Part shown: piece after piece, positions 1-64,000 of the stretch
Position numbering within the stretch: the stretch's first letter is position 1
Layout: each line of letters starts with the position of its first letter
Assembly: GCA_027307195.1 (NCBI GenBank)
Contig: DAHUXL010000099.1
Coordinates: 1-64,000 of the forward strand
Reading direction: 5' to 3'
DNA from: Rhodanobacter sp.
GTDB taxonomy: Bacteria; Pseudomonadota; Gammaproteobacteria; Xanthomonadales; Rhodanobacteraceae
Length of the DNA stretch: 64,000 nt
Made by a program: the position numbers and the translations under genes
The notes under the pieces: generated by a model
The model's input: only the letters and a program-made list of their open reading frames with translations
The model's database searches: none
What the model was told of the DNA's origin: nothing

Positions 1-2
1 CT

Positions 3-470
3 ACCGGCGGCACCATCGACAAGATCTATTTCGACGACAAGTCGGACTACAAGATCGGCGCGCCGCAGATCGGCGAGATCCTCGGCCAGCTCGGCGTAGC
101 CTTCCAGTTCGACGTGATCCCGATCCTGCGCAAGGACAGCCTGCACATGGGCGCCGAGGATCGCGCGCTGGTGCGCTCCACGATCGAGGCACAACCGCAT
201 CGCCATGTGCTGGTCACCCACGGCACCGACACCATGGTGGAGACGGCGAAGGAACTGGCGACCATCAAGGGCAAAGTGATCGTGCTGACCGGTGCGTTGA
301 ACCCCGCACGCTTCCAGGGCTCCGATGCCGTGTTCAATATCGGCTGTGCGGTGGCCGCCGTGCAGACGTTGCCCGACGGCGTCTACATCACCATGAACGG
401 TCGCGTGTGGGACCCGGCGAAGGTACGCAAGAACCGTGATGCCAATCGTTTCGAGGAAGCGGCCGGCTAG
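3..470 (+). CDS. L-asparaginase, C-terminal part (5' end outside window)
   Basis: Open from the window edge in frame 3 and ending at the TAG at 468-470; 155 codons are visible. It hydrolyses asparagine to aspartate and ammonia. The visible start TGGTID is the first asparaginase signature, which lies near the N-terminus of the family, so only a few residues are missing. The second signature THGTDT is present, followed by a conserved lysine, giving the paired Thr nucleophile/THGTD-Lys arrangement of the bacterial asparaginase family. The visible protein is short for the family (usually about 320-350 residues): it stops soon after the first domain. It may be a single-domain asparaginase, which is annotated in this group as asparaginase or asparaginase-like. 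No signal peptide can be judged because the start is missing. Confidence 0.85.
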   Translation, partial: TGGTIDKIYFDDKSDYKIGAPQIGEILGQLGVAFQFDVIPILRKDSLHMGAEDRALVRSTIEAQPHRHVLVTHGTDTMVETAKELATIKGKVIVLTGALNPARFQGSDAVFNIGCAVAAVQTLPDGVYITMNGRVWDPAKVRKNRDANRFEEAAG

Positions 471-500
471 TCACGCAAATCTGTCGGTTCTGTCAAAAGA

Positions 501-531
501 AGAAGGCCCGGTCACGGCGACCGGGCCTTCT
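501..531. terminator. Bidirectional rho-independent terminator
   Basis: Perfect 13-bp inverted repeat (arms 501-513 and 519-531, loop ACGGC) between the convergent asparaginase and M4 protease genes. The minus strand has TCTTTTGA right after the stem, so it should work best for the protease transcript. On the plus strand the arm itself ends TTCT. Confidence 0.8.
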
Positions 532-586
532 GCATTACGACGGGCTGTATCTGAAAAAGCGGATCATCCCTGATCCGCTGCGGGGC

Positions 587-2746
587 TTACCAGGTGGCTT
601 TCAGCGACACGCCGGAGAACGCCGTGTAACCACGCAGTTTGATGTAGTACGTGGCAGCCGCCGGCGCATTGAATGTGCAGGTTTCCGTGTTGCCGCTCAC
701 GTACGGACGGCAGTCGTAGCTGGTGGTAGTCGGAGCCGAACCCTTCTTGACGTAGAGGTCCACGTCACCGGTGCCGCCCGAGCTGGCGATCGTCAGCGTG
801 GTGCGGCCGGCCGGAATGACGACGGTGTAGCTCAGCTCCTGACCCGCCGCACCGGCCTGGCCGGTTACCGGCACGCCATTCTGCAGGCCGCTGCCGCCAC
901 CGCCGCCACCTGCGGTGTAGGAAGCCTTGACCGTGACGCCGGAGTACGCGGCATAGGCGTGCGCCTTGATGTAGTACTTGCCGGCGCTCGGCGCGGCCAC
1001 GGTGCAGCTCTCGGCATTGCCGCTCTTGTACGGACGGCAGTCGTAGCTGCTGGTGGTCGGTGCCGCACCGAACTTGGTGTACAGGTCGGCATCGCCGGTG
1101 CCGCCGGAGATCGACATGACCAGGTTGGTGGCGCCGGCCGGGACCGTGATGAAGTAGTCGTTGTCGGCACCCGTGGCCGCTGCCACGCCGGTGACGCCGA
1201 CGTTGTTCTGCAGCTCGGTGGTGGTGCCACCGCCGCCACCGCCCGTGCCCGGACAGGTCACGCCGACGCCGGTGAATGCCGCGATCACGTCATTCGCGTT
1301 GTAGCCCAGATCGGTCGCCGCCGACTCCACGCCGCAGGCGCCGGAGTTGAAGGTCGAGGTCGCCGTCCAGTACGACTTGTTCGCCAGCGCGTAGACCTGG
1401 AACGCTTTCTTGACATCCCAGCCGGCGGTCTTGGCGAGCAGGCAGAACGACTTGTTGTAGACGCCGCTGGAATAATGCACGTCGAGGCTGGAGGTGTAGT
1501 TGGCCGCGTTGTCGATCGAGCCGCCATCCTGCGTCGGGTTGCACATGTAGCGCAGCGCGTCGCCGATGCCGGCGCTGGTCTTGACGATATCGCGCCCGAC
1601 CAGGAAGTCGGCTGCACCACGGTCGTAGAATTCGGCCGCTTCGCCGGCGATGTCCGAGTAGGCCTCGTTCATGCCGCCGGACTGGCCGGTGTAGGCGAGG
1701 TTGGAGTTCTGCTCGGTGTAGCCGTGGCTGATCTCGTGGCTGGTCACATCCAGCGACACCAGCGGATAGAACGTGCTGGCGCCGTCGCCGAAGTTCATCG
1801 CGGTGCCGTCCCAGAACGCATTCTCGTAATTGCTCTTGTAGTGCACGTTCATGCGCAGCTGCATGCTCAGCGGCGCCGCGCCGGTATAGGCCACATACAT
1901 GTCGTGCACGACGCCACCGAAGTGGTGCGCATCATTGACCGGCGAATAGGCTCCGTTGATCGCATCCGTGTCGCTGTTCGGGCAGGTGAAGCTGACCACC
2001 GAACCTCCGCTGGTGCCATGGTTGAGGTTGTAGGTCTTGACGTTGGTGTTGACCAGGGTGCAGGTGCTGCCCGACTGGGTCACGTCGAGCGCGGCATAGT
2101 TGGTGCCGTATATGTATTTGCCGGTCTTGGTGTTGCCGCCGGGGCCGGTGGCCGAGGCATCGGTCAGGCCGTCCCAGCTCATGATGACCGCACCGGTATT
2201 GGCATCGATGATCGCGGTCGGACGGGTCGGGTTCGCGCCATTGACGAAATAGGAAGTGCGATAGACCAGCCGGGCCGGGCCGTTGTCCTGCGGATACACG
2301 AACAGGTCGGCCTGCTGGTTGTTCATCGTTTCGCCACCGACCAGCATGGTATGTGCGTGTCCCTTGAGCGCGGCAATGGCGGCGGTCGGTGTCAGCTTCG
2401 GCGTGACTGAAGTCAGATCCAGTTGCACGTTCTGCAACAGCTCGCCGGTGGCGCGCAATGCATTGCCCTGCGCATCCTGCACCACCGCAATGCTGCGGCC
2501 GTAGACCGGCACACCGCGGAACATCTGTTGCTGGCGCACGACGTGGTGGCCACCGGCGATGGCCACCGAGCTGCGCGCTGCCAGCGTCATGTCCTGGCCC
2601 AGGTTCAAGTGTGCGGCCAGTGAACTGGCGGGTACCGCACCGAGATTCTGTGCGTGCAGGGTCTGCGTGGTGGCAGCGGTTGCTGCCGAAGCGGTAGCCA
2701 TGCCGATCGCGGCAACCAGCAGTTTCAGACGGAAATGGTTGGGCAT
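587..2746 (-). CDS. Secreted M4 (thermolysin/vibriolysin-type) zinc metalloprotease with two PPC domains
   Basis: 719 residues. A signal peptide occupies about residues 1-25 (basic start, hydrophobic LLVAAIGMATASAATAA). The FTP/PepSY-type propeptide follows to about residue 195. The catalytic domain (about 200-498) carries the HEISH zinc motif at 337-341 and the downstream zinc ligand Glu361 in NEAYSD. After glycine-rich linkers come two repeated PPC (pre-peptidase C-terminal) domains, about 512-608 and 620-719, each with the GTGDxDLY and SYDCRPY motifs. PPC domains are usually cleaved off after secretion. The protein is expected to be a type II-secreted extracellular elastase-like protease that matures by autoprocessing. 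The start is supported by AGGAG seven bases upstream. A Clp/CRP-like site lies about 300 bp upstream, and a terminator follows the gene. Confidence 0.95.
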   Translation of the reverse strand: MPNHFRLKLLVAAIGMATASAATAATTQTLHAQNLGAVPASSLAAHLNLGQDMTLAARSSVAIAGGHHVVRQQQMFRGVPVYGRSIAVVQDAQGNALRATGELLQNVQLDLTSVTPKLTPTAAIAALKGHAHTMLVGGETMNNQQADLFVYPQDNGPARLVYRTSYFVNGANPTRPTAIIDANTGAVIMSWDGLTDASATGPGGNTKTGKYIYGTNYAALDVTQSGSTCTLVNTNVKTYNLNHGTSGGSVVSFTCPNSDTDAINGAYSPVNDAHHFGGVVHDMYVAYTGAAPLSMQLRMNVHYKSNYENAFWDGTAMNFGDGASTFYPLVSLDVTSHEISHGYTEQNSNLAYTGQSGGMNEAYSDIAGEAAEFYDRGAADFLVGRDIVKTSAGIGDALRYMCNPTQDGGSIDNAANYTSSLDVHYSSGVYNKSFCLLAKTAGWDVKKAFQVYALANKSYWTATSTFNSGACGVESAATDLGYNANDVIAAFTGVGVTCPGTGGGGGGTTTELQNNVGVTGVAAATGADNDYFITVPAGATNLVMSISGGTGDADLYTKFGAAPTTSSYDCRPYKSGNAESCTVAAPSAGKYYIKAHAYAAYSGVTVKASYTAGGGGGGSGLQNGVPVTGQAGAAGQELSYTVVIPAGRTTLTIASSGGTGDVDLYVKKGSAPTTTSYDCRPYVSGNTETCTFNAPAAATYYIKLRGYTAFSGVSLKATW

Positions 2747-3283
2747 TCAAAACTCCTAGACAAGATTTCGGGGACAAACAGGCCCGATGCGGCCATGTGG
2801 ACCCCATGCAAGAATTGCCGTGCAGGACACGGCCCCTTAGTTCTTTAGCTGTCTAGCGATCCCAAAATACGTCCGGGTCGGCTGCCTTTCCCCCTGGCAT
2901 TCCCTGCAAGGGCAGCGCGTGGACGCGTAGCTGCAAGACGGCGAGCACGCCGCCAAAGGATCATCCGTCAATCTCCCGATGACGAATTCGAATACGTTAT
3001 TCCTTGCGATTCGACGCAACCATCTGATTTTTTCCTACGCCAGGTGACGGCAGTCACAGCACGAGACATCGGAATGAGCGCAATGCGCATGGCGTACGAT
3101 AGCTGCCGCATGCGGGAAAAATCCCGCGGAATCGGGCTTTCGCACGCTCGATCAATCATCAAAGTCGTCGTTTGCCACGAGACAAATCAAGCACATTTTC
3201 TTGCGCTTGCGAAACGCGCGACCGCGATTGCATCGCAGGGGATTACGTCATGCTGTCGCACTGGTTGCGCCCGCGCTGCGGGT
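2747..3283. other. 537-bp intergenic region upstream of the M4 protease
   Basis: No credible gene: the short frames here have no family resemblance and run antisense to each other. It must hold the promoter of the leftward protease gene, since the right-hand neighbour (sufT) ends here. Visible elements are a Clp/CRP-like palindrome at 3043-3058, an AT-richer stretch at about 2980-3035, and a small perfect hairpin (GCGGGA-AAAA-TCCCGC, 3112-3127) with no U-tract. No -35/-10 pair is convincing. Confidence 0.6.
3043..3058. promoter_or_regulatory. Clp/CRP-like binding site (GGTGA-N6-TCACA)
   Basis: The site matches TGTGA-N6-TCACA at nine of ten fixed positions with the exact 6-base spacer. In xanthomonads the CRP homologue Clp is known to control extracellular proteases, and the only gene it could serve is the M4 protease, about 300 bp downstream on the minus strand. 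The site is seen in the sequence; its function is inferred. Confidence 0.55.
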
Positions 3284-3841
3284 TCAGAGCATGCCCGTCT
3301 CGAGCTTGGCGGCGTCGGACATCATCGAATGACTCCATGGCGGATCGAACACCAGGTCCACATCCGCCTCGGCGACGGTGGGAATCATTTCGAGCTTGGT
3401 GCGCGCGTCATCCACCAGGATGTCGCCCATGCCACAGCCCGGCGCGGTCAGGGTGAGCTTCACGTAGACCTTGCGCTCGCCGGATTCGGTCTGCTCCAGA
3501 CTGAGGTCGTAGACCAGCCCCAACTCGACCACATTGACCGGGATCTCCGGGTCGAACACGGTGCGCAACTGGTCCCACGCCAGTTTTTCCACATCGGCAT
3601 TGGTGGCATCGGCGGCCACCTCGATCGGTGCCGGTGGTTCCTTGCCCAGCGCATCGGCATCCTTTCCCGCGATGCGGAACAGATTGCCTTCCACATAGAC
3701 GGTGAAGCTGCCGCCCAACGCCTGGGTGATGTAACCGATCTGGCCGGCGGGGAGGCTCACCACGTCGCCTTGCGGCACCATGACGGCGCTGCAATCACGC
3801 ATCAGGGTGAAGGGTTCGCTGCTCAGACTGAAACCACTCAT
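3284..3841 (-). CDS. sufT: SufT-type Fe-S cluster assembly protein (DUF59/MIP18)
   Basis: 185 residues from the chosen start. The N-terminal half holds the SufT-specific segment (SEPFTLMRDC, then VSLPAGQIGYITQALGGSFTV). The C-terminal half is a DUF59 domain with the hallmark DPEIPVNVVELGLVYDL and the conserved cysteine in TAPGCGMGDI. SufT proteins help maturation of Fe-S proteins by the SUF pathway in the cytosol, though no other suf gene is in the window. The frame stays open to 3913, but the upstream 24 residues are Arg/Pro-rich and unlike the family, so the ATG at 3841 (MSGFSLSSEP) is preferred. Its ribosome-binding site is weak. Divergent from the membrane protein gene at 4083. Confidence 0.88.
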   Translation of the reverse strand: MSGFSLSSEPFTLMRDCSAVMVPQGDVVSLPAGQIGYITQALGGSFTVYVEGNLFRIAGKDADALGKEPPAPIEVAADATNADVEKLAWDQLRTVFDPEIPVNVVELGLVYDLSLEQTESGERKVYVKLTLTAPGCGMGDILVDDARTKLEMIPTVAEADVDLVFDPPWSHSMMSDAAKLETGML

Positions 3842-4082
3842 GCCACTCGCCAATCCTGTATTTGGGGGCTCGTACCTGCGGGTGCGACCACGCGTCGAAC
3901 CCGGGTTGTCCATTATGCCGTCCGCGACGCGGGCCCGCTTGTCCCAGATCAGGCCGGAATCATGGAACTCAAGGGAATGCCGCCCTGTGCTTGGCGCCGT
4001 CGTCAGCCGGCATCACGTTATGATGGCCGCTTTGCCTGATGGACAAACGCATGTTCCCAGCCGCCCTGCCGTGTTGTCGCCG

Positions 4083-4535
4083 ATGAGTGTGCGCAACGTC
4101 TTGCTGTTTGTGTTCGCGCTGTTCAGCGCCGCCATGCTGGGGCTGGCCGCCGGCGCGGTATGGATGGTCGTCACGCTGTACCTGCGCCATCCGCTGCCGT
4201 GGCTGGCGCTGCCGATCGGTGCGCTGCTGGCCTGGGCCATTCGCGGCTACGTCCGTTCGCCGGGTGTCGGGGCCGCGCTGCTCGCGGCATGGGCCACGGT
4301 GCTGGCGGCGATCTACGTCAACATCCTGATCGCCGCGGTGCTGATCGCCGGCAACATGGGCATGGGCCTGATCGACGCACTGCGCACGGCCGGTGTCGGC
4401 ATGCTGTGGCAACTGGCGCGGATGGCACTCTCGCGAGCGGACATCGGCTGCACCACGCTGGCCATGCTGCTGGCCGCATGGCTGGCCTGGCGTGCGCCGC
4501 GCAAACGTGCGCGCGCCATCGCAGCCGACAAATGA
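4083..4535 (+). CDS. Small hydrophobic inner-membrane protein of unknown function
   Basis: 150 residues, with about four to five predicted membrane helices: residues 5-30, 36-55, 62-95 (probably two) and 125-142, ending in a basic tail (RAPRKRARA). No catalytic or transport signature is recognised. The frame is open back to 3780, but the upstream residues look like non-coding translation. ATG 4083 directly precedes the first helix; in-frame ATGs at 4020/4023 are alternatives, and none has a good ribosome-binding site. It converges on pntB with a single base between the stop codons. Confidence 0.65.
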   Translation: MSVRNVLLFVFALFSAAMLGLAAGAVWMVVTLYLRHPLPWLALPIGALLAWAIRGYVRSPGVGAALLAAWATVLAAIYVNILIAAVLIAGNMGMGLIDALRTAGVGMLWQLARMALSRADIGCTTLAMLLAAWLAWRAPRKRARAIAADK

Positions 4536-4536
4536 C

Positions 4537-6015
4537 TCAGGCGTCGATCGCCTTAAGCTCCGTCACCAGTTCGCCCACCGCCGCCTGACCGTCGCCGTAC
4601 AGCATGCGCGTGTTGTCGGCATAGAACAGCGCGTTCTCGATGCCGGCAAAACCGGTGCCCTTGCCGCGCTTGATCACGATCACGTGTTTCGCCGCGCTCA
4701 CGTCGAGGATCGGCATGCCGTAGATCGGCGAGGCCGGATCGGTCTTGGCCAGCGGATTGACCACGTCGTTCGCGCCGATCACCAGCGCCACATCGGTGGA
4801 CGGAAACTCCGGGTTGATGTCATCCATGTCGGCGATCAGGTCGTACGGCACGCCAGCCTCGGCCAGCAGCACGTTCATGTGGCCGGGCATGCGGCCGGCC
4901 ACCGGGTGGATCGCGAACTTCACCTTCACCCCGCGCTTGATCAGCAGCTGGGCGAACTCCCACACCTTGTGCTGCGCCTGCGCCACCGCCAGGCCGTAAC
5001 CCGGCACGATCACCACACGCTCGGCGTAGGCCATCATCACCGCCGCGTCGGCCGCGTCGACCGGCTTCTGTGCACCCTCGATCGCCTGCGCCTCGCCACC
5101 GGCCGCGCCGAAGCTGCCGAACAGCACGTTGCCGATCGAGCGGTTCATCGCCTTGGCCATCAACTGGGTCAGCAGCGTACCCGCCGCGCCGACCACCATG
5201 CCGGCGATGATCATCGCCTCGTTGCCCAGCACGAAACCCTCGAACGCCACTGCCAGCCCGGTGAACGCGTTGTACAGCGAGATCACCACCGGCATGTCGG
5301 CGCCACCGATCGGCAGCGTCATCATCAACCCGAACAGCAGGGCCAGCGCGAAGAACGCCACGATCAGCGGGAGGCTGGCATGACCGCTGGCCAGCGCGAT
5401 ACCGATCAGCACCGCCGCAGCCAGCAACAACATATTCACCACACGCTGGCCGGCAAACACGAAACGCTTGTCCAGCCAGCCCTGCAACTTGGCGAACGCG
5501 ATCAGCGAACCGGAGAAACTCACTGCGCCGATCAGCGCACCGAGCACGCCCAGCGCCAGCTCCGTCGTGGTCAGCGCCACCACGGCCGGTATCGGCTGCA
5601 ATGCATTGATTGCCCAGCTTTCCGGGCGCAACGGCGAAGTATCGGGAATACCCGCAGGATGCAGCAGCGCCCAGTTGCGCACGTAGCCGATCAGCTCGAC
5701 CGCGCCGATTGCCGCCGCCGCGCCGCCGCCCATGCCGTTGTACAGCGCGACCATCTGCGGCATCGCGGTCATCGCCACGCGTTTGCCACTCCACCAGGCG
5801 GCACCGACGCCGATCAGCACGGCGGCAATGATCAGGCCAAGGTTGCGCATGTCCGGCAGGAAGAACGTGGCCAGCACCGCCAGCAGCATGCCGTAGCCGG
5901 CCCACACGATGCCGCCACGCGCGGTGCGCGGCGAACTCATGCGTTTCAGACCCAGGATGAACAGCAGCGCGGCGAGGAAATAACAGGCCTTGATCAAGGT
6001 CGGCAGCAAGCTCAT
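4537..6015 (-). CDS. pntB: NAD(P) transhydrogenase subunit beta
   Basis: 492 residues. It carries domain dII (the proton channel, about eight helices in residues 1-280) and domain dIII, the NADP(H)-binding module. dIII signatures are visible: VIVPGYGLAVAQAQ, VIGANDVVNPLA, and KRGKGTGFAGIENALF near the C-terminus. With PntA it couples hydride transfer from NADH to NADP+ to inward proton movement across the inner membrane, supplying NADPH. Its ATG overlaps the pntAb stop codon (TGATG), so the two are translationally coupled. No terminator is seen between its stop and that of the convergent membrane gene. Confidence 0.97.
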   Translation of the reverse strand: MSLLPTLIKACYFLAALLFILGLKRMSSPRTARGGIVWAGYGMLLAVLATFFLPDMRNLGLIIAAVLIGVGAAWWSGKRVAMTAMPQMVALYNGMGGGAAAAIGAVELIGYVRNWALLHPAGIPDTSPLRPESWAINALQPIPAVVALTTTELALGVLGALIGAVSFSGSLIAFAKLQGWLDKRFVFAGQRVVNMLLLAAAVLIGIALASGHASLPLIVAFFALALLFGLMMTLPIGGADMPVVISLYNAFTGLAVAFEGFVLGNEAMIIAGMVVGAAGTLLTQLMAKAMNRSIGNVLFGSFGAAGGEAQAIEGAQKPVDAADAAVMMAYAERVVIVPGYGLAVAQAQHKVWEFAQLLIKRGVKVKFAIHPVAGRMPGHMNVLLAEAGVPYDLIADMDDINPEFPSTDVALVIGANDVVNPLAKTDPASPIYGMPILDVSAAKHVIVIKRGKGTGFAGIENALFYADNTRMLYGDGQAAVGELVTELKAIDA

Positions 6016-6320
6016 CAGTGGCTCCCCTTGCCGGCGTCCGGCTTGCTGGGCTTGAACATCTCCAGCATCCGCTCGGTCACCACGTAGCCACCGGCGGCAT
6101 TGCCGGCACCCAGCAGAACGCCGATGAAGCCGATCGTGATCTCGAATGGCGTCTGCGCGTGGCCTAGCGCAATCATCGCCCCAACCAGCACAATGCCGTG
6201 CACGAAATTGGAACCGGACATCAGCGGCGTGTGCAGGATCACCGGCACCCGCGCGATGATTTCATAGCCGGTAAACGCGGCCAGCATGAAGATATACAGC
6301 GCCAGGAAACCGTCGATCAT
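6015..6320 (-). CDS. pntAb: NAD(P) transhydrogenase subunit alpha part 2
   Basis: 101 residues forming the short membrane piece of the alpha subunit. Three to four hydrophobic helices are visible (MIDGFLALYIFMLAAFTGY; GSNFVHGIVLVGAMIALG; ITIGFIGVLLGAGNAAGGYV), matching the C-terminal part of E. coli PntA, which is a separate gene in many bacteria. It pairs with PntAa and PntB. The usual pntAa-pntAb-pntB order is interrupted here: pntAa lies 1.7 kb away beyond an opposite-strand operon. pntAb-pntB therefore needs its own promoter, which would have to lie near 6321-6424, overlapping the start of the divergent sigma-factor gene. Confidence 0.93.
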   Translation of the reverse strand: MIDGFLALYIFMLAAFTGYEIIARVPVILHTPLMSGSNFVHGIVLVGAMIALGHAQTPFEITIGFIGVLLGAGNAAGGYVVTERMLEMFKPSKPDAGKGSH

Positions 6321-6424
6321 GACCCCACCCCTATGAGAGCCGCCCGCCAGGACGTTGTATTTGCATCATACGGGTGCCGGTCAACCCGCGCGAGCCTGCC
6401 GCGTTGATGACGGGGACCGAACCG

Positions 6425-7069
6425 ATGGAGCCCGAGGATGCCTCACCCGACGATGCGGATGCGGTGGCCGTGAACAGCGTAGTCGGCACGCTCGATGTGG
6501 ACATGCTGGTCGAAGGCCGGCTGAGTGATACCCGCGAAACGCCCGCCACGCTGGACGCCTTCCTGGCGCAGGTGGAGCGCCGTGCGTTTCGCATGGCCGA
6601 GATGCAGCTGCGCCAGCGCGAGGACGCCATGGACGCCGTGCAGGACGCCATGCTGCGGCTGGTCAGGCATTATCGCGACAAACCCGCCGCGGAATGGTCC
6701 CCGCTGTTCTGGGGCATCTTGCGCCGACGCATCGTCGACCTGCAGCGCCGTCGCAAGGTGCGCTCGATCGTGGTGGGCTGGCTCGGTGGCGGCCGCGGCG
6801 ACGATGGCGACGAACTGCCCACCTGGGAGCCCGCCGACCCCGGCCCCGACCCGCTCGCCCGGCTGCACGACGCGCAGTCGTACGCGGACATGGCGACCGC
6901 GGTGAGAGAGTTGCCGCAGCGCCAGCGCGAAGCCTTCATGCTGCGCATGCTGGAAGGGCTGGACGTGGCAGAAACAGCCCGTGCGATGGGCTGTTCGGAA
7001 GGCAGTGTAAAAACGCATCTGTCGCGCGCCATGCATCATTTGCGCGATCAACTGGAGGACTGGCGATGA
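6425..7069 (+). CDS. ECF-type RNA polymerase sigma factor
   Basis: 214 residues from the chosen start. Region 2 (about residues 40-110: QREDAMDAVQDAMLRLVRHY, then FWGILRRRIVDLQRRRK) binds core polymerase and the -10 element. Region 4 (about 155-212: LPQRQREAFMLRMLEGL, ARAMGCSEGSVKTHLSRAM) is a helix-turn-helix. The frame also allows starts at GTG 6374 and ATG 6407; ATG 6425 was chosen for GGGGA nine bases upstream. The stop overlaps the start of the next gene (ATGA). That gene codes for a one-helix membrane protein, which is the arrangement expected of a sigma factor and its partner, though the partner is not a recognised anti-sigma. Confidence 0.88.
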   Translation: MEPEDASPDDADAVAVNSVVGTLDVDMLVEGRLSDTRETPATLDAFLAQVERRAFRMAEMQLRQREDAMDAVQDAMLRLVRHYRDKPAAEWSPLFWGILRRRIVDLQRRRKVRSIVVGWLGGGRGDDGDELPTWEPADPGPDPLARLHDAQSYADMATAVRELPQRQREAFMLRMLEGLDVAETARAMGCSEGSVKTHLSRAMHHLRDQLEDWR

Positions 7070-7482
7070 CCTCGTCCGATAAGAATCGACCCGACAAACA
7101 TTTCGAACAGCGTGCCCGCGAGCTCTGGCACGAGGCTGCCCAACACATCGATCCGGCTACCGCCGGACGCTTGCGGGCAGCGCGACGGAAAGCGCTTGAA
7201 GCAACGCAGGTGCGGACCCATCACACCGTACGTTGGCTGATCCCGACGGGCGCTTTCGCCGCGATCGCGCTGGCCGCGATGATGGTGTGGCAACCGATGC
7301 AGCAACGTCACGCAGCCACGTCGATGCAGGTCAGCCGCGTGGCCGATCCCGCAGCGGACCAGGACAACGATTTGCCGCCGGACGCCGACAAGACCGATCC
7401 GAACCTCTACCAGAACCTCGACTTCTACGGCTGGCTGGCCTCCAGCAATACCGATGCCAGCAGCCAACGGACCAACCAGTGA
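7066..7482 (+). CDS. DUF3619-like single-pass membrane protein
   Basis: 138 residues. The N-terminal 50 residues are charged (FEQRARELWHEAAQHID, LRAARRKALE). They are followed by one membrane helix (WLIPTGAFAAIALAAMMVW, about 57-75) and an acidic tail ending in DFYGWLASSNTD. The size, topology and position between an ECF sigma factor and a DUF3106 gene match the DUF3619 family. A role in controlling the upstream sigma factor is possible but only inferred from position. It is linked to its neighbours by ATGA upstream and TGATG downstream. Confidence 0.72.
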   Translation: MTSSDKNRPDKHFEQRARELWHEAAQHIDPATAGRLRAARRKALEATQVRTHHTVRWLIPTGAFAAIALAAMMVWQPMQQRHAATSMQVSRVADPAADQDNDLPPDADKTDPNLYQNLDFYGWLASSNTDASSQRTNQ

Positions 7483-8015
7483 TGAACCGATCGTTCCGCA
7501 TGCTGTCTTTGCTGTTTGCCGCACTGCTTGGCAGCGTCATCGCGGCCGTACCGTTGCATGCGCAGGAAATGTCCCCCGCCGAACGTGATATGCCTGCACC
7601 GCCGGCACGTCCATGGAGCAGCCTCAGTCCGGCACAGCGCGACATGCTCTCGCCGCTGGCGCAGAAATGGGACGAGCTGCCGCCACGCCGACAGGCGAAC
7701 ATGCTGAAAAAGGCCGAGCACTGGAGCACGCTTTCGCCGGAGAGGCGCGAGGAAGTCCGCCAGCGCATTGCACGCTGGCAGCAAATGACGCCCGAGCAGC
7801 GCCAGCAGACGCGCGCAAATGTTCAGGAGTTCCGCCAGCTGCCACCGGAACAGCGCGCGAAATTGCACGCGGCCTTTGAACATTTCCAGCAACTGCCGCC
7901 GAAGCAACGTGAGCAGCTGATCAACCAATGGCATGCCATTCCTCCGGGCCAGCGCATGCGCTGGCTCAGGCAGAACGGTCACGCGGATTTGCATCCTGGT
8001 TCCGGCAAACCCTGA
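7482..8015 (+). CDS. DUF3106 family periplasmic protein
   Basis: 177 residues. A signal peptide (MNRSFRMLSLLFAALLGSVI, cut near AVPLHAQ) precedes a soluble region. That region is built of repeats of a short pattern, L-(S/P)-P-x-(Q/E)-R-x-x-(M/L), for example LSPAQRDML, LPPRRQANML, LSPERREEV, MTPEQRQQT, LPPEQRAKL and LPPKQREQL, which is typical of DUF3106. The repeats should form helices on the periplasmic side. It is the third gene of the sigma-factor operon; the function is unknown and envelope-related by location. A strong terminator follows. Confidence 0.82.
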   Translation: MNRSFRMLSLLFAALLGSVIAAVPLHAQEMSPAERDMPAPPARPWSSLSPAQRDMLSPLAQKWDELPPRRQANMLKKAEHWSTLSPERREEVRQRIARWQQMTPEQRQQTRANVQEFRQLPPEQRAKLHAAFEHFQQLPPKQREQLINQWHAIPPGQRMRWLRQNGHADLHPGSGKP

Positions 8016-8023
8016 CTTCTTCC

Positions 8024-8053
8024 ATGCCCCGCCTTGTGCGGGGCATTCTGTTT
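8024..8053. terminator. Rho-independent terminator
   Basis: Perfect 9-bp stem ATGCCCCGC/GCGGGGCAT (8024-8032 and 8038-8046, loop CTTGT) followed by TCTGTTT on the plus strand. It ends the sigma/DUF3619/DUF3106 operon and lies just past the stop of the convergent pntAa. Confidence 0.8.
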
Positions 8054-8060
8054 CAGCCGG

Positions 8061-9161
8061 TCAGGCGGTAAATCGAATCTCGCCAGCGTGGCTCAGACAG
8101 CTCCTGGCGACCAGCTCGTCATTGAAATCCGGCTTCAACGCATCGTCGTGCACCAGCAGTTCGACGAAATTGAAGACGTTGCGTGCGTACATCTCCGACG
8201 CGTGCAGCGGCGTGCCAGCCGGCAGGTTCAGCGGCCCCAGGATCACCACGCCGCCATGCTCGACGCGCTCGCCCGGCCTGGTCAGCTCGCAGTTGCCGCC
8301 GCCTTCGGCGGCCAGATCGACAATCAGTGCACCCTGCTTCATGCCATCGACCATCGCTGCCGTGAGGATCTTCGGTGCCGGCCGTCCCGGCACGGCTGCC
8401 GTGGTGACGATCACGTCGATCGATTTCAGATGTTCGGCCAGCGCCTGCTGCTGCGCGGCGCGTTCCTCCGCCGACAGCTCGCGCGCATAACCGCCGCTGC
8501 CGGCCGCACTGACGCCGAGTTCGAGAAACTTCGCGCCCAATGATTCCACCTGCTCGCGGGTTTCCGGGCGCACGTCGTAACCCTCGATCTGCGCACCGAG
8601 CCGGCGCGCCGTGGCGATCGCCTGCAACCCGGCTACACCGGCGCCGATCACCAGCACCTTGGAGGGGCGGATCGTACCCGCGGCGGTAGTCAGCATCGGG
8701 AAGAATTTCGGCGATGCCTCGGCGGCGATCAACATGGCACGGTAACCCGCCACCGCCGCCTGCGAGCTCAGCACGTCCATCGCCTGTGCGCGAGTGGTGC
8801 GCGGCAGCAGCTCCAGTGAAAACGCGGTCAGCTTGCGCGCAGTGAGCGCAGCGACCCGCTCGGCCGCACCATATGGCCGCAGCTGGCCGACCACCATGCT
8901 GCCCTCGCGCAAACCGGCATACACCGCATCGTCTGGCGGCAACACGCAGGCCAGCAGATCAGCCTGCGCCAGTACACCGGCCGCATCGGCAAACTCGGCT
9001 TCGGCATAGGAGCTGTCGGGAAAACCGGCAGCGCGCCCCGCATCGTGTTCGAGCAGAACACGCAGGCCCTTGCCGCGCAGCTTCTTCGCCATCTCGGGCG
9101 TGATCGCCACGCGGCGTTCCCCGGCGGCAGTCTCACGCAAAGCGGCTACGGTGATCGGCAT
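8061..9161 (-). CDS. pntAa: NAD(P) transhydrogenase subunit alpha part 1
   Basis: 366 residues. This is domain dI, the peripheral NAD(H)-binding domain of the transhydrogenase. The N-terminal alanine-dehydrogenase-like part (ETAAGERRVAITPEM) is followed by the dinucleotide fold VLVIGAGVAGLQAIATARRL and the conserved GYDVRPETREQVESLGAKF. The frame extends to 9191, but ATG 9161 (MPITVAAL) has AAGGGGA at ribosome-binding distance and matches family N-termini. It is separated from pntAb-pntB by the opposite-strand sigma operon, so it is transcribed independently and probably needs balanced expression with them. No terminator specific to its strand is visible apart from the shared hairpin. Confidence 0.95.
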   Translation of the reverse strand: MPITVAALRETAAGERRVAITPEMAKKLRGKGLRVLLEHDAGRAAGFPDSSYAEAEFADAAGVLAQADLLACVLPPDDAVYAGLREGSMVVGQLRPYGAAERVAALTARKLTAFSLELLPRTTRAQAMDVLSSQAAVAGYRAMLIAAEASPKFFPMLTTAAGTIRPSKVLVIGAGVAGLQAIATARRLGAQIEGYDVRPETREQVESLGAKFLELGVSAAGSGGYARELSAEERAAQQQALAEHLKSIDVIVTTAAVPGRPAPKILTAAMVDGMKQGALIVDLAAEGGGNCELTRPGERVEHGGVVILGPLNLPAGTPLHASEMYARNVFNFVELLVHDDALKPDFNDELVARSCLSHAGEIRFTA

Positions 9162-9196
9162 GGTGCAGTCCCCTTTGGATGGTTCGGACATCTTAG

Positions 9197-9733
<537 letters not shown>

Positions 9734-9744
9734 GGATGCGTATA

Positions 9745-9764
9745 GAACTGCGGATTCGCAGTTC
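9745..9764. terminator. Possible terminator hairpin between convergent genes
   Basis: Perfect 8-bp stem GAACTGCG/CGCAGTTC with a GATT loop, between the cdd stop and the convergent stop at 9777. There is no clear U-tract on either strand, so termination is only probable from position. Confidence 0.45.
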
Positions 9765-9776
9765 CTGATCGGCAGA

Positions 9777-10283
9777 TCAAGAGTGTCGAGCCGCCGTCGT
9801 CGTGACTGGCAACGCCTGATTCCACATCTCCGTCTTGAGGCGCCACTTGCCATCGCTGCCGCGATGCAAGACCAGCAGCATCTTGCCCCAGCCCTCGAAC
9901 GGCGGCTTGCCGTTGGCGAACTGGACCAGCTGATGCTCGGTACACCATTCCGTAGCCCAATCGCCGGAAACATTGATGTCAAAGCATGCGCTCTCGAACT
10001 TCAGCATGTGGCCGCCGGGAATGCTGGCCATCACGTCGTCCATGAACTTCGCAAGCGCCGGCTTGCCGACGATCGGCGGGGTCGATGGAAGCAGGCTCAC
10101 ACCGTCGTCTTGCCACAATGCCAGCGTGGCCGCGTTGTCCATGTGTCGGGTCGCCGTATCAAATGCCCGGTTGAAAGCCTCGACACCGGCACGTCCATCG
10201 ATCGCCGTGGTTGCCGTTTGAGCCATGCCCAACCCGGGAGCGATGGAGTACATCAGCGCAAGTGCGACATGGAATTTTCGCAT
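9777..10283 (-). CDS. Secreted NTF2/SnoaL-like (DUF4440-type) protein
   Basis: 168 residues. A signal peptide (MRKFHVALALMYSIAPGLGM, cleavage near AQT) is followed by an NTF2-like cone fold: FNRAFDTATRHMDNAATLAL at the first helix, then LWQDDGVSLLPSTPPIVGK, and the strand ending GKWRLKTEMWN. The family includes steroid-isomerase-like and ketosteroid-binding proteins, and a substrate cannot be told from sequence. The much longer frame running to 10976 is not real upstream of residue 1. ATG 10283 has GGAG nine bases before it and begins a clean signal peptide. Monocistronic. Confidence 0.75.
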   Translation of the reverse strand: MRKFHVALALMYSIAPGLGMAQTATTAIDGRAGVEAFNRAFDTATRHMDNAATLALWQDDGVSLLPSTPPIVGKPALAKFMDDVMASIPGGHMLKFESACFDINVSGDWATEWCTEHQLVQFANGKPPFEGWGKMLLVLHRGSDGKWRLKTEMWNQALPVTTTAARHS

Positions 10284-10394
10284 GTCAAAAACTCCGGATG
10301 AATGTGATGCGAGGAGCGACTTGCGACGGGCGCAGCCTGCAAGGTGCTTCGCGCGTAAGCTAGCATGGGCCTTTGTCCTGCGCAGAATTCGCCG

Positions 10395-10964
10395 ATGACT
10401 GACGCTCTTTCCCTGCTCCAGCAACGTCATTCCGTTCCCTCGCGCCAGCTCGGCGAGCCGGCGCCGGACGAGACGACGCTGCAGGCGCTGCTCGAAGCGG
10501 CGATCCGCGTTCCCGACCATGGCAAGCTGGTGCCGTTCCGGCTGATCCGCCTGCAGGACAAAGCAAAGCTGCGTTTCGGCGAGCAATTGGCCGCACTCGC
10601 GATCCGCAATCACCCCGACATGTCCGAGGCCAAGCTGGAGAAGGAACGCCTGCGCTATACCTTCGCACCGCTGGTGATGGTGGTCGTCGCCAGCCTGCAC
10701 GCCGACAGCAAGGTGCCGGAGATCGAGCAGAAGCTGTGCGCCGGCAACGTCGCCTACAACATCCTGCTCGGCGCCTATGCGCTGGGCTTCGGCGCGCAGT
10801 GGCTGACCGGCTGGGCCGCGTATGACCGCGAAGTGGCGGCGATTCTCGGACTGGCGGAACACGAACACGTGGTCGGTTTCGTGCACCTGGGCACGCCGCA
10901 GATCGAGGTGCCCGATCGCGACCGCCCGGCGCTGGCCGATCTGCTCGGCACATGGGCACCGTGA
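10395..10964 (+). CDS. Nitroreductase family protein (YdjA-like)
   Basis: 189 residues. FMN-dependent NAD(P)H oxidoreductase of the small YdjA branch. RHSVPSRQL (residues 11-19) is the N-terminal FMN-phosphate-binding segment, IRVPDHGKLVPFRLI (about 38-52) is the branch-typical motif, and GAYALGFGAQWLTGWA (about 129-144) forms the conserved helix before the C-terminal VVGFVHLGTP. The natural substrate is unknown. It overlaps the following exonuclease gene by 13 bases, so the two are probably co-transcribed. Confidence 0.88.
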   Translation: MTDALSLLQQRHSVPSRQLGEPAPDETTLQALLEAAIRVPDHGKLVPFRLIRLQDKAKLRFGEQLAALAIRNHPDMSEAKLEKERLRYTFAPLVMVVVASLHADSKVPEIEQKLCAGNVAYNILLGAYALGFGAQWLTGWAAYDREVAAILGLAEHEHVVGFVHLGTPQIEVPDRDRPALADLLGTWAP

Positions 10965-11866
10965 ACGCGACGGCAAACGGACTCCCAGCCGTCCATCTGG
11001 TCGACGGCAGCCTGTATGTGTTTCGCGCCTGGCATTCGATGCCGGACGAGTTCTTCGACGCGGACGGCCACCCGGTCAACGCGGTGCACGGCTATACCCG
11101 TTTCCTGTGCGAATTGCTGGAACGCGTGCAGCCCGAGCACATCGCGGTGGCGTTCGACGCCTCGCTGACCAGCTCGTTCCGCAATGCGATCTATCCGCCC
11201 TACAAGGCCAACCGCGAACTGCCACCGCCGGATCTGGAACGGCAGTTCGTGCAGTGCCGCGCAGTCACCGAAGCGCTTGGCATCCACCTGATGATCGACC
11301 ACAGCTTCGAGGCCGACGACCTGATCGGCAGCACCGTATGGAACCTGCGCGCACTCGGCCGGCGCAGCGTGATCGTCTCCGCCGACAAGGACTTCGGCCA
11401 GCTGCTGGGCGAACACGACGAGCAATGGGACTATGCCCGCAGCCAGCGCTGGGGACCGGCCGGTGTGCACGAGAAGCTCGGCGTGCATCCGCATCAGGTG
11501 GCCGACTATCTCGCCCTGTGCGGCGACGCGGTGGACAACATCCCCGGCGTACCCGGGGTCGGTGCGAAGACCGCCGCCGCCTTGCTCAGCCACTTCGGCA
11601 GCCTCGATACCCTGCTCGACCGCATCGACGAAGTGGCGTTCCTGCGCCTGCGCGGTGCCGCGACCTGCGCCGCGAAATTGCGCGAACACGCCGAGCAGGC
11701 GAGGATGTTCCGTCGGCTCACCCGCATCGCGCTTGATGCCCCCGGTGCCAGCACGATCGAAGTGTTGCTGCGCCGGCGCCAGCCGCCCGATCAACTCGAC
11801 AGCCTGTGCGAGCAGTTGCGTTTCGGCGTCTTCACCCGCAGTCGCCTGCGCGCGCTGCTGCGCTGA
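10952..11866 (+). CDS. 5'-3' exonuclease (PolA N-terminal/ExoIX-like, stand-alone)
   Basis: 304 residues, corresponding to the 5'-nuclease domain of DNA polymerase I without a polymerase. Metal-binding acidic segments are present in order: LVDGSLYVFRAW (about 11-22), VAFDAS (about 66-71), HSFEADDLIG (about 117-126) and VSADKDFGQLL (about 140-150). The DNA-gripping helix-three-turn-helix NIPGVPGVGAKTAAALL follows at about 196-212. It probably trims RNA or DNA flaps and supplements PolA. The start ATG lies inside the nitroreductase gene; GTG 10961 is an alternative. Confidence 0.9.
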   Translation: MGTVNATANGLPAVHLVDGSLYVFRAWHSMPDEFFDADGHPVNAVHGYTRFLCELLERVQPEHIAVAFDASLTSSFRNAIYPPYKANRELPPPDLERQFVQCRAVTEALGIHLMIDHSFEADDLIGSTVWNLRALGRRSVIVSADKDFGQLLGEHDEQWDYARSQRWGPAGVHEKLGVHPHQVADYLALCGDAVDNIPGVPGVGAKTAAALLSHFGSLDTLLDRIDEVAFLRLRGAATCAAKLREHAEQARMFRRLTRIALDAPGASTIEVLLRRRQPPDQLDSLCEQLRFGVFTRSRLRALLR

Positions 11867-11959
11867 ACCTCGCATGTCAGGTCGTTCCACCCACCCGGTT
11901 GTCGCTGTCGGTCGGACAGTTCAACATGGCCGCTGGTTTTCCCCAGCACGCGATCACCA

Positions 11960-12562
11960 ATGAACGATGCCACCCACCGCATTCCCGCCGACGCCAGCGC
12001 CCCGGTGGAAACCCTCTACGAAGGCCGCTGGCTGAGCCTGCGCAAGCGCGGCCGCTGGGAGTACGCCGAGCGCAACAATCCCGGCGGTGCGGTGATCATC
12101 CTGGCGGTAACGCCGGACGACCACGTGCTGTTCGTCGAGCAGTACCGCGTATCGATCCTGCAGAACACCATCGAGATGCCGGCCGGGCTGGTCGGCGACG
12201 AGATCGACCAGGCCGACGAGAGCGCGCTGCTCGCCGCGCAGCGCGAACTGGAGGAAGAAACCGGCTATCGCTGCCAGCGGGTGGAATTCGTCCATTGCGG
12301 CCCGTCGTCGTCCGGCATGAGCACCGAGATGATCACCTTCGTGCGCGCGTGGGAACTGGAAAAAGTGGGGCCGGGCGGCGGCGACGAAACCGAGAACATC
12401 GTGGTGCATGAAGTACCTCGCCGCGAAGCCGGCACGTGGCTGTTCGCACGCGCGGCCGAAGGTTATTCGATCGACCCGAAACTGTTCGCCGGCCTGTGGT
12501 TCATCGAACATACCAACCTGCACGCCGCATCGACGACACGCAGCCCGGAACGTCCAGCCTGA
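11960..12562 (+). CDS. NUDIX hydrolase (ADP-ribose pyrophosphatase type)
   Basis: 200 residues. The Nudix helix is visible at about residues 90-105 as ESALLAAQRELEEETGY, with the REx2EExG metal-binding core intact; the preceding glycine lies two residues further away than in the strict consensus. MPAGLVGDE before it and the downstream GMSTEMITF segment fit the ADP-ribose/nucleoside diphosphate sugar group (NudF-like). It hydrolyses X-linked nucleoside diphosphates; ADP-ribose is the likely but unproven substrate. ATG 11960 was chosen as the first in-frame start that gives a family-length N-terminal strand. Confidence 0.85.
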   Translation: MNDATHRIPADASAPVETLYEGRWLSLRKRGRWEYAERNNPGGAVIILAVTPDDHVLFVEQYRVSILQNTIEMPAGLVGDEIDQADESALLAAQRELEEETGYRCQRVEFVHCGPSSSGMSTEMITFVRAWELEKVGPGGGDETENIVVHEVPRREAGTWLFARAAEGYSIDPKLFAGLWFIEHTNLHAASTTRSPERPA

Positions 12563-12817
12563 CCCCGGCGGGACCGCGGCACGCCGCGACACCCGCCGCC
12601 CGATCAGCCGGACGCGTCGCCCGCATCACGTTGATCTTTCACCACCACACAGCGGGCAACCCGCGGTGCACATGTGCGAGCACGAGTGGAACCTGCTCAG
12701 GGCCTGCCAGGCAGCTCTAAAGATTTTGCTGATCTTGCCGATTTTGTGGGTGTCGGCCGTTGTGATCCCCCTGGCCGGTTCCCCGCCTGACTTCCCCGTA
12801 CTTATGGATTCGTGCCC

Positions 12818-13180
12818 ATGAAAACTCTATTTGTTTCCGCCTTGCTGGCGTTCCTCCCGGTGGCAGCCCAGGCCGCCTGCGCACCCACCGATTTCGCCAT
12901 CAAGGAATTCAAACCCAGTGCCAATGGCTCGGGCGCGGCGGTCCGGCTCATGCTCAGTGGCGAACTGGTCAACAACTGTGCCGAGCCTTCCGCCGCGCAG
13001 ATCCGCATCGAAGCGAAGGATGCCAGCGGCAGCGTATTGCAGTCCAAGCAGGGCTGGCCGGCCGGCACCACCAACATCGCGCCTGGCGCATCGGCCAAGT
13101 TCGATCTCGGGCGGCAGTTCCGCTTTCAGTCGGAGATGGCCAGCTATACCGTCAGCGTAGTTGCCGTACGCGCCTGGTAA
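12818..13180 (+). CDS. Small secreted protein, FxLYD-like
   Basis: 120 residues. A signal peptide MKTLFVSALLAFLPVAAQA is followed by a small beta-rich domain with two cysteines (Cys22 and one in LVNNCAEP). The domain carries a pattern typical of secreted domains that report on stress or bind the envelope (VRLMLSGELVNN, then APGASAKFDLGRQF). The resemblance to FxLYD domains is moderate and no function is claimed. ATG 12818 starts the signal peptide; a GTG six bases earlier is possible. The 255 bp upstream contain no gene. A textbook terminator follows. Confidence 0.7.
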   Translation: MKTLFVSALLAFLPVAAQAACAPTDFAIKEFKPSANGSGAAVRLMLSGELVNNCAEPSAAQIRIEAKDASGSVLQSKQGWPAGTTNIAPGASAKFDLGRQFRFQSEMASYTVSVVAVRAW

Positions 13181-13201
13181 TCGCGCTATCGCACTGCACC
13201 T

Positions 13202-13222
13202 GGCCCCGCAAGGGGCCTTTTT
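13202..13222 (+). terminator. Rho-independent terminator
   Basis: GGCCCC-GCAA-GGGGCC stem-loop followed directly by TTTTT, 22 bases after the stop of the small secreted protein. The gap from here to 13362 separates it from the convergent che operon and shows no gene. Confidence 0.92.
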
Positions 13223-13362
13223 GCTGTCTGGTCAAACCATACGCAGCGGCGTCCGTGGATACGCTGACCGGCCGCCCTGGTCTCCGGCCGGATGCACAGC
13301 TACTGCGGCGCACCTGTCGACGCCAACCTGGAACGCGTCCAGCGGGACGCCTGGCGGCATCT

Positions 13363-13662
13363 TCAGTGCAACACAAACAACTTGTCGAAGCCAGCCACGC
13401 GCAGCGTACTGCGCAGTTCGCTATCGGCATTGACGATGCGGATCTCGGCGCGATCGGCACCGGCATGTTCACGCAGCAACAGCAGCATGCCCAGCGCCGA
13501 GCTGTCCATGCTGGTCACCTCGCCCAGATCGATGACATAGCTGCGCGCAGCGGCACCGCCGCGCAGGCAGGCTTCGTGGAAATCCCGATGGATGCTGAAG
13601 TCGAAGCGATTACCCAGCTGCAGGGTAAGGCAATCGTGTTCGCTGTCGTGATGGACGATCAT
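13363..13662 (-). CDS. STAS-domain protein (anti-sigma-factor-antagonist-like)
   Basis: 99 residues, a bare STAS domain. The central strand-helix signature SYVIDLGEVTSMDSSALGML includes the serine pair where family members are phosphorylated, followed by LLLREHAGADRAEIRIVN. STAS proteins act as phospho-switchable partners for other proteins. Being the last gene of a chemotaxis operon, 10 bases after the MCP-like gene, it probably modulates that signalling complex. The frame extends to 13806, but ATG 13662 has GAGGAG at ideal distance. Confidence 0.85.
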   Translation of the reverse strand: MIVHHDSEHDCLTLQLGNRFDFSIHRDFHEACLRGGAAARSYVIDLGEVTSMDSSALGMLLLLREHAGADRAEIRIVNADSELRSTLRVAGFDKLFVLH

Positions 13663-13672
13663 GGCGTGCTCC

Positions 13673-14860
13673 TCAAAACAATTCGATCTCGCCCGCATCC
13701 ATCGAGCTCTGCAATGCAGGGCCGCGTGAACGCAGGCGTGCCTTTTCCCGCTGGATCGCCAACCGGCTGCGCACCCGCTGTGCATGCTCGACCAAGCTAT
13801 CGGCATCGACCGGCGCGCAGGCCAGCTCGCCGATATCGTGGGTACATTCGGCCACCACTTCCTGCAGCTCGACCAGCCGGGTACGGGTCTGCCGCAGCAG
13901 CTGGCTCAGGATGTCCTCGAACTGCAGCGAGCGAATCGTGGTGGATACATCGCTGCCGAGACCGCGGTTGATCTCGACTACCTGGTCGGCGACGGCGCTC
14001 GTGCGGGCATCGCTCTCGGTGACATGGGCCAGCATCGCGTCAATGCCGCCTTTGGCCGACAGCGCCACGTTCAGGTCCTGCGAGGCCATCGTGCCGACCA
14101 GCCCGCGCAACTGTTCCATCGAGACGCGCGCACGCTCGACGTGGCTGCCGATCTGTTCATTGAACTGGTTGGAGTTGCTGGCAAGGTTGCGGATTTCACC
14201 GGCCACCACCGCGAAGCCCCGGCCCGATTCACCCGCACGCGCCGCTTCGATCGCCGCGTTGAGCGCCAGCAGATTGGTTTCCTCGGCGATCGTGTTGACG
14301 TTCTTCAGCAGGCCGAACACCGCGTCCATCTCCTTCGCCATGCCGTCGATGCGGTAGACGATGCGCAGGCTCTCGCGCGACATCTGCACGATCATGCCGA
14401 CGAAGTGCTGCAGGAGGTCGCCGGTACGCGCCGCGAAATCCTGTACCGAGACACCGCCGTTCTGCACATCGATGATCTGCTTGAGCAGCGACTGCTGCAG
14501 GCCGGTCTTCTGTGACAGGCCATCGAAGCCGCCACCGAGTTCGGACACCGCATCGCGCAGCAGGTCCAGCCCCTGATGCAACTCGCGACTGGCGTGACCG
14601 AGTTCATCGACCAACGCGCTGCGCACGTCCTCGAGGGCCTCGCGCACCGGCACGCTGTTGTCGGCCACTGCAGCCGGCGCCAGCGGCTCGCGGCGGCGCC
14701 GACTCTCGACCATCCATACCGCGCTGAGCGCGATCACCAGCACCGGCGTCAGCCATCCCGGATGCCACAGCAGCGCGAGCAGCAGCGCCACCGTAGTGGC
14801 AAGCCAACCGTACAGCGGGCGTGTCGCGGCAAAGCGGGCAAGTTGTGCAATGACAGCCAT
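13673..14860 (-). CDS. Methyl-accepting-chemotaxis-protein-like membrane protein without sensor domain
   Basis: 395 residues. Two closely spaced membrane helices (about 17-35 and 40-55) are followed by a cytoplasmic region with no HAMP and no periplasmic sensor. The receptor hairpin tip is intact (about 188-225: [20 protein letters not shown], then [15 protein letters not shown]), so it can contact CheA/CheW. Further down, [19 protein letters not shown] resembles the C-terminal coiled segment of unusual MCPs. The protein ends in GEIELF, not in the xWxxF tether of the main receptor. It follows cheB by 17 bases. It may relay a cytoplasmic or membrane signal; no ligand is evident. Confidence 0.82.
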
Positions 14861-14877
14861 GAGCCAGTATCCGTCGG

Positions 14878-15969
14878 TCAGGCGCGCAAGGCGCCGTCGT
14901 GGGGTTGAAGCGCCAGCTTGAGCAGGCGCGCGGCAATGTGATCCAGCGGCAGCTTTTCGCGCGCTGCGTCCAGCTTCCAGGCGGCGCCGGGCATACCCCA
15001 GACCACCGAGCTGTCCTCGTCCTGCACCAGCGTGGCCGCGCCGCCCTGACGCAGTTCAAGCAGTCCGCGTGCACCGTCGTCGCCCATGCCCGTCAGCAAT
15101 ACCGCAATCGCAGCGGAACCGGCACTGGCTGCGATCGAACGAAACAGCACGTCGACGCTTGGCTTGTGCCGATTTACCGGTGGTCCGTTGTGCAGCCGAC
15201 ACACATATTTGGCACCGTCCCACATCATCAGCAGATGCTGGCTGCCCGGCGCGATGTAGGCATGCCCCACCTGGATCGGCTGGCCGTCCTGCGCTTCGCA
15301 TACACGCATCGCCGAACAGCGATCCATGCGCTCCGCAAACGGGCCGCTGAAGGCAGCGGGAATATGCTGGGTAATCAGGATCGGTGGCGCATCCGGCGGC
15401 ATCGATTCGAGTACCACGCGGACCGCCTCGGTACCGCCCGTCGACGCACCGATGGCGATGATCGGACTGCCGCCACGCGTGCCTGCCGCCTGCACACGCG
15501 GCAATACCGCATCGGCCGTCAGGCGCGGTGCCACGTCCAGCTTGCGCACCACTGCGCGCGCACGCGGCCGGGCCTTGGCGGCGAGTTTCACCTTCGCGCA
15601 AATCTCCTGCGCGCCATCGCCAAAGCTGTTGGCGAGGTCGCTGCTGGGCTTCGCGAAGAAATCCACCGCACCGAGCTCCAGCGCGCGCAAGGTCACCTCG
15701 GCACCCTGCACGGTCAACGACGACACCATCACCACCGGCATCGGGCGCAGCCGCATCAGGTTTTCCAGGAAGGTCAGGCCGTCCATGCGCGGCATCTCGA
15801 CATCCAGCGTAAGCACATCCGGATTGAGCTGCTTGATCTTGTCGCGCGCGATCAGCGGATCAGCCGCGGTACCGACCACCTCGATCTCCGGATCGCAGGC
15901 AAGCATCGCCGACAGCAGCTTGCGCACCAAGGCCGAATCGTCGATCACCAGAACACGCACTCTTTCCAT
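14878..15969 (-). CDS. cheB: Chemotaxis response regulator protein-glutamate methylesterase CheB
   Basis: 363 residues. The receiver domain (1-125) contains IDDS at 9-12 and phospho-acceptor Asp56 in [10 protein letters not shown]. The methylesterase domain (about 165-360) carries the catalytic triad segments [12 protein letters not shown] (Ser), [16 protein letters not shown] (His) and [12 protein letters not shown] (Asp). It removes methyl groups from receptors and deamidates glutamines, giving adaptation together with CheR. It sits in the order cheR-cheD-cheB. ATG 15969 ([11 protein letters not shown]) matches the family; an ATG 33 bases earlier adds an unconserved leader. Confidence 0.97.
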
Positions 15970-16050
15970 CACTGTCCATCTCGCCTTGCATGAAGCTTCC
16001 AAGTCATCTCGACGGCGGCCTCGCCGTAACCTGCGGTACCGTCGCGGTCG

Positions 16051-16701
16051 CTAGAAAAGCTCGACCTCACCCTTTATCGGGTCATTTGCCAAACGCTTGA
16101 GGTAAATGCGCTCGCCAGCCACCAGCGCCACATCGTCGTGACGGCGAAGCAGGCGCACACGCGCCCGTCCGCTGTGCGGAAAGAACTGCACCTGGCGTGG
16201 ATACACGTCACCCAGATCCGCCGCGCATAGCGTCAGCCTTTCGGTGGCGATGTAACGCTGCACGAAATCGATGTTGCGCTGGCCGATGTCAGTGAGCTGG
16301 GCCAGCACACGGCCACCGCCAAACACCTTGAGCTGCAGATCGCCCCGCTGGCCGCCCGCGTTCAAGATCGCATTGATCAGCTGTTCCATCGCGTCGCTGC
16401 CGTAGCGGGCCGCACGACCCACGGTGGAAGACCAGCTGTCGCGCTCGCCCAGCGGCTCGGGCAGCATGAAGTGATTCATGCCACCGATATGGCGGCGCGT
16501 ATCGTGGATGCAGACTGCGATGCAGGAGCCGAGTACGGTGGTGATCAACTCTTCCTGCGTGCTGACGTAGAACTCGCCGGGCAGCACTTTTGCCGTCATG
16601 CACGACTGCGTCGGATCCCAGTATCGGCGCACGTGCTCGAAGCCCGGCAGCGCCGGGGGAGCATCCGGCGTTGACGTCCTGACGACTTTCAGCAGGCTCA
16701 T
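16051..16701 (-). CDS. cheD: Chemotaxis receptor glutamine deamidase CheD
   Basis: 216 residues. The catalytic Cys60 (VLGSCIAVCI) and His77 (GGMNHFMLP) define CheD. The core continues with RYGSDAMEQLINAILNAG and KVFGGGRVL. It deamidates glutamines of receptors and thus sets their activity. Its ATG overlaps the cheR stop (TGATG). The C-terminus is GEVELF, nearly identical to the tail of the MCP-like protein two genes downstream, which is unexpected for two unrelated folds. It is somewhat longer than many CheD proteins because of about 30 extra N-terminal residues. Confidence 0.95.
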   Translation of the reverse strand: MSLLKVVRTSTPDAPPALPGFEHVRRYWDPTQSCMTAKVLPGEFYVSTQEELITTVLGSCIAVCIHDTRRHIGGMNHFMLPEPLGERDSWSSTVGRAARYGSDAMEQLINAILNAGGQRGDLQLKVFGGGRVLAQLTDIGQRNIDFVQRYIATERLTLCAADLGDVYPRQVQFFPHSGRARVRLLRRHDDVALVAGERIYLKRLANDPIKGEVELF

Positions 16702-17582
16702 CAAACCTGCTTCCGGTAGACCGTGCGGCCGATCAGCTCGAAGTCATCGTTGACGCCATGCAGCGATTCGGAGTGGCCGAGAAACAGATGCCCGCCCTTC
16801 GGCAACAGCTCGGCATAGCGGCGAAACAGGCGCTGCTTGGTCGGCTGGTCGAAATAGATCACCACGTTGCGGCAGAAGATCGCGTCAAACGGCCCGCGCA
16901 TCGGCCATTCGTGCATCAGGTTCAATGGCTGGATCGCCACCAGCTCGCGCAAGCGCGGGTGCACACAGGCGTAGCCTTCGTATTCACCGGCGCCTCGCAG
17001 CATCCAGCGGCGACAGCGCTCCGCGCTGATGCCGGCTATACGCTCCAGCGAATACACGCCTTTGCGCGCGGTATCCAGCGCCTGCGGGGACAGGTCGGTC
17101 GCCAGGATTTTGGCATCCAGCTTGCTGTCGTGCTGCTCCAGCGCCTCGGCCAATACCATCGCCAGTGCGTAGGGTTCCTCGCCGGTGGAACAACCCGCCG
17201 ACCAGATCCGCAGGCGATCACCGTCGCGGCGCTTTTCCTGCAGCCAGCGCGGCAGCAGTTCGTTGACCAGCAGATCGTAATGGTGTGCCTCACGGAAGAA
17301 CGCCGTGACATTGGTGCTGATCGCACTGGCCAGCTCCCCCAGCTCGTCGGACGGGTCCAGCCGCAGCAACTCGCAATAGCTCGAAAAATTCTTCATGCCC
17401 AAGGCACGCAACCGCCGCTGCAGGCGCCCCTGTACCAGCTGATGCTTGTGCTCGCCCAGCGAGATGCCGCAATGCTCCAGCACGAATTTGCGCAGGAACT
17501 GGAACTCGGCATTACCCAGCACGGGTCCGCTGCCGGCAGTCGCCGCGGTGCTGTCGCCAAGCATGCCGGGTACAGCGTTCAC
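16701..17582 (-). CDS. cheR: Chemotaxis protein methyltransferase CheR
   Basis: 293 residues. The N-terminal helical CheR_N domain (about 28-85) leads to the SAM-dependent methyltransferase domain with the SAM loop SAGCSTGEEPYALAMVL. Then come the IFCRNVVIYFDQPTKQRLF segment and GHLFLGHSESLHG near the end. It methylates glutamates of receptors. The upstream receptor ends in VWKEF, the kind of tail CheR docks to. The start is GTG 17582, directly after the receptor stop codon; ATG 17564 is an alternative. Confidence 0.97.
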   Translation of the reverse strand: MNAVPGMLGDSTAATAGSGPVLGNAEFQFLRKFVLEHCGISLGEHKHQLVQGRLQRRLRALGMKNFSSYCELLRLDPSDELGELASAISTNVTAFFREAHHYDLLVNELLPRWLQEKRRDGDRLRIWSAGCSTGEEPYALAMVLAEALEQHDSKLDAKILATDLSPQALDTARKGVYSLERIAGISAERCRRWMLRGAGEYEGYACVHPRLRELVAIQPLNLMHEWPMRGPFDAIFCRNVVIYFDQPTKQRLFRRYAELLPKGGHLFLGHSESLHGVNDDFELIGRTVYRKQV

Positions 17583-19325
17583 TCAGAATTCCTTCCACAC
17601 ACCGGCGGTGGTGGTGTCGGCATCCACCTTCGCCCGTACCGCGCGGGTCGGCGCCGGCGCATTGCGCACGGCGGCGAATACCGCTTCGGCCTCGGCCACC
17701 ACGGCACGTGCACGCGTCGGCGCAGGTCCGGAAGCGGCCACAACCTCATCCTGATTCAACTGGAAGAAACCGACTTGGCTGGTCAGCTCGCCGGCCTGCT
17801 CCTGCATGGCGCGAGCAGCGGCAGCGGCCTCCTCGACCAGCGCGGCATTCTGCTGGGTCATCTCGTCCATCTGCATCACGGCATTGTTGACCTGGTCGAT
17901 GCCAGCCGATTGCTCCTGGCTGGCCGCAGCGATCTCGGCCACGATGTCGGTGACCTTCTTCACGCTGTCGACGATTTCGGCCAGCGCCTTGCCGGACTGG
18001 TTCACCAGCTCCGAACCACTGCGCACCTTTTCCGCGCTGTCGTTGATGAGTCCCTTGATCTCCTTCGCGGCGCCGGCGCTGCGCTGTGCCAGGCTGCGCA
18101 CCTCGGTGGCCACCACCGCGAAACCGCGGCCTTGTTCGCCCGCTCGCGCCGCTTCCACCGCGGCGTTCAGCGCCAGCAGGTTGGTCTGGAAGGCGATCTC
18201 CTGGATCAGCCCGACGATGTCGGCGATCTTGCCGCTGGACGCATTGATCTCGCTCATCGCGATGATCGCCCTGCCGGCCACCTCGCCACCACGCTCGGCC
18301 TGTTCCCGGGCGCCGCGGGCAAGCTGGTTGGCGTGGCTGGCGTTCTCGGCATTCTGCTTGACGGTCGAGGTCATCTGCTCCATCGACGAGGCGGTTTCCT
18401 CCAGGCTCGAAGCCTGCTCCTGCGTGCGCTGGCTGAGGTCGTCGTTGCCGTGGGCAATCTGCTGCGCCGCCGTGCTGACCGCGTCGGAACCACGGCGCAC
18501 TTCACCGACGGTGAGGGTGAGCCGGTCGTCCATCATCCGGAACGCCTCGAGCAGGCGGCCCAGCTCGTCCTTGCGATGGGTGACGATGTTGTGTCCCAGC
18601 TGTCCCTGCGAAATCGCGTTGGCCACCCGCACCGCCCGGTTGAGCGTGCCGACGATCGAGCGGATCAGGAAGAACGCCATCAGCACGGCCAGCAGCAGTC
18701 CGGCGCCGAGCGCAGCGAACGTCATCAGGCGGATGCGCTGGTAGCTGGTCACGGCCGATTCGTACCGCTGCCGGCCTTCCTCGATCTGCATGGCGATCAG
18801 CTTGTCCATCTCCGAGCCCATGATCGACACGTTCGGCAGCACGTCGGAGTAGAGCAGGCTGCTGGTGCCGTCGTCGGCGTGGTTCAGCGCATCGGTGATC
18901 TCGGTCATCGACGAGGCGACGTCGCCGCGGGCGCTTTCGAACGCGCTCCACTGCTTCCTGACCTCCGGCGACATCGCCGTCGCAGCCAGTTTCTTCAGCA
19001 GCGCTGCATCTGCCAGCTGAGTCTTGGCGACTTCGTCGAGCTTCTGCTTGATGATCGCCTTGTCGTCCTTGTGGAAGGCCGCCTCGCTCAGCGAGACGAA
19101 GCTGTTCAGCGAGCCGCGCGCCACCTCGTTGATGCTGGTCAGCGGAATGAGTTCTTCCTGGTAGATCTGGCGCGCACTTTCGTTCGCCCTGGCCATGCCG
19201 CCGAGGCCGATCCAGGCGCCCACCAGCAACATCGCGCACAACAGGCCGAGCACGCCGATCAGGCGCGCCTTGACGGTCAACGTGGTCAGGCGGGACAGGC
19301 GTGCCATCAAATTCTTCATCTTCAT
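17583..19325 (-). CDS. Methyl-accepting chemotaxis protein with C-terminal CheR/CheB tether
   Basis: 580 residues. Membrane helix 1 (about 16-38), a periplasmic four-helix-bundle sensor (about 39-185; SARQIYQEELIPLTSINEV at its start), helix 2 (about 190-212), a HAMP domain, then methylation helices around the tip [20 protein letters not shown]. The last five residues, VWKEF, match the xWxxF pentapeptide that recruits CheR and CheB in E. coli-type receptors. This fits its location directly upstream of cheR. Ligand unknown; the four-helix type often senses small molecules. ATG 19325 is used; the frame continues upstream into the cheW end. Confidence 0.95.
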   Translation of the reverse strand: MKMKNLMARLSRLTTLTVKARLIGVLGLLCAMLLVGAWIGLGGMARANESARQIYQEELIPLTSINEVARGSLNSFVSLSEAAFHKDDKAIIKQKLDEVAKTQLADAALLKKLAATAMSPEVRKQWSAFESARGDVASSMTEITDALNHADDGTSSLLYSDVLPNVSIMGSEMDKLIAMQIEEGRQRYESAVTSYQRIRLMTFAALGAGLLLAVLMAFFLIRSIVGTLNRAVRVANAISQGQLGHNIVTHRKDELGRLLEAFRMMDDRLTLTVGEVRRGSDAVSTAAQQIAHGNDDLSQRTQEQASSLEETASSMEQMTSTVKQNAENASHANQLARGAREQAERGGEVAGRAIIAMSEINASSGKIADIVGLIQEIAFQTNLLALNAAVEAARAGEQGRGFAVVATEVRSLAQRSAGAAKEIKGLINDSAEKVRSGSELVNQSGKALAEIVDSVKKVTDIVAEIAAASQEQSAGIDQVNNAVMQMDEMTQQNAALVEEAAAAARAMQEQAGELTSQVGFFQLNQDEVVAASGPAPTRARAVVAEAEAVFAAVRNAPAPTRAVRAKVDADTTTAGVWKEF

Positions 19326-19338
19326 CTCGATTCCCGGG

Positions 19339-19845
19339 TCAGGCGGCAACTTCAACTTCCTGGACGGCCGGCAGAGCCGCCTCCAGCGTTTCCACGTCCT
19401 CTGGACGCATCAGCTTTTCCACGTCCAGCAGCATCACCATCCGCTCGGCACAGGTGGCAAGCCCCTTCAGATAACGCGTATCCACCACCGCACCCATGTC
19501 GGGCACCGGCTTGATCGCTGCCGGATCGATGTCGACCACATCGGAAACCGCGTCCACCACGATGCCGAACAGACGCTCGCCGATCGCAACGATGATCATC
19601 ACCGTGTCGTCGCCGTAGCTCTCGCGTTGCAGCCCGAAGCGCAGGCGCAGGTCCATGATCGGCACGATCGCGCCGCGCAGGTTCAGCACGCCCAGCACGT
19701 AATCCGGTGTCTGCGGAATGCGGGTGACGCGCGACCAGCTGCGGATCTCGCGCACGGCGAGGATGTCCACGCCATACTCTTCGCCGGCCAGGCTGAAGGT
19801 AAGTTGCTGCAACGGCGATGCCGTGGCCTGTTTGTCTTCGTACAT
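19339..19845 (-). CDS. cheW: Chemotaxis coupling protein CheW
   Basis: 168 residues of a single CheW domain coupling receptors to CheA. Landmarks are LTFSLAGEEYGVDILAVREI, the conserved LGVLNLRGAIVPIMDLRLRF and VVDAVSDVVDIDP. The frame extends to 19932, but ATG 19845 has AGGTAG at proper distance, the same leader sequence (GAGGTAGCA) as the cheY gene of this operon. It lies about 95 bases after cheA and 13 bases before the receptor gene. Confidence 0.95.
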   Translation of the reverse strand: MYEDKQATASPLQQLTFSLAGEEYGVDILAVREIRSWSRVTRIPQTPDYVLGVLNLRGAIVPIMDLRLRFGLQRESYGDDTVMIIVAIGERLFGIVVDAVSDVVDIDPAAIKPVPDMGAVVDTRYLKGLATCAERMVMLLDVEKLMRPEDVETLEAALPAVQEVEVAA

Positions 19846-19940
19846 GGGTCTGCTACCTCGTGACGGGCGTCTGCGAACGTCCTGCTGCCTGATCTGTGTC
19901 GGCGTGGACGGCGGGAACTTGAGCACCCGCATGCCCTCGA

Positions 19941-21926
19941 TCAGGCGGCCTTGCTGCGACCCAGACGCACCACGCCACCCACGTCGACGATCAGTGCGAC
20001 CGAGCCATCGCTGAGAATGGTGGCGCCGGAGATGCCTTGCACTCGCCGGTAATGCGCTTCCAGCGATTTGACGACCGCCTGTTGCTGGCCGAGCAGGTCG
20101 TCGACCAGCAGGCCCATGCGCCGGCCGCCCTCCTCGACCACCACCACGATGCCGCTCTCGATGTCGGTGATCGCGTCGACGCAGCCGAAGGCGTGATGCA
20201 GCCGCATGATCGGCAGGTATTCATCGCGAAAATGAAACACCTCGCCACCACCGGCGATCTTGCGGACGGCCTCGGCGCGCAGACGCAGTGACTCGACGAT
20301 CGACGTCAACGGCACGATGTAGCGCTCGCTGCCGACCGCCGTGACCAGGCCATCGATGATCGCCAGGGTCAGCGGCAACGTAATCGTGAAGATGCTCCCT
20401 TTGCCGCTCACGCTGCGCACGCCGACGCCGCCGCCGAGATCACGCACGTTGCGCCGGACAACGTCCATGCCGACGCCGCGCCCGGAGAGATCGGTGGCCT
20501 TGGCCGCGGTGGAGAAGCCCGGCTGGAAGATCAATTCGGCCACCTCGGCGTCACTGAGTTCCTGACCGACGCTGATCAGGCCGCGCTGCTGTGCCTTGGC
20601 CACGATCGCGGCATGGTTGAGGCCTGCGCCATCGTCGCTGATCTGCACCACGATGTTGCCACCCTCGTGATATGCGTTGAGCTTGAGCGTGCCGGTCTCG
20701 GATTTGCCGGCGGCCTTCCGCTGCGCCGGCGATTCCAGTCCATGGTCGATCGCATTGCGTACCAGATGCACCAGCGGATCGCCGATCTTTTCCAGGACCG
20801 TCTTGTCCAGCTCGGTGCCTTCGCCGTGCAATTCCAGCTTGACGCGCTTGTCGAGCTTGCGCTCCAGGTCGTGCACCAGGCGCGGAAAGCGATTGAATAC
20901 CGAACCGATCGGCAACATGCGGATGCGCATGACGCTTTCCTGCAACTCACGCGTGGTGCGCTCAAGGTGCGCCAGACCGTCGCGCAACCGTTCCAACTGG
21001 GATATCTCGAATTTCTCGCCGATCTCGCTGAGCATCGACTGGGTGATTACCAGCTCGCCCATCATGTTGATCAGCGCATCGACCTTGTCGATGCCCACGC
21101 GGATCGAACTGGTCTCGCTGGAGGCGATCGCCTGCTGGGCTTGCGGCGCGACGGGAGCGGCTGGCTTTGGCTCATTCGCCACGGCAGCAACGGCGGCACT
21201 GGCCGCTGGCGCTTCGGCCAGTGGCTTGATCGCCAGCTCGCAATCGCCGTCGAGCCAGTCGAACACCGCATCGATATCGGCTCGCGTGGTGGCCCCGTGC
21301 AGGCGCAGATCCCAGCCCAGATAGCACTGCGTCGGATCCAGTGCGGACAGCTGCGACGGCGCGCCGTCGACGATGAACGCGCGCACCACCTCCAGCCGCC
21401 CCAGTTGCTGCAGTTCGCGAAACACGCGCAGCGGATCGTTGCCGGTCTGCAGCAGGTGCGGCAACGCAACGAAACCGATGTCCCAGCCGCTGACGGCTGC
21501 CGCCTTCGGCGCGACGACCACGGCTACCGCAGCCTCACCGCTGACCAGACGCACCAGTTCGGCGCGCAGCGCCTCACTCTCGGCATCGGCTACCGGTTGC
21601 CCCCTGCCGGAACGATCAAGCATGGCGCGCAGAGCATCGACCGAGCGCAGCAGCAGCTCGACCAGTTCGGCATCCACGGCACGCCGTTCACTGCGCACTT
21701 CTTCCAGCAGCGACTCGGCCACATGGGTGAATGCAGCTACGTCGGTAAAGCCGAAAGTCGCCGCACCACCCTTGATGGAGTGCGCGGCACGGAAAATCGT
21801 ATGCACCAGCTCGCTATCGGTCGAGCCCGCGCCGAGCGCAAGCAGAGCTGCCTCCATCGCATCGAGGCCTTCCAGACTTTCCTCGAAGAAGGTCTTGTGG
21901 AATTGAGTCAGATCGACCGCGCTCAT
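19941..21926 (-). CDS. cheA: Chemotaxis histidine kinase CheA (che operon 1)
   Basis: 661 residues. HPt domain with phosphorylated His49 (FRAAHSIKGGAATFGF), a P2-like middle region (about 150-245), the P3 dimerisation helices (MMGELVITQSMLSEIGEKF), and a P4 kinase with the N box HLVRNAIDHGLESP and the ATP motifs ISDDGAGLN and GRGVGMDVVRRNV. The P5 CheW-like end follows. It autophosphorylates under receptor control and passes phosphate to CheY and CheB. It starts 9 bases after the cheY stop. This copy differs clearly from the second CheA at 27110-28984 and belongs to the CheR/CheD/CheB set. Confidence 0.96.
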   Translation of the reverse strand: MSAVDLTQFHKTFFEESLEGLDAMEAALLALGAGSTDSELVHTIFRAAHSIKGGAATFGFTDVAAFTHVAESLLEEVRSERRAVDAELVELLLRSVDALRAMLDRSGRGQPVADAESEALRAELVRLVSGEAAVAVVVAPKAAAVSGWDIGFVALPHLLQTGNDPLRVFRELQQLGRLEVVRAFIVDGAPSQLSALDPTQCYLGWDLRLHGATTRADIDAVFDWLDGDCELAIKPLAEAPAASAAVAAVANEPKPAAPVAPQAQQAIASSETSSIRVGIDKVDALINMMGELVITQSMLSEIGEKFEISQLERLRDGLAHLERTTRELQESVMRIRMLPIGSVFNRFPRLVHDLERKLDKRVKLELHGEGTELDKTVLEKIGDPLVHLVRNAIDHGLESPAQRKAAGKSETGTLKLNAYHEGGNIVVQISDDGAGLNHAAIVAKAQQRGLISVGQELSDAEVAELIFQPGFSTAAKATDLSGRGVGMDVVRRNVRDLGGGVGVRSVSGKGSIFTITLPLTLAIIDGLVTAVGSERYIVPLTSIVESLRLRAEAVRKIAGGGEVFHFRDEYLPIMRLHHAFGCVDAITDIESGIVVVVEEGGRRMGLLVDDLLGQQQAVVKSLEAHYRRVQGISGATILSDGSVALIVDVGGVVRLGRSKAA

Positions 21927-21935
21927 GCCTGTCCC

Positions 21936-22298
21936 TCAACCCAGCACGCGCTTGACCGTAGCCAGCAACTGCTCCGGGTCGAACGGCTTGACCAGCCAGC
22001 CGGTGGCGCCAGCCGCCTTGCCTTCCATTTTCCGCTCGGTATGCGATTCGGTGGTCAACATCAGGATCGGCACGCCCTTGTAGGCATCCAGCGCGCGCAG
22101 TTCGCGCACCATCGCAATGCCATCCATCACCGGCATGTTGACATCGGCCAGCACCAGGTCGTGGCGCGAGGCGCGTGCCGCGTCCAGCGCCAGCTGGCCG
22201 TTCTCGGCCTCGGTCACTTCGTGCCCGGCACCCCGCAGGGTGAATGCCACCATGCCGCGCATCGAGGCCGAATCGTCTACTGCAAGAATCTTTGCCAT
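21936..22298 (-). CDS. cheY: Chemotaxis response regulator CheY (che operon 1)
   Basis: 120 residues, a single receiver domain. Acidic pair VDDS (8-10), phospho-acceptor Asp52 in LADVNMPVMDG, switch Thr in LTTES (82-86) and Lys104 in VKPFDP are all present. It is phosphorylated by the adjacent CheA. Whether it binds FliM or acts as a phosphate sink cannot be told; the second CheY at 29636-30031 is more like the motor-binding type and is next to cheZ. Confidence 0.95.
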   Translation of the reverse strand: MAKILAVDDSASMRGMVAFTLRGAGHEVTEAENGQLALDAARASRHDLVLADVNMPVMDGIAMVRELRALDAYKGVPILMLTTESHTERKMEGKAAGATGWLVKPFDPEQLLATVKRVLG

Positions 22299-22313
22299 GT
22301 TGCTACCTCGTCA

Positions 22314-22694
22314 TCAGGCCAGCGCGGCGGCCGGCAATTCCAGTGTCTGCGACAGACCCAGCAGGCCGGCCGCGTCGTTCAGTGCATCGCTTGCGCCGCG
22401 CCAGCTCGATGTGCCGCCGCGCGACTTCAACTCGCGTTGAAACAGCATCAACAGTTGCAGGCCGGCGGTGTCGGCGTGCTCCACCACGCGGCCGTCCAGC
22501 ATGACCTTGCCGGCGACCAGCGCATCGATCAGAACAGTCTTCAACGCGACCTGTGCCGCGATACGGCAATCCGCCGGCAACGTCACCACAACCGCTTCCG
22601 CGGGCACGGCAGAATCTGCTGGCGACGCGCCATCCAGGGCTGGCGCAGCTGCCGCCTGCCGCTTGCCGTCCGCGGTCTTCTGTTTGCCGGTCAT
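22314..22694 (-). CDS. STAS-domain protein heading che operon 1
   Basis: 126 residues. About 35 low-complexity residues (Ala/Lys-rich, GKQKTADGKRQAAAAP) precede a STAS-like domain: VVVTLPADCRIAAQVALK, then LIDALVAGKVMLDGRVVEHA and DTAGLQLLMLFQRELKSRG. It resembles MlaB/anti-anti-sigma single STAS proteins. As first gene of the operon, directly behind the FliA-type promoter, it probably works with the chemotaxis complex, mirrored by the other STAS gene at the operon end. ATG 22694 is chosen; the longer frame upstream would run across the promoter. Confidence 0.78.
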   Translation of the reverse strand: MTGKQKTADGKRQAAAAPALDGASPADSAVPAEAVVVTLPADCRIAAQVALKTVLIDALVAGKVMLDGRVVEHADTAGLQLLMLFQRELKSRGGTSSWRGASDALNDAAGLLGLSQTLELPAAALA

Positions 22695-22734
22695 GTCATG
22701 ATTCCGCTTCGCGCTGTCTGTCTTCACGAGAGGC

Positions 22735-22761
22735 TTATCGGCCGCAGCGCCGATCGCTTTA
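22735..22761 (-). promoter_or_regulatory. Sigma-28 (FliA) promoter for the che operon
   Basis: Reading the minus strand: TAAAGCGA, 11 bases, GCCGATAA. The -10 element is a perfect match to the sigma-28 consensus, the spacer is exact, and the -35 matches TAAAGTTT at five of eight positions. The start of transcription would fall near 22728, about 34 bases before the STAS start codon. Confidence 0.85.
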
Positions 22762-22837
22762 GGGTGGCTGCAAGCAGTTCTGCGCGCCGTCTGCGGCGGA
22801 CTTTCGATACGGTTGACGACCGCACAATGGAGCGCGC

Positions 22838-22864
22838 TCAAGTTTGCCCGTACAGCGCCGATGT
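22838..22864 (+). promoter_or_regulatory. Sigma-28 (FliA)-like promoter facing the second fliK gene
   Basis: TCAAGTTT, 11 bases, GCCGATGT. The -35 is identical to that of fliC, and the -10 matches six of eight. Predicted transcription start is about 22870, at or just after the annotated ATG 22868, so translation may begin further in. Confidence 0.65.
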
Positions 22865-22867
22865 CCT

Positions 22868-24061
22868 ATGCAGGACCAACTCATCCGAACGGTGCACGGC
22901 GACCCCGCGCAGGAACTCCTCTTGATCATTCAACCCACCAGCCTTGCCGCGCTCACCTGGGCCGGCGCTGCCGCCGGTACCAGTGCGCCAAGCTGGCGCA
23001 TCGGCGCCGTGCTGTCGGCGCGACCGCTGGGCGTCAATCCCCAGGGCATGCTGGTGTTGCAGATCGGCACCCTGAGCGTGGAGACCGAGATACCCGGCAG
23101 TCAGCTGCCGGCGCAATTCCAGGTGCGCGTGCTGAGTCTCGGGGCCCAGCCACAGCTGGAGGTGTTGCTGCCCCATCCGGCCGATCCAACCTTTCAGCGC
23201 ATCCTGCGCGAACGACTGCCGCAACAGAATGGTTATGCACCGCTGCTGGCCACGCTTGGCGCGCTGGCCCAGCGGCCGATGCTGCGTCAGCTGCCACCAT
23301 ACCTGCGCACCGCACTGGCCCTGCTCGAACATGTCGTGCGCACGCCTGCCGATATCACCACCGGCGAAGGCCTGCGCCTGGCGATCAGCCGCAGCGGTCT
23401 GTTTCTCGAATCACAACTGGCCCATCCGCAAGGCAATTTGACGACGCTGGTCGAGGAGGACTGGAAAGGCGCCCTGCTGCGACTGGTCGGGCTGCTCCAG
23501 CGACAGCCAACCGCTGGGCCAGCAGCGAACCGCAGCGACACGGCGCCGCCGCTGTTGCAGCGCGGCCTGCAGGCGCAAGCGCGATTGCCGCTGCCGATGG
23601 CCGCCGATGCCGATGACGTGAACCCTCTGCTCGATCGACTGTACGGTGACGTGAAAGCTGCCCTGGCACGGGTGGAAGTGGCTCAACTGGAAGCCAGCAC
23701 GTTGCCGGCCTGGATGATCGAAATTCCCCTGCAGGGACAAGGCGGTCGCGACGTGCTGCAGTTGCAGCTGGAATTCGTCACCGATGCCGCCGATGGCAGC
23801 CATGGCTGGACACTGGGCTTTGCACTGGACCTGCCGGCGTTGGGCCCGGTGCATGGGGAACTGCAATTGCGCGAACCGCGGCTATCGGTACGCCTGTGGG
23901 CCGAATATGCCGAGACCGCGCAACGACTGGAGCGCCAGTTCACTCCGCTGCGCCAGCGGCTGGCCGCCTGCGGCGTACTGCTCGATCAGCTGAGTTGCCA
24001 GGTCGGCCTGCCGCAACCGCAGAACCGGCACAGCGCCGTGCTGCTGAAGGCCACCGCGTGA
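22868..24061 (+). CDS. Second FliK-domain (hook-length control-like) protein
   Basis: 397 residues from ATG 22868. The N-terminal 270 residues are Leu/Gln/Pro-rich without a known domain. The C-terminal third resembles the Flg_hook domain of FliK: WMIEIPLQGQGGRDVLQLQL, then LGPVHGELQLREPRLSVRLW and QRLERQFTPLRQRLAACGV. FliK measures hook length and flips the export gate. A canonical fliK lies separately at 40861-41994, so this is an additional member, paired with an FhlB-like gene (GTGA overlap). A FliA-type promoter overlaps the first codons; GTG 22892, or TTG 22922 with AGGAA before it, could be the true start. Confidence 0.8.
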   Translation: MQDQLIRTVHGDPAQELLLIIQPTSLAALTWAGAAAGTSAPSWRIGAVLSARPLGVNPQGMLVLQIGTLSVETEIPGSQLPAQFQVRVLSLGAQPQLEVLLPHPADPTFQRILRERLPQQNGYAPLLATLGALAQRPMLRQLPPYLRTALALLEHVVRTPADITTGEGLRLAISRSGLFLESQLAHPQGNLTTLVEEDWKGALLRLVGLLQRQPTAGPAANRSDTAPPLLQRGLQAQARLPLPMAADADDVNPLLDRLYGDVKAALARVEVAQLEASTLPAWMIEIPLQGQGGRDVLQLQLEFVTDAADGSHGWTLGFALDLPALGPVHGELQLREPRLSVRLWAEYAETAQRLERQFTPLRQRLAACGVLLDQLSCQVGLPQPQNRHSAVLLKATA

Positions 24062-24312
24062 ACCCGCCCGCACCTGCCCAACGCCGGGTCAGCCTGAAAC
24101 TGGCCAGCGGCGCGAACGAACTCAAGGCGATGCCGGCCGAATCGCTGGACACCCTGCTTGCCCGCGCTCAGGCGCTGGGCCTGCCGCTGCATCACGACCC
24201 GCAGATCGCCGCGATGCTGGCCGCGCTGCGCCTGCGTGATGACGTTCCTGCCCTGCTCTATGCCGCGGCCGCATCGGTCCTGGCCGCGGTCTACGACGCG
24301 GCGGAAGAATAG
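24058..24312 (+). CDS. FhlB-like protein (C-terminal domain of FlhB/EscU/YscU family)
   Basis: 84 residues, GTG start overlapping the upstream stop. It matches the part of the FlhB cytoplasmic domain after the cleavage site: ARAQALGLPLHHDPQIAAML, then LALRDD-like RLRDDVPALLYAAAASVL. It has no membrane segment and no NPTH motif. Such stand-alone domains (FhlB) can replace the C-terminal fragment of FlhB in Salmonella suppressor work. Coupled to a FliK-like gene, it is likely part of export specificity switching. Confidence 0.82.
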   Translation: MNPPAPAQRRVSLKLASGANELKAMPAESLDTLLARAQALGLPLHHDPQIAAMLAALRLRDDVPALLYAAAASVLAAVYDAAEE

Positions 24313-24364
24313 ACAGCACGTGATCCGCATCGGAAGCGCGTCGGCTCGAAAAACCAAACCCTGA

Positions 24365-24394
24365 AAGGCGTCGCGACTGAGGTCGCTCCCACCA
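24365..24394. repeat. REP-like palindrome
   Basis: On the minus strand GGTGGGAGCGACCTCAGTCG: core arms GCGAC (24373-24377) and GTCGC (24382-24386) with a TGAG loop, flanked by GGGAG. This head-and-palindrome form is typical of the abundant REP elements of Xanthomonadales and pseudomonads. It sits between two convergent genes, the usual place. Copy number cannot be tested here. Confidence 0.6.
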
Positions 24395-24406
24395 GATCGT
24401 GCGAGT

Positions 24407-24766
24407 TCAGTGCGTGACCGGATGCAGCTGCCGGATCAGTCGCGCCTCGTCGCGCGTCAGCCCGCAGCGCGCGACCATCTGTTCAATGTCGGCGCCCTCG
24501 CGCGCCAGCTGCTGGGCCAGCTCATACGAGGTCGGCTTGACCGGTGCAGGCTGCTGCTCGATCCGGGCGATGCGCTGCTCCATGCGGCCCAATGCCGTCA
24601 CCAGCATGGCGGTCGGCACATCGGTCTGGACGGACAGGGAGACGCTGCCATCGAGGCGGGCAACGTCCTGCTTCAGCTGACGTGACTGACGCCATAGCTG
24701 CAACATCAACGTGGACTGCAGCAGGGCCAACAGCAGCAATACGCCGACGGCGATCTCAAGTGCCAT
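24407..24766 (-). CDS. DUF2802 protein at the end of the flagellar/chemotaxis cluster
   Basis: 119 residues. One N-terminal membrane helix (ALEIAVGVLLLLALLQSTLM) leads to a coiled coil (about 25-80), then the DUF2802 domain YELAQQLAREGADIEQMV and CGLTRDEARLIRQLH. The last gene of the fliA-cheYZA-motCD-cheW operon, where this family is regularly found; its N-terminus overlaps the cheW end by 11 bases. Function unknown, presumed in flagellar/chemotaxis complex assembly. ATG 24766 puts the helix at the start. Confidence 0.8.
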   Translation of the reverse strand: MALEIAVGVLLLLALLQSTLMLQLWRQSRQLKQDVARLDGSVSLSVQTDVPTAMLVTALGRMEQRIARIEQQPAPVKPTSYELAQQLAREGADIEQMVARCGLTRDEARLIRQLHPVTH

Positions 24767-25268
24767 CGCCGCTCTCCCGCTGCAACCGGCACAGTCGGCG
24801 CACATCGAGCAGCGCGACGAAACCGCCTTGCCAGGCCAGCACGCCGCTCACCGGATCGTCGGTGCGGCTGGCGCGCCCGGGCGGTGGCGGAGCGATCTCG
24901 TGACCCTCGGTATGCAGCAGCTCGCCGATGTCGTCCACCCGCAGGCCGACCAGATGGTTGCCGTGCGACAGCATCACCACGCGGACCCGCTCCGGATCGG
25001 CCACCGGCAACAGCGGCAGACCCAGTCGCAAGTGACCGTCCAGCACCGGCACGATGCGCCCGCGCAGAAGACGGATGCCGAGCAGATCCGCGGCCGCGCC
25101 CGGCACCGGCGTGAGTTCGCCGATGCGGATGACTTCACTGACCTCGTTCAGCGGTGCCGCATACAGCTGTGCGCCGATCAGGAATGACAGCCAGTGCCGT
25201 TCCTGAGACTCGGCTACAGCAGCGACAGCACTCAATTCACTCACTCCCTTTTCGTTCGGCATCGTCAT
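24756..25268 (-). CDS. cheW: CheW-domain coupling protein (che/mot cluster 2)
   Basis: 170 residues. One CheW domain: HWLSFLIGAQLYAAPLNEV, VIRIGELTPVPGAAADLLGI, LRGRIVPVLDGHLRLGL and VSGVLAWQGGFVALLDV. It should connect the cluster-2 CheA to receptors. It is linked by an ATGA overlap to motD. Compared with the usual Pseudomonas arrangement, the ParA-like (ParC) ATPase and the second CheW-like gene that normally lie between motD and this gene are absent. The N-terminus (SELSAVAAVAES) is unconserved. Confidence 0.9.
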   Translation of the reverse strand: MTMPNEKGVSELSAVAAVAESQERHWLSFLIGAQLYAAPLNEVSEVIRIGELTPVPGAAADLLGIRLLRGRIVPVLDGHLRLGLPLLPVADPERVRVVMLSHGNHLVGLRVDDIGELLHTEGHEIAPPPPGRASRTDDPVSGVLAWQGGFVALLDVRRLCRLQRESGDGT

Positions 25269-26368
25269 CGTATCCGCGAGGCCGGCGCGCTGCGTCGGGC
25301 CATGCTGCTTTCGTCCACGCTCGGCGTACCGGACCCAGCCGCGGTGGCCGACTCCACGGTGGGTGCCGGGACCGACGGCGCGACCGCCGTAATCACCGGA
25401 ATGCGCGGAAGACCTGCCGGCGCCTCCGCACTGGCGGCATGCGACGTGCCCGTGGCGTAGACACGCGCCGTCGGCATCTGCGTCGGAGCCTTGGCGGGGT
25501 CGCTGACGATTTCCGCGGTCTCATCGACGTGGTCGGCATCCGTATAGAACCGGCTCGGTGCGTTGCGATCGCTCAGCACCACCACCAGCACCCGCCGATT
25601 GCGGTTGCGGCCTTCCACGCTGGCGTTGTCGGCGACCGGGCGCATTTCGCCCCAACCGATGATGCCGAGACGATCGGCATTCACCCCGTGCTCGGAAAAA
25701 AGTCGCGCCACGGACGCCGCGCGCGCCGCCGACAGCTCCCAGTTGGACGGGTAGATCAAGGTGTTGATCGGCACATCGTCGGTATAGCCCTCCACCCGCA
25801 GCGGGTTCGCGAACGGTGCGAGGATCGACGCGAGATTGCGCAGCACCACGTTGGCCGGTGCCGCCAGTTGGGCCACGCCACTGGGAAACAGGATGTCGGT
25901 ACGGATCTCGATTTCCAGCCAGTCCGTGGTGCGCCGCACGACTACCTGCTGCTTGTCGATCAACGGCTGCAAGGCCTTGCGTACCTGGCTTTCGATGTTT
26001 TTCAGATTCTCCTGCTGGGTCGACCGGTGGCCTGCCTCGCGCCCGTCGCCCCCACGCATCGGCACCGGATGCGGCGGGATCGGCACGGCGATCGGCACGA
26101 TCGACGAACCGGGCTGACCGGCCGGCGCGGCAATCGCCGGGGTAATGTTGTGCGGCCGCACCTTGGTCGGCGGCATTGGCGCAATCACGTGGCTGGAGCC
26201 GTTGAACGCCTCGACGATCGATTCGGACATCACCCGGAACTTGCCTTCGTTGACCACCGATACGGCGTACATCACCACGAAGAACGCCAGCAGCAGCGTC
26301 ATCAGATCGGCATACGGAATCGCCCATGCCTCGTGGTTGACGTGTTCCTCGTGGTGCTTTCTCCTCAT
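25265..26368 (-). CDS. motD: Flagellar motor stator protein MotD (MotB-like, OmpA domain)
   Basis: 367 residues. A single helix carries the proton-binding aspartate (IPYADLMTLLLAFFVVMYAV). A proline-rich linker (about 60-105) follows, then an OmpA-like peptidoglycan-binding domain (about 140-270: VEGYTDDVPINTL, NWELSAARAASVARLF, GWGEMRPVADNASVEGRNRNRR). The C-terminal about 90 residues are Ala/Pro/Thr-rich, longer than usual. It anchors the stator around the polar flagellum together with MotC. ATGA overlaps join it to motC and cheW. Confidence 0.93.
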   Translation of the reverse strand: MRRKHHEEHVNHEAWAIPYADLMTLLLAFFVVMYAVSVVNEGKFRVMSESIVEAFNGSSHVIAPMPPTKVRPHNITPAIAAPAGQPGSSIVPIAVPIPPHPVPMRGGDGREAGHRSTQQENLKNIESQVRKALQPLIDKQQVVVRRTTDWLEIEIRTDILFPSGVAQLAAPANVVLRNLASILAPFANPLRVEGYTDDVPINTLIYPSNWELSAARAASVARLFSEHGVNADRLGIIGWGEMRPVADNASVEGRNRNRRVLVVVLSDRNAPSRFYTDADHVDETAEIVSDPAKAPTQMPTARVYATGTSHAASAEAPAGLPRIPVITAVAPSVPAPTVESATAAGSGTPSVDESSMARRSAPASRIR

Positions 26369-27105
26369 GGCAGGTAACCCTGCAACCGCGCCTCGATCTG
26401 CCGCGGGTTGTCGCCCTGGGCAATCGACACCAGTCCTTCGATCAGGATTTCGCGCATCTGCGACTGCTTGCTGATCAGCCCCTTCAGGCGCGCCGCCATC
26501 GGCAACATGAACATGTTGGCCAGCGCCACACCGTAGATGGTCGCCACGAAGGCCGCCGCGATGCCATGACCGAGCTTGCTCGGATCGGCCAGGTTCTGCA
26601 TCACCGCCATCAGCCCCATCACCGCGCCGATGATGCCCAGCGTGGGGGAATAGATGCCGGCGTTCTCGTACACCTTGGCACCGGCCAGGTCGATCGCCTC
26701 GCGGGTGTCGAGATCGACTTCCAGCACACTGCGGATCGCATCTGGCTCGCTGCCGTCGACCAGCAGTTGCAGCCCCTTGCTGATGAACGCATCGGACTCG
26801 GCCTCGATGTGCGGCTCCAGTCCGAGCAGGCCCTGGCGTCGCGAGATTTCGCTCCAGCCCACGATACGGCTGATCAGGTCGGCGGGCTGGTGCCGGGGTG
26901 GCTTGTAGATCATCCCCAGCATCTTCAGCGCATGCTTGAGCACCTTGCCCTGGTTCTGCACCAGCAGGGCGGCAATCGTGCCGAAAAAGACGATCACGAA
27001 CGCCGCCGGATTCCACAACGCGCCCACCGTGGAACCCTTGAGCACGGTGCCCGCGATGATGACCACGAAGGCCAGAATCGTACCGATGATGCTTACCGGA
27101 TCCAT
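26365..27105 (-). CDS. motC: Flagellar motor stator protein MotC (MotA-like)
   Basis: 246 residues with four membrane helices: SIIGTILAFVVIIAGTVL, ALWNPAAFVIVFFGTIAALL, and the pair around IYSPTLGIIGAVMGLMAVM and AAAFVATIYGVALANMFMLP. The conserved proline of the third helix and the acidic/basic cytoplasmic loop (residues 75-150) that contacts FliG are present. With MotD it forms the ion channel that drives rotation. Only one stator pair is in the window. Confidence 0.94.
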   Translation of the reverse strand: MDPVSIIGTILAFVVIIAGTVLKGSTVGALWNPAAFVIVFFGTIAALLVQNQGKVLKHALKMLGMIYKPPRHQPADLISRIVGWSEISRRQGLLGLEPHIEAESDAFISKGLQLLVDGSEPDAIRSVLEVDLDTREAIDLAGAKVYENAGIYSPTLGIIGAVMGLMAVMQNLADPSKLGHGIAAAFVATIYGVALANMFMLPMAARLKGLISKQSQMREILIEGLVSIAQGDNPRQIEARLQGYLP

Positions 27106-27109
27106 ACGT

Positions 27110-28984
27110 TCAGCCGATGACCTGCAGGGAAGGGAGAAGTTGACCCGCGGCATCGGCCAGCCCGGCCAGATCCAGCACCAGCGCCAGTCGGCCATCGCCG
27201 GTCACGGTGGCGCCGGCGATGCCGGCGGCGCCCTCGAACAGCGGGCCGAGCGGCTTGACGATGACGTCCTCGCGACCGAGCACGGCATGCACCAGGCAGC
27301 CCAGCCGCAGATGGCCGATATGCAGCACCACCACGTGCCGGCCAGCTGCCGTCGCCGCACCCGCCCAGCTGGCCAGATTGGCCAACGGCAGTGCACGGCC
27401 GCGATGGCTGGCGACCAGCCGGCCATCGAGCAGGCGATCCTGGCCGTCGACGAGTTCGAAGACCTCCTCGACGTTGCTCAACGGCAGCGCGAACAAGCGC
27501 GTCCCGACGCGCACCATCAGCACGCGCAGAATCGCCAGCGTCAACGGCACGGTCAGTTCCAGCACACTGCCGTGACCGAGCTTGGAGCGCACCTGCAAAA
27601 TGCCGCCGAGTTCCGCCACGCGGGTCTTCACCACATCCATGCCGACGCCGCGGCCGGAGATGTCGGAGATCGCCGCGGCGGTGCTGAAGCCGGGGCGGAA
27701 AATCAGCTCGTAGCACTCGGTTTCGGTCAGATGTGCAGCCTGCGCCGAGTCGATCACACCCTTCTCCAGCGCCTTGCGGCGCAGGAGCTCCGGATCCATG
27801 CCGCGACCGTCGTCACTCACCGAGATCACGATGCGCTCGCCACGCTGGCTGGCCGACAGGCAGACCCGGCCCTTGCGCGGCTTGTCGCTGCGTTCGCGCT
27901 CATCCGGCATTTCCACGCCATGATCGAGCGCGTTGCGCAATAGATGGATCAGCGGATCGGCCAGCGCCTCGACCAGGCTGCGATCGAGATCGGTCCCTTC
28001 GCCTTCCAGCACCAGCTCCACGTCCTTGCCGAGCTGACGGGCCAGGTCGCGCACGATCCGCGGAAACCGCTGGAACAGTCGCCCGACCGGCTGCATGCGC
28101 ATGCCCAGCGCCGCAGCCTGCAGTTCGTCGGCAACCCGATCCAGCTCGGCGGCGGCCGTGGTCAGCGCCTCGTCTCCGCCATGCGCGGCCAGACTGAGCA
28201 GGCGGTTGCGCACCAGCACCAGCTCACCGGCACGGTTGACCAGCACGTCGAGCTTCGAAGTATCCACTCGCACGGTGGTCTCGGCCGGTGCGGGCGCCGC
28301 AGGGCGTGCGGGTGTCGGTGCAACGGACGCGGCGACCGGTGCCGGTGCCGGAGCGACAGCGACTGCCGCCACCGCGCCGGGCTGACCGCCCTTGCCGTGC
28401 AACGAGTCCAGCAGTGCCTCGAATTCATCATCACCGATCGCACTCGCCGTAGGCGCGGCGGCCGGCGCGGCCGCCTCGACGAGGCCTGGTGCGCCGGTCC
28501 CGTACAGATTGTCGAGCAAGGCCTCGAATTCGCTGTCGTCGATCGCCGCGCCATCGGCCATCGGCGCCAACACCGCCGATGTCGCGCTGACGGCAACCTT
28601 GGCCGTGACCGGCAACAGGCGCTGTAGCAACGCAGCGGGCGGCATTGCCAACGGCGCCTCATCGGCCAGCGCGGCCATCATCGCGGTTAGCAGGTCGAGC
28701 GCCTCGAGCAGCGCATCCATCTGCGCCGCGCCCAGCACCAGCTTGCCGTTGCGGGCCTCGTTGAGCAGATCCTCGGCGTGATGGCACAGCAGCACCATCG
28801 GCTCGACCGCCAGAAATCCGGCGCCGCCCTTGACGGTATGGAAGGCACGAAACACCGCGTTCAACAACTCGGCGTCGCCGGGCGCGGTTTCGAGCCCGAC
28901 CAGTTGCTCGCCGAGGCGCTGCACCAGCTCGCCAGCCTCGACCAGGAAATCCTGGCGCAGCTCGATGTCGAACTCCGCGTTCAC
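27110..28984 (-). CDS. cheA: Chemotaxis histidine kinase CheA (cluster 2, linked to cheYZ/motCD)
   Basis: 624 residues, GTG start with GAGGACC before it. HPt His49 (FRAFHTVKGGAGFL), then a long Ala/Pro linker, P3 dimerisation, a P4 kinase (HLLRNALDHGVEMPDE, VSDDGRGMDPE, GRGVGMDVVKTRVAELGG) and a P5 CheW-like domain. The linker holds two copies of DD-x-EFEALLD-x-L-x-G (about residues 147-161 and 184-198), which look like the FliM N-terminal CheY-binding peptide. A compact P2 domain is not apparent, so these peptides may do its job. This CheA most likely drives the flagellar motor through the adjacent cheY and cheZ. Confidence 0.95.
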   Translation of the reverse strand: MNAEFDIELRQDFLVEAGELVQRLGEQLVGLETAPGDAELLNAVFRAFHTVKGGAGFLAVEPMVLLCHHAEDLLNEARNGKLVLGAAQMDALLEALDLLTAMMAALADEAPLAMPPAALLQRLLPVTAKVAVSATSAVLAPMADGAAIDDSEFEALLDNLYGTGAPGLVEAAAPAAAPTASAIGDDEFEALLDSLHGKGGQPGAVAAVAVAPAPAPVAASVAPTPARPAAPAPAETTVRVDTSKLDVLVNRAGELVLVRNRLLSLAAHGGDEALTTAAAELDRVADELQAAALGMRMQPVGRLFQRFPRIVRDLARQLGKDVELVLEGEGTDLDRSLVEALADPLIHLLRNALDHGVEMPDERERSDKPRKGRVCLSASQRGERIVISVSDDGRGMDPELLRRKALEKGVIDSAQAAHLTETECYELIFRPGFSTAAAISDISGRGVGMDVVKTRVAELGGILQVRSKLGHGSVLELTVPLTLAILRVLMVRVGTRLFALPLSNVEEVFELVDGQDRLLDGRLVASHRGRALPLANLASWAGAATAAGRHVVVLHIGHLRLGCLVHAVLGREDVIVKPLGPLFEGAAGIAGATVTGDGRLALVLDLAGLADAAGQLLPSLQVIG

Positions 28985-28994
28985 GGCGAGGTCC

Positions 28995-29639
28995 TCAGAA
29001 CCCGAATTCGCTGAGCAGGCGATCGGCATCATCCTGGCTGGACACCTTGACCGCACTGGCCGGTGCCTCGCTGCCGGCCAGTGCGCCGGTCAGCCGCACC
29101 AGTTCCAGCAACGACGATTCGACGCTTTCGATGAAGTTGACCACCTTCTTGATGCGCTGGCCGGACAGGTCCTGCCACGACTGCGCCATCACCATGTCGG
29201 CCAGGCCGTCGCGGCAACTGATCGCGAAATCGCTGGCCTGATGTGCCAGCACCGCGGCGGGATCGCTCTTGCTGTCGGTGAACGCCAGCACTTCGCCGGC
29301 GTTGTGTGCCAGCAGCTCGGCGGCCGGTCGCATGCGCTCGGCGAAATCGATGCTGCGATGGGCCGCCAGCGCGCTCATTTCGAGTACGTCGTTGAGATGC
29401 TGGCGAGCGTCGGCCACGCTGTCCGGCAAACCCTCACTCGCCAGTTCGCCACCCAGCCGGCGCATCGCGCCATGCAGGTCGCGCGCCAGCTGGCCGAGCG
29501 CGCGGAACAGGCGTTGTTCGCGATCGCGCACCATCACGTCCAGCGCCTGCTCGAAGGCCGGGCCGTCGGGACTGTTCAGCAGGTCGCGCAATTCCGTCGG
29601 CAGATGTTCCTGGTTCACCAGTGGCAGGATGGCGCTCAT
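28995..29639 (-). CDS. cheZ: CheY-P phosphatase CheZ
   Basis: 214 residues, mostly helical. Catalytic segment [19 protein letters not shown] contains the Asp and Gln that direct attack on CheY-P. The C-terminal helix [14 protein letters not shown] is the CheY-docking tail. It overlaps cheY by ATGA and precedes cheA by 10 bases. This is the only phosphatase in the window, so it may also serve the other CheY. Confidence 0.94.
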
Positions 29640-30031
29640 GCGCTGGCTCCCGCGGCGGCGATCCGTTCGAAGATCTTGCCCAGTTTCTCCTTCAGGGTGA
29701 TCGCGGTGAACGGCTTGACGATATAGCCGTTCACGCCCGCCTGGGCGGCCGCGATGATCTGCTCGCGATTGTTCTCGGCAGTCACCATCAATACGGGCAG
29801 GCCTTTCAATGCCGCCTCGGCGCGAATCGCGCGCAGCAGGTCGATGCCGGTCATGTTCGGCATGTTCCAGTCGGTCACGACCAGGTCGAACGGGATACTG
29901 CGCAACATCGCGATCGCGCTCTCGCCATCCTCGGCCTCCTGGATCAGCGGATTGCTGAAGCCCAGTTCGACCAGCAGGTTGCGCACGATGCGCCGCATGG
30001 TGGAGAAGTCGTCCACCACCAGGATTTTCAT
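29636..30031 (-). CDS. cheY: Chemotaxis response regulator CheY (motor type)
   Basis: 131 residues. [15 protein letters not shown] at 6-20, phospho-acceptor Asp54 in [16 protein letters not shown] at the switch (84-88) and Lys106 in VKPFTA; these are the signatures of the E. coli-type motor-binding CheY. ATG 30031 has GGACAAG before it; an in-frame TTG four codons earlier is less likely. The 79 bases upstream to fliA show no clear promoter, so it is probably read through from fliA. Confidence 0.96.
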
Positions 30032-30110
30032 GTTCTTGTCCAAACACCTTCTCCACTTGCACCGTTTTTAGCCAGTGCGCCAAGCCTCGGGAATTCGAGT
30101 TACCGTTTCG

Positions 30111-30839
30111 TCAACCGCGCCAGTCGGTCAGCCGCGCGCGCAGCCGGATGACCGCCTGCCCATGGATCTGGCAAATGCGTGACTCGCTCACCCCGAGCAC
30201 GGCGCCGATCTCCTTCAAGTTCAACTCCTGCTCGTAGTACAGCGACATCACCAGTTGTTCGCGTTCGGGCAAACCGCCGATTGCCTCGGCCAGCGCATCG
30301 CGCATGCCGTTGCGCTCAATGCTGTCGTGCGGATTCAGCGTGGCTTCGTCGATGACGTCCAGTACCGCACCGTCCTCGTTGTCGTCCGACGCGGTCAGGC
30401 TGAGCAGGCGTACGCAGGCGGCATCGGCGAGGATCTGGTGATACTCCTCCGCACTGATGCCGAGCCGCCGGATAACTTCGGCATCGTCCGCCTCGGCACC
30501 GGTTTCGGTCTCGACCTGGCGGATCACCTCGGCCACTTCGCGGGTCTTGCGATGCACCGAACGCGGCGTCCAGTCGGTACGCCGCAATTCGTCCAGCATC
30601 GCGCCACGAATGCGGATGCCCGCATAGGTTTCGAAACTGGCCCCGCGATCGAGGGTGTAATGGCGCGACGCTTCCAGCAAACCGATCATCCCAGCCTGTA
30701 CCAGATCACCCACGTCGACGCTGGCCGGCAGCCGCCCCATCAGGTGATAGGCGATCCGTCGTACCAGCGGTGCATGCCGACGTACCAGTTCGTCGGCGCT
30801 TTCGCGGGAATGTTGTAAATATTCCGAAGCCGCATTCAT
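30111..30839 (-). CDS. fliA: Flagellar sigma factor 28 FliA
   Basis: 242 residues. Region 2 (LVRRIAYHLMGRLPASVDVG, GMIGLLEASRHYTLDRGASF, FETYAGIRIRGAMLDELR), region 3 and region 4 (LPEREQLVMSLYYEQELNLK, GVLGVSESRICQIHGQAV) are all intact. It recognises TAAAGTTT-N11-GCCGATAA promoters; such sites are seen before che operon 1, fliK2, fliC and flgK. It sits one base after the fleN stop (TGAGATG). No anti-sigma FlgM gene is in the window. Confidence 0.96.
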   Translation of the reverse strand: MNAASEYLQHSRESADELVRRHAPLVRRIAYHLMGRLPASVDVGDLVQAGMIGLLEASRHYTLDRGASFETYAGIRIRGAMLDELRRTDWTPRSVHRKTREVAEVIRQVETETGAEADDAEVIRRLGISAEEYHQILADAACVRLLSLTASDDNEDGAVLDVIDEATLNPHDSIERNGMRDALAEAIGGLPEREQLVMSLYYEQELNLKEIGAVLGVSESRICQIHGQAVIRLRARLTDWRG

Positions 30840-30840
30840 C

Positions 30841-31791
30841 TCAGCACCCTGTCGCCGGTGTCGCCCGGCCACCAAAGAAGGCGATCCGGTCGCGGCCCGC
30901 GCGTTCGGGTTCTGCCCATGTATCGACCACACTGGCCAATTTCTTGAATGCCAGCGCCGAACGGCTGGAAGGCCACACATCGACCACCGCGCTCTGCCGC
31001 CGGATCGCTTGCCGCAGCCGCTCGTCATGCGGTATCCAGCCGGCAAAATCGATCACCACGTCGAGGAAGCGGTCGCTGACCCGCGACAATTTGCGATGCA
31101 GCTGGCGGGCCTCGCCTTCGTTCTGTGTCATGTTCGCGACCATGCGGAAACGGCGCACACCGAAGTCGCGGCTGAGCACCTTGGTCAGCGCATAGGCATC
31201 GGTCAGTGACGCTGGCTCGTCGCACACCACCAGCACCACGTCGTCGGCGGCGGCGGCAAGCATCGACACGTTGTCGGACAGGCCCGCGGCGGTGTCCACC
31301 AGCAGGTATTGCGGCGGCTGCGCCAGCTCGTCGAACGCGCGGATGATCGCAGCGTGCTCACCGTTGTCCAGTTGCGCCAGCCGGCGCGCACCGGAGCCGG
31401 CCGGAATCACCCGCAGCCCGTGCGCGGCGGTCAGCAGCAGATCCTCCAGCGTGCAGTTGCCATCGAGCAGGTGACCGATATGCCGCGACGGCGTAAGCCC
31501 GAGCAGCACATCGACATTGGCCATGCCCAGGTCGGCATCCAGCAGGATCACATCGCGGCCGGCCATCGACAGCGCCATGCCAAGATTCACCGCGACCGTG
31601 CTCTTGCCGACACCGCCCTTGCCACCAGCCACGGCGATCGTGCGGCAGTGATGCCGTGGCAACACCGAGCCCCTCAGCAGGGTACTGGCCTGATGACCCA
31701 TCGACATGGCCTCCGGCGCGCCCCGTCCGACCATCGCCGAAAACATGTGCGTCAGTCCCCACGCCTGATCCATTGCGAGTGCTTCGCTCAT
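30841..31791 (-). CDS. fleN: Flagellum number regulator FleN (MinD/ParA family ATPase)
   Basis: 316 residues. Deviant Walker A GGKGGVGKSTVAVNLG at about 54-69, LLDADLGMANVDVLLGL next, then LLVDTAAGLSDNV and VVCDEPASLTDAYALTKVL. With FlhF it keeps the number of polar flagella at one and antagonises FleQ in pseudomonads and vibrios. About 45 unconserved residues precede the ATPase. ATGA overlap with flhF upstream and one base from fliA downstream. Confidence 0.94.
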   Translation of the reverse strand: MSEALAMDQAWGLTHMFSAMVGRGAPEAMSMGHQASTLLRGSVLPRHHCRTIAVAGGKGGVGKSTVAVNLGMALSMAGRDVILLDADLGMANVDVLLGLTPSRHIGHLLDGNCTLEDLLLTAAHGLRVIPAGSGARRLAQLDNGEHAAIIRAFDELAQPPQYLLVDTAAGLSDNVSMLAAAADDVVLVVCDEPASLTDAYALTKVLSRDFGVRRFRMVANMTQNEGEARQLHRKLSRVSDRFLDVVIDFAGWIPHDERLRQAIRRQSAVVDVWPSSRSALAFKKLASVVDTWAEPERAGRDRIAFFGGRATPATGC

Positions 31792-33059
31792 GCGTTGGCC
31801 ACCGCAAGGCCGAAGCGTTCGGCCATCACGCTGTCGTCCGGCACGTGTCCTTTCAGCGACTGCGCAGCACGGCACACCAGCACCCGCGCATCGGCCGCGG
31901 CAATATCCTCGGGCACACGCTGGCCATCGGTGGTGTAGTCCAGCGGCAGCCGGTGGCGGATCAGCACCGACAGTGCGCCACCCAGATTCGGCGCCTCGTC
32001 CAGCTTGGTCAGGATGCATGCATTCGGCTTGAGCGGCAGATAGGCACGCACTGCTTCATCAAGTGACTGCGACTGCGCATTTGCTGCCAGCACCAGACAG
32101 GCGCGCAACTCGCCGGCGTCGGACAGGATGTCCATCTGCTGGGCGAGCCGCGGATCGCTGCCGGCCACGCCGGCGGTATCGATCAGCACGGTATGCCGGC
32201 CGCGCAACAGCTCCAGTACCTTGCGCAGGCTTTCCGCGTCATACGCCGGATACACGCGCACACCGAGCAGGCGGCCATAATGTTCGAGCTGCGCGGCGGC
32301 GCCAATGCGGTAATGATCCGTACTGATCAGCGCCACCTGCTCCGCACCGTGGCGCAATACTGCCCGAGCGGCGAGCTTGGCGATGGTGGTGGTCTTGCCC
32401 ACGCCGGTGGGACCGACCAGGGCGGTGATGCCCTGGCCATCGGACAGGCCGCGCCCGCTCACAGCCAGGCTGCGACTGAGCATGCCCAGCGGCAGGTAGC
32501 GCGCCTGTTCGGCATTGATCTGTTCGGGCAGTTCGACCAGCAGTTGACGTGCCACATCGGCCTCGATGCCCAGCCGGGTCATCTCGCGCAGCACGCGGGC
32601 ACGCAGCGGCTGGCGCCGATCCATGTCGTTCCAGGCAAGGCTCGACAGCTGCACCTCCAGCATCTCGCGCAGGCTGCCCAGCTCGCTGCGCATGCGCGCC
32701 GTATCCTGTACGGCACGTTCCATCAGCGGATGCATGGTCGGCGGCTCGTTCGCCGCCACTGCCGGCGTCGGTATCGTGGCGAGCGGCGGTGGCAGCAGCG
32801 AAGTCCGCGGCGGCCGTACTGGCGACGGTAGTGGGGCGATCGGGGCGGCCGCCACTGGCGATGCGTCGGCGCCTGCCAATGGAACGCCATGCCGCGCGGC
32901 TTCGCGCACCAGCGCTTCGTCGTAATCGATCGCGGCGATGACCTCGATCCCTTCGGGCAGTCGGCGCGTGGACAGGATCACCGCTTCCGGCCCCTGCTCC
33001 TCGCGCACTTCTCGCATGGCCTGGCGCATGTCCGCCGCCACGAATCGCTTGATCTTCAT
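31788..33059 (-). CDS. flhF: Flagellar polar-placement GTPase FlhF
   Basis: 423 residues. N-terminal MKIKRFVAADMRQAMREVRE module, a proline-rich middle, then an SRP-like NG domain: G1 VGPTGVGKTTTIAKLAAR, DTAGVAGSDPRLAQQM (G3) and ILTKLDEA (G4). It targets the flagellar base to the pole. The frame runs to 33131, but ATG 33059 matches all family members. The preceding 148 bases to the flhA stop hold no gene and no confident promoter. Confidence 0.95.
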   Translation of the reverse strand: MKIKRFVAADMRQAMREVREEQGPEAVILSTRRLPEGIEVIAAIDYDEALVREAARHGVPLAGADASPVAAAPIAPLPSPVRPPRTSLLPPPLATIPTPAVAANEPPTMHPLMERAVQDTARMRSELGSLREMLEVQLSSLAWNDMDRRQPLRARVLREMTRLGIEADVARQLLVELPEQINAEQARYLPLGMLSRSLAVSGRGLSDGQGITALVGPTGVGKTTTIAKLAARAVLRHGAEQVALISTDHYRIGAAAQLEHYGRLLGVRVYPAYDAESLRKVLELLRGRHTVLIDTAGVAGSDPRLAQQMDILSDAGELRACLVLAANAQSQSLDEAVRAYLPLKPNACILTKLDEAPNLGGALSVLIRHRLPLDYTTDGQRVPEDIAAADARVLVCRAAQSLKGHVPDDSVMAERFGLAVANA

Positions 33060-33207
33060 GCCTGTCCGCTCCGGCAGGAAACGGGAATCCGGACGGCGCT
33101 TTCGAACATGCTGCGGATCACTGGGATACACGGCCTCGCCAACTGACTACGCCGCTCCGCTTTCCCGTGTCCCATTTTCGATTTCCTGTCCACCAGACCC
33201 ACCTCGC

Positions 33208-35304
33208 TCATCGTCCCAGTGCCTGCACCAGACGTACCCGACGGTTGTCGGGAACCTCGTTGTAAGCGAGTACGTGCAGGTTCTGTGCCACATGGCGAGT
33301 GAAGCGTGCGAGCCACGGCCGCAACTGCGGCGCGACCAGCAGGACCGCCGGTTCGCCGCTGACTTCCTGGCGCCGCGCGGCATCGGCCACACTCTGCTGC
33401 AGGCGCTCGGCCAGGCCCGGTTCCACCGCGGCGCCGGCCACGCCCCCCCCGGCCAGCGAGTTCATCAGAATCTGCTCAAGCTCCGGCGCCAGCGTGATCA
33501 CCGGCACCTCGGTACCGAGTCCGGTGATCTCCTGCACGATCTGGCGACCCAGCGCAACGCGCACGGCGGCGGTCAAAACGCCGGGATCCTGACTCTGCCC
33601 CGCATGCTCCGCCAAGGATTCGACGATGCTGCAGGTATTGCGGATCGGCACCCGCTCGGCCAGCAGGTTCTGCAGCACCTTCACCACCACGCCCAAGGGC
33701 AGGCGCTTGGGCACCAGATCCTCGACCAGCTTCGGGGCGCTGGCAGCGAGCCGGTCGAGCAGTTGCTGCACATCCTGATGACTGAGCAGTTCGTGTGCGT
33801 GGTTCTGCAGGATGTGCGACAGATGGGTAGCGATCACGGTGGCCGGATCGACCACGGTGTAGCCGTAGCTCTGCGCCAGTTCCCGCTGACCGCTCTCGAT
33901 CCACACCGCTTCCAGACCGAACGCCGGATCCTGCGTGGCGATGCCCTGCAGGCTGCCGTGCACCTGGCCGGGATTGATCGCCATCAGCCGTTCGTTGTGC
34001 ACCTCGGCCTCGCCCATCGGCACACCCATCAAGGTGATTCGATAAGTGTTGGGGGAAAGGTCCAGGTTGTCGCGGATATGCACCGCCGGCACCAGGAAAC
34101 CCAGCTCCTGCGACAGCTTGCGGCGCACCGACTTGATCCGCCCCATCAGTTCGCCACCCTGATGGACGTCCACCAGCGGGATCAGCCGGTAGCCCACTTC
34201 CAGCCCCAGCGGGTCGACACTGGCAACATCTTCCCAGCCCAGCTCCAGCCGCTCGGTCGGTGCCGTGGCAGCGGGTGCCTCGGTCGCCGCCTCGGTGAGT
34301 CTTTCGCGGGTCTCGCGGCTGCGCTTGTGCATCAGCCATGCGGCGCCGCCGCACATGCTGCCCAGCAGGAGGAATGCGATATTCGGCATGCCGGGAATCA
34401 GTCCCATCACGCCGAGCACCACGCCGGCCACCGCCAGCGCCTTGGGCTGTCCGAACACCTGGGCGATCAGCTGCTGGCCCATGTCCTGCCGGCGCGTGGC
34501 GCGGGTGACGATCACCGCGGCGGCAATCGACAGCATCAGTGCCGGCACCTGCGCCACCAGGCCGTCGCCGATGGTCAGCAAGGTATAGGTGCGCGCCGCC
34601 TCGCTGGCCGACAGGCCGTGCTGCATCACGCCGACGAAGAAGCCGCCGACGATGTTGATGATCAGGATCAGGATGCCGGCGGTGGCGTCGCCGCGCACGA
34701 ATTTTGACGCGCCGTCCATCGAGCCGTAGAAATCCGCTTCCTCGCGTACTTCCTGGCGTCGATCTCGCGCCTGTTCCTGCGTCAGCAAGCCGGCGTTGAG
34801 ATCGGCGTCGATCGCCATCTGCTTGCCGGGCATCGCGTCCAGCGTGAAGCGTGCCGTCACTTCCGAAACGCGGGTGGCACCCTTGGTGATCACCACGAAA
34901 TTGATGATGGTGAGGATCGCGAACACCACCAGGCCGACCGCGAAGTTGCCGCCGATGACGAACTCGCCGAACGCCTCGATCACCTTGCCGGCCGCACCGG
35001 GACCGTCGTGTCCGTGCAGCAGTACCACGCGGGTGGAGGCGATATTCAGCGCGAGGCGCAACAGTGTCGCCATCAGCACCACGGTGGGAAACGCGGCGAA
35101 TTCCAACGGCCGCATCACGTACACCACGGCCAGCAGGATCACCAGCGACAACGCGATGTTGAAACTGAAAAGCATGTCGAGCAGGAACGGAGGCAGCGGC
35201 AGCATCAGCATCGCCAGCATCACCAGCATGATCACCGGTGCACCCACGCCACGCCGGGCCATCTGGCCGAGATTGCCGAATACGCTGGTAGCTGTCATTT
35301 GCAT
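33208..35304 (-). CDS. flhA: Flagellar export gate protein FlhA
   Basis: 698 residues. About eight membrane helices in the first 320 residues, with the family signature RRQEVREEADFYGSMDGASK in the cytoplasmic loop. The C-terminal cytoplasmic domain (about 350-698) binds chaperone-cargo complexes. It forms the nonameric ring of the type III export gate at the flagellar base. ATG 35304 is used, with a second ATG two codons on. It begins seven bases after the flhB stop. Confidence 0.97.
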   Translation of the reverse strand: MQMTATSVFGNLGQMARRGVGAPVIMLVMLAMLMLPLPPFLLDMLFSFNIALSLVILLAVVYVMRPLEFAAFPTVVLMATLLRLALNIASTRVVLLHGHDGPGAAGKVIEAFGEFVIGGNFAVGLVVFAILTIINFVVITKGATRVSEVTARFTLDAMPGKQMAIDADLNAGLLTQEQARDRRQEVREEADFYGSMDGASKFVRGDATAGILILIINIVGGFFVGVMQHGLSASEAARTYTLLTIGDGLVAQVPALMLSIAAAVIVTRATRRQDMGQQLIAQVFGQPKALAVAGVVLGVMGLIPGMPNIAFLLLGSMCGGAAWLMHKRSRETRERLTEAATEAPAATAPTERLELGWEDVASVDPLGLEVGYRLIPLVDVHQGGELMGRIKSVRRKLSQELGFLVPAVHIRDNLDLSPNTYRITLMGVPMGEAEVHNERLMAINPGQVHGSLQGIATQDPAFGLEAVWIESGQRELAQSYGYTVVDPATVIATHLSHILQNHAHELLSHQDVQQLLDRLAASAPKLVEDLVPKRLPLGVVVKVLQNLLAERVPIRNTCSIVESLAEHAGQSQDPGVLTAAVRVALGRQIVQEITGLGTEVPVITLAPELEQILMNSLAGGGVAGAAVEPGLAERLQQSVADAARRQEVSGEPAVLLVAPQLRPWLARFTRHVAQNLHVLAYNEVPDNRRVRLVQALGR

Positions 35305-35311
35305 GGATCCG

Positions 35312-36451
35312 TCATGGCTCGCGGTAAGGCCCCATCAGGTCGGGATCGACCTCGGGGGTGGGCGCCGCCGGCGGTGTCTCGCCGTGCGCCGTCGCCTGTT
35401 TCAACTGGTACACGTAGGCCAGTACCTGGGCCACGGCGACATACAGCGCCGCGGGAATTTCCCGGCCGATTTCGGTGGTGGCATACAAGGCGCGTGCCAA
35501 CGGTGGCGCCTCCACCAGCGGGATGCGATGACTGCTGGCGACCATGCGGATCTGCTGCGCCAGCAGATCGACACCCTTGGCAATCACTCGCGGTGCGCCC
35601 ATGCGGCCGTCGTCGTACCGCAGCGCCACGGCGAAATGGGAGGGGTTGACCACCACCACGTCGGCCTTGGGCAGCTCCTCCATCATGCGGCGACGCGATT
35701 GCTGCTGCTGGACCTGGCGAATGCGCCCCTTCATTTCAGGATTGCCCTCGCCCTCCTTCATCTCGTCGCGCACTTCCTGCTTGGTCATGCGCAGGCGTTT
35801 GGCGTGATCGAATTTCTGGTATAGCGCATCGATGCCGCCGATCAACGCCAGCATCGTGCCGAACCACAACGCCGCGCGGCCGAGCAAGCCGATCGATTGC
35901 GCGATCCCCTCCATCACCGCGCCGCGGCCGGTAGCCTGCAACTCGGCCTGCCAGTGCCGCAGCAACAACCCCAGCACGGCTCCGATGAACAACAACTTGA
36001 GCAGTGCCTTGCCCAGCTCGACCAGTCCGCGCATGGCGAAAATCCGGCCCAGTCCCGTGAGCGGATCGATCCGCTCGAATTTCGGCTGCAACGCCTGCGC
36101 GCTGAAGTTCAGGCCACCCAGCAATAACGGCGCCGCCACCGTGGCGAGCATCGTCGCCACGGCCACCGGCCAGAACAGACCGAGTGCTTCGTGCACCGCC
36201 GCATGCAATGCCCGCCCTGGCAACGCATCGGAAAACAAGGCTTCGCGGGAATATCCAAGGCCCATCGAAAAGATGCGTCGCGTATGCAGGAACGCCGCTT
36301 CGCCGCTATTCATCAACGCTGCCACGCCGGCAAGCACCACCATCGCACCGGACAGGTCACGCGAACGCGGAACCTCGCCCTTCTCGCGTGATTCGCGCAA
36401 GCGCTTTTCGGAGGGTTGTTCGGTTTTTTCCTGGTCGCTTTCTTCCGACAC
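35312..36451 (-). CDS. flhB: Flagellar export switch protein FlhB
   Basis: 379 residues, GTG start (SEESDQEKTEQPSEKRLRES). Four membrane helices (about 33-210) and a cytoplasmic domain with the self-cleavage site. The site reads VVVVNPSHFAVALRYD, so the canonical NPTH is NPSH here. Cleavage between Asn and Pro triggers the switch from hook to filament export; serine should still permit cyclisation of Asn but this is not proven. The Pro-rich tail (AAPTPEVDPDLMGPYREP) is unconserved. It starts four bases after the fliR stop. Confidence 0.95.
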   Translation of the reverse strand: MSEESDQEKTEQPSEKRLRESREKGEVPRSRDLSGAMVVLAGVAALMNSGEAAFLHTRRIFSMGLGYSREALFSDALPGRALHAAVHEALGLFWPVAVATMLATVAAPLLLGGLNFSAQALQPKFERIDPLTGLGRIFAMRGLVELGKALLKLLFIGAVLGLLLRHWQAELQATGRGAVMEGIAQSIGLLGRAALWFGTMLALIGGIDALYQKFDHAKRLRMTKQEVRDEMKEGEGNPEMKGRIRQVQQQQSRRRMMEELPKADVVVVNPSHFAVALRYDDGRMGAPRVIAKGVDLLAQQIRMVASSHRIPLVEAPPLARALYATTEIGREIPAALYVAVAQVLAYVYQLKQATAHGETPPAAPTPEVDPDLMGPYREP

Positions 36452-36455
36452 GGCG

Positions 36456-37226
36456 TCAGCTCCCGGTCAAGTCGCGCATCAACGTCCAGGCCTGGTTCTG
36501 CAGCGCGTCGAATGCACCGGGCAGACTGCGAAGCGCAAGCCACAACGCGATGAAACCCAGCGAAACGGTGATCGGAAAACCTACCGCGAACAGATTCATC
36601 GACGGCGCCGCGCGGCTGATCGCGGCGAACCCGATATTCACCACCAGCAGCGATGTCATCGCCGGCAGTGCCACGCGCACCGCACCGGCGAACAACTGCG
36701 CGCCGAATCCGACCACCGCTTGCAGACCATTGAGATTGATCGCCGAGGTACCCGGCGGGAGGCTGCGGAAACTGTCGGCGAGCAATGCGATCAGACGCAG
36801 ATGGCCGTCCATCGCCAGGAACAGCAAGGTCACCAGGGCCAGATAGAACTGACTCAGCACCGTCGAACTGCCGCCGCCGTGCGGATTGATCGACTCGGCA
36901 AAACCCAGGCTCATGCTCTGCGCCACCAGTTGCCCGCCGAACGACACCGCCTCGAATACCAGCCGCAACACAAACCCCACCGCCGCACCGATCAATATCT
37001 GACCGGCCATCGTCGCCACGCCGTCCGCGCTGAGCGGATCGATCGTCGCCGGTGCCAGCGGCGCCAGCACCATGGTCAATACCATCACCACGGCGGCGCG
37101 TACCCGCAGCGGAATCACCATGGAACTGAACACCGGCGCCACCAGGCACAGGCCGCCGATCCGGCCCATCGCCCAGAGCAGGCTGCCAAGCCATACCGGC
37201 AGCTGCGCCAGGTCCAGCGCCGTCAC
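36456..37226 (-). CDS. fliR: Flagellar export apparatus protein FliR
   Basis: 256 residues with about six membrane helices, for example GSLLWAMGRIGGLCLVAPVF and VVMVLTMVLAPLAPATI. It forms the helical export gate core with FliP and FliQ. The GTG start overlaps the fliQ stop (GTGA); the frame continues upstream but without resemblance to the family. Confidence 0.95.
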   Translation of the reverse strand: MTALDLAQLPVWLGSLLWAMGRIGGLCLVAPVFSSMVIPLRVRAAVVMVLTMVLAPLAPATIDPLSADGVATMAGQILIGAAVGFVLRLVFEAVSFGGQLVAQSMSLGFAESINPHGGGSSTVLSQFYLALVTLLFLAMDGHLRLIALLADSFRSLPPGTSAINLNGLQAVVGFGAQLFAGAVRVALPAMTSLLVVNIGFAAISRAAPSMNLFAVGFPITVSLGFIALWLALRSLPGAFDALQNQAWTLMRDLTGS

Positions 37227-37492
37227 TTGATCGCCCCCGGCAGACTCTCGATCAACTGGCGGGTGAACTGCACCAGCACGCGCAACATCCACGGCCCCGT
37301 CACCAGCGCCACCAACGCCATCGAAATCAGCTTCGGGATGAAGCTGAGCGTCATCTCGTTGATCTGCGTGGCCGCCTGGATCACACCCACCAGCAGGCCG
37401 ACCGCCAGCGCGGTCAACAGCAACGGCGCCGCCACCAGCATCGCCACATACAGCGCATGCTGGCCGAACTCCATGATGGATTCAGGCGTCAT
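37223..37492 (-). CDS. fliQ: Flagellar export apparatus protein FliQ
   Basis: 89 residues with two membrane helices (ALYVAMLVAAPLLLTALAVG and LISMALVALVTGPWMLRVLV) and the intervening AATQINEMTLSFIPK, hallmark of FliQ. Four copies complete the FliP5-FliQ4-FliR1 gate. ATG 37492 chosen (MTPESIMEFG), the usual N-terminus. Confidence 0.95.
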   Translation of the reverse strand: MTPESIMEFGQHALYVAMLVAAPLLLTALAVGLLVGVIQAATQINEMTLSFIPKLISMALVALVTGPWMLRVLVQFTRQLIESLPGAIK

Positions 37493-37522
37493 GCGCAGGC
37501 CTCCGGGATCTGACCGACGCAT

Positions 37523-38269
37523 TCATGTGTAAAAACTCCCCGCCAACGTGCCAAGCAGCAACGTCCACCCATCCACCAGCACGAACAACATGATCTTGAA
37601 CGGTAGCGAGATGATCATCGGAGAGACCATCATCATGCCCATCGACATCAATACGCTGGCGACGACGAGGTCGATGATCAGGAACGGAATGAACAGCAGA
37701 AAACCCATCTGGAACGCAGTCTTCAGCTCGCTGGTAAGAAACGCCGGCATCGCCACCTGGAACGGCACGTCGGCCTTGCTGGCATAGGGCTTCTCTTTCG
37801 CCAGCCGGGTGAACAGCTGCAGATCGGCATCGCGGGTCTGATCCAGCATGAAGTGCTTGAACGGTGCGGCGGCTGCCGGCAACGCCAGCTCGGCACTGAG
37901 CTGGCCGTCCATGTAGGGTTTCACGCCGTCGGCGTAGGCACGATTGAGCACCGGCGACATCACGAACAGGGTGAGAAACAACGCCAGCCCCAGCAGCACC
38001 TGGTTCGGCGGCGTCGACTGCGTGCCCAGCGCCTGGCGCAGAAAGCCAAGCACGATGATGATGCGGGTGAACGAGGTCATCATCAGCACGATCGCCGGCA
38101 GCAGCGTCAGCGCCGTCATCAGCGCCAGCACCTGCAGCGACAGCGTCCAGCTCTGGCCGCCGCCTGGTACGTTCTGTACGTTCACCAGCGGAATGCCCGG
38201 CGGCGCCGCCAGCGTCGCCAGTGGCAATACCAGCAGCAGCACCGCAAATATCCAGCGCCAGGTCTTCAT
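37523..38269 (-). CDS. fliP: Flagellar export apparatus protein FliP
   Basis: 248 residues. A cleavable signal-like N-terminus ([20 protein letters not shown]), then four helices; family motifs [39 protein letters not shown] and [20 protein letters not shown] are intact. It is the main gate subunit. ATGA overlap with fliO. Confidence 0.97.
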
Positions 38270-38655
38270 GCGTTGCGCTTCCAGCGCGCCAGCAAGTCGC
38301 CGAACGCAGGTGGCGCTGACCCGACCGGCTCTACTGCGGCGTCCGCTTCCGCCGGCGCATCGTCATACACATGCAAGGTGCGCATCCCGCCCGCGCCGAT
38401 GCCGATCAGCAATCGCTTGCCGTCGGCATCGAGCAACAGCAGACGCTCGCGCGTACCCAGCGCAAACGTCTCCACACAACGGATCCGGCGACCGGCACCG
38501 CCGGAGCGATGCTGCAGCCGGCGGCTGAGCCAGCCTGCAACCAGGATCAGCGCGATGATGCCGAGCAGGCTCAGCACCACCCGCACCAGTTCGCCGCCGA
38601 CGTTGATGTCGGGTGCAGCGATTGGCGCCGCCAGCATGTGGGCCAGTGTGCTCAT
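38266..38655 (-). CDS. fliO: Flagellar biosynthesis protein FliO
   Basis: 129 residues. One helix ([20 protein letters not shown]) and a small cytoplasmic domain with [20 protein letters not shown] and [16 protein letters not shown], typical of FliO. It helps FliP assemble. Coupled by TGATG to fliN and ATGA to fliP. Confidence 0.9.
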
Positions 38656-39002
38656 CAGCGCAGTTTGCGCACGCGTTCGGCCGGACTGATCACGTCGGTC
38701 AGGCGAATGCCGAACTTCTCGTTGATCACCACCACCTCGCCATGCGCCACCAGGGTGCCGTTGACGAAGACATCGAGCGGTTCGCCGGCGGCACGATCCA
38801 GCTCCACTACCGAGCCCTGGTTGAGCTGCAGCAGGTTGCGGATGCTGATGCGGGTACGTCCCACCTCCATCGCCAGGGTCACCGGCACATCCAGGATCAT
38901 GTCGAGGTTGACCTCGCTACCCTCCGCAGCGGCGTCCTGCAGGGAATCGAATTCGATGCGCTCGCCGGCATCGGCGAAAGCACCATTTGTGGACTGGTTC
39001 AT
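38655..39002 (-). CDS. fliN: Flagellar motor switch protein FliN
   Basis: 115 residues. The acidic N-terminus is followed by a SpoA domain: LDMILDVPVTLAMEVGRTRI, LLQLNQGSVVELDRAAGEPL, DVFVNGTLVAHGEVVVINEK, ending RLTDVISPAERVRKLR. It forms the lower C-ring with FliM and binds FliH. ATGA overlap with fliM. Confidence 0.97.
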   Translation of the reverse strand: MNQSTNGAFADAGERIEFDSLQDAAAEGSEVNLDMILDVPVTLAMEVGRTRISIRNLLQLNQGSVVELDRAAGEPLDVFVNGTLVAHGEVVVINEKFGIRLTDVISPAERVRKLR

Positions 39003-40015
39003 GCGGGATTCTTCTCTATGGAATGACTACTGGTCGAACGCCGTTCACGCCGACCGGCCTGGGAGTGGAAGCGCACCGCGTTGCGGCCGTTGGACTGGCC
39101 ATAGCGACCGCGGAACACCGGCACATCCTCGGCATAGACGGTGGCCAGTCCGGGCAGCTGTACAGGGATCACGTCACCGGGACGCAGATGCAGGAACTCG
39201 CCGAGACTGAGCTGGGCTTCGAGCAGCAGCGAGCTGAGTCCGACCTCGGCGTCCAGCACTTCCTCGTGCAGGACCTCGGCCCAGCGATCGTCGCGATCGA
39301 CGCGGTCGCTTTGCACACCGGCATCGAGCAGCGTGCGGATAGGCTCGACCATCGCATACGGCATGGTCAGGTGGATTTCACCGCCACCACCGTCGAGTTC
39401 GACATGAAAGCGCGATACCACCACCGTCTCGGTGGGACTGACGATATTGGCGAACTGCGGATTGATCTCCGAGTTCATGTATTCGAACTGCATCGCCAGC
39501 ACCGGCGCCCATGCCTCGGACATCGCGGTGAACAGTTCGGCCAGCATGATCTGGATCACGCGATTCTCGGTGGCGGTGAAATCGCGCCCTTCGATGCGTG
39601 CGTGATAGCGGCCGTCGCCGCCGAAGAAATTGTCGATCACGGTGAATACCAGCCGCGGCTCGAACACCACCAGCGCGGTGCCGCGCAATGGCTTGATGCG
39701 CACCAGGTTCAAGTTGGTGGGAACCGCCAGGCCGTGCACGTACTCGGCGAACTTGACCATCTTCACGCCCAGTACCGAGACCTCGCAGGTCTTGCGCAGC
39801 ACGCTGAAGATGCCGGTGCGAAAGAATCGCGCGAAACGGTCGTTGACCATTTCCAGCGTCGGCAGGCGGCCACGCACGATGCGGTCCTGCTGGGTAAAGT
39901 CGTACGAGATCACCGCGCCAACCGGCAACGGCTCGTCATTGCCGGTGGCTACCGCGCCGCCTTCGACGCCGTCCAGCAGTGCATCGATTTCGTCCTGGGA
40001 AAGCAGATCGCTCAT
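38999..40015 (-). CDS. fliM: Flagellar motor switch protein FliM
   Basis: 338 residues. The N-terminal CheY-binding peptide LLSQDEIDALLDGVEGG (residues 4-20) is followed by the CheC-like middle domain (GRLPTLEMVNDRFARFFRTG) that binds FliG. A C-terminal SpoA domain (LGEFLHLRPGDVIPVQLPG) pairs with FliN. It receives the CheY-P signal for reversing rotation. The stop overlaps the fliN start. Confidence 0.97.
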   Translation of the reverse strand: MSDLLSQDEIDALLDGVEGGAVATGNDEPLPVGAVISYDFTQQDRIVRGRLPTLEMVNDRFARFFRTGIFSVLRKTCEVSVLGVKMVKFAEYVHGLAVPTNLNLVRIKPLRGTALVVFEPRLVFTVIDNFFGGDGRYHARIEGRDFTATENRVIQIMLAELFTAMSEAWAPVLAMQFEYMNSEINPQFANIVSPTETVVVSRFHVELDGGGGEIHLTMPYAMVEPIRTLLDAGVQSDRVDRDDRWAEVLHEEVLDAEVGLSSLLLEAQLSLGEFLHLRPGDVIPVQLPGLATVYAEDVPVFRGRYGQSNGRNAVRFHSQAGRRERRSTSSHSIEKNPA

Positions 40016-40031
40016 GTGCGCGCGTTCCTCA

Positions 40032-40532
40032 TCACTGCATCACGAAACTGGTGAAATACAGTGCGTCGATGCCGGGGCGGCCAAGCCGCGCCTGAACAAT
40101 CTTGCGCACCGCCGCCAGCGCCTGCTCCTGCAGCTTCTGGCGACCAGCCGTGTCGCTGATGATCGAGTAGTCCATGCTGCTGAACAGCGAGACCAGCGCG
40201 TCGCGAATCACGGGATCGGCGTTCTTGGCCACTGCAATCGCGTCGGGATCGTGCGACATCAAGGTGACTCCGACCTGCAGATAGCGCAGCGATTCGTTGT
40301 CGCGAAAATTCACCACGAAGGCTGGATCCAGCGGCAGATAGAGTTCCTCCTTGACCAGCTTGGGCTGCTCGGCCTTGGCGGCATCGGCAGTGTGGCTGCG
40401 CAACTTCAGCAACGCGTAACCACCCACGCCCGACGCCATCAGCAGCGCCACCACCAGACCGATCAGCAACCGCGAACGGCCATGGCGACCTGCGGGGATC
40501 CCAGCCACTTCAACTTGCCCGGCCTCAGCCAT
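40032..40532 (-). CDS. fliL: Flagellar basal body-associated protein FliL
   Basis: 166 residues. One helix (LLIGLVVALLMASGVGGYAL) and a periplasmic domain containing LVKEELYLPLDPAFVVNF, YLQVGVTLMSHDPD and IRDALVSLFSSMDYSII; the family end YFTSFVMQ is present. It forms a ring around the stator. ATG 40532 with GAGG upstream. First gene of fliLMNOPQR-flhBAF, behind a sigma-54 promoter. Confidence 0.94.
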   Translation of the reverse strand: MAEAGQVEVAGIPAGRHGRSRLLIGLVVALLMASGVGGYALLKLRSHTADAAKAEQPKLVKEELYLPLDPAFVVNFRDNESLRYLQVGVTLMSHDPDAIAVAKNADPVIRDALVSLFSSMDYSIISDTAGRQKLQEQALAAVRKIVQARLGRPGIDALYFTSFVMQ

Positions 40533-40860
40533 GAAAACCTCGCTATGCGTTCGACAGGAACCCCTCAAAGCGGGGCTTCAGCCGAATAAAGCAAGTGGCA
40601 TGCCATCATCAGAAAGCACTGTCGCAGCGCGGTTTTCGGACGCACCTGTCGACTCGATGCCGCTTTCTTGACGCCTGTCGGCTTGATGTCGCGACGCGAT
40701 CACGGCGGTGCCTGATCACCGGCGGTCGGCGTTGACGATTTGCGTGATAGACCACCTCGACCATGCCTGTGCGGCATACGGAGCAAATCGTGCGCACAGG
40801 TATTCCGAAGTGGTTCGCGAGGTTCAGCGACGCAGTGGCGAGGCACGCCAAACGCCGACT
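40533..40860. other. 328-bp intergenic region between fliK and fliL
   Basis: No real gene: an 80-codon minus frame at 40609-40851 is Arg-rich with no resemblance to any family. It holds the sigma-54 promoter of fliL (40590-40605), a weak CCCC/GGGG stem just downstream in the leader (about 40560-40577), and a pair of 8-base inverted arms CCTGTGCG/CGCACAGG (40766-40773 and 40793-40800). The last could end the fliK transcript or bind a regulator. Confidence 0.6.
40590..40605 (-). promoter_or_regulatory. Sigma-54 (RpoN) promoter for fliL operon
   Basis: Minus strand TGGCATG-CCAC-TTGCT: GG and GC are separated by exactly 10 bases, and eleven of twelve fixed positions of TGGCACG-N4-TTGC(A/T) match. 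The leader to the fliL ATG would be about 45 bases. Expected to be activated by FleQ. Confidence 0.82.
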
Positions 40861-41994
40861 TCAGGCAAAGGCATCCAGCAGGCCGACCGCGCCGATCGAT
40901 GCGCGCAGGTCGACGCCATGGACTTCGTCGGTAGCGTCCATGGCGGCATCGTTCGGGGTAGCGCCGCCGCGCCCATGGTTCTTGCCGTGATCGTGCTGAC
41001 CGACTTCGGCATGCCCAAGTGACAGCCCCTGCTGGGTGAGCATCTGCCCAAGCTGGGACAGGCTCTGCTGGATTGCCGTGACCGCCGCCGGATGCTGGGC
41101 ACTGAACACTACGTCGACCCGGTCATGCGACACGTTGATCTTGACGTCGAGCTGGCCGAGCTCCTCCGGATGCAACCGGATGCGCGCCTGCTTGACATCC
41201 TGACCAGTCAGCCAGACCACCTGCTGGCCCAACTCGTGCGCAAACGCCTGGCTGCCAACCGACGACGGCAGCTGCAGTTGATGGGTCACTGCCGGCGCGG
41301 CCGTGACGACCGTTGCAGGCAAGCCGAGCACCGAGGCCAGATCAGCGGAGCGATCCGCTGCCTTGGCGACGGCTGGCAGCTCGACCTCATCGCCCGCCGG
41401 CTGCGTGCCAGCGCTCGCTAGAACCGTGCCGATCGCCGTGGCGGCGCTCCCGCTGTCCAGCGCATTCGCCTGCAGCCACGCAGCGGCGCCGGCATCGCTG
41501 GTCACGGTCTTGCCGGCGGTACCAGTGTTGGCAGGGCTTGCGGTATCGCCAGCCGACGTCGCGGCGGCAACCGCTGGGGCAACTCCGCTGGACAGCCCGA
41601 GCAGGGCCAGCATGCTGCCGGCCAATGCCGCGCCGGCCTGATCGCCCTCAACATCGGTATCACGGCCCGGATCGGCTTGATGACTGCTCGCCGCCGTCGC
41701 CACCGTCGTCGCCGTCGTCGCTGTTGCTGCACCGGTCAATGGCGTGGTTGCCGTACCACTGGCATCCGCGACCGTTGCCTGCGGTGAAGCGTCGGCCTGA
41801 GCGCCCTTCGATGCATGGATCGACCGGGGTGACGACGCATCGGCCGAATCCTGGGCTGGCTCGCGTTGCTGTCGTGCGGCATGCAGCTGGCGATCGAAAC
41901 GATCCGTGGACGCCGACGACTCGCGCGGACCGGCTGCAGCGGCACGCGGTGCCACCGGCGCAGCGGTTGGGGGTACAACAGCGGATGCGGTCAT
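40861..41994 (-). CDS. fliK: Flagellar hook-length control protein FliK
   Basis: 377 residues. The long N-terminal ruler region (1-235) is Ala/Thr/Ser/Asp-rich and of low complexity. The C-terminal Flg_hook domain (about 250-330) contains ELGQQVVWLTGQDVKQARIR, then LHPEELGQLDVKINVSHDRV and QHPAAVTAIQQSLSQLGQML, followed by a His/Gly tail. It is secreted during hook growth and then contacts FlhB to stop it. It lies 103 bases after fliJ. Ruler length differs from the second FliK-like protein. Confidence 0.93.
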   Translation of the reverse strand: MTASAVVPPTAAPVAPRAAAAGPRESSASTDRFDRQLHAARQQREPAQDSADASSPRSIHASKGAQADASPQATVADASGTATTPLTGAATATTATTVATAASSHQADPGRDTDVEGDQAGAALAGSMLALLGLSSGVAPAVAAATSAGDTASPANTGTAGKTVTSDAGAAAWLQANALDSGSAATAIGTVLASAGTQPAGDEVELPAVAKAADRSADLASVLGLPATVVTAAPAVTHQLQLPSSVGSQAFAHELGQQVVWLTGQDVKQARIRLHPEELGQLDVKINVSHDRVDVVFSAQHPAAVTAIQQSLSQLGQMLTQQGLSLGHAEVGQHDHGKNHGRGGATPNDAAMDATDEVHGVDLRASIGAVGLLDAFA

Positions 41995-42016
41995 CGCAAA
42001 GAGGCTCCGTCAGAGT

Positions 42017-42036
42017 GTCGCGTGCATGTGCGCGAC
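42017..42036. repeat. Palindromic hairpin between fliJ and fliK
   Basis: A 20-base near-palindrome with 6-base outer arms GTCGCG/CGCGAC and further G-T pairs within. It has no U-tract, so it is more likely an mRNA-processing or stability stem than a terminator. Confidence 0.35.
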
Positions 42037-42097
42037 GACGTCAAGCAGGCAAGGTGGCACGGCAGTATTCGTTCATTCATTCGCAGCAGGCGCCGGC

Positions 42098-42526
42098 TCA
42101 TCGTCGCGGACGCCGGTATTGCGCGCGCTCGTCGCTGTCCGACTGTTCGCGGCGATCCTCGGCCAGACGCTCCTGCTCGCGATAGCGCTCGATCACGCTG
42201 TCCAGCGCGCCTTCACGGGCATGTGCCTGATGCCAGCGACTGCGCACGTGCTCGAACTGACGCTGCACGCGCGCGATCTCGACGGTCTGTTGCGCGATCG
42301 CCTGATCGATGCGTTCGACAAATTTCTGCCGGTTGAGCAGAGCGCCCACCGTCGAGGCACCCTCGCCGGCCGCGGCATATTCCTGCCGGTAGCGCCGCAA
42401 TTCTTCCAGCTGCTGCTCGGCCTTGGCCAGTTGCTGCTGCTGCGCGGCCAGTTGCGCCAGCGCCTCCTCGCTGTGCTGGCGGGCCTGCTCGACGGCCGGC
42501 TGCAACTGCTTCGCCCGCGCGTTCAT
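42098..42526 (-). CDS. fliJ: Flagellar export chaperone FliJ
   Basis: 142 residues, almost entirely coiled coil ([60 protein letters not shown]). It binds the FliI ring and FlhA like the gamma subunit of ATP synthase. ATGA overlap with fliI. The C-terminal [17 protein letters not shown] is charged and unconserved. Confidence 0.92.
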
Positions 42527-43893
42527 CCGGTCACCTGTTCAGCGAGACTGCCTAGCCGACTGATCGCCTCATCCAGCGGCATCGGCTCGTCGACCTCCTG
42601 CTGCAGGAAGCCGCGCAATTGCGGCCACAGCTGGATCGCCTGGTCGACCTGCGGATCGGAGCCTTTCTGATACGCACCTACCGCAATCAGGTCGCGCTGC
42701 TGACGGTATGCCGAATAGACCTGGCGGAAACGCTGCGCCGCGCGCAGATGTTCGCGCGTCACCACCGCCGGCATCACGCGGCTGATCGAGGCCTCGATGT
42801 CGATCGCCGGATAGTGGCCCGCCTCGGCAAGGTCGCGCGACAGCACGATATGGCCGTCCAGGATCGCGCGCGCCGCGTCGGCGATCGGATCATGGCGGTA
42901 ATCATCGCCTTCGGTCAGCACGGTATAGAACGCGGTGATCGAACCGCGCCCGTCGGCATCGTTGCCGGCGCGCTCGACCAGCGCCGGCAACATCGCGAAC
43001 ACCGACGGCGGATAGCCCTTGGTCGCCGGCGGCTCGCCGATCGCCAGGGCGATCTCGCGCTGCGCCTGCGCATAGCGGGTGAGCGAATCCATCAGCAGCA
43101 GCACGCGCAGGCCGCGGTCGCGAAACCACTCGGCGATCGCGGTGGCGTACTGCGCGCCACGCAGCCGCTTGAGCGGCGGGGCGTCGGCCGGCGCCGCCAC
43201 GATCACCGCTCGGCGACGGCCTTCCTCGCCCAGCGTGTGCTCGACGAATTCCTTCACCTCGCGGCCTCGCTCACCGATCAGCCCGACCACGACCACATCG
43301 GCATTGGTGTATTTGGTCATCATGCCGAGCAGGGTCGACTTGCCGACACCGGAACCGGCGAACAGGCCCAGTCGCTGGCCGCGTCCGACCGTAAGCAGTG
43401 CATTGATGGCACGTACGCCGACGTCCAGCGGCGCGTCGATCGGCTTGCGCGCCATCGGATTGATCGGCTCGCGCTTGAGCGCGGCATGCTCGTCCACTTC
43501 CAGCGGCCCCAAGCCGTCCAGCGGCACCCCATCAGCGCCGATCACGCGGCCCAGCAAGGCATTGCCGACCGGCAGGCCGCCGTTGCGTGCGCACGGGCGC
43601 ACCCGTGCATTCGGCAACACGCCATGCATGTCGCCCACCGGCATCAGCAGCAGGCGTTCGTCGGCGAAGCCGACCACCTCGGTATCCAGTTGTGCGCCAT
43701 CGGCGGTGTCGACCAGACAGCGGGCGCCGAGTGCGGCTTCGCAGCCTTCGGCCTCCAGCGTCAATCCGACGACCCGCCGCAGACAGCCTTCCACCGTCAA
43801 CGTGTGCGCCGTTTCGGCGCGGGCGCTGCGGCGTGCCAGCTGTTGCTGCCAGAGCGTCTGACGCGAGGCGGCAGTGCCGGTTTCCGTGTTCAC
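42523..43893 (-). CDS. fliI: Flagellum-specific ATPase FliI
   Basis: 456 residues. F1-type ATPase with Walker [17 protein letters not shown], the [19 protein letters not shown] segment, Walker [21 protein letters not shown], and [17 protein letters not shown]. It energises release of cargo at the export gate. The GTG start overlaps the fliH stop; about 25 residues precede the conserved beta-barrel domain. Confidence 0.97.
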
Positions 43894-44519
43894 GCAATTG
43901 CCCCGTCGCCGTCGCCATCGTCGCCGATCACGGCGTCGATCACCGCGGCGAGACGGGTCTCCACCCGCGCATCCAGTCGCGAGCGCTCGCTGAGCAGTTG
44001 GCAGTCGCCGCGGGACAGCGCCGGATCGGCCTGCAATTGCCAGTGCGTTTCCGCGGCGCCCAATTCGCGCAGCAGGATCAGATCATCCGGGTTCAGCTGC
44101 ACGCGCAGCTCGCGGGTGGCCGACGGCAGCGCCGTCGCTGCCTGACGCACCGCCTGCACGATCAAGCCGGGCGACAAGCGCAGTTCGTGCGCGATCACCC
44201 GGCGCGCGATCACCGTCGCGAGCCGGGCCAGTTCCTGTTCGGTCTGCTCATCGAGCACCTGCAACGGCCGCGCGGCGGCGGCGTACAAGGCATCGAGCCG
44301 TGCCAGCTGCTCGTGCAGCTGCTGCTGCGCCGCGGCCAGTCCTTCGGCGCGACCGGCCGCGTAACCTTCCTCGCGCGCCTGCTGCTCAAGCGCCTCGAGT
44401 TCGCGCACGGTCGGTTGCGCAACCGCATTGGCGGCCTTTTCCGCCGACTGCCGGGCACCCACATTGGGCAGCTCCCAACGCTGGATATCCGATGCGGCAT
44501 GCTGGATCGCCGGCGTCAT
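43890..44519 (-). CDS. fliH: Flagellar assembly protein FliH
   Basis: 209 residues. An N-terminal tryptophan-containing tail ([10 protein letters not shown]) that binds FliN, a long coiled coil ([40 protein letters not shown]), and a V-ATPase E-like C-terminal domain. It is the negative regulator and stalk of FliI. The ATG overlaps the fliG stop (TGATG); an earlier TTG is less likely. Confidence 0.92.
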
Positions 44520-45529
44520 CAAACGAACTCTTCACCGCCGGCGGACAGATTGAGCTGGCCGGCATCGGCCAGCTTGCGCGCCGTCGCCAGCACCTCCTTC
44601 TGTGCCGCGTCGACTTCGCTCAGGCGCACCGGCCCCTTCACTTCAAGATCGTCGCGCAACATGTCGGCAGCCCGTTTGGACATGTTGGCGAAGATCTTTT
44701 CGCGTACCTCCGGCTCGGCACCCTTGAGTGCGGTGATCAGAGTGCCCGACGGTACTTCGCGCAACAGCGTCTGCATGCCGCGGTCGTCCAGTTCGACCAG
44801 GTCCTCGAACACGAACATCAGATCCTCGATGCGTCCGCCCAGGGCCTCGTCCTGACTGCGGATCGCCGTCATCAACTCGGTCTCGTGGCCACTGTCCATC
44901 GCGTTGAGAATGTCCGCCGCGGCCTTCAGACCACCGACGTTGGCGGATTTGAGTTTCTTGGTATTGCCGGAGAACTGGCGCTCCATGATCTCGTCCAGCT
45001 CGTTCAATGCATGCGGCTGCACGCCGTCGAGCGTGGCGATGCGCATCACCGCATCGCTGCGCACGCGCGGCGGCAGATAGCCGATGACTTCGGCGGCCTG
45101 GTCCGCGTCCAGATGCGCCAGCACCAGCGCGATGATCTGCGGATGCTCCTGGTTGATCATCTCGGCGATAGCGCGGCTCTCCATCCACTTCAGCGACTCC
45201 AGCCCCTTGCTGCTGCGGCCGAGCAGGATGCGGTCGATCAGGCCGCCAGCCTTGTTCTCGCCCAGCGCGTTGACCAGGATCTTGCGGATGTAATCCTCGG
45301 TACCCACGCCCAGCGGCGTCTGCCGGGACATGTCGTCATTGAGCCGGTCAAGCACGCTCTCGACCTGCCCGCGCGATACGCCGGACAGCGCGGCCATGGC
45401 CGTACCCACCGCCTGCACGTCGCGCGCGCTGAGATGTTTGAGCACCTCGGCGGCATCCTGCTCGCCCAGCGTCAGCAGCAGGATTGCCGCGCGCTGTGCT
45501 CCATTGATCTGCGTATGTTCAACCGCCAT
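44519..45529 (-). CDS. fliG: Flagellar motor switch protein FliG
   Basis: 336 residues. N-terminal domain (AAILLLTLGEQDAAEVLKHL) that holds FliF, the EHPQ motif (INQEHPQIIALVLAHLDADQ), and a C-terminal torque domain with charged ridge DRGMQTLLREVPSGTLITAL and KRAADMLRDDLEVKGPVRLS. It generates torque with MotC. Overlaps the end of fliF by 11 bases. Confidence 0.97.
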   Translation of the reverse strand: MAVEHTQINGAQRAAILLLTLGEQDAAEVLKHLSARDVQAVGTAMAALSGVSRGQVESVLDRLNDDMSRQTPLGVGTEDYIRKILVNALGENKAGGLIDRILLGRSSKGLESLKWMESRAIAEMINQEHPQIIALVLAHLDADQAAEVIGYLPPRVRSDAVMRIATLDGVQPHALNELDEIMERQFSGNTKKLKSANVGGLKAAADILNAMDSGHETELMTAIRSQDEALGGRIEDLMFVFEDLVELDDRGMQTLLREVPSGTLITALKGAEPEVREKIFANMSKRAADMLRDDLEVKGPVRLSEVDAAQKEVLATARKLADAGQLNLSAGGEEFV

Positions 45530-47213
45530 CTTCGACCACCCAGTTCTTCACGACCTGCGCCACTTGCTTGGAGTTCTCGCCAACCATTCGTTTCGCCATG
45601 CCGATACGCTGCTCGTAGGCGAGGATCGGCGTGGCGACATTGAGCCGGGCCGGCTCGGCCAACTGCGGGTCGTCGTCGACGCGCACGGAAATCACCGGCA
45701 TCGGCGACGGCAGCGCACGCGCCGACGTGTCGCTGCGCAGCAGTCCCTTCAGCAGCGGCCGCAGCAGACCGAACGCCACCAGCAGCGCCAGCAAGGCGCC
45801 CAGGCTCTGCTTGATCAGGTCCATCGCGCCGGGCCGCTCCCACAGCGGCGTATCCGGAAGTGCCTCGATGCCGGGGCCACGCTGGAACGGCTGGTTGACC
45901 ACGCTGACACTGTCGCCACGAGCCACGTTGAAGCCCACCGCGTTCTTGGTCAGTTCGGTCAGATGCTCCAGCTCCTGTGCCGTGAACGGCACGCTCTTGT
46001 CCGGCGTTGCCGCAGCGGTTGCGCTGTTGGCCAGCTTGTTGTCCAGTACCACGGCCACGGTGAGTCGGACCAGCCGACCGGCCGGGTCGCTGACATGGCT
46101 GATCGTGCGATCCAGCTCGTAGTTGCGGGTGGCATTGCTTGAGTTGTCGGTCGGACCGGCCACTGTCGCGGCGGCACTGCCGGCGGCGGCAGCAGCGGGT
46201 CGACCGGCGTCGGGTTTGGCTGCCGTGGGCTGCGCCACCAGCGCCGGCGGCTGGTTGCTGAGCGCACCGGGCACACCGCCGGAGGCCGCGGCGCTGCCGT
46301 GCTGTTCGCTGCTGGTCTGCTCGCTGCGCAACGCCGGATGCTCATGACCAAAGGTTTCGGTGGCCTTCTCGGTCTGGCTGAAATCCAGATCCGCATAAAC
46401 TTGTGCACGCACCCGACCTGCACCGACCAGTGGCGTCAGCAATTCCTCGATGCGCTGCGCATAGGTATTCTCGATCCGTGTGGCCAGGCGCAGACGGTTG
46501 TCGCCGACCGCGCCCGGACTGTCCGGATCGGTGGTCAACAGCTGGCCCTGCTGGTCGATCACCGAAACCTGACGCGGATCCAGATCCGGCACGCTGGCCG
46601 CGACCAGATGCACGATCGCCGCAACCTGGCCGGCATCCAGCTGGCGCCCCGGATAAAGCGTAAGCAGCACCGATGCACTGGCCGGCCGGCTGTCGCGAAT
46701 GAACGCCGATGGCTTCGGCAGCGCCAGATGCACGCGCGCCGCGCGTACCGATTGCAGGCCGCCGATGGTATTGCCCAGATCGGTCTCCAGCAGCTGCTGG
46801 TAACGCGTGCGTTCGGCCAGATCGCTCATGCCGAACGGCGAGTCGCCGGCAGCGGCTGCGCTGTTGGCAGCACTCCCCTGCGGCAATCCGCGCGCGGCCA
46901 GCTTCAGTCGCAACGCGGCCAGATCGGCGGCCGGCGCCATGATCGACGAGCCATCGCTGCTGAGCTGGTAAGGCGTCTGGGTCGACTGCAGTTCCTGGGT
47001 TATCGCCGCGGCATCCTTCTGCTCGAGTCCCGCATACAGCAGCCCGTAGTTCGGCCCGCGCGACCACAGCACGACCGCCACGCCCAACGCGACTGCCGCC
47101 GCCACCGCGACCAGCAGCAGCACCTGGCGAGTCGCCGGATTGCGGGCGAGCTGTTTGAGGGGATCCAGACGCGAACCGTTGTTCTCGGTATTCGCGATGG
47201 CGTTGTCGGCCAT
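45519..47213 (-). CDS. fliF: Flagellar MS-ring protein FliF
   Basis: 564 residues. Two membrane helices (about 31-50: VLLLVAVAAAVALGVAVVLW; about 455-475: SLGALLALLVAFGLLRPLL) enclose the periplasmic ring-building motifs (YLSSDGSSI-like YQLSSDGSSIMAPAADLAAL; QQLLETDLGNTIGGLQSVRA; VRAARVHLALPKPSAFIRDS). The C-terminal tail that binds FliG is present. It is the base of the flagellum and first to assemble. Confidence 0.97.
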   Translation of the reverse strand: MADNAIANTENNGSRLDPLKQLARNPATRQVLLLVAVAAAVALGVAVVLWSRGPNYGLLYAGLEQKDAAAITQELQSTQTPYQLSSDGSSIMAPAADLAALRLKLAARGLPQGSAANSAAAAGDSPFGMSDLAERTRYQQLLETDLGNTIGGLQSVRAARVHLALPKPSAFIRDSRPASASVLLTLYPGRQLDAGQVAAIVHLVAASVPDLDPRQVSVIDQQGQLLTTDPDSPGAVGDNRLRLATRIENTYAQRIEELLTPLVGAGRVRAQVYADLDFSQTEKATETFGHEHPALRSEQTSSEQHGSAAASGGVPGALSNQPPALVAQPTAAKPDAGRPAAAAAGSAAATVAGPTDNSSNATRNYELDRTISHVSDPAGRLVRLTVAVVLDNKLANSATAAATPDKSVPFTAQELEHLTELTKNAVGFNVARGDSVSVVNQPFQRGPGIEALPDTPLWERPGAMDLIKQSLGALLALLVAFGLLRPLLKGLLRSDTSARALPSPMPVISVRVDDDPQLAEPARLNVATPILAYEQRIGMAKRMVGENSKQVAQVVKNWVVEDGG

Positions 47214-47262
47214 GCTGCTGCTCGTTATCTGAAGTAGAGGGTGAAGATCGGCGCGCGAGGCG

Positions 47263-47589
47263 TCAGACCGGCATGTTCATGATGTCCTTGTAGGCGTCTA
47301 CCAGCTTGCTCTGTACGGCGACCATCGTGCGCAGCGACAGATCGGCCTTCTGCACTGCGACCATCGTGCGGCCCAGATCTGCGCCGGCATCGCCGCGCTC
47401 GAAACTTGCCGCCATGCGGCCCGCTTCCAGCTGGCTCTGGCCGACTGCGGAAATCGACTGTTTGAGCAAGGCGGAGAACGTGCCTTGACCGCCAATCGGG
47501 GTGGCGGTGATCGCACCTTCCGGCGCACGCACCTGCGCCGTCATCTGGCGCATCTGGGAAAGCAGATTGTTGACGTCGATCTGACTCAT
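47263..47589 (-). CDS. fliE: Flagellar hook-basal body protein FliE
   Basis: 108 residues. FSALLKQSISAVGQSQLEAG, the family motif DLGRTMVAVQKADLSLRTMV and ending LVDAYKDIMNMPV define FliE, which joins the MS ring to the rod. ATG 47589 (MSQIDVNNLL) chosen with GGAAAA upstream. It leads the fliEFGHIJK operon behind a sigma-54 promoter. Confidence 0.95.
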   Translation of the reverse strand: MSQIDVNNLLSQMRQMTAQVRAPEGAITATPIGGQGTFSALLKQSISAVGQSQLEAGRMAASFERGDAGADLGRTMVAVQKADLSLRTMVAVQSKLVDAYKDIMNMPV

Positions 47590-47628
47590 GACGGTTTTCC
47601 AGCACATGACGGGTCTGAAGTGAGTAAA

Positions 47629-47644
47629 AGCACGAGCCGTGCCA
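47629..47644 (-). promoter_or_regulatory. Sigma-54 (RpoN) promoter for fliE operon
   Basis: Minus strand TGGCACG-GCTC-GTGCT. GG and GC are exactly 10 bases apart, and eleven of twelve fixed positions match the consensus. It lies 40 bases before the fliE ATG and just downstream of fleQ, whose product should activate it. Confidence 0.83.
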
Positions 47645-47711
47645 TGCCTGCGAAATGCCGGTATGAGCAGACTCGGTACGCGATGCATGATCCGCGCACA
47701 GGCTGTGCTCC

Positions 47712-49139
47712 CTACGCGGCCAGACTGTTTTGCAGCCCATACTTGCGCAGCTTCTCCACCAGCGTGGTGCGCTGCATGCGCAGCAGCTTGGCGGCATGCG
47801 CCACCACGCCACCGGTGGCATCGAGTGCCTGGCGGATCAAGCCCACTTCGATATCGGCCAGATGATCCTTCAGGTCCAGGCCGTCTTCGGGCAACAGACC
47901 CAGCATGTCAGCGGCAGTCGCGCACGTACCGCCTTCCGCCGCAGACACGTGATCCTCCATCAGCGCCAGCAACGCCGCGCCGCGCATTTCCTCGCCAGCC
48001 TGGTGGCCGCGGTATTTTTCCGGCAGGTCACTGGCACGTACTTCGCCATGCGGAAACAGAATGGCCATGCGTTCGACCAGGTTGGACAGCTCGCGTACGT
48101 TGCCCGGCCACGCATAGTCGCGCAGCGCATGCATCGCGCCGGCGCTGAAGCGCACCACACTCAGCCCCCGGCCCGCCAGCCGCTGGTTGAACTCGGTCAC
48201 CAGCACCGGCAGATCGTCCAGCCGCTCGCGCAGCGACGGCAGCTCCAGCGGGAATACGCTGAGACGGTAATAGAGATCCTCGCGGAACTGGTCGTGGGCG
48301 ATCGACTGTTCGAGGTTGCGATGCGTCGCGGCGATGATGCGCACGTCGCAGCGCTGGGTGCGGTTGCCGCCGACGCGTTCGTACACGCGTTCCTGCAGCA
48401 CGCGCAGCAACTTCACCTGCATCGGCAGACTCATGTCACCAATTTCGTCGAGGAACAGCGTGCCACCCTCGGCCATCTCGAAGCGGCCCTTGCGTGCGCT
48501 GATTGCGCCAGTAAACGCACCTTTTTCATGGCCGAACAGCTCGCTTTCGAGCAGCTCGGCGGGAATCGCGCCACAGTTGATCGCGACAAACGGCTTGTCG
48601 CGACGTGGCGAGCTGTCGTGGATCGCGCGCGCCACCATCTCCTTGCCGGTGCCTGATTCGCCAAGCACCAGTACGCTCGAATCGAATGGCGCGACCTGGC
48701 GGATCAGCGCGTTGACGCGGGTCATGGATGCCGAATTGCCGACAAAGCGCAGTTTGTTGCCCTGACTGCCGTGCAGACGTCCATAGACACTGCGCATGGC
48801 TTCGACCACCTGTCCATAACGCAGCGGAAATTTCACGGAAGCCATCCGCGTCGCAAATGACGATGAGGCGGCACTGAAGCGTTCGACCCAGGCCGAGTCG
48901 CTGGCCAGCAACATCGGAACATGTGCTGCCGCTGCACCGAGCAGGGCCAACTGGCATTCGGCTGCAGCAACATCACTGACACCGCCGACATACACCCCAC
49001 GCCAGGCATGGGTGGACTCATCGACCACGTCGCAGGCAGCACCGTGCTGCGGCCGGTATCCCAGGAAGTGGAGCGCCGAAAGAACCGAATCTGCCCGCAT
49101 CTGATCGGATTCGATAACCAGAAAATCGAACTTTTGCAT
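47712..49139 (-). CDS. fleQ: Sigma-54-dependent flagellar master regulator FleQ
   Basis: 475 residues. N-terminal REC-like FleQ domain (1-115) that lacks the usual phospho-aspartate context, a AAA+ domain (about 140-370) with Walker [18 protein letters not shown] and the sigma-54 contact loop EKGAFTGA, then a Fis-type helix-turn-helix ([20 protein letters not shown]). In pseudomonads and xanthomonads FleQ also binds c-di-GMP and answers to FleN. ATG 49139 ([11 protein letters not shown]) with AGGGGC upstream; the longer frame is unconserved. A Clp-like site lies upstream. Confidence 0.93.
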
Positions 49140-49505
49140 CACTTGCCCCTGTTGCGTGCTGCACTGCATTTCGACCAACGCCCGTATCTGCGGCGGGCTT
49201 GTTCTCATCACGCCGACTTTCCGCCGCCGGCTCGATGAACAGTGAGCAATAACAGGGCCAATATTCGCGCTCGTGACGATAGAAAAACGTCACCTGCGGG
49301 CTTGCCAGGCCATCAAATGTGCATGATCACGGCAGCCTGCATACGCAGGAATCTGGTTTAACCGTATGACCCACATGGGGTTTGCCAAATAACCCGGCGG
49401 ATTCTTCCGGACCGTTGGCACGCGTGATCAGCGTCAAGAAATCCCCGCACGAGATTTCATCAATGTGACCCGCGTCACGCAAGATGTGTCGACTCGTACG
49501 CGGGC
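49140..49505. other. 366-bp intergenic region upstream of fleQ
   Basis: No gene is recognised. It should carry the fleQ promoter (leftward), since the right-hand gene reads toward it. Symmetric elements: a Clp/CRP-like site at 49464-49479, and arms GTGACG/CGTCAC spaced by nine bases at 49273-49293 around an A-run. It is AT-richer (about 49230-49400) than its neighbours, as expected of a regulatory region. Confidence 0.6.
49464..49479. promoter_or_regulatory. Clp/CRP-like binding site (TGTGA-N6-TCACG)
   Basis: It matches TGTGA-N6-TCACA at nine of ten fixed bases with the exact spacer. It is 325 bp before fleQ and 27 bp past the PilZ-like gene stop, so fleQ is the only candidate target. CRP-family control of flagellar master genes is established in several gammaproteobacteria. 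Confidence 0.55.
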
Positions 49506-50063
49506 TCAGGTCGTCAAGTGACGTGCTTCAGCCACTTTGCGTCGATGATGGCGAAATACGAGCCGCTCGATTGCGTCACCCACCACGTCACCTTGGGACG
49601 CAAACACCACAAAAACTCGACCATCGTCGAATTGACGCTCCACCCGCGCCGCCAGTTCCAGCGGCAGACTGCGACAAACATCGAAACGCAGGCGCAGCAG
49701 TAAGGACGTCTGATCTTCCGGCACCAGTGCCGCAGGCAAGACTGCACCAATCGCATTGAAACGCAGTGACTGCCGTGGCGGCAGGTCGCCGGACGGCACC
49801 AGCAGCTGATTGACGATGTCGACCAGCGCGGTGAGCTTGGCGTCCATCCGCAACAGTTCCTGCATCAACGGGCTGTCGTCTTCGCCGATATCGGCGCGGC
49901 GCTCTTCCAGCGCGGCGACCGCCGCCAGCGTATTGGCATTGCGCTCGACCAGCCGCAGCTGCTGTGTCGACGGCAGCGGCCAGGCAATCGCCACGCTGTC
50001 GACATGCAGGCTCTCTTCACTGCTCACACGCTGTTCGAAATCGTCCCAACTGCTGGTGTTCAT
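49506..50063 (-). CDS. PilZ-like protein between fliT and fleQ
   Basis: 185 residues. The N-terminal half is helical (QQLRLVERNANTLAAVAALE, MQELLRMDAKLTALVDIVNQ). The C-terminal half is a beta-rich PilZ-type domain (PPRQSLRFNAIGAVLPAALV, LLLRLRFDVCRSLPLELAAR, ERLVFRHHRRK), although the canonical RxxxR and D/NxSxxG c-di-GMP residues are not seen intact. Genes of this kind regularly follow fliST in xanthomonads. A link of second messenger or protein signal to flagella is inferred. Start ATG 50063; the frame upstream is not conserved. Confidence 0.7.
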   Translation of the reverse strand: MNTSSWDDFEQRVSSEESLHVDSVAIAWPLPSTQQLRLVERNANTLAAVAALEERRADIGEDDSPLMQELLRMDAKLTALVDIVNQLLVPSGDLPPRQSLRFNAIGAVLPAALVPEDQTSLLLRLRFDVCRSLPLELAARVERQFDDGRVFVVFASQGDVVGDAIERLVFRHHRRKVAEARHLTT

Positions 50064-50100
50064 CGTGCGACTCCGCAGCAACGTGATGAAGGGCCGCAAG

Positions 50101-50391
50101 TCACGACTGCACGTACGCTGCAATCGCCCGAACCCGACCATTCTCGAGTTGCCACTGTTCGGCTATCGCATCGCGCGCATGGCCAGCCAGCGCCTGCAGT
50201 TCGCGATCGTACGCCAGAACCTCACCCAACTGCGCATGGGCCACTGCGTCCGTCGCATGCCGACGATGCAGCAACGGTGCACGTTCGGACTCCAGCGCAA
50301 TCAGTTCGTCCCACGCCTGAACACGCGCCGCGGCCAGCATGCGACGGGTCAGCAGCAGCGCCTGCTCAAGCACGTTGTTCACTGCGGTCAT
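50101..50391 (-). CDS. fliT: FliT-like flagellar protein
   Basis: 96 residues, all helical (ALLLTRRMLAAARVQAWDEL, LIALESERAPLLHRRHATDA). The size, helical pattern and place after fliS (ATGA overlap) fit FliT, the export chaperone of the filament cap FliD. Sequence identity is low in this family, so the call leans on position. Confidence 0.75.
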   Translation of the reverse strand: MTAVNNVLEQALLLTRRMLAAARVQAWDELIALESERAPLLHRRHATDAVAHAQLGEVLAYDRELQALAGHARDAIAEQWQLENGRVRAIAAYVQS

Positions 50392-50795
50392 GCGCCGGCG
50401 GCACGCGGTACCGACGCGTGGGCAATCTGCACCCAGCTGTCGCGCAATTGCTGCAACAGCTTGCTCACTTCGTCGATGATCGTCGCATCGTCATGCAGAT
50501 TGGCCAGCAGCAGGCGCCGGCTCATGTATTCGTAGAGCGAATCGATCCGCTCAACCATAGCCGCATCGACCTTGGGGTCGAGGCTGTCGCGCAAGCCTCC
50601 GATGATATCGATGCAGCGGCTGATCGTTTCACCCTTGGCGGCGACCTCGCCGCGCAGCATGTGCGCGCGGGCCTTCACCAGGCGTTCAAGCGCGCCATCC
50701 ATCAGCAGGGTAATCAGACCATGCGGATCGGCCGACTCCACGCCACCGTGCGAACGAACCTGCTGATAGGCGCCTGCGCCGTAACCGAATCCCAT
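50388..50795 (-). CDS. fliS: Flagellin export chaperone FliS
   Basis: 135 residues. Typical QQVRSHGGVESADPHGLITL and LLMDGALERLVKARAHMLRG start, then KGETISRCIDIIGGLRDSLD and YEYMSRRLLLANLHDDATII. It binds the C-terminus of flagellin to keep it unfolded for export. GGAG lies before ATG 50795. Confidence 0.96.
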   Translation of the reverse strand: MGFGYGAGAYQQVRSHGGVESADPHGLITLLMDGALERLVKARAHMLRGEVAAKGETISRCIDIIGGLRDSLDPKVDAAMVERIDSLYEYMSRRLLLANLHDDATIIDEVSKLLQQLRDSWVQIAHASVPRAAGA

Positions 50796-50827
50796 GACCG
50801 TGATCTCCTGCCTCGAGGTTTTGCGGA

Positions 50828-52225
50828 TTACTTGTTGTTATTGGTGTTGTTGAGCGCGTTGAACTGTTGCGTGAGATAGCTGCTGGTGCTGTTGAGCTTG
50901 CTCATCAACGTATCGAGCGCGGTGAACTGCGCCTGGTAACGCGCGGTGAGATCATCCATGCGGCTGTTTAGCAAGGTCTGCTGGTTCGACAGGTCCGTCA
51001 ACTGCTGGCTGAGGCTGGTGGTACGCCCTGCCAGCAGACCGGAATCACCGACCCACGTACTCAGTGGTGTATTCAGTTTGGCGGCGAAGCCACCGGTGCC
51101 GGCGAACAGGTTGCCGACGGTCTTGCCACCATCGGATAGCGCCGTGGTCAGCGTGCCGCTGTCCAGCTTCAAGGTGCCATCCACCTGCAGCGAGATGCCG
51201 ATGGACGACAGCGTCGCGCCGTTCGCGGTGCCGCCGACGATGCTCGACAGGGTGCTGTTGATGCTGTTCAGCGTGGCGTCGCCGATCATCGCGCCGGCGG
51301 TTCCGCTGGTGGCGTCGTACTTGGTCAGGTTCTGGTAGATGCCCACGAAGCTGTTGTAGGTGCTGACCAGATTGGTCAGCGCATTGGTGGCCTTGGAGGA
51401 ATCGTTTGACACGCTGAGCGTACTGCTGCCGACCTTGATCAGATTGAGCGTAAGACCGTTGATCGCCGTGCTGACGGTATTGCTCGCGCTGTTGGCGGGC
51501 AGTCCGTCGATGGTGTAGTTCGCATCGCTGGCCGCGTTGATCACGCTCAGCGCATTGCCGCTAGACGCGGCCACGTCGTAATTCAACGCTGCCAGACCGC
51601 CGTCGCCGCCGCTGCTGCTCACCTTGAAACCATTGGCCGCGCCGGTTTGCGTGCTGCTCAAGACCAGATGCGCGCCGTCGCTGCCGGTGACGATGGTCGC
51701 CGACACGCCAGGGTTGTTGCTGGCCTTGTTGATTGCATCGCGCACGGCGGCCAGCGAGTTGTTGGTGCTGTCCAGCGTAAGACTCATCGACTTGCCCGCC
51801 ACCGCGAGGGTGAGCGTGCCGGTCCCCACAGCGGTGCTGGAGCTGGCGAATGCACCGGAAGAGGCCTTCAACGAACTGGCCAGCTTGCTGATGACGATGT
51901 TGTAGTTGCCGTTGACTGCGGTGCCGTCGCTGCCTGCGCCGAGCACGGTGGTGTCACCGCTGGTCACGGTGCGGCTGGCAAACGCGCTGCCGTCGGTAAG
52001 CGGTGCCATCGCCGACTGCAGTGCGGAAAGCGCGGCGCTGATCTGGCCCAGCGCGGAAAGCTGAGTATTGGCGGCACCTGCCTGGTTGGTGATCTGATCC
52101 TGCTGCGGCGCCTTCTTGGCGGCCACCAGCTTGTCGACCAGCGAGGCTACATCGAGCCCGGAACCCACGCCCAGTGAAGTCAACAAACCCGTGGTTGGTG
52201 TAGTGGAGCCTACGGTGATCGACAT
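50828..52225 (-). CDS. fliD: Flagellar filament cap protein FliD
   Basis: 465 residues. N-terminal GLLTSLGVGSGLDVASLVDK and LVAAKKAPQQDQI, a central domain with repeated Thr/Ser/Asn, and C-terminal LTDLSNQQTLLNSRMDDLTA with the closing coiled coil TALDTLMSKLNSTSSYLTQQ. It caps the filament and folds flagellin. The N- and C-terminal D0-like helices are intact. Separated from fliC by 64 bp with a hairpin. Confidence 0.95.
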   Translation of the reverse strand: MSITVGSTTPTTGLLTSLGVGSGLDVASLVDKLVAAKKAPQQDQITNQAGAANTQLSALGQISAALSALQSAMAPLTDGSAFASRTVTSGDTTVLGAGSDGTAVNGNYNIVISKLASSLKASSGAFASSSTAVGTGTLTLAVAGKSMSLTLDSTNNSLAAVRDAINKASNNPGVSATIVTGSDGAHLVLSSTQTGAANGFKVSSSGGDGGLAALNYDVAASSGNALSVINAASDANYTIDGLPANSASNTVSTAINGLTLNLIKVGSSTLSVSNDSSKATNALTNLVSTYNSFVGIYQNLTKYDATSGTAGAMIGDATLNSINSTLSSIVGGTANGATLSSIGISLQVDGTLKLDSGTLTTALSDGGKTVGNLFAGTGGFAAKLNTPLSTWVGDSGLLAGRTTSLSQQLTDLSNQQTLLNSRMDDLTARYQAQFTALDTLMSKLNSTSSYLTQQFNALNNTNNNK

Positions 52226-52249
52226 GAGCCTGGGTTCCCTTGAATGAGT

Positions 52250-52279
52250 GGAACGGCCGCGCTAGTGCACGGCCGTTCC
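52250..52279. terminator. Terminator-like hairpin between fliC and fliD
   Basis: Perfect 10-bp stem GGAACGGCCG/CGGCCGTTCC with a 10-base loop, 10 bases past the fliC stop on the minus strand. No U-run follows, so it may attenuate read-through or stabilise the flagellin mRNA rather than fully stop. Confidence 0.55.
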
Positions 52280-52289
52280 GGGTTGCACG

Positions 52290-53717
52290 TTACTGCAGCA
52301 GCTTGAGCACGCTCTGGGTGGACGAGTTGGCCTGTGCGAGCACCGACACGCCAGCCTGTTGCAGGATGTTCGCGCTGGACATGTTCGCGGTTTCCGCGGC
52401 GAAGTCGGCATCCTGGATCTGGCTGCGCGACGAGCTGAGGTTCTGCGAAATGGTCTGCAGGTTGGCGATGGTGGAGCTGAAGCGGTTCTGCACCGCGCCG
52501 AGGTTGCTGCGCATGCCGCTGACCGTGGACAGCGCGGCGTCGATGCGGTTGATCGTGGCGTTGGCGCCACTTACGGTCAGCACGTTCGCCGAGGCCAGGG
52601 TCTTGGTGGTGTCGAGGGCGATATTCGCCGAGAAGCCGATGTCGGCCGACTGTGAACCGGAGAACGTGATGGCGGATGCGGCACTCAGCGAGAGTGTGCC
52701 ATGAGTATTCGCAACCATGCCTGCGGCGAGGCCGCCCGTGGCGCCGCCGCCCAGCGTCTGGGTGACGTTGATATCACGGCCGTCGACAGTCGACAGGGTC
52801 ATGTTGCCGCCCGCGTCCACAGCCGCGGTCACGCCGGTCTGGGTGGAGTAGGCATTGATCTGCGCAACCACCATGCTACCTGTCAACGCGCCACCCGAGG
52901 TATCGGTACCCGCGGCGTAGATATCCTGGCCGTTGATGTTCAACGCAAAGGTGTTGCCGGCGGCACCGCCGGTGCTGGTGAATGCGCCACTGACCGAGCT
53001 GCTGGCCGTGGCGGTCAAACCGGAAACATTGGACGCGTTGATCGCTGCAGCTTTCGCGTACGCGCTGCCGGCGCCCTGGCCGGCCGAGGGACCGGCCACC
53101 GAGGCAGCGATATTGGTGACTGCACCAGTACCCACCTGGATTTTCAGATTGCTGGCCACCAGCGCGTTGGTCGTTACGGCGGTGCCGGTGCCGGCGGCAA
53201 GCGAACCCATCTGGTCGGCACGTGCACCCTGGCTGAGGTTCACCGAAATCGTTTCGCCGACGTTGGCGCCGACCTGGAACGCGGCGTTGCCGAAGCTGCC
53301 GTCGAGCACATGGCGGCCGTTGAAGCTGGTCTGGGTCGAAATACGGGTGATTTCCGCCAGACGCTGCTGCACTTCGGCGTCGAGCGCGGCGCGGTCGCTG
53401 TCGGAGTTGGTGGCGTTGGCCGACTGTACCGCCAGCGTACGAATGCGCTGCATGTTGTTGGTCACCTCGTTCAGCGCCGACTCGGTGGTCTGCGCCAGCG
53501 AGATGCCGTCGTTGGCATTGCTGACTGCCTGGTTCAGGCCGTTGATCTGGGTGGTGAAGCGGGTCGAGATGGCGAGGCCGGCAGCATCGTCCTTCGCGCT
53601 GTTGATGCGCATGCCCGAGGACAGGCGCTCGATGGCGGTTGCGAGTTTGCTCTGCGAGGTGGCCAGGTTCTTCTGGGCATTCAGCGAGCTGATGTTGGTG
53701 ATGACACTCATGACCAT
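52290..53717 (-). CDS. fliC: Flagellin FliC
   Basis: 475 residues. N-terminal D0/D1 (SVITNISSLNAQKNLATSQS, LSSGMRINSAKDDAAGLAIS, GISLAQTTESALNEVTNNMQ) and C-terminal D1/D0 (RSNLGAVQNRFSSTIANLQT, FAAETANMSSANILQQAGVS, ending QSVLKLLQ) are canonical. The variable middle (about 170-395) is Ala/Gly/Thr/Ser-rich. ATG 53717 has GGAG at seven bases, giving MVMSVITN; ATG 53711 is the usual family start. One flagellin gene is in the window, with its own sigma-28 promoter. Confidence 0.97.
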   Translation of the reverse strand: MVMSVITNISSLNAQKNLATSQSKLATAIERLSSGMRINSAKDDAAGLAISTRFTTQINGLNQAVSNANDGISLAQTTESALNEVTNNMQRIRTLAVQSANATNSDSDRAALDAEVQQRLAEITRISTQTSFNGRHVLDGSFGNAAFQVGANVGETISVNLSQGARADQMGSLAAGTGTAVTTNALVASNLKIQVGTGAVTNIAASVAGPSAGQGAGSAYAKAAAINASNVSGLTATASSSVSGAFTSTGGAAGNTFALNINGQDIYAAGTDTSGGALTGSMVVAQINAYSTQTGVTAAVDAGGNMTLSTVDGRDINVTQTLGGGATGGLAAGMVANTHGTLSLSAASAITFSGSQSADIGFSANIALDTTKTLASANVLTVSGANATINRIDAALSTVSGMRSNLGAVQNRFSSTIANLQTISQNLSSSRSQIQDADFAAETANMSSANILQQAGVSVLAQANSSTQSVLKLLQ

Positions 53718-53809
53718 GGGAATTCTCCGAATCGGGGTGGTGTGCCGACGATGGTCGGCTCAGACAATCCGGCGGGGATTCACCGTTGAATGCATCCGCC
53801 TTGTGAACT

Positions 53810-53836
53810 GTTTCGACGCCCACCACCGAAACTTGA
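53810..53836 (-). promoter_or_regulatory. Sigma-28 (FliA) promoter for fliC
   Basis: Minus strand TCAAGTTT, 11 bases, GTCGAAAC. The spacer is exact; the -35 has seven of eight and the -10 five of eight consensus bases. The leader to the fliC start is about 85 bases. The -35 is identical to that before the second fliK gene. Confidence 0.72.
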
Positions 53837-53842
53837 GCCTTG

Positions 53843-55045
53843 TCAACGCAAATAATCGAACAATTTCGAGCCCTGGATCTTGGTGAACGTCTGCTGCGCT
53901 GCCTGCAGCGCCGTGGTCTGTGCACCGAGCTGGCTGATCGCGTCGTAGTAGTTCACGTCCTGCACGTCCGACAGCGCGCTCTTGTATTGCAGGGTCAGAT
54001 CGTCATTGAGTCCGCTCTGCTGATCGAGCGCATTCATGCGCGCGCCCACCATGCCGCGCGTGCGCGTGATGTTGCCGATCGCCTGATCGAGGTTCGCGAA
54101 CTGGGTGTTGATGTTGTTCTGCATTGCCGCGCCGCCGCCGTTGGGCGCACGAAGCGTGTTGATGATGTTGTCCAGCGTGGTGAACACGTCCTGTTTGGTG
54201 GATGCTCCCAGCGCGAACTTGTCGCCCACGGCGGGCGCGCCGCTGAAGGCCACCTGGGCACCGCGAAAGGTGATGCTGCCGCCATTGGTCGCGTCGTAGC
54301 TGCCGCTGTCCAGCACCGCCCCGCCGGCGTCGCGCACTTCGTACGCATCGGCGGCGGTGAACACGATGCTGTAGCTGCCGCCATCCCACGCCGAGGGACT
54401 GGCATTGGGGTTGCTCACGCTGCTGGCGCCGGCCACGGCAGTGCCGCTGTTAGCTGCATTGGCGCTGATCGCAAACGTGCCGTTGCCGGTGGGGATATCG
54501 ACGAACACGGCGCTGCCCGGATCACCGGTGGCCACCTGCAGGCCAGAGCCAGCGGCGACCATGCGCTGGCCGTTGTCGCCCAGATAGCTCACACCATTCT
54601 GCGAAGCAAAGGGTTCGGTGCCCGTACGATTGCCGGCGAAGATGTAGTCACCCTGGCCGTCCTTGCCGTTGGCCTGACCGAGTAGCTGCTGGCGCAACTG
54701 CACCATCTCGGCAGCAATGTCGCCGCGGGTGTCGTCGCTCTGGCTGCCGTTGGCGGCCTGCAGCAGCAGCGTGCGCACACGGCCGAGCACATTGGTAGTG
54801 TTCGACAGGCTCTGGTCTTCCAGACCCAGCCGCGCGTTGGCCGAGGTGATGTTGCGCTGGTACTGCGCGGTGTCGGCGGTGAGATGCGAGAGGTCCAGCG
54901 CACGCGCCGCACCGACCGGATCGTCCGATGGCTGGTTGATGCGCTTGCCGGTACTCAACTGCGTGTTGATATCGGAAAGGTCGCTCTGCCGATCCATCAT
55001 GCTGCCGACGGACTGCTGCTGCACCCAGCTGGTGGAAACTCGCAT
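53843..55045 (-). CDS. flgL: Hook-filament junction protein FlgL
   Basis: 400 residues. Flagellin-like ends: MRVSTSWVQQQSVGSMMDRQ, LSTGKRINQPSDDPVGAARA and C-terminal DDLTLQYKSALSDVQDVNYY, LGAQTTALQAAQQTFTKIQG. The middle (about 130-300) is variable. It joins hook to filament with FlgK. Three bases after the flgK stop. Confidence 0.95.
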   Translation of the reverse strand: MRVSTSWVQQQSVGSMMDRQSDLSDINTQLSTGKRINQPSDDPVGAARALDLSHLTADTAQYQRNITSANARLGLEDQSLSNTTNVLGRVRTLLLQAANGSQSDDTRGDIAAEMVQLRQQLLGQANGKDGQGDYIFAGNRTGTEPFASQNGVSYLGDNGQRMVAAGSGLQVATGDPGSAVFVDIPTGNGTFAISANAANSGTAVAGASSVSNPNASPSAWDGGSYSIVFTAADAYEVRDAGGAVLDSGSYDATNGGSITFRGAQVAFSGAPAVGDKFALGASTKQDVFTTLDNIINTLRAPNGGGAAMQNNINTQFANLDQAIGNITRTRGMVGARMNALDQQSGLNDDLTLQYKSALSDVQDVNYYDAISQLGAQTTALQAAQQTFTKIQGSKLFDYLR

Positions 55046-55048
55046 GAC

Positions 55049-56923
55049 TTATCCCCGCACGGCGCTGAGCAGCGCGCCGAATATGCTGTTGGCCGTGCTG
55101 ATGACCTGGGCCGAAGCCTGGTAGGCCTGCTGGAAACGCACCAGGTTGGCAGCCTCTTCGTCCAGATTCACGCCGGATACGCTTTGCTGCGAACTCATCG
55201 CCTGGCTGTACACCGCGGTCTGCGTGGTCAGGTCGTCCTTGGCCAGCGAGCCGGCGCTGCCGACCTGGGTGACCAGTTGGCTGTAGGCGCGGCCGGTGCT
55301 GGTGACGCCGCCGTCGAGCACACCCAGATTGGCGACCTTGCCCAGCATCAGCGCATTGCTGTTGTCACCCTGCGCATTGCTGTTGCCCTGCAGGCTGAAA
55401 CTGTCGCCGGCTCGCGGCGCGCCACTGAGCTGCATGCTCCAGCCGTTGTGCACGATCGGCTGGCCGGGCGTGAAGGTTTGTGCCGCGCCACCGTCGATGC
55501 TGTAGCTGGTGGGTGAGCTGAACACAATGGAGCTGGCGTTGAACAGATTGGGGTTGCTGCCGTCGCTGATGCTGACGCTGGAGGACGCCGTACCGGTGTT
55601 GGCGACAGCTGCGGTGACCGTGAACGGCGCGGCGGCAGCGACCTTGTCTGGGTCGGTGATCGCGACCGAAAAACTGTCCGCGGCGTTGCGGCTGGGCTGC
55701 ACGCGGAAACTGTCGCCGGCACCGGCACTGCCGCCCACCACCAGGCTCAGCCCGGCCGCCTTGAACGGATCGGCAACGGTGCCGGTGCCGCTGAGCGCGA
55801 CGCTGCTGCCATTGGTGTCGCGCATGCTCCAGTTGCTGCCGTCGTAGCTCAGCACGTAGTCCTTGCCAGTCAAGCCGCCGATGTCGCTGATGCTGGCATC
55901 CAGCGTGCCGCTGCCGCTGTTGGTGCTGGCCGCCTGCACGGTGGGGCCGGCGACGTTGAAGAACGTACCGCCGACCTTGCCTTGCAGGTCCACGCCCTGC
56001 GCATGCTGCGCATTGAATGCGCTGGCCATCGCCTGCGCGGTGCGGCCCAATTGGGCCTGTGCCGGGTCGAGCACGTTGCTGCGGAAATCCAGCAGCGCGC
56101 CCAGTGTGCCTCCGCCGATGCGGCCGCTGAGTACATTGCCCGACGCCGCACCCACCACTTCCTGGCGGGTGGCGTCGTAGATATTCGGCGCGGTGCCGAG
56201 TGCATGCGCCTCGGTACCGGTGACCAGGGCCTGGCCGTTGCCGACGAAGACGCTGATGGTGTTGTCGTTCTGCGGCACCACGCTCACGCCGACTTCGCCG
56301 GCCAGTTTCTTCACCAGCGCGTCGCGCTGGTCGAGCAGGTCGGCCGGCGGCGTGCCGTCAGTGGCCGCGGAGGAACGGATCAGTCCGTTCAACTTGGCGA
56401 TCGACTGGCTGTCGCTGTTGATCGAATCGACCGTATCGCTGACCTGCTGCTGCACCTGGCCGGACAGCGCACTGAACTGGCCGGACAGCGCGCGAAACGT
56501 CGTAGCCAATCCGCCCGCGCGGGCCAGCAGCACCTGGCGCGATGCGGTGTCCGATGGCGCGTTGGCCATGTCCTGCACGGCGCCATAGAAACTGTCCAGC
56601 GAGGTTTGCAGGTTGTTGCTGCCGGACAGCTGGTTGTTGAGCTGGCCGGTGAGACCGGCCATGGTGCTGGCACGCCCCTGTCCGGAACTGGCCGACCACA
56701 GCGAGCTGTTCAGGAACTGGCTGTAGGCACGCTGGACCGCCACCGTGTTGACGCCCGTGCCGATGTAGTAGCCACCCTGCCCTTCGGGCAACCTGGCACC
56801 GAACGACACCACCTGACGGCTGTACCCGTCGGTGTTCACGTTGGCCACGTTGTGGCTGACCGTACTGAGCCCGATCTGCGAGGCAAGCAGCCCGGACACA
56901 CCGGTCGAAAGCATGTCAGCCAT
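55049..56923 (-). CDS. flgK: Hook-filament junction protein FlgK
   Basis: 624 residues. N-terminal GVSGLLASQIGLSTVSHNVA and NVNTDGYSRQVVSFGARLPE rod/hook motif, SLDSFYGAVQDMANAPSDTA, and C-terminal SGVNLDEEAANLVRFQQAYQ, ASAQVISTANSIFGALL, which are family hallmarks. The central 300 residues are variable. Preceded by a sigma-28-like promoter in the 201-bp gap to flgJ. Confidence 0.96.
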   Translation of the reverse strand: MADMLSTGVSGLLASQIGLSTVSHNVANVNTDGYSRQVVSFGARLPEGQGGYYIGTGVNTVAVQRAYSQFLNSSLWSASSGQGRASTMAGLTGQLNNQLSGSNNLQTSLDSFYGAVQDMANAPSDTASRQVLLARAGGLATTFRALSGQFSALSGQVQQQVSDTVDSINSDSQSIAKLNGLIRSSAATDGTPPADLLDQRDALVKKLAGEVGVSVVPQNDNTISVFVGNGQALVTGTEAHALGTAPNIYDATRQEVVGAASGNVLSGRIGGGTLGALLDFRSNVLDPAQAQLGRTAQAMASAFNAQHAQGVDLQGKVGGTFFNVAGPTVQAASTNSGSGTLDASISDIGGLTGKDYVLSYDGSNWSMRDTNGSSVALSGTGTVADPFKAAGLSLVVGGSAGAGDSFRVQPSRNAADSFSVAITDPDKVAAAAPFTVTAAVANTGTASSSVSISDGSNPNLFNASSIVFSSPTSYSIDGGAAQTFTPGQPIVHNGWSMQLSGAPRAGDSFSLQGNSNAQGDNSNALMLGKVANLGVLDGGVTSTGRAYSQLVTQVGSAGSLAKDDLTTQTAVYSQAMSSQQSVSGVNLDEEAANLVRFQQAYQASAQVISTANSIFGALLSAVRG

Positions 56924-56976
56924 GGAACATCCTCAACACCTGGGGCACCGCCGGCAACGCGCGGTACGTGGAAACG

Positions 56977-57003
56977 GTAACGGCTGCCGGGGCATTCTCT
57001 TGA
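56977..57003 (-). promoter_or_regulatory. Sigma-28 (FliA)-like promoter for flgKL
   Basis: Minus strand TCAAGAGA, 11 bases, GCCGTTAC. The -10 matches six of eight and the -35 four of eight, with the exact spacer and a 54-base leader to the flgK ATG. Weaker than the other FliA sites. Confidence 0.5.
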
Positions 57004-57124
57004 GTGCAGCGTCCGGCAACGCGTCGCTGGCGACGATTCGAAAGAGCGGCATTGGCGATGTGCGCAGCTCTCACCCCGCCCGGCATATGGCGGTTGAAGC
57101 CGGCGCTGCATGGCGCAACGACAT

Positions 57125-58207
57125 TCATTCGACGCCGCCATCCGCGTGCAGGCCGGCCAATGCCTCGCGCATCTGCGCGCTGTTGGCGATCGCGGTGATC
57201 TTGGCAACGTACGACGGGTCAGTCGCATAGCCGCCATGCACCAGCGCCCGCGCAAAGCCTGCGACGTTTTCGCCCTGGCCCAGCGCCTGCGCATAGCGCG
57301 GGCTGTCGGCCAGCAGGCGGGCGTAATCGGAGAACGATTCGGAGGGCGAGTCGTAGGCACGGAACTGATCGCGCTTGCGCACCGCCACGCCATTTTCGTA
57401 CTCAAGCGTGGGTACGCTGACCTTGTCGCCGCCCCAGCTGCTGCCGGCCTTGATGCCGAACAGATTGTTGCTGCTGCTGCCGTCGCCATGGCTGGGCAGG
57501 TGCTTGCCCCAGCCGGTTTCCAGTGCCGCTTGCGCCAGCAGTGCACGCACCGATACGCCAAGCTGCTTCGCCGCCACCGCCGCATGCGGTGCCAGCGCGC
57601 GAACGAAATTCACCGGGTCACCACCGGGCAGCAGCTTCGCCGCCGTGCCGGCCACGTCCAGCGCACCCTGCGCCATGCGATCGAGCGCTTGACGCCATGA
57701 TGAACCGACATCGGCCGTCGATGGCACGCCCGACATGCCGAAACCATCGGCTGCATCACCCGCGCCATCACCGTCGGCCGCTGTGCGGTCGGCACCCAGT
57801 TGCAGCAGTGCGCGGACATTGGCATTGAGAACGCCAGCCGTGGACAACGGCAGCCCCTGGCTGGCATCGGCAGCGGTGGCATCCGGTTTGCCGCCAAGCT
57901 GGCGTACCAGCATCTTCGCGATGCCGAGGCCGTTGTGGCCGTTTGCCAGGCTCAGCGACAGCTGCTGGTCGAACATGTCGCGATACGAATTGACCTGCTC
58001 GCTGCCGGCAATGTCGCTGCCCATGCTGGCGTTGGCGTCACGCATCGATTTCAACATCATCTGGGTGAAGATCGCCTCGAACTGCTTGGCCACCGCCGGC
58101 AGCGCACCCTTGCCGCCATCGCTGCGCGCCTGTGCGCGCAACTGATGGAAGCCGGACAGTTCAGTCCAGGTATCGAGTGCCGGCGAGGTGCTGTTGATCG
58201 GGGTCAT
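57125..58207 (-). CDS. flgJ: Peptidoglycan hydrolase and rod cap FlgJ
   Basis: 360 residues. The N-terminal rod-binding part (about 30-110) includes VAKQFEAIFTQMMLKSMRDA and YRDMFDQQLSLSLANGHNGL. A low-complexity linker leads to a glucosaminidase domain (about 195-350) with ALLAQAALETGWGKHLPSHG (catalytic Glu), LFGIKAGSSWGGDKVSV and YATDPSYVAKITAI. It opens the cell wall for the rod. Confidence 0.96.
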   Translation of the reverse strand: MTPINSTSPALDTWTELSGFHQLRAQARSDGGKGALPAVAKQFEAIFTQMMLKSMRDANASMGSDIAGSEQVNSYRDMFDQQLSLSLANGHNGLGIAKMLVRQLGGKPDATAADASQGLPLSTAGVLNANVRALLQLGADRTAADGDGAGDAADGFGMSGVPSTADVGSSWRQALDRMAQGALDVAGTAAKLLPGGDPVNFVRALAPHAAVAAKQLGVSVRALLAQAALETGWGKHLPSHGDGSSSNNLFGIKAGSSWGGDKVSVPTLEYENGVAVRKRDQFRAYDSPSESFSDYARLLADSPRYAQALGQGENVAGFARALVHGGYATDPSYVAKITAIANSAQMREALAGLHADGGVE

Positions 58208-58222
58208 GAGCTTTTCACCTGG

Positions 58223-59509
58223 TCAGATCACGACCAGATCCGCGTGCAGCGCGCCGGCCTGCTTCAGTGCCTGCAGGATCGAGATCAGGTCGGTAGGCGT
58301 GGCGCCGACCTGGTTCACCGCGCGGACGATGGTGTCCAGGCTTACGCCGGGGCCGAACTTGAACATGTGCGCGCCGTCTTCGCTGATCTGCACGCTGCTG
58401 CTCGGCACGATCGCGGTCTGCCCCTTGCTGAAGGGTGCCGGCTGGCTGACCAGCGCCTGCTCGCCGATGGCGACCTGGATCGCACCATGCGCCACCGCAG
58501 CCGCGGTAACCCGCACGTCCGAACCGATTACCACGGTGCCGGTGCGCGAGTTCACCACGATGCGGGCCGGCGCATCGCCCGGCTGCACGTCGAGGTTCTG
58601 GATCGCCCCCAGCCATGCCACTTTCTGCGCCGGATCCTGCGGCCCGCGCACCGAAACCGAACCGCCATCGAGCGGTTGCGCGGTGCCGGCACCGTAGGCC
58701 TGGTTGATCGCGGTGGCGATCCGCGCGGCAGTGGTGAAATCGGCGGTATTGAGGTTCAACGTCAAGTCGCCGCCGCCGGCAAACGACGAGGCCACGATGC
58801 GCTCCACCGAGGCACCATTGGGAATGCGCCCACTGGCGGAAATATTGATCTGCACGCTGGAGCCGCTCTTGCCCTGCGCACTGACGCCACCGACCACCAC
58901 GCTGCCCTGCGCCACCGCGTAGACGTTGCCGTCGGCGCCGCGCAACGGTGCCATCAACAACTGGCCGCCGCGGATGCTCTTGGCGTTGCCGATCGAGGCG
59001 ACGGTAACGTCGATCGCCTGACCGGGCTTGGCGAACGGCGGCAACTCGGCCGTGACCATCACCGCCGCGGCATTCTTCAATTGCGGCCGAGCGCTGGCCG
59101 GCACCGTGATGCCGAACTGCTGCAGCATGTTCTCCAGACTCTGGGTGGTGAACGGCGCCTGCGTGGTCTGGTCGCCCGAGCCATCCAGGCCCACCACCAG
59201 TCCGTAACCGATCAGCTGATTGCTGCGCACGCCGGCCACTTGCACCAGATCGCGGATCTTGTCGGCATGTGCCGGTGCGGTTGCGAACAGCCCGAGCAGA
59301 CACACCAGCACGCTCGCGCCGAAGGCGTGCCAGCGCGACGCGGCGGCGCGGATCGCCACGCGGCGGGATTCCGCCGCGTGGCGCGCGTACTGCGAATCGG
59401 ACGGGCGCATCGGCGTCGACAGCCAGCTCACACTCCCGCCCGCTTCACGCATGGGGCTTCCATTGCACTGGGCGAACTGTGGTGGCGGCGTACTGCAAGG
59501 CGTCTTCAT
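58223..59509 (-). CDS. flgI: Flagellar P-ring protein FlgI
   Basis: 428 residues from ATG 59509, which overlaps the flgH stop (TGATG). The family core begins with [20 protein letters not shown] after a signal peptide ([18 protein letters not shown]), and contains [20 protein letters not shown] and ending [17 protein letters not shown]. About 55 residues before the signal peptide are unusual; a start at 59410 (MRPSDSQ) would shorten it, though the hydrophobic signal would still be internal by 28 residues. It builds the periplasmic P ring. Confidence 0.92.
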
Positions 59510-60192
59510 CAGAACGGCATCCACTTGGAATTGAAGAAGCGCGACAGCCAGCCGCGCGTGTTCGCGTCAGCCAGGGTGCCGCGTCCGGTGTAGCTGATGC
59601 GCGCATCGGCAACGCGGGTGGATGGCACCACGTTGTCCTGGCCGATGTCCTGCGGACGCACGATGCCGGAGATGCGTACCAGCTCCTGGCCCTGGTTGAT
59701 GGTCAGCCATTTCTCGCCGCGCACCAGCAGGTTGCCGTTGGTCAGTCGCTGCGCCACGGTGACGGTGATCTGCCCGGTGAGCTGATTGCTCTGGCTGCTG
59801 GATCCGGCACCGTCGAAACTGCGCTCTCCATCCAGCCCGATGTCGGCCACCTTGCCGCCGATCGACAGGCCCTGCCCGAGAATTGTGGGCGAGGCGATCT
59901 TGGCCTTGTCAGTCTTGCTGGTGCTGGTGGTGGCCTTCTTGCTGGCCTGGGTGCTTTCCACCAGCGCCACTGTGAGGATGTCGCCCACACGGTGGGCGCG
60001 CGGATCGGCGAACAGCTCCATGTTCTGCGAGTCGTGATAGATCGAGCCGTCGGCCTGCGTCGGTGCCACCTGCTGTGCCGGCGGCGGCGTCGGCGCCCAT
60101 TCGGCATCGTCGTGCGAACGCGGCACACTGGCGCAGCCGGCCAGCAGGGCGAGCGTGCACAACAGCAGCGGAAAACGGCAACGGTTGAACAT
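59509..60192 (-). CDS. flgH: Flagellar L-ring lipoprotein FlgH
   Basis: 227 residues. Lipoprotein signal [20 protein letters not shown] with lipobox LAGC (Cys20). Then [40 protein letters not shown] and [31 protein letters not shown], family signatures. It forms the outer membrane ring around the rod. Confidence 0.97.
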
Positions 60193-60203
60193 TACGGCGT
60201 GCC

Positions 60204-60989
60204 TCAGGTCTTGTTGGTGAGGAACTGCAGCATCGAGTCGGCGGCGGATACCGCCTTGGAGTTCATCTCGTAGGTGCGCTGGGTTTCGATCATGTCGACC
60301 ATCTGCTCGACCACGTTGACATTGGAGCTTTCCAGCGCCCCCTGCGACAGCGTGCCCAGACCGTTGAGGCCCGGCTGACCGATCTGCGGCGAGCCGCTGG
60401 AGGCGGTCTCCAGGTAAAGGTTGTCGCCGTTCGGCTGCAGGCCGGCGGGGTTGATGAAATCGGCCAGTTGCACGGTGCCGATCTGCTGCGTCGCCGCCTG
60501 GCCCGGCAGGCTCACGCTGACGGTGCCGTCGCTGCCGATGGTGATGCTCTGCGCGTTGGCCGGAACGCTCACCGCCGGATCCACTGCATAGCCGTTGGCG
60601 GTGACGATCTGGCCGTTCTGATCAAGGTGCAACGAACCGTCACGGGTATAGGCGATGGTGCCGTCGGGCATCGTGACCTGCAGGAAGCCGCGGCCCTGTA
60701 CGGCCACGTCCAGCGAGTTGCCGGTCTGCTCGATGTTGCCCTGGGTAAACAGCTTCTCGCTGCCGACCACGCGCACACCGGTACCCAGCATCAGGCCCGA
60801 TGGCGACTGGGTCTGCTCGGTGGTCTGGCCACCGGGCTGGCGCAGGTTCTGGTAGACCAGATCCTGGAACGCCGCACGTGCGCTCTTGTAGCCGGTGGTG
60901 TTGGCATTGGCCAGGTTGTTCGAGATCACGTCCATGCGCGTTTGCTGCGCATCAAGGCCGGTCTTGGCTACCCACAGGGATGAAAACAT
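60204..60989 (-). CDS. flgG: Distal rod protein FlgG
   Basis: 261 residues. N-terminal [40 protein letters not shown] rod motif, [20 protein letters not shown], and C-terminal [20 protein letters not shown] with [17 protein letters not shown]. It makes the distal rod that passes the L and P rings. Confidence 0.97.
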
Positions 60990-61049
60990 GTCGATGGACT
61001 CCGTTTGGACGTCTGGATGTCTTTATGAAATTCGTACTTGTCGGGCTTG

Positions 61050-61790
61050 TCAGGTGACCTGCAGCAGCCGCGAGGCTGACTGCGCGTTCTCGTCGGCGCT
61101 GTGGATGGAGCGGATCTGCAATTCGTACTGACGCGACAGCTGGATCATCTGCACCAGCGTCTGCGATGGGTTGACGTTGCTGGACTCCAGCACGCCTGAT
61201 TTCAGCGTGACCGCCGGATCGGCATCCGCGGTGCCGCCATCGCTGAGGTGCATCAGCCCGTCGCTGCCCAGCGCAAGCCGGTCGGCGCCCGGATTGACCA
61301 GCTTGATGCGACCGACCGCGGCGATGGTGGCGGGGGCCTGCCCCATCGGCACCACCGAGACGGTACCGTCCGCACCGATGTTCATCTGGCTGCTCTGCGG
61401 CACGCTGATCGGGCCACCATCGCCCAGCACCAGATTGCCGCGCGAATCGGTGAGCAGGCCGTCCGGGGTAAGCCGCAATTCGCCGGCGCGGGTGTAACCC
61501 TCGCTGCCGTCGGCACCCTGTACCGCGATCCAGCCCTGCCCCTGCACCGCCACATCCAGCTCGCGACCGGTCTCGACCTGGCCACCCTCGCGCATGTCCA
61601 CACCCAGGCCCTGCGCCACGCCGTTGACCCGCGTGGGCATGCCCGGCCCCTGCACCGGCAGCGGCTGGAATGCCGAAAGCTGCGCCTTGAAGCCGACGGT
61701 GTCGGCGTTGGCCAGGTTGTGTGCCACCTCCGACTGCTCGCGCATCATCTGCGTGGCACCGGTCATGGCTACATAGAGCGAACGATCCAT
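61050..61790 (-). CDS. flgF: Proximal rod protein FlgF
   Basis: 246 residues. MDRSLYVAMTGATQMMREQS, HNLANADTVGFKAQLSAFQP, DVAVQGQGWIAVQGADGSEG, VLESSNVNPSQTLVQMIQLS. ATG 61790 has GAGG upstream and matches the family start; the longer frame runs into the palindromic spacer before it. It is one of the proximal rod subunits. Confidence 0.96.
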   Translation of the reverse strand: MDRSLYVAMTGATQMMREQSEVAHNLANADTVGFKAQLSAFQPLPVQGPGMPTRVNGVAQGLGVDMREGGQVETGRELDVAVQGQGWIAVQGADGSEGYTRAGELRLTPDGLLTDSRGNLVLGDGGPISVPQSSQMNIGADGTVSVVPMGQAPATIAAVGRIKLVNPGADRLALGSDGLMHLSDGGTADADPAVTLKSGVLESSNVNPSQTLVQMIQLSRQYELQIRSIHSADENAQSASRLLQVT

Positions 61791-61814
61791 GGGGGAAACC
61801 TCAATGGCGATGAC

Positions 61815-61887
61815 CCCGGCACGCCGGGACGGCTCTTTCACTGGATCCCGGCCTGCGCCGGGATGACCTCACGCTGCGTGTGAGGTC
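61815..61887. repeat. REP-like palindromic cluster between flgE and flgF
   Basis: Three stems in 75 bp: CCCGG-CACG-CCGGG (61815-61828), ATCCCGGC-CTGC-GCCGGGAT (61845-61864, perfect 8 bp), and GACCTCAC/GTGAGGTC (61865-61872 and 61880-61887), the last touching the flgE stop codon. The middle one has the form (TGGATCCCGGCCTGCGCCGG...) of a dispersed palindrome common in related genomes. It may set flgE over flgF expression. Confidence 0.6.
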
Positions 61888-63109
61888 AGTTGCGGATGTT
61901 GATGATGGTCTGAGTCAGCTGGTTGTCGGTGGAGATCACCTGCGCGTTCGCCTGGTAGTTGCGCTGCGCCTTGATCATGTTGACCAGCTGGGCGGTGAGG
62001 TCGGCGGTGTTGGACGCCTCCAGCGCACCGGCCTGCACGCTGCCGAATGTGCCGTTGCCGGCAGCACCCATGATCGGCGTGCCGGAGTCGTAGGACGCTG
62101 CCCAGTTGGTGTTGTCCAGCTGGCGCAGGCCCTGCTCGTTGGAGAACTGCGCCATCGCCAGCTGACCCAGTGCAGTGGTCTGGCCGTTGGAATATTTGGC
62201 CTGCACGACGCCTTCGCCGGACACGTCAATGCTGGCCAGCACGCCGGTGGGAAAGCCATCGGGGTTGATCGCACTGGCTGCGTAGGTGTTGCCGAACTGC
62301 GTCGCCTTGCTCATGTCCAGGGTGAGCTGCATGGGATTCGCGCCGGGGCTGACCGACACCGCCGGAAAGGCCAGCTTGCCGTTCGCCGGGGCGATCAATG
62401 CGCCGCTGCTGTTGAACGTCAGTGCCTGCGACGCGCCGGTCGAGGCACCATCGATATACAGATGCGCATTCCACACGTTGGCGGCCGGGTCCTTGACGAA
62501 ATACACGGTGCCGCTGTGGGTGGCGCCGAGCGAGTCGTAGGCGGTGAACGGGGTCGACTGGTTGTAGCTGGCCGGGTCGTTGACCGGATCGAACGCGGTG
62601 GCGGGCGCCACTGCATTGGAGGGCAAGTTGAGTGACATCTGCACGCTGCCGGTGGCCTTGGCCGCGTTCTGCGAGGTGACCAGTTGCAGATCGGTCATCG
62701 TGCTGGTGTCGAAGGTGCCGTTGGACAGTGCCGGAAACACCTGCAGGCGCTGGTGATTGGCATTGGTCACGTAGCCGTTCTGGTCCTTCCCGAACGCGCC
62801 GGCGCGGGTGTACGAGTAGCCCTTGCCATCGCGCAGCGTGAAAAAGCCCTCGCCGCTGATGGCGAAATCCAGGCTGTTGTTGGTGGTCTCCACGCTGCCT
62901 GCGGTGAACTGCTGGGCCACATTGGTCAGGCGCACGCCGCTGCCGGTCTGGGTGGCGCTGAGGTTGGGACCGGCGGCGTTGAACAGCTCGGCGAATTGCG
63001 CGCGCGAGCCCTTGAAGCCGGTGGTGCCGGTGTTGGCGATGTTGTTGGCGGTGACCTCGAGATCCGAGGAGGCCGCGTTGAGACCGCTCAATGCAATGTT
63101 GAAAGGCAT
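61886..63109 (-). CDS. flgE: Flagellar hook protein FlgE
   Basis: 407 residues. MPFNIALSGLNAASSDLEVT, ANNIANTGTTGFKGSRAQFA, SLDFAISGEGFFTLRDGKGY, and C-terminal LEASNTADLTAQLVNMIKAQ, RNYQANAQVISTDNQLTQTI. It polymerises into the hook, whose length is set by FliK. ATG 63109 matches the family; the frame further upstream is unconserved. Confidence 0.97.
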   Translation of the reverse strand: MPFNIALSGLNAASSDLEVTANNIANTGTTGFKGSRAQFAELFNAAGPNLSATQTGSGVRLTNVAQQFTAGSVETTNNSLDFAISGEGFFTLRDGKGYSYTRAGAFGKDQNGYVTNANHQRLQVFPALSNGTFDTSTMTDLQLVTSQNAAKATGSVQMSLNLPSNAVAPATAFDPVNDPASYNQSTPFTAYDSLGATHSGTVYFVKDPAANVWNAHLYIDGASTGASQALTFNSSGALIAPANGKLAFPAVSVSPGANPMQLTLDMSKATQFGNTYAASAINPDGFPTGVLASIDVSGEGVVQAKYSNGQTTALGQLAMAQFSNEQGLRQLDNTNWAASYDSGTPIMGAAGNGTFGSVQAGALEASNTADLTAQLVNMIKAQRNYQANAQVISTDNQLTQTIINIRN

Positions 63110-63146
63110 CCGAGTAATTCCTCTGTATTGAAGCCCCGCGGGGCGA

Positions 63147-63794
63147 TCAGTTGATCTGCGCGACCTGGCTGAGCAGGACGCCACCAAAACCATCCACATC
63201 CAGATAGGCGCCGTCGCTGCCGGTCATGCCGACACCGCTGACCTTGCCGCTCACATAGGTCGCCACGGCATCGTTGCCGGCCTGCGCCTTGAGTCCGTAA
63301 GTGCCTTCGGCCAGCGCCGTACCCCCGTCGTCCTTGCCGTCCCAGTGGAATGCCGCCAGACCCGCCGCGGGAGTACCCAGGTTCAGCGTGCGCAGCACGT
63401 TGCCGTCCTTGTCGGTGACCTGTACCAGCACGGTGCCACCGCCGTCGGGCACGTTCACCGCGCCGTCCAGACCAGCGGCCTGCAACTGGCCCGCTGCCGA
63501 CGGCACGGTCACGCTGCGCCCGACCATGCTGCTTGCCTGCAACATCTGGTTGCCTTGCAGCGACTGGCTGAGGCTGTCGAACGAGGTCTGCAGCGATTGC
63601 GTCGCAGAAACCTGGCTGATCTGCGCCAGCTGGCTGACCATCTGCGATGAATCCATCGGCTTGGTCGGATCCTGGTTGCGCATCTGCTGCACCAGCAGGC
63701 TCAGGAAATCGGCCTGGCCGAGGGTTTTCTCCTTGGCCGCGCTGGCCGCCTTTGCGGTGTTCGAAGCGGGACCGCCAATCGCCATGTCACTCAT
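63147..63794 (-). CDS. flgD: Hook capping/assembly protein FlgD
   Basis: 215 residues. LGQADFLSLLVQQMRNQDPT, KPMDSSQMVSQLAQISQVSA (hallmark), then a FlgD Ig-like/Tudor region VLVQVTDKDGNVLRTLNLGT, AAFHWDGKDDGGTALAEGTY. It caps the growing hook and is removed when FliK stops growth. Confidence 0.96.
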   Translation of the reverse strand: MSDMAIGGPASNTAKAASAAKEKTLGQADFLSLLVQQMRNQDPTKPMDSSQMVSQLAQISQVSATQSLQTSFDSLSQSLQGNQMLQASSMVGRSVTVPSAAGQLQAAGLDGAVNVPDGGGTVLVQVTDKDGNVLRTLNLGTPAAGLAAFHWDGKDDGGTALAEGTYGLKAQAGNDAVATYVSGKVSGVGMTGSDGAYLDVDGFGGVLLSQVAQIN

Positions 63795-63834
63795 GCCACT
63801 TTCCTCACCTGTGCGTGTTTCATCTGTGCGGACC

Positions 63835-64000
63835 TCATTTGCCGAGATCCAGCGTCTTCTGCATCAGCTGGCGGGTCGAGTTCATCACTTCGACGTTGTT
63901 CTGATATGAGCGCGAGGCCGAGATCATGTTGACCAGCTCGTCGACCGGATTGACGTTGCTGCTGTAGACGTAACCGTCGGCGTCAGCCAGTGGATTGCCC
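63835..64000 (-). CDS. flgC: Proximal rod protein FlgC, C-terminal part (5' end outside window)
   Basis: 55 codons up to the window end. The sequence [40 protein letters not shown] and [14 protein letters not shown] is the typical FlgC C-terminus. flgB is expected just beyond the window. 40 bp separate it from flgD. Confidence 0.95.

Follow-up and report, generated by a model that had tools for sequence, protein, structure and literature searches.

The F6-type CheA encoded in a 64,000-nucleotide stretch of a Rhodanobacter sp. contig (hereafter the window) carries, between its P1 and P3 domains, two copies of a short peptide with the consensus IxDxEFEALLDxLxG, which resembles the CheY-binding peptides of FliM and CheZ. 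Judged by sequence, the class-wide occurrence of these repeats suggests how kinases without a P2 docking domain may recruit CheY, and we consider it probable that the repeated peptides stand in for P2, each folding as a short helix that catches CheY by the face it offers to FliM. FliM-type peptides are themselves known; what appears new here is their placement in the CheA linker and their repetition, for which we do not claim priority.

Domain organization of the kinase and its gene cluster

The window contains two CheA genes, one in an F6-type cluster and one F7-like (Table 1). The start codon of the F6-type cheA is preceded by GAGGA, which overlaps the stop codon of cheZ. Pfam matches Hpt, H-kinase_dim, HATPase_c and CheW in the encoded protein, giving the P1, P3, P4 and P5 core of F6 kinases. 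In the AlphaFold model, P1 is folded (pLDDT 93-98), and the linker is mostly below pLDDT 50 except at the end of P1 and at the two motifs. Neither Pfam nor AlphaFold detects a P2 or CheY-binding domain between P1 and P3, in agreement with a first-pass annotation of this DNA that had seen no typical folded P2 in the protein, and Pfam likewise detects no P2 in any of six F6 CheAs scanned (6/6). The gene order fliA-cheY-cheZ-cheA beside flagellar genes, with motC/motD and cheW downstream, is that of F6 clusters; at 24756-27195, cheB, parC and parP, present between the cheA and cheW genes of many relatives, have been lost from the cluster.

Table 1. Chemotaxis and flagellar features of the window, in window coordinates
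Feature	Position	Strand	Remarks
Second CheA, F7-like	19941..21926	minus	Matches the E. coli CheA model over its full length
cheW	24756..25268	minus	Directly after motD
cheA, F6-type cluster	27110..28984	minus	624 codons plus stop; GTG start at 28984
P3 dimerisation domain	28106..28279	minus	At the end of the linker; Pfam H-kinase_dim E 4.7e-13
P1-P3 linker, Ala/Pro-rich, without P2	28280..28687	minus	No Pfam match; mostly pLDDT <50
Motif copy 2, GDDEFEALLDSLHG	28394..28435	minus	In frame in CheA; Ile codon just before, 28436-28438
Motif copy 1, DDSEFEALLDNLYG	28499..28540	minus	In frame in CheA; Ile codon just before, 28541-28543
P1 / Hpt domain	28688..28963	minus	Phosphorylatable His in AFHTVKGGAGFL; Pfam Hpt E 6.9e-16, residues 8-99
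CheZ C-terminal tail	28998..29039	minus	CheY-binding by family; loosely the same motif
cheY, F6-type cluster	29636..30043	minus	Candidate motif partner; nearest solved structure Vibrio cholerae CheY3
fliM	38999..40015	minus	Protein begins (M)SDLLSQDEIDALLDGVEGG; N-terminal CheY-binding peptide LSQDEIDALLDGVE starts at 40003

Two motif copies in a disordered linker

Written as peptides, the window motifs are IGDDEFEALLDSLHGK and IDDSEFEALLDNLYGT. Both had been noticed in the first-pass annotation as FliM-like and are confirmed in frame on the minus strand, with a start-to-start spacing of 35 residues rather than the 37 given there. A PWM built from the CheA motifs of other genomes, scored on 94,760 14-mers from all six frames of the window, places these copies first and second, at 47.7 and 47.0 against a background mean of -48 (sd 8.8). 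The best match in a real gene other than cheA is the N-terminus of FliM, which scores 8.6, or 6.4 sd above background. Antisense matches at + 27440 and + 29121 were rejected as shadow frames of cheA and cheZ; the last helix of P1 (QMDALLEALDLL), considered as a third copy, was also rejected, as it belongs to the Hpt fold and scores -7.8.

For structure prediction, the continuous stretch of reading frame from cheY through cheA was taken from the window and modeled with AlphaFold as a single chain in which stops were read as residues. With an alignment of 39 contiguous cheY-cheA rows, CheY and P1 are confident and the linker is mostly below pLDDT 50, with two islands of pLDDT ~78 exactly at the motifs (residues 499-515 and 535-550) that contain predicted helices at 503-513 (copy 1) and 538-548 (copy 2). 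When the alignment held nothing but CheY rows, the islands were less marked, ~64 at motif 1 and 40-48 at motif 2. In the model, these islands in disorder look like conditionally folding peptides; the pTM of the whole is low (0.36), and the islands say nothing of the docking of the motifs on CheY.

Repeats are the rule in F6 CheAs

Genomes searched in full at the level of order, class and phylum, together with named genomes, provided 153 distinct F6-like CheAs, in which copies were counted with the strict core [DE][FILVM][DE]x[LIVM][LIVM][DE]. The comparison of linkers that the first-pass annotation had called for, thus run over the order and beyond, finds the core in 153/153 F6 linkers: one copy in 7, two in 38, three in 89 and four in 19, at a median spacing of 41 residues. 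Three or four copies occur, for example, in Pseudomonas, Vibrio, Photobacterium, Shewanella, Alteromonas, Pseudoalteromonas and Marinobacter. In the phylum sample (loci L215-L244), all 30 F6-type CheA loci have the motif; none of 20 fetched CheAs scoring below the F6 range (<371 bits) does. CheAs of other classes lack it, and it was not found in the second, F7-like CheA of the window. A scan of 184 loci found no canonical copy in proteins other than these CheAs. Two to four copies are therefore the rule for F6 CheAs in most of the Gammaproteobacteria sampled. The duplication, which the first-pass annotation had taken for the striking part, is a norm of the F6 class, with one to four copies and most often three across gammaproteobacterial F6 CheAs, and the special part is the motif itself.

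The logo of 445 instances from F6 CheAs reads I (90%), [TS], [DE], [DE], E (98%), F (99%), E (85%), A (53%), L (91%), L (98%), D (95%), x, L (86%), H (74%), G (86%). In copy 2 of the window's own family, all 21 sequences agree at E-F-E-A-L-L-D, at the L two residues on and at the final G. The copies are repeated and embedded in Ala/Pro-rich sequence, as would be expected of a functionless acidic helical repeat spread by chance or replication slippage. However, the linkers of own-family CheAs scramble around the motif while the motif columns stay invariant, and only 0.5% of shuffled linkers hold at least one copy (0.003% hold two), compared with each of the 153 natural F6 linkers. A low-complexity origin is thereby refuted at the level of sequence, and we find it hardly credible.

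A peptide resembling those of FliM and CheZ

The CheA logo, I-[TS]-[DE]-[DE]-E-F-E-A-L-L-D-x-L-H-G, aligns ungapped with the consensus of the FliM N-terminus from 31 genomes (L-S-Q-D-E-I-D-A-L-L-H-G-V) and with that of the CheZ tail from 144 loci (G-Q-D-E-V-D-D-L-L-S-S-L-G-F). The CheA-FliM profile score is reached by 0/1000 column permutations and the CheA-CheZ score by 8/1000, which bears out both the resemblance to the FliM of the same window and the looser likeness to the CheZ tail that had been proposed from the window alone. The FliM-type pattern [ILV][ST]x[DE]E[IVF][DE]xLL is present in the motif, although the second residue of the pattern is Asp or Gly in the two copies of the window. 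On CheY, FliM contacts comprise the hydrophobic anchors L6, I11, L14 and L15, and D12, which pairs with CheY K119 (PMC3774744 Table 3); the respective counterparts in the CheA motif are I, F, L, L and, for D12, E. The position of FliM Q8, which bonds CheY V108, is Asp or Glu in the CheA motif, and the CheZ tail binds the CheY face used by FliM (PMC3774744).

The CheA motif thus shares with the FliM peptide an ungapped pattern of anchors and acids and a predicted short helix, and the CheY face is likely shared as well. It differs in having Phe for Ile and Asp after LL, and in lying internally, in one to four copies, in the kinase instead of the motor. Because the Phe is almost invariant (99%) where Ile or Val might stand, the specificity may differ. 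With the CheZ tail, the motif has the core E-V/F-D/E-x-L-L-x-x-L in common; the tail is C-terminal and single, has Val for Phe and ends in LGF, and this likeness is weaker.

Another array or motor protein (CheZ, the SH3-like domains of CheW or P5, or CheB) might bind the motifs instead, or they might serve CheA self-association. SH3-like partners are present in every array, and partial matches to the Pfam SHOCT (short helical tail) model overlap the motif in numerous F6 CheAs, two of them above the cut-off. However, the matches in F6 relatives cover only the second half of the model and mostly fall below the cut-off, the window CheA itself has no match to the model (PF09851, 28 positions, judged at the gathering score), and a SHOCT match would leave the FliM/CheZ pattern unexplained, so that we rate such partners as very unlikely.

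CheY as the candidate partner

The E. coli CheY-FliM complex is available as PDB 1F4V. In E. coli numbering, the F6 CheY of the window keeps the main FliM contacts I95, A99, Y106, V108, F111, K119 and K122 and differs at two contact positions, A90 -> N and K91 -> N. The same seven contacts are invariant in 43 other F6 CheYs except for V108 (40/43) and K122 (42/43). A Foldseek search with the cheY-to-cheA model returned matches to CheY only, and V. cholerae CheY3, to which the F6 CheY of the window is closest, binds FliM (PMC3774744). In the second (F7) cluster, CheY (21936-22298, minus) has, by eye, Trp at the Tyr106 position and no Lys at 119; with the FliM contacts apparently missing there, FliM binding is likely for the F6 CheY alone.

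The motif and the ParP-binding LID

In Vibrio CheA, the ParP-binding LID lies between the P1/P2 region and P3 and is reported only in species with both ParC and ParP (PMC7534058, PMC5706961). This is the same stretch, in the same CheA class, as the motif linker, and since the only evident repeats in the LID region of the Vibrio CheAs inspected are three EFExLLDxLHG copies, the LID probably overlaps the motif copies. The motifs might accordingly be a LID that holds CheA in polar arrays via the AIF domain of ParP, rather than a site for CheY, and ParC and ParP are encoded downstream in most F6 clusters. This alternative, named in the first-pass annotation, has to be reckoned with in other species but is unlikely to operate here. 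The LID is defined by ParP binding, and ParP was not found in the window genome: parC-parP is missing between motD and cheW, where most other F6 clusters have it; none of the eight CheW-domain loci of this genome (assembly 90% complete) is a ParP, although AIF domains of ParP are picked up by the CheW model; and neither ParP nor ParC was found alongside the window CheA. Sixteen own-family genomes, that of the window among them, keep two to three motif copies with ParP undetected in a single-sequence search, which a diverged ParP could escape, as a ParP-like protein in another family (G165) did. With ParP not found here and undetected in 15 relatives that keep two to three copies, ParP is not the sole reason for the motif; a ParP-binding role would also leave the match to FliM and CheZ unexplained.

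The repeats might also serve both partners, binding CheY generally and, in ParP lineages, ParP through at least one copy, for example the last. The presence of multiple near-identical copies, the location of the LID in the same stretch (PMC7534058) and the slightly lower copy number in the window's ParP-free genus (2 vs 3) are consistent with such dual use. Eight genomes of one own-family genus combine ParP-like genes with three motif copies. However, the copies hardly differ and none stands out as specific to ParP, and three copies also occur in ParP-free genera of the same family, which makes dual use quite unlikely in our estimate.

Several loci show variation in the ParP region itself. Genus g230, of the window's own family, keeps a ParP-like gene. 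In another family of the order, the gene after parC (L046:9606-10493, +) combines a ParP-like N-terminus (ALDDYLDALL) with an ordinary CheW domain, which scores 107 bits vs 44-50 in four other ParPs. At L054 and L055, ParC lies beside cheA, and no ParP was found between ParC and cheW.

A proposed docking role for the motif string

The P2/CheY-binding domain known from Pfam is presumed to dock CheY near P1, and the motif region of F6 CheAs holds the same position between P1 and P3. Whereas P2 is a folded domain, the F6 linker presents short peptides in disorder, with no P2 detectable. CheY binding, the face used, its affinity and its effect on phosphotransfer are what we infer from sequence and model. 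The two CheA peptides would become helical on the alpha4-beta5-alpha5 face that CheY presents to FliM and CheZ, and the motif string in the disordered linker would replace the folded P2 of other kinases, tethering CheY near P1 and P4, where its local concentration for phosphotransfer would be higher. The copies could then act as a multivalent, low-affinity landing strip, from which phosphorylated CheY would exchange onto FliM or CheZ as competitors for the same face. FliM prefers phosphorylated CheY, and a dock for the substrate would be expected to favor CheY that is not yet phosphorylated, which is in tension with CheY docking; this phospho-preference may be retuned by the Phe that almost always takes the place of Ile/Val and by the Asp that follows LL. 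For the F6 class as a whole, including Pseudomonas, Vibrio and Shewanella, we think it reasonably likely that multivalent FliM/CheZ-type peptides dock CheY, that kinase, phosphatase and motor use one peptide code, and that P2 has been replaced and is not simply missing.

If the repeats dock CheY, the puzzle of fast phosphotransfer in the P2-less F6 class would largely be solved. Kinase, phosphatase and motor would be rivals for CheY, all using one type of peptide, copy number could tune the retention of CheY at the array, and studies that name the F6 linker a P2 or YB domain (e.g., in P. putida) would need reinterpretation. A 2023 survey reports that more than half of CheAs have no P2, regards the region as unstructured and calls P2 dispensable, and its passages on the P2 region make no mention of the motif (PMC10782961). 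Our search of the accessible literature found no paper describing the F6 CheA repeats.

Divergent linkers

A P2-less F6-like CheA at L247 (G673:C1:605500-609800) is without the EFEALLD motif, so the motif is not strictly required; its linker holds GDDINWDALHAVLTG, possibly a diverged substitute. In genus g230 (L032-L039), the first linker copy is degenerate (IEDEFEAMLDAARS) and resembles the extra N-terminal copies of many lineages, such as TDEEFEAILDASQS. A gammaproteobacterial CheA at L102:4368-6881 (+) carries a globin domain in its pre-P3 linker (Pfam Globin E 4.5e-19), which suggests that this kinase might sense oxygen or NO directly.
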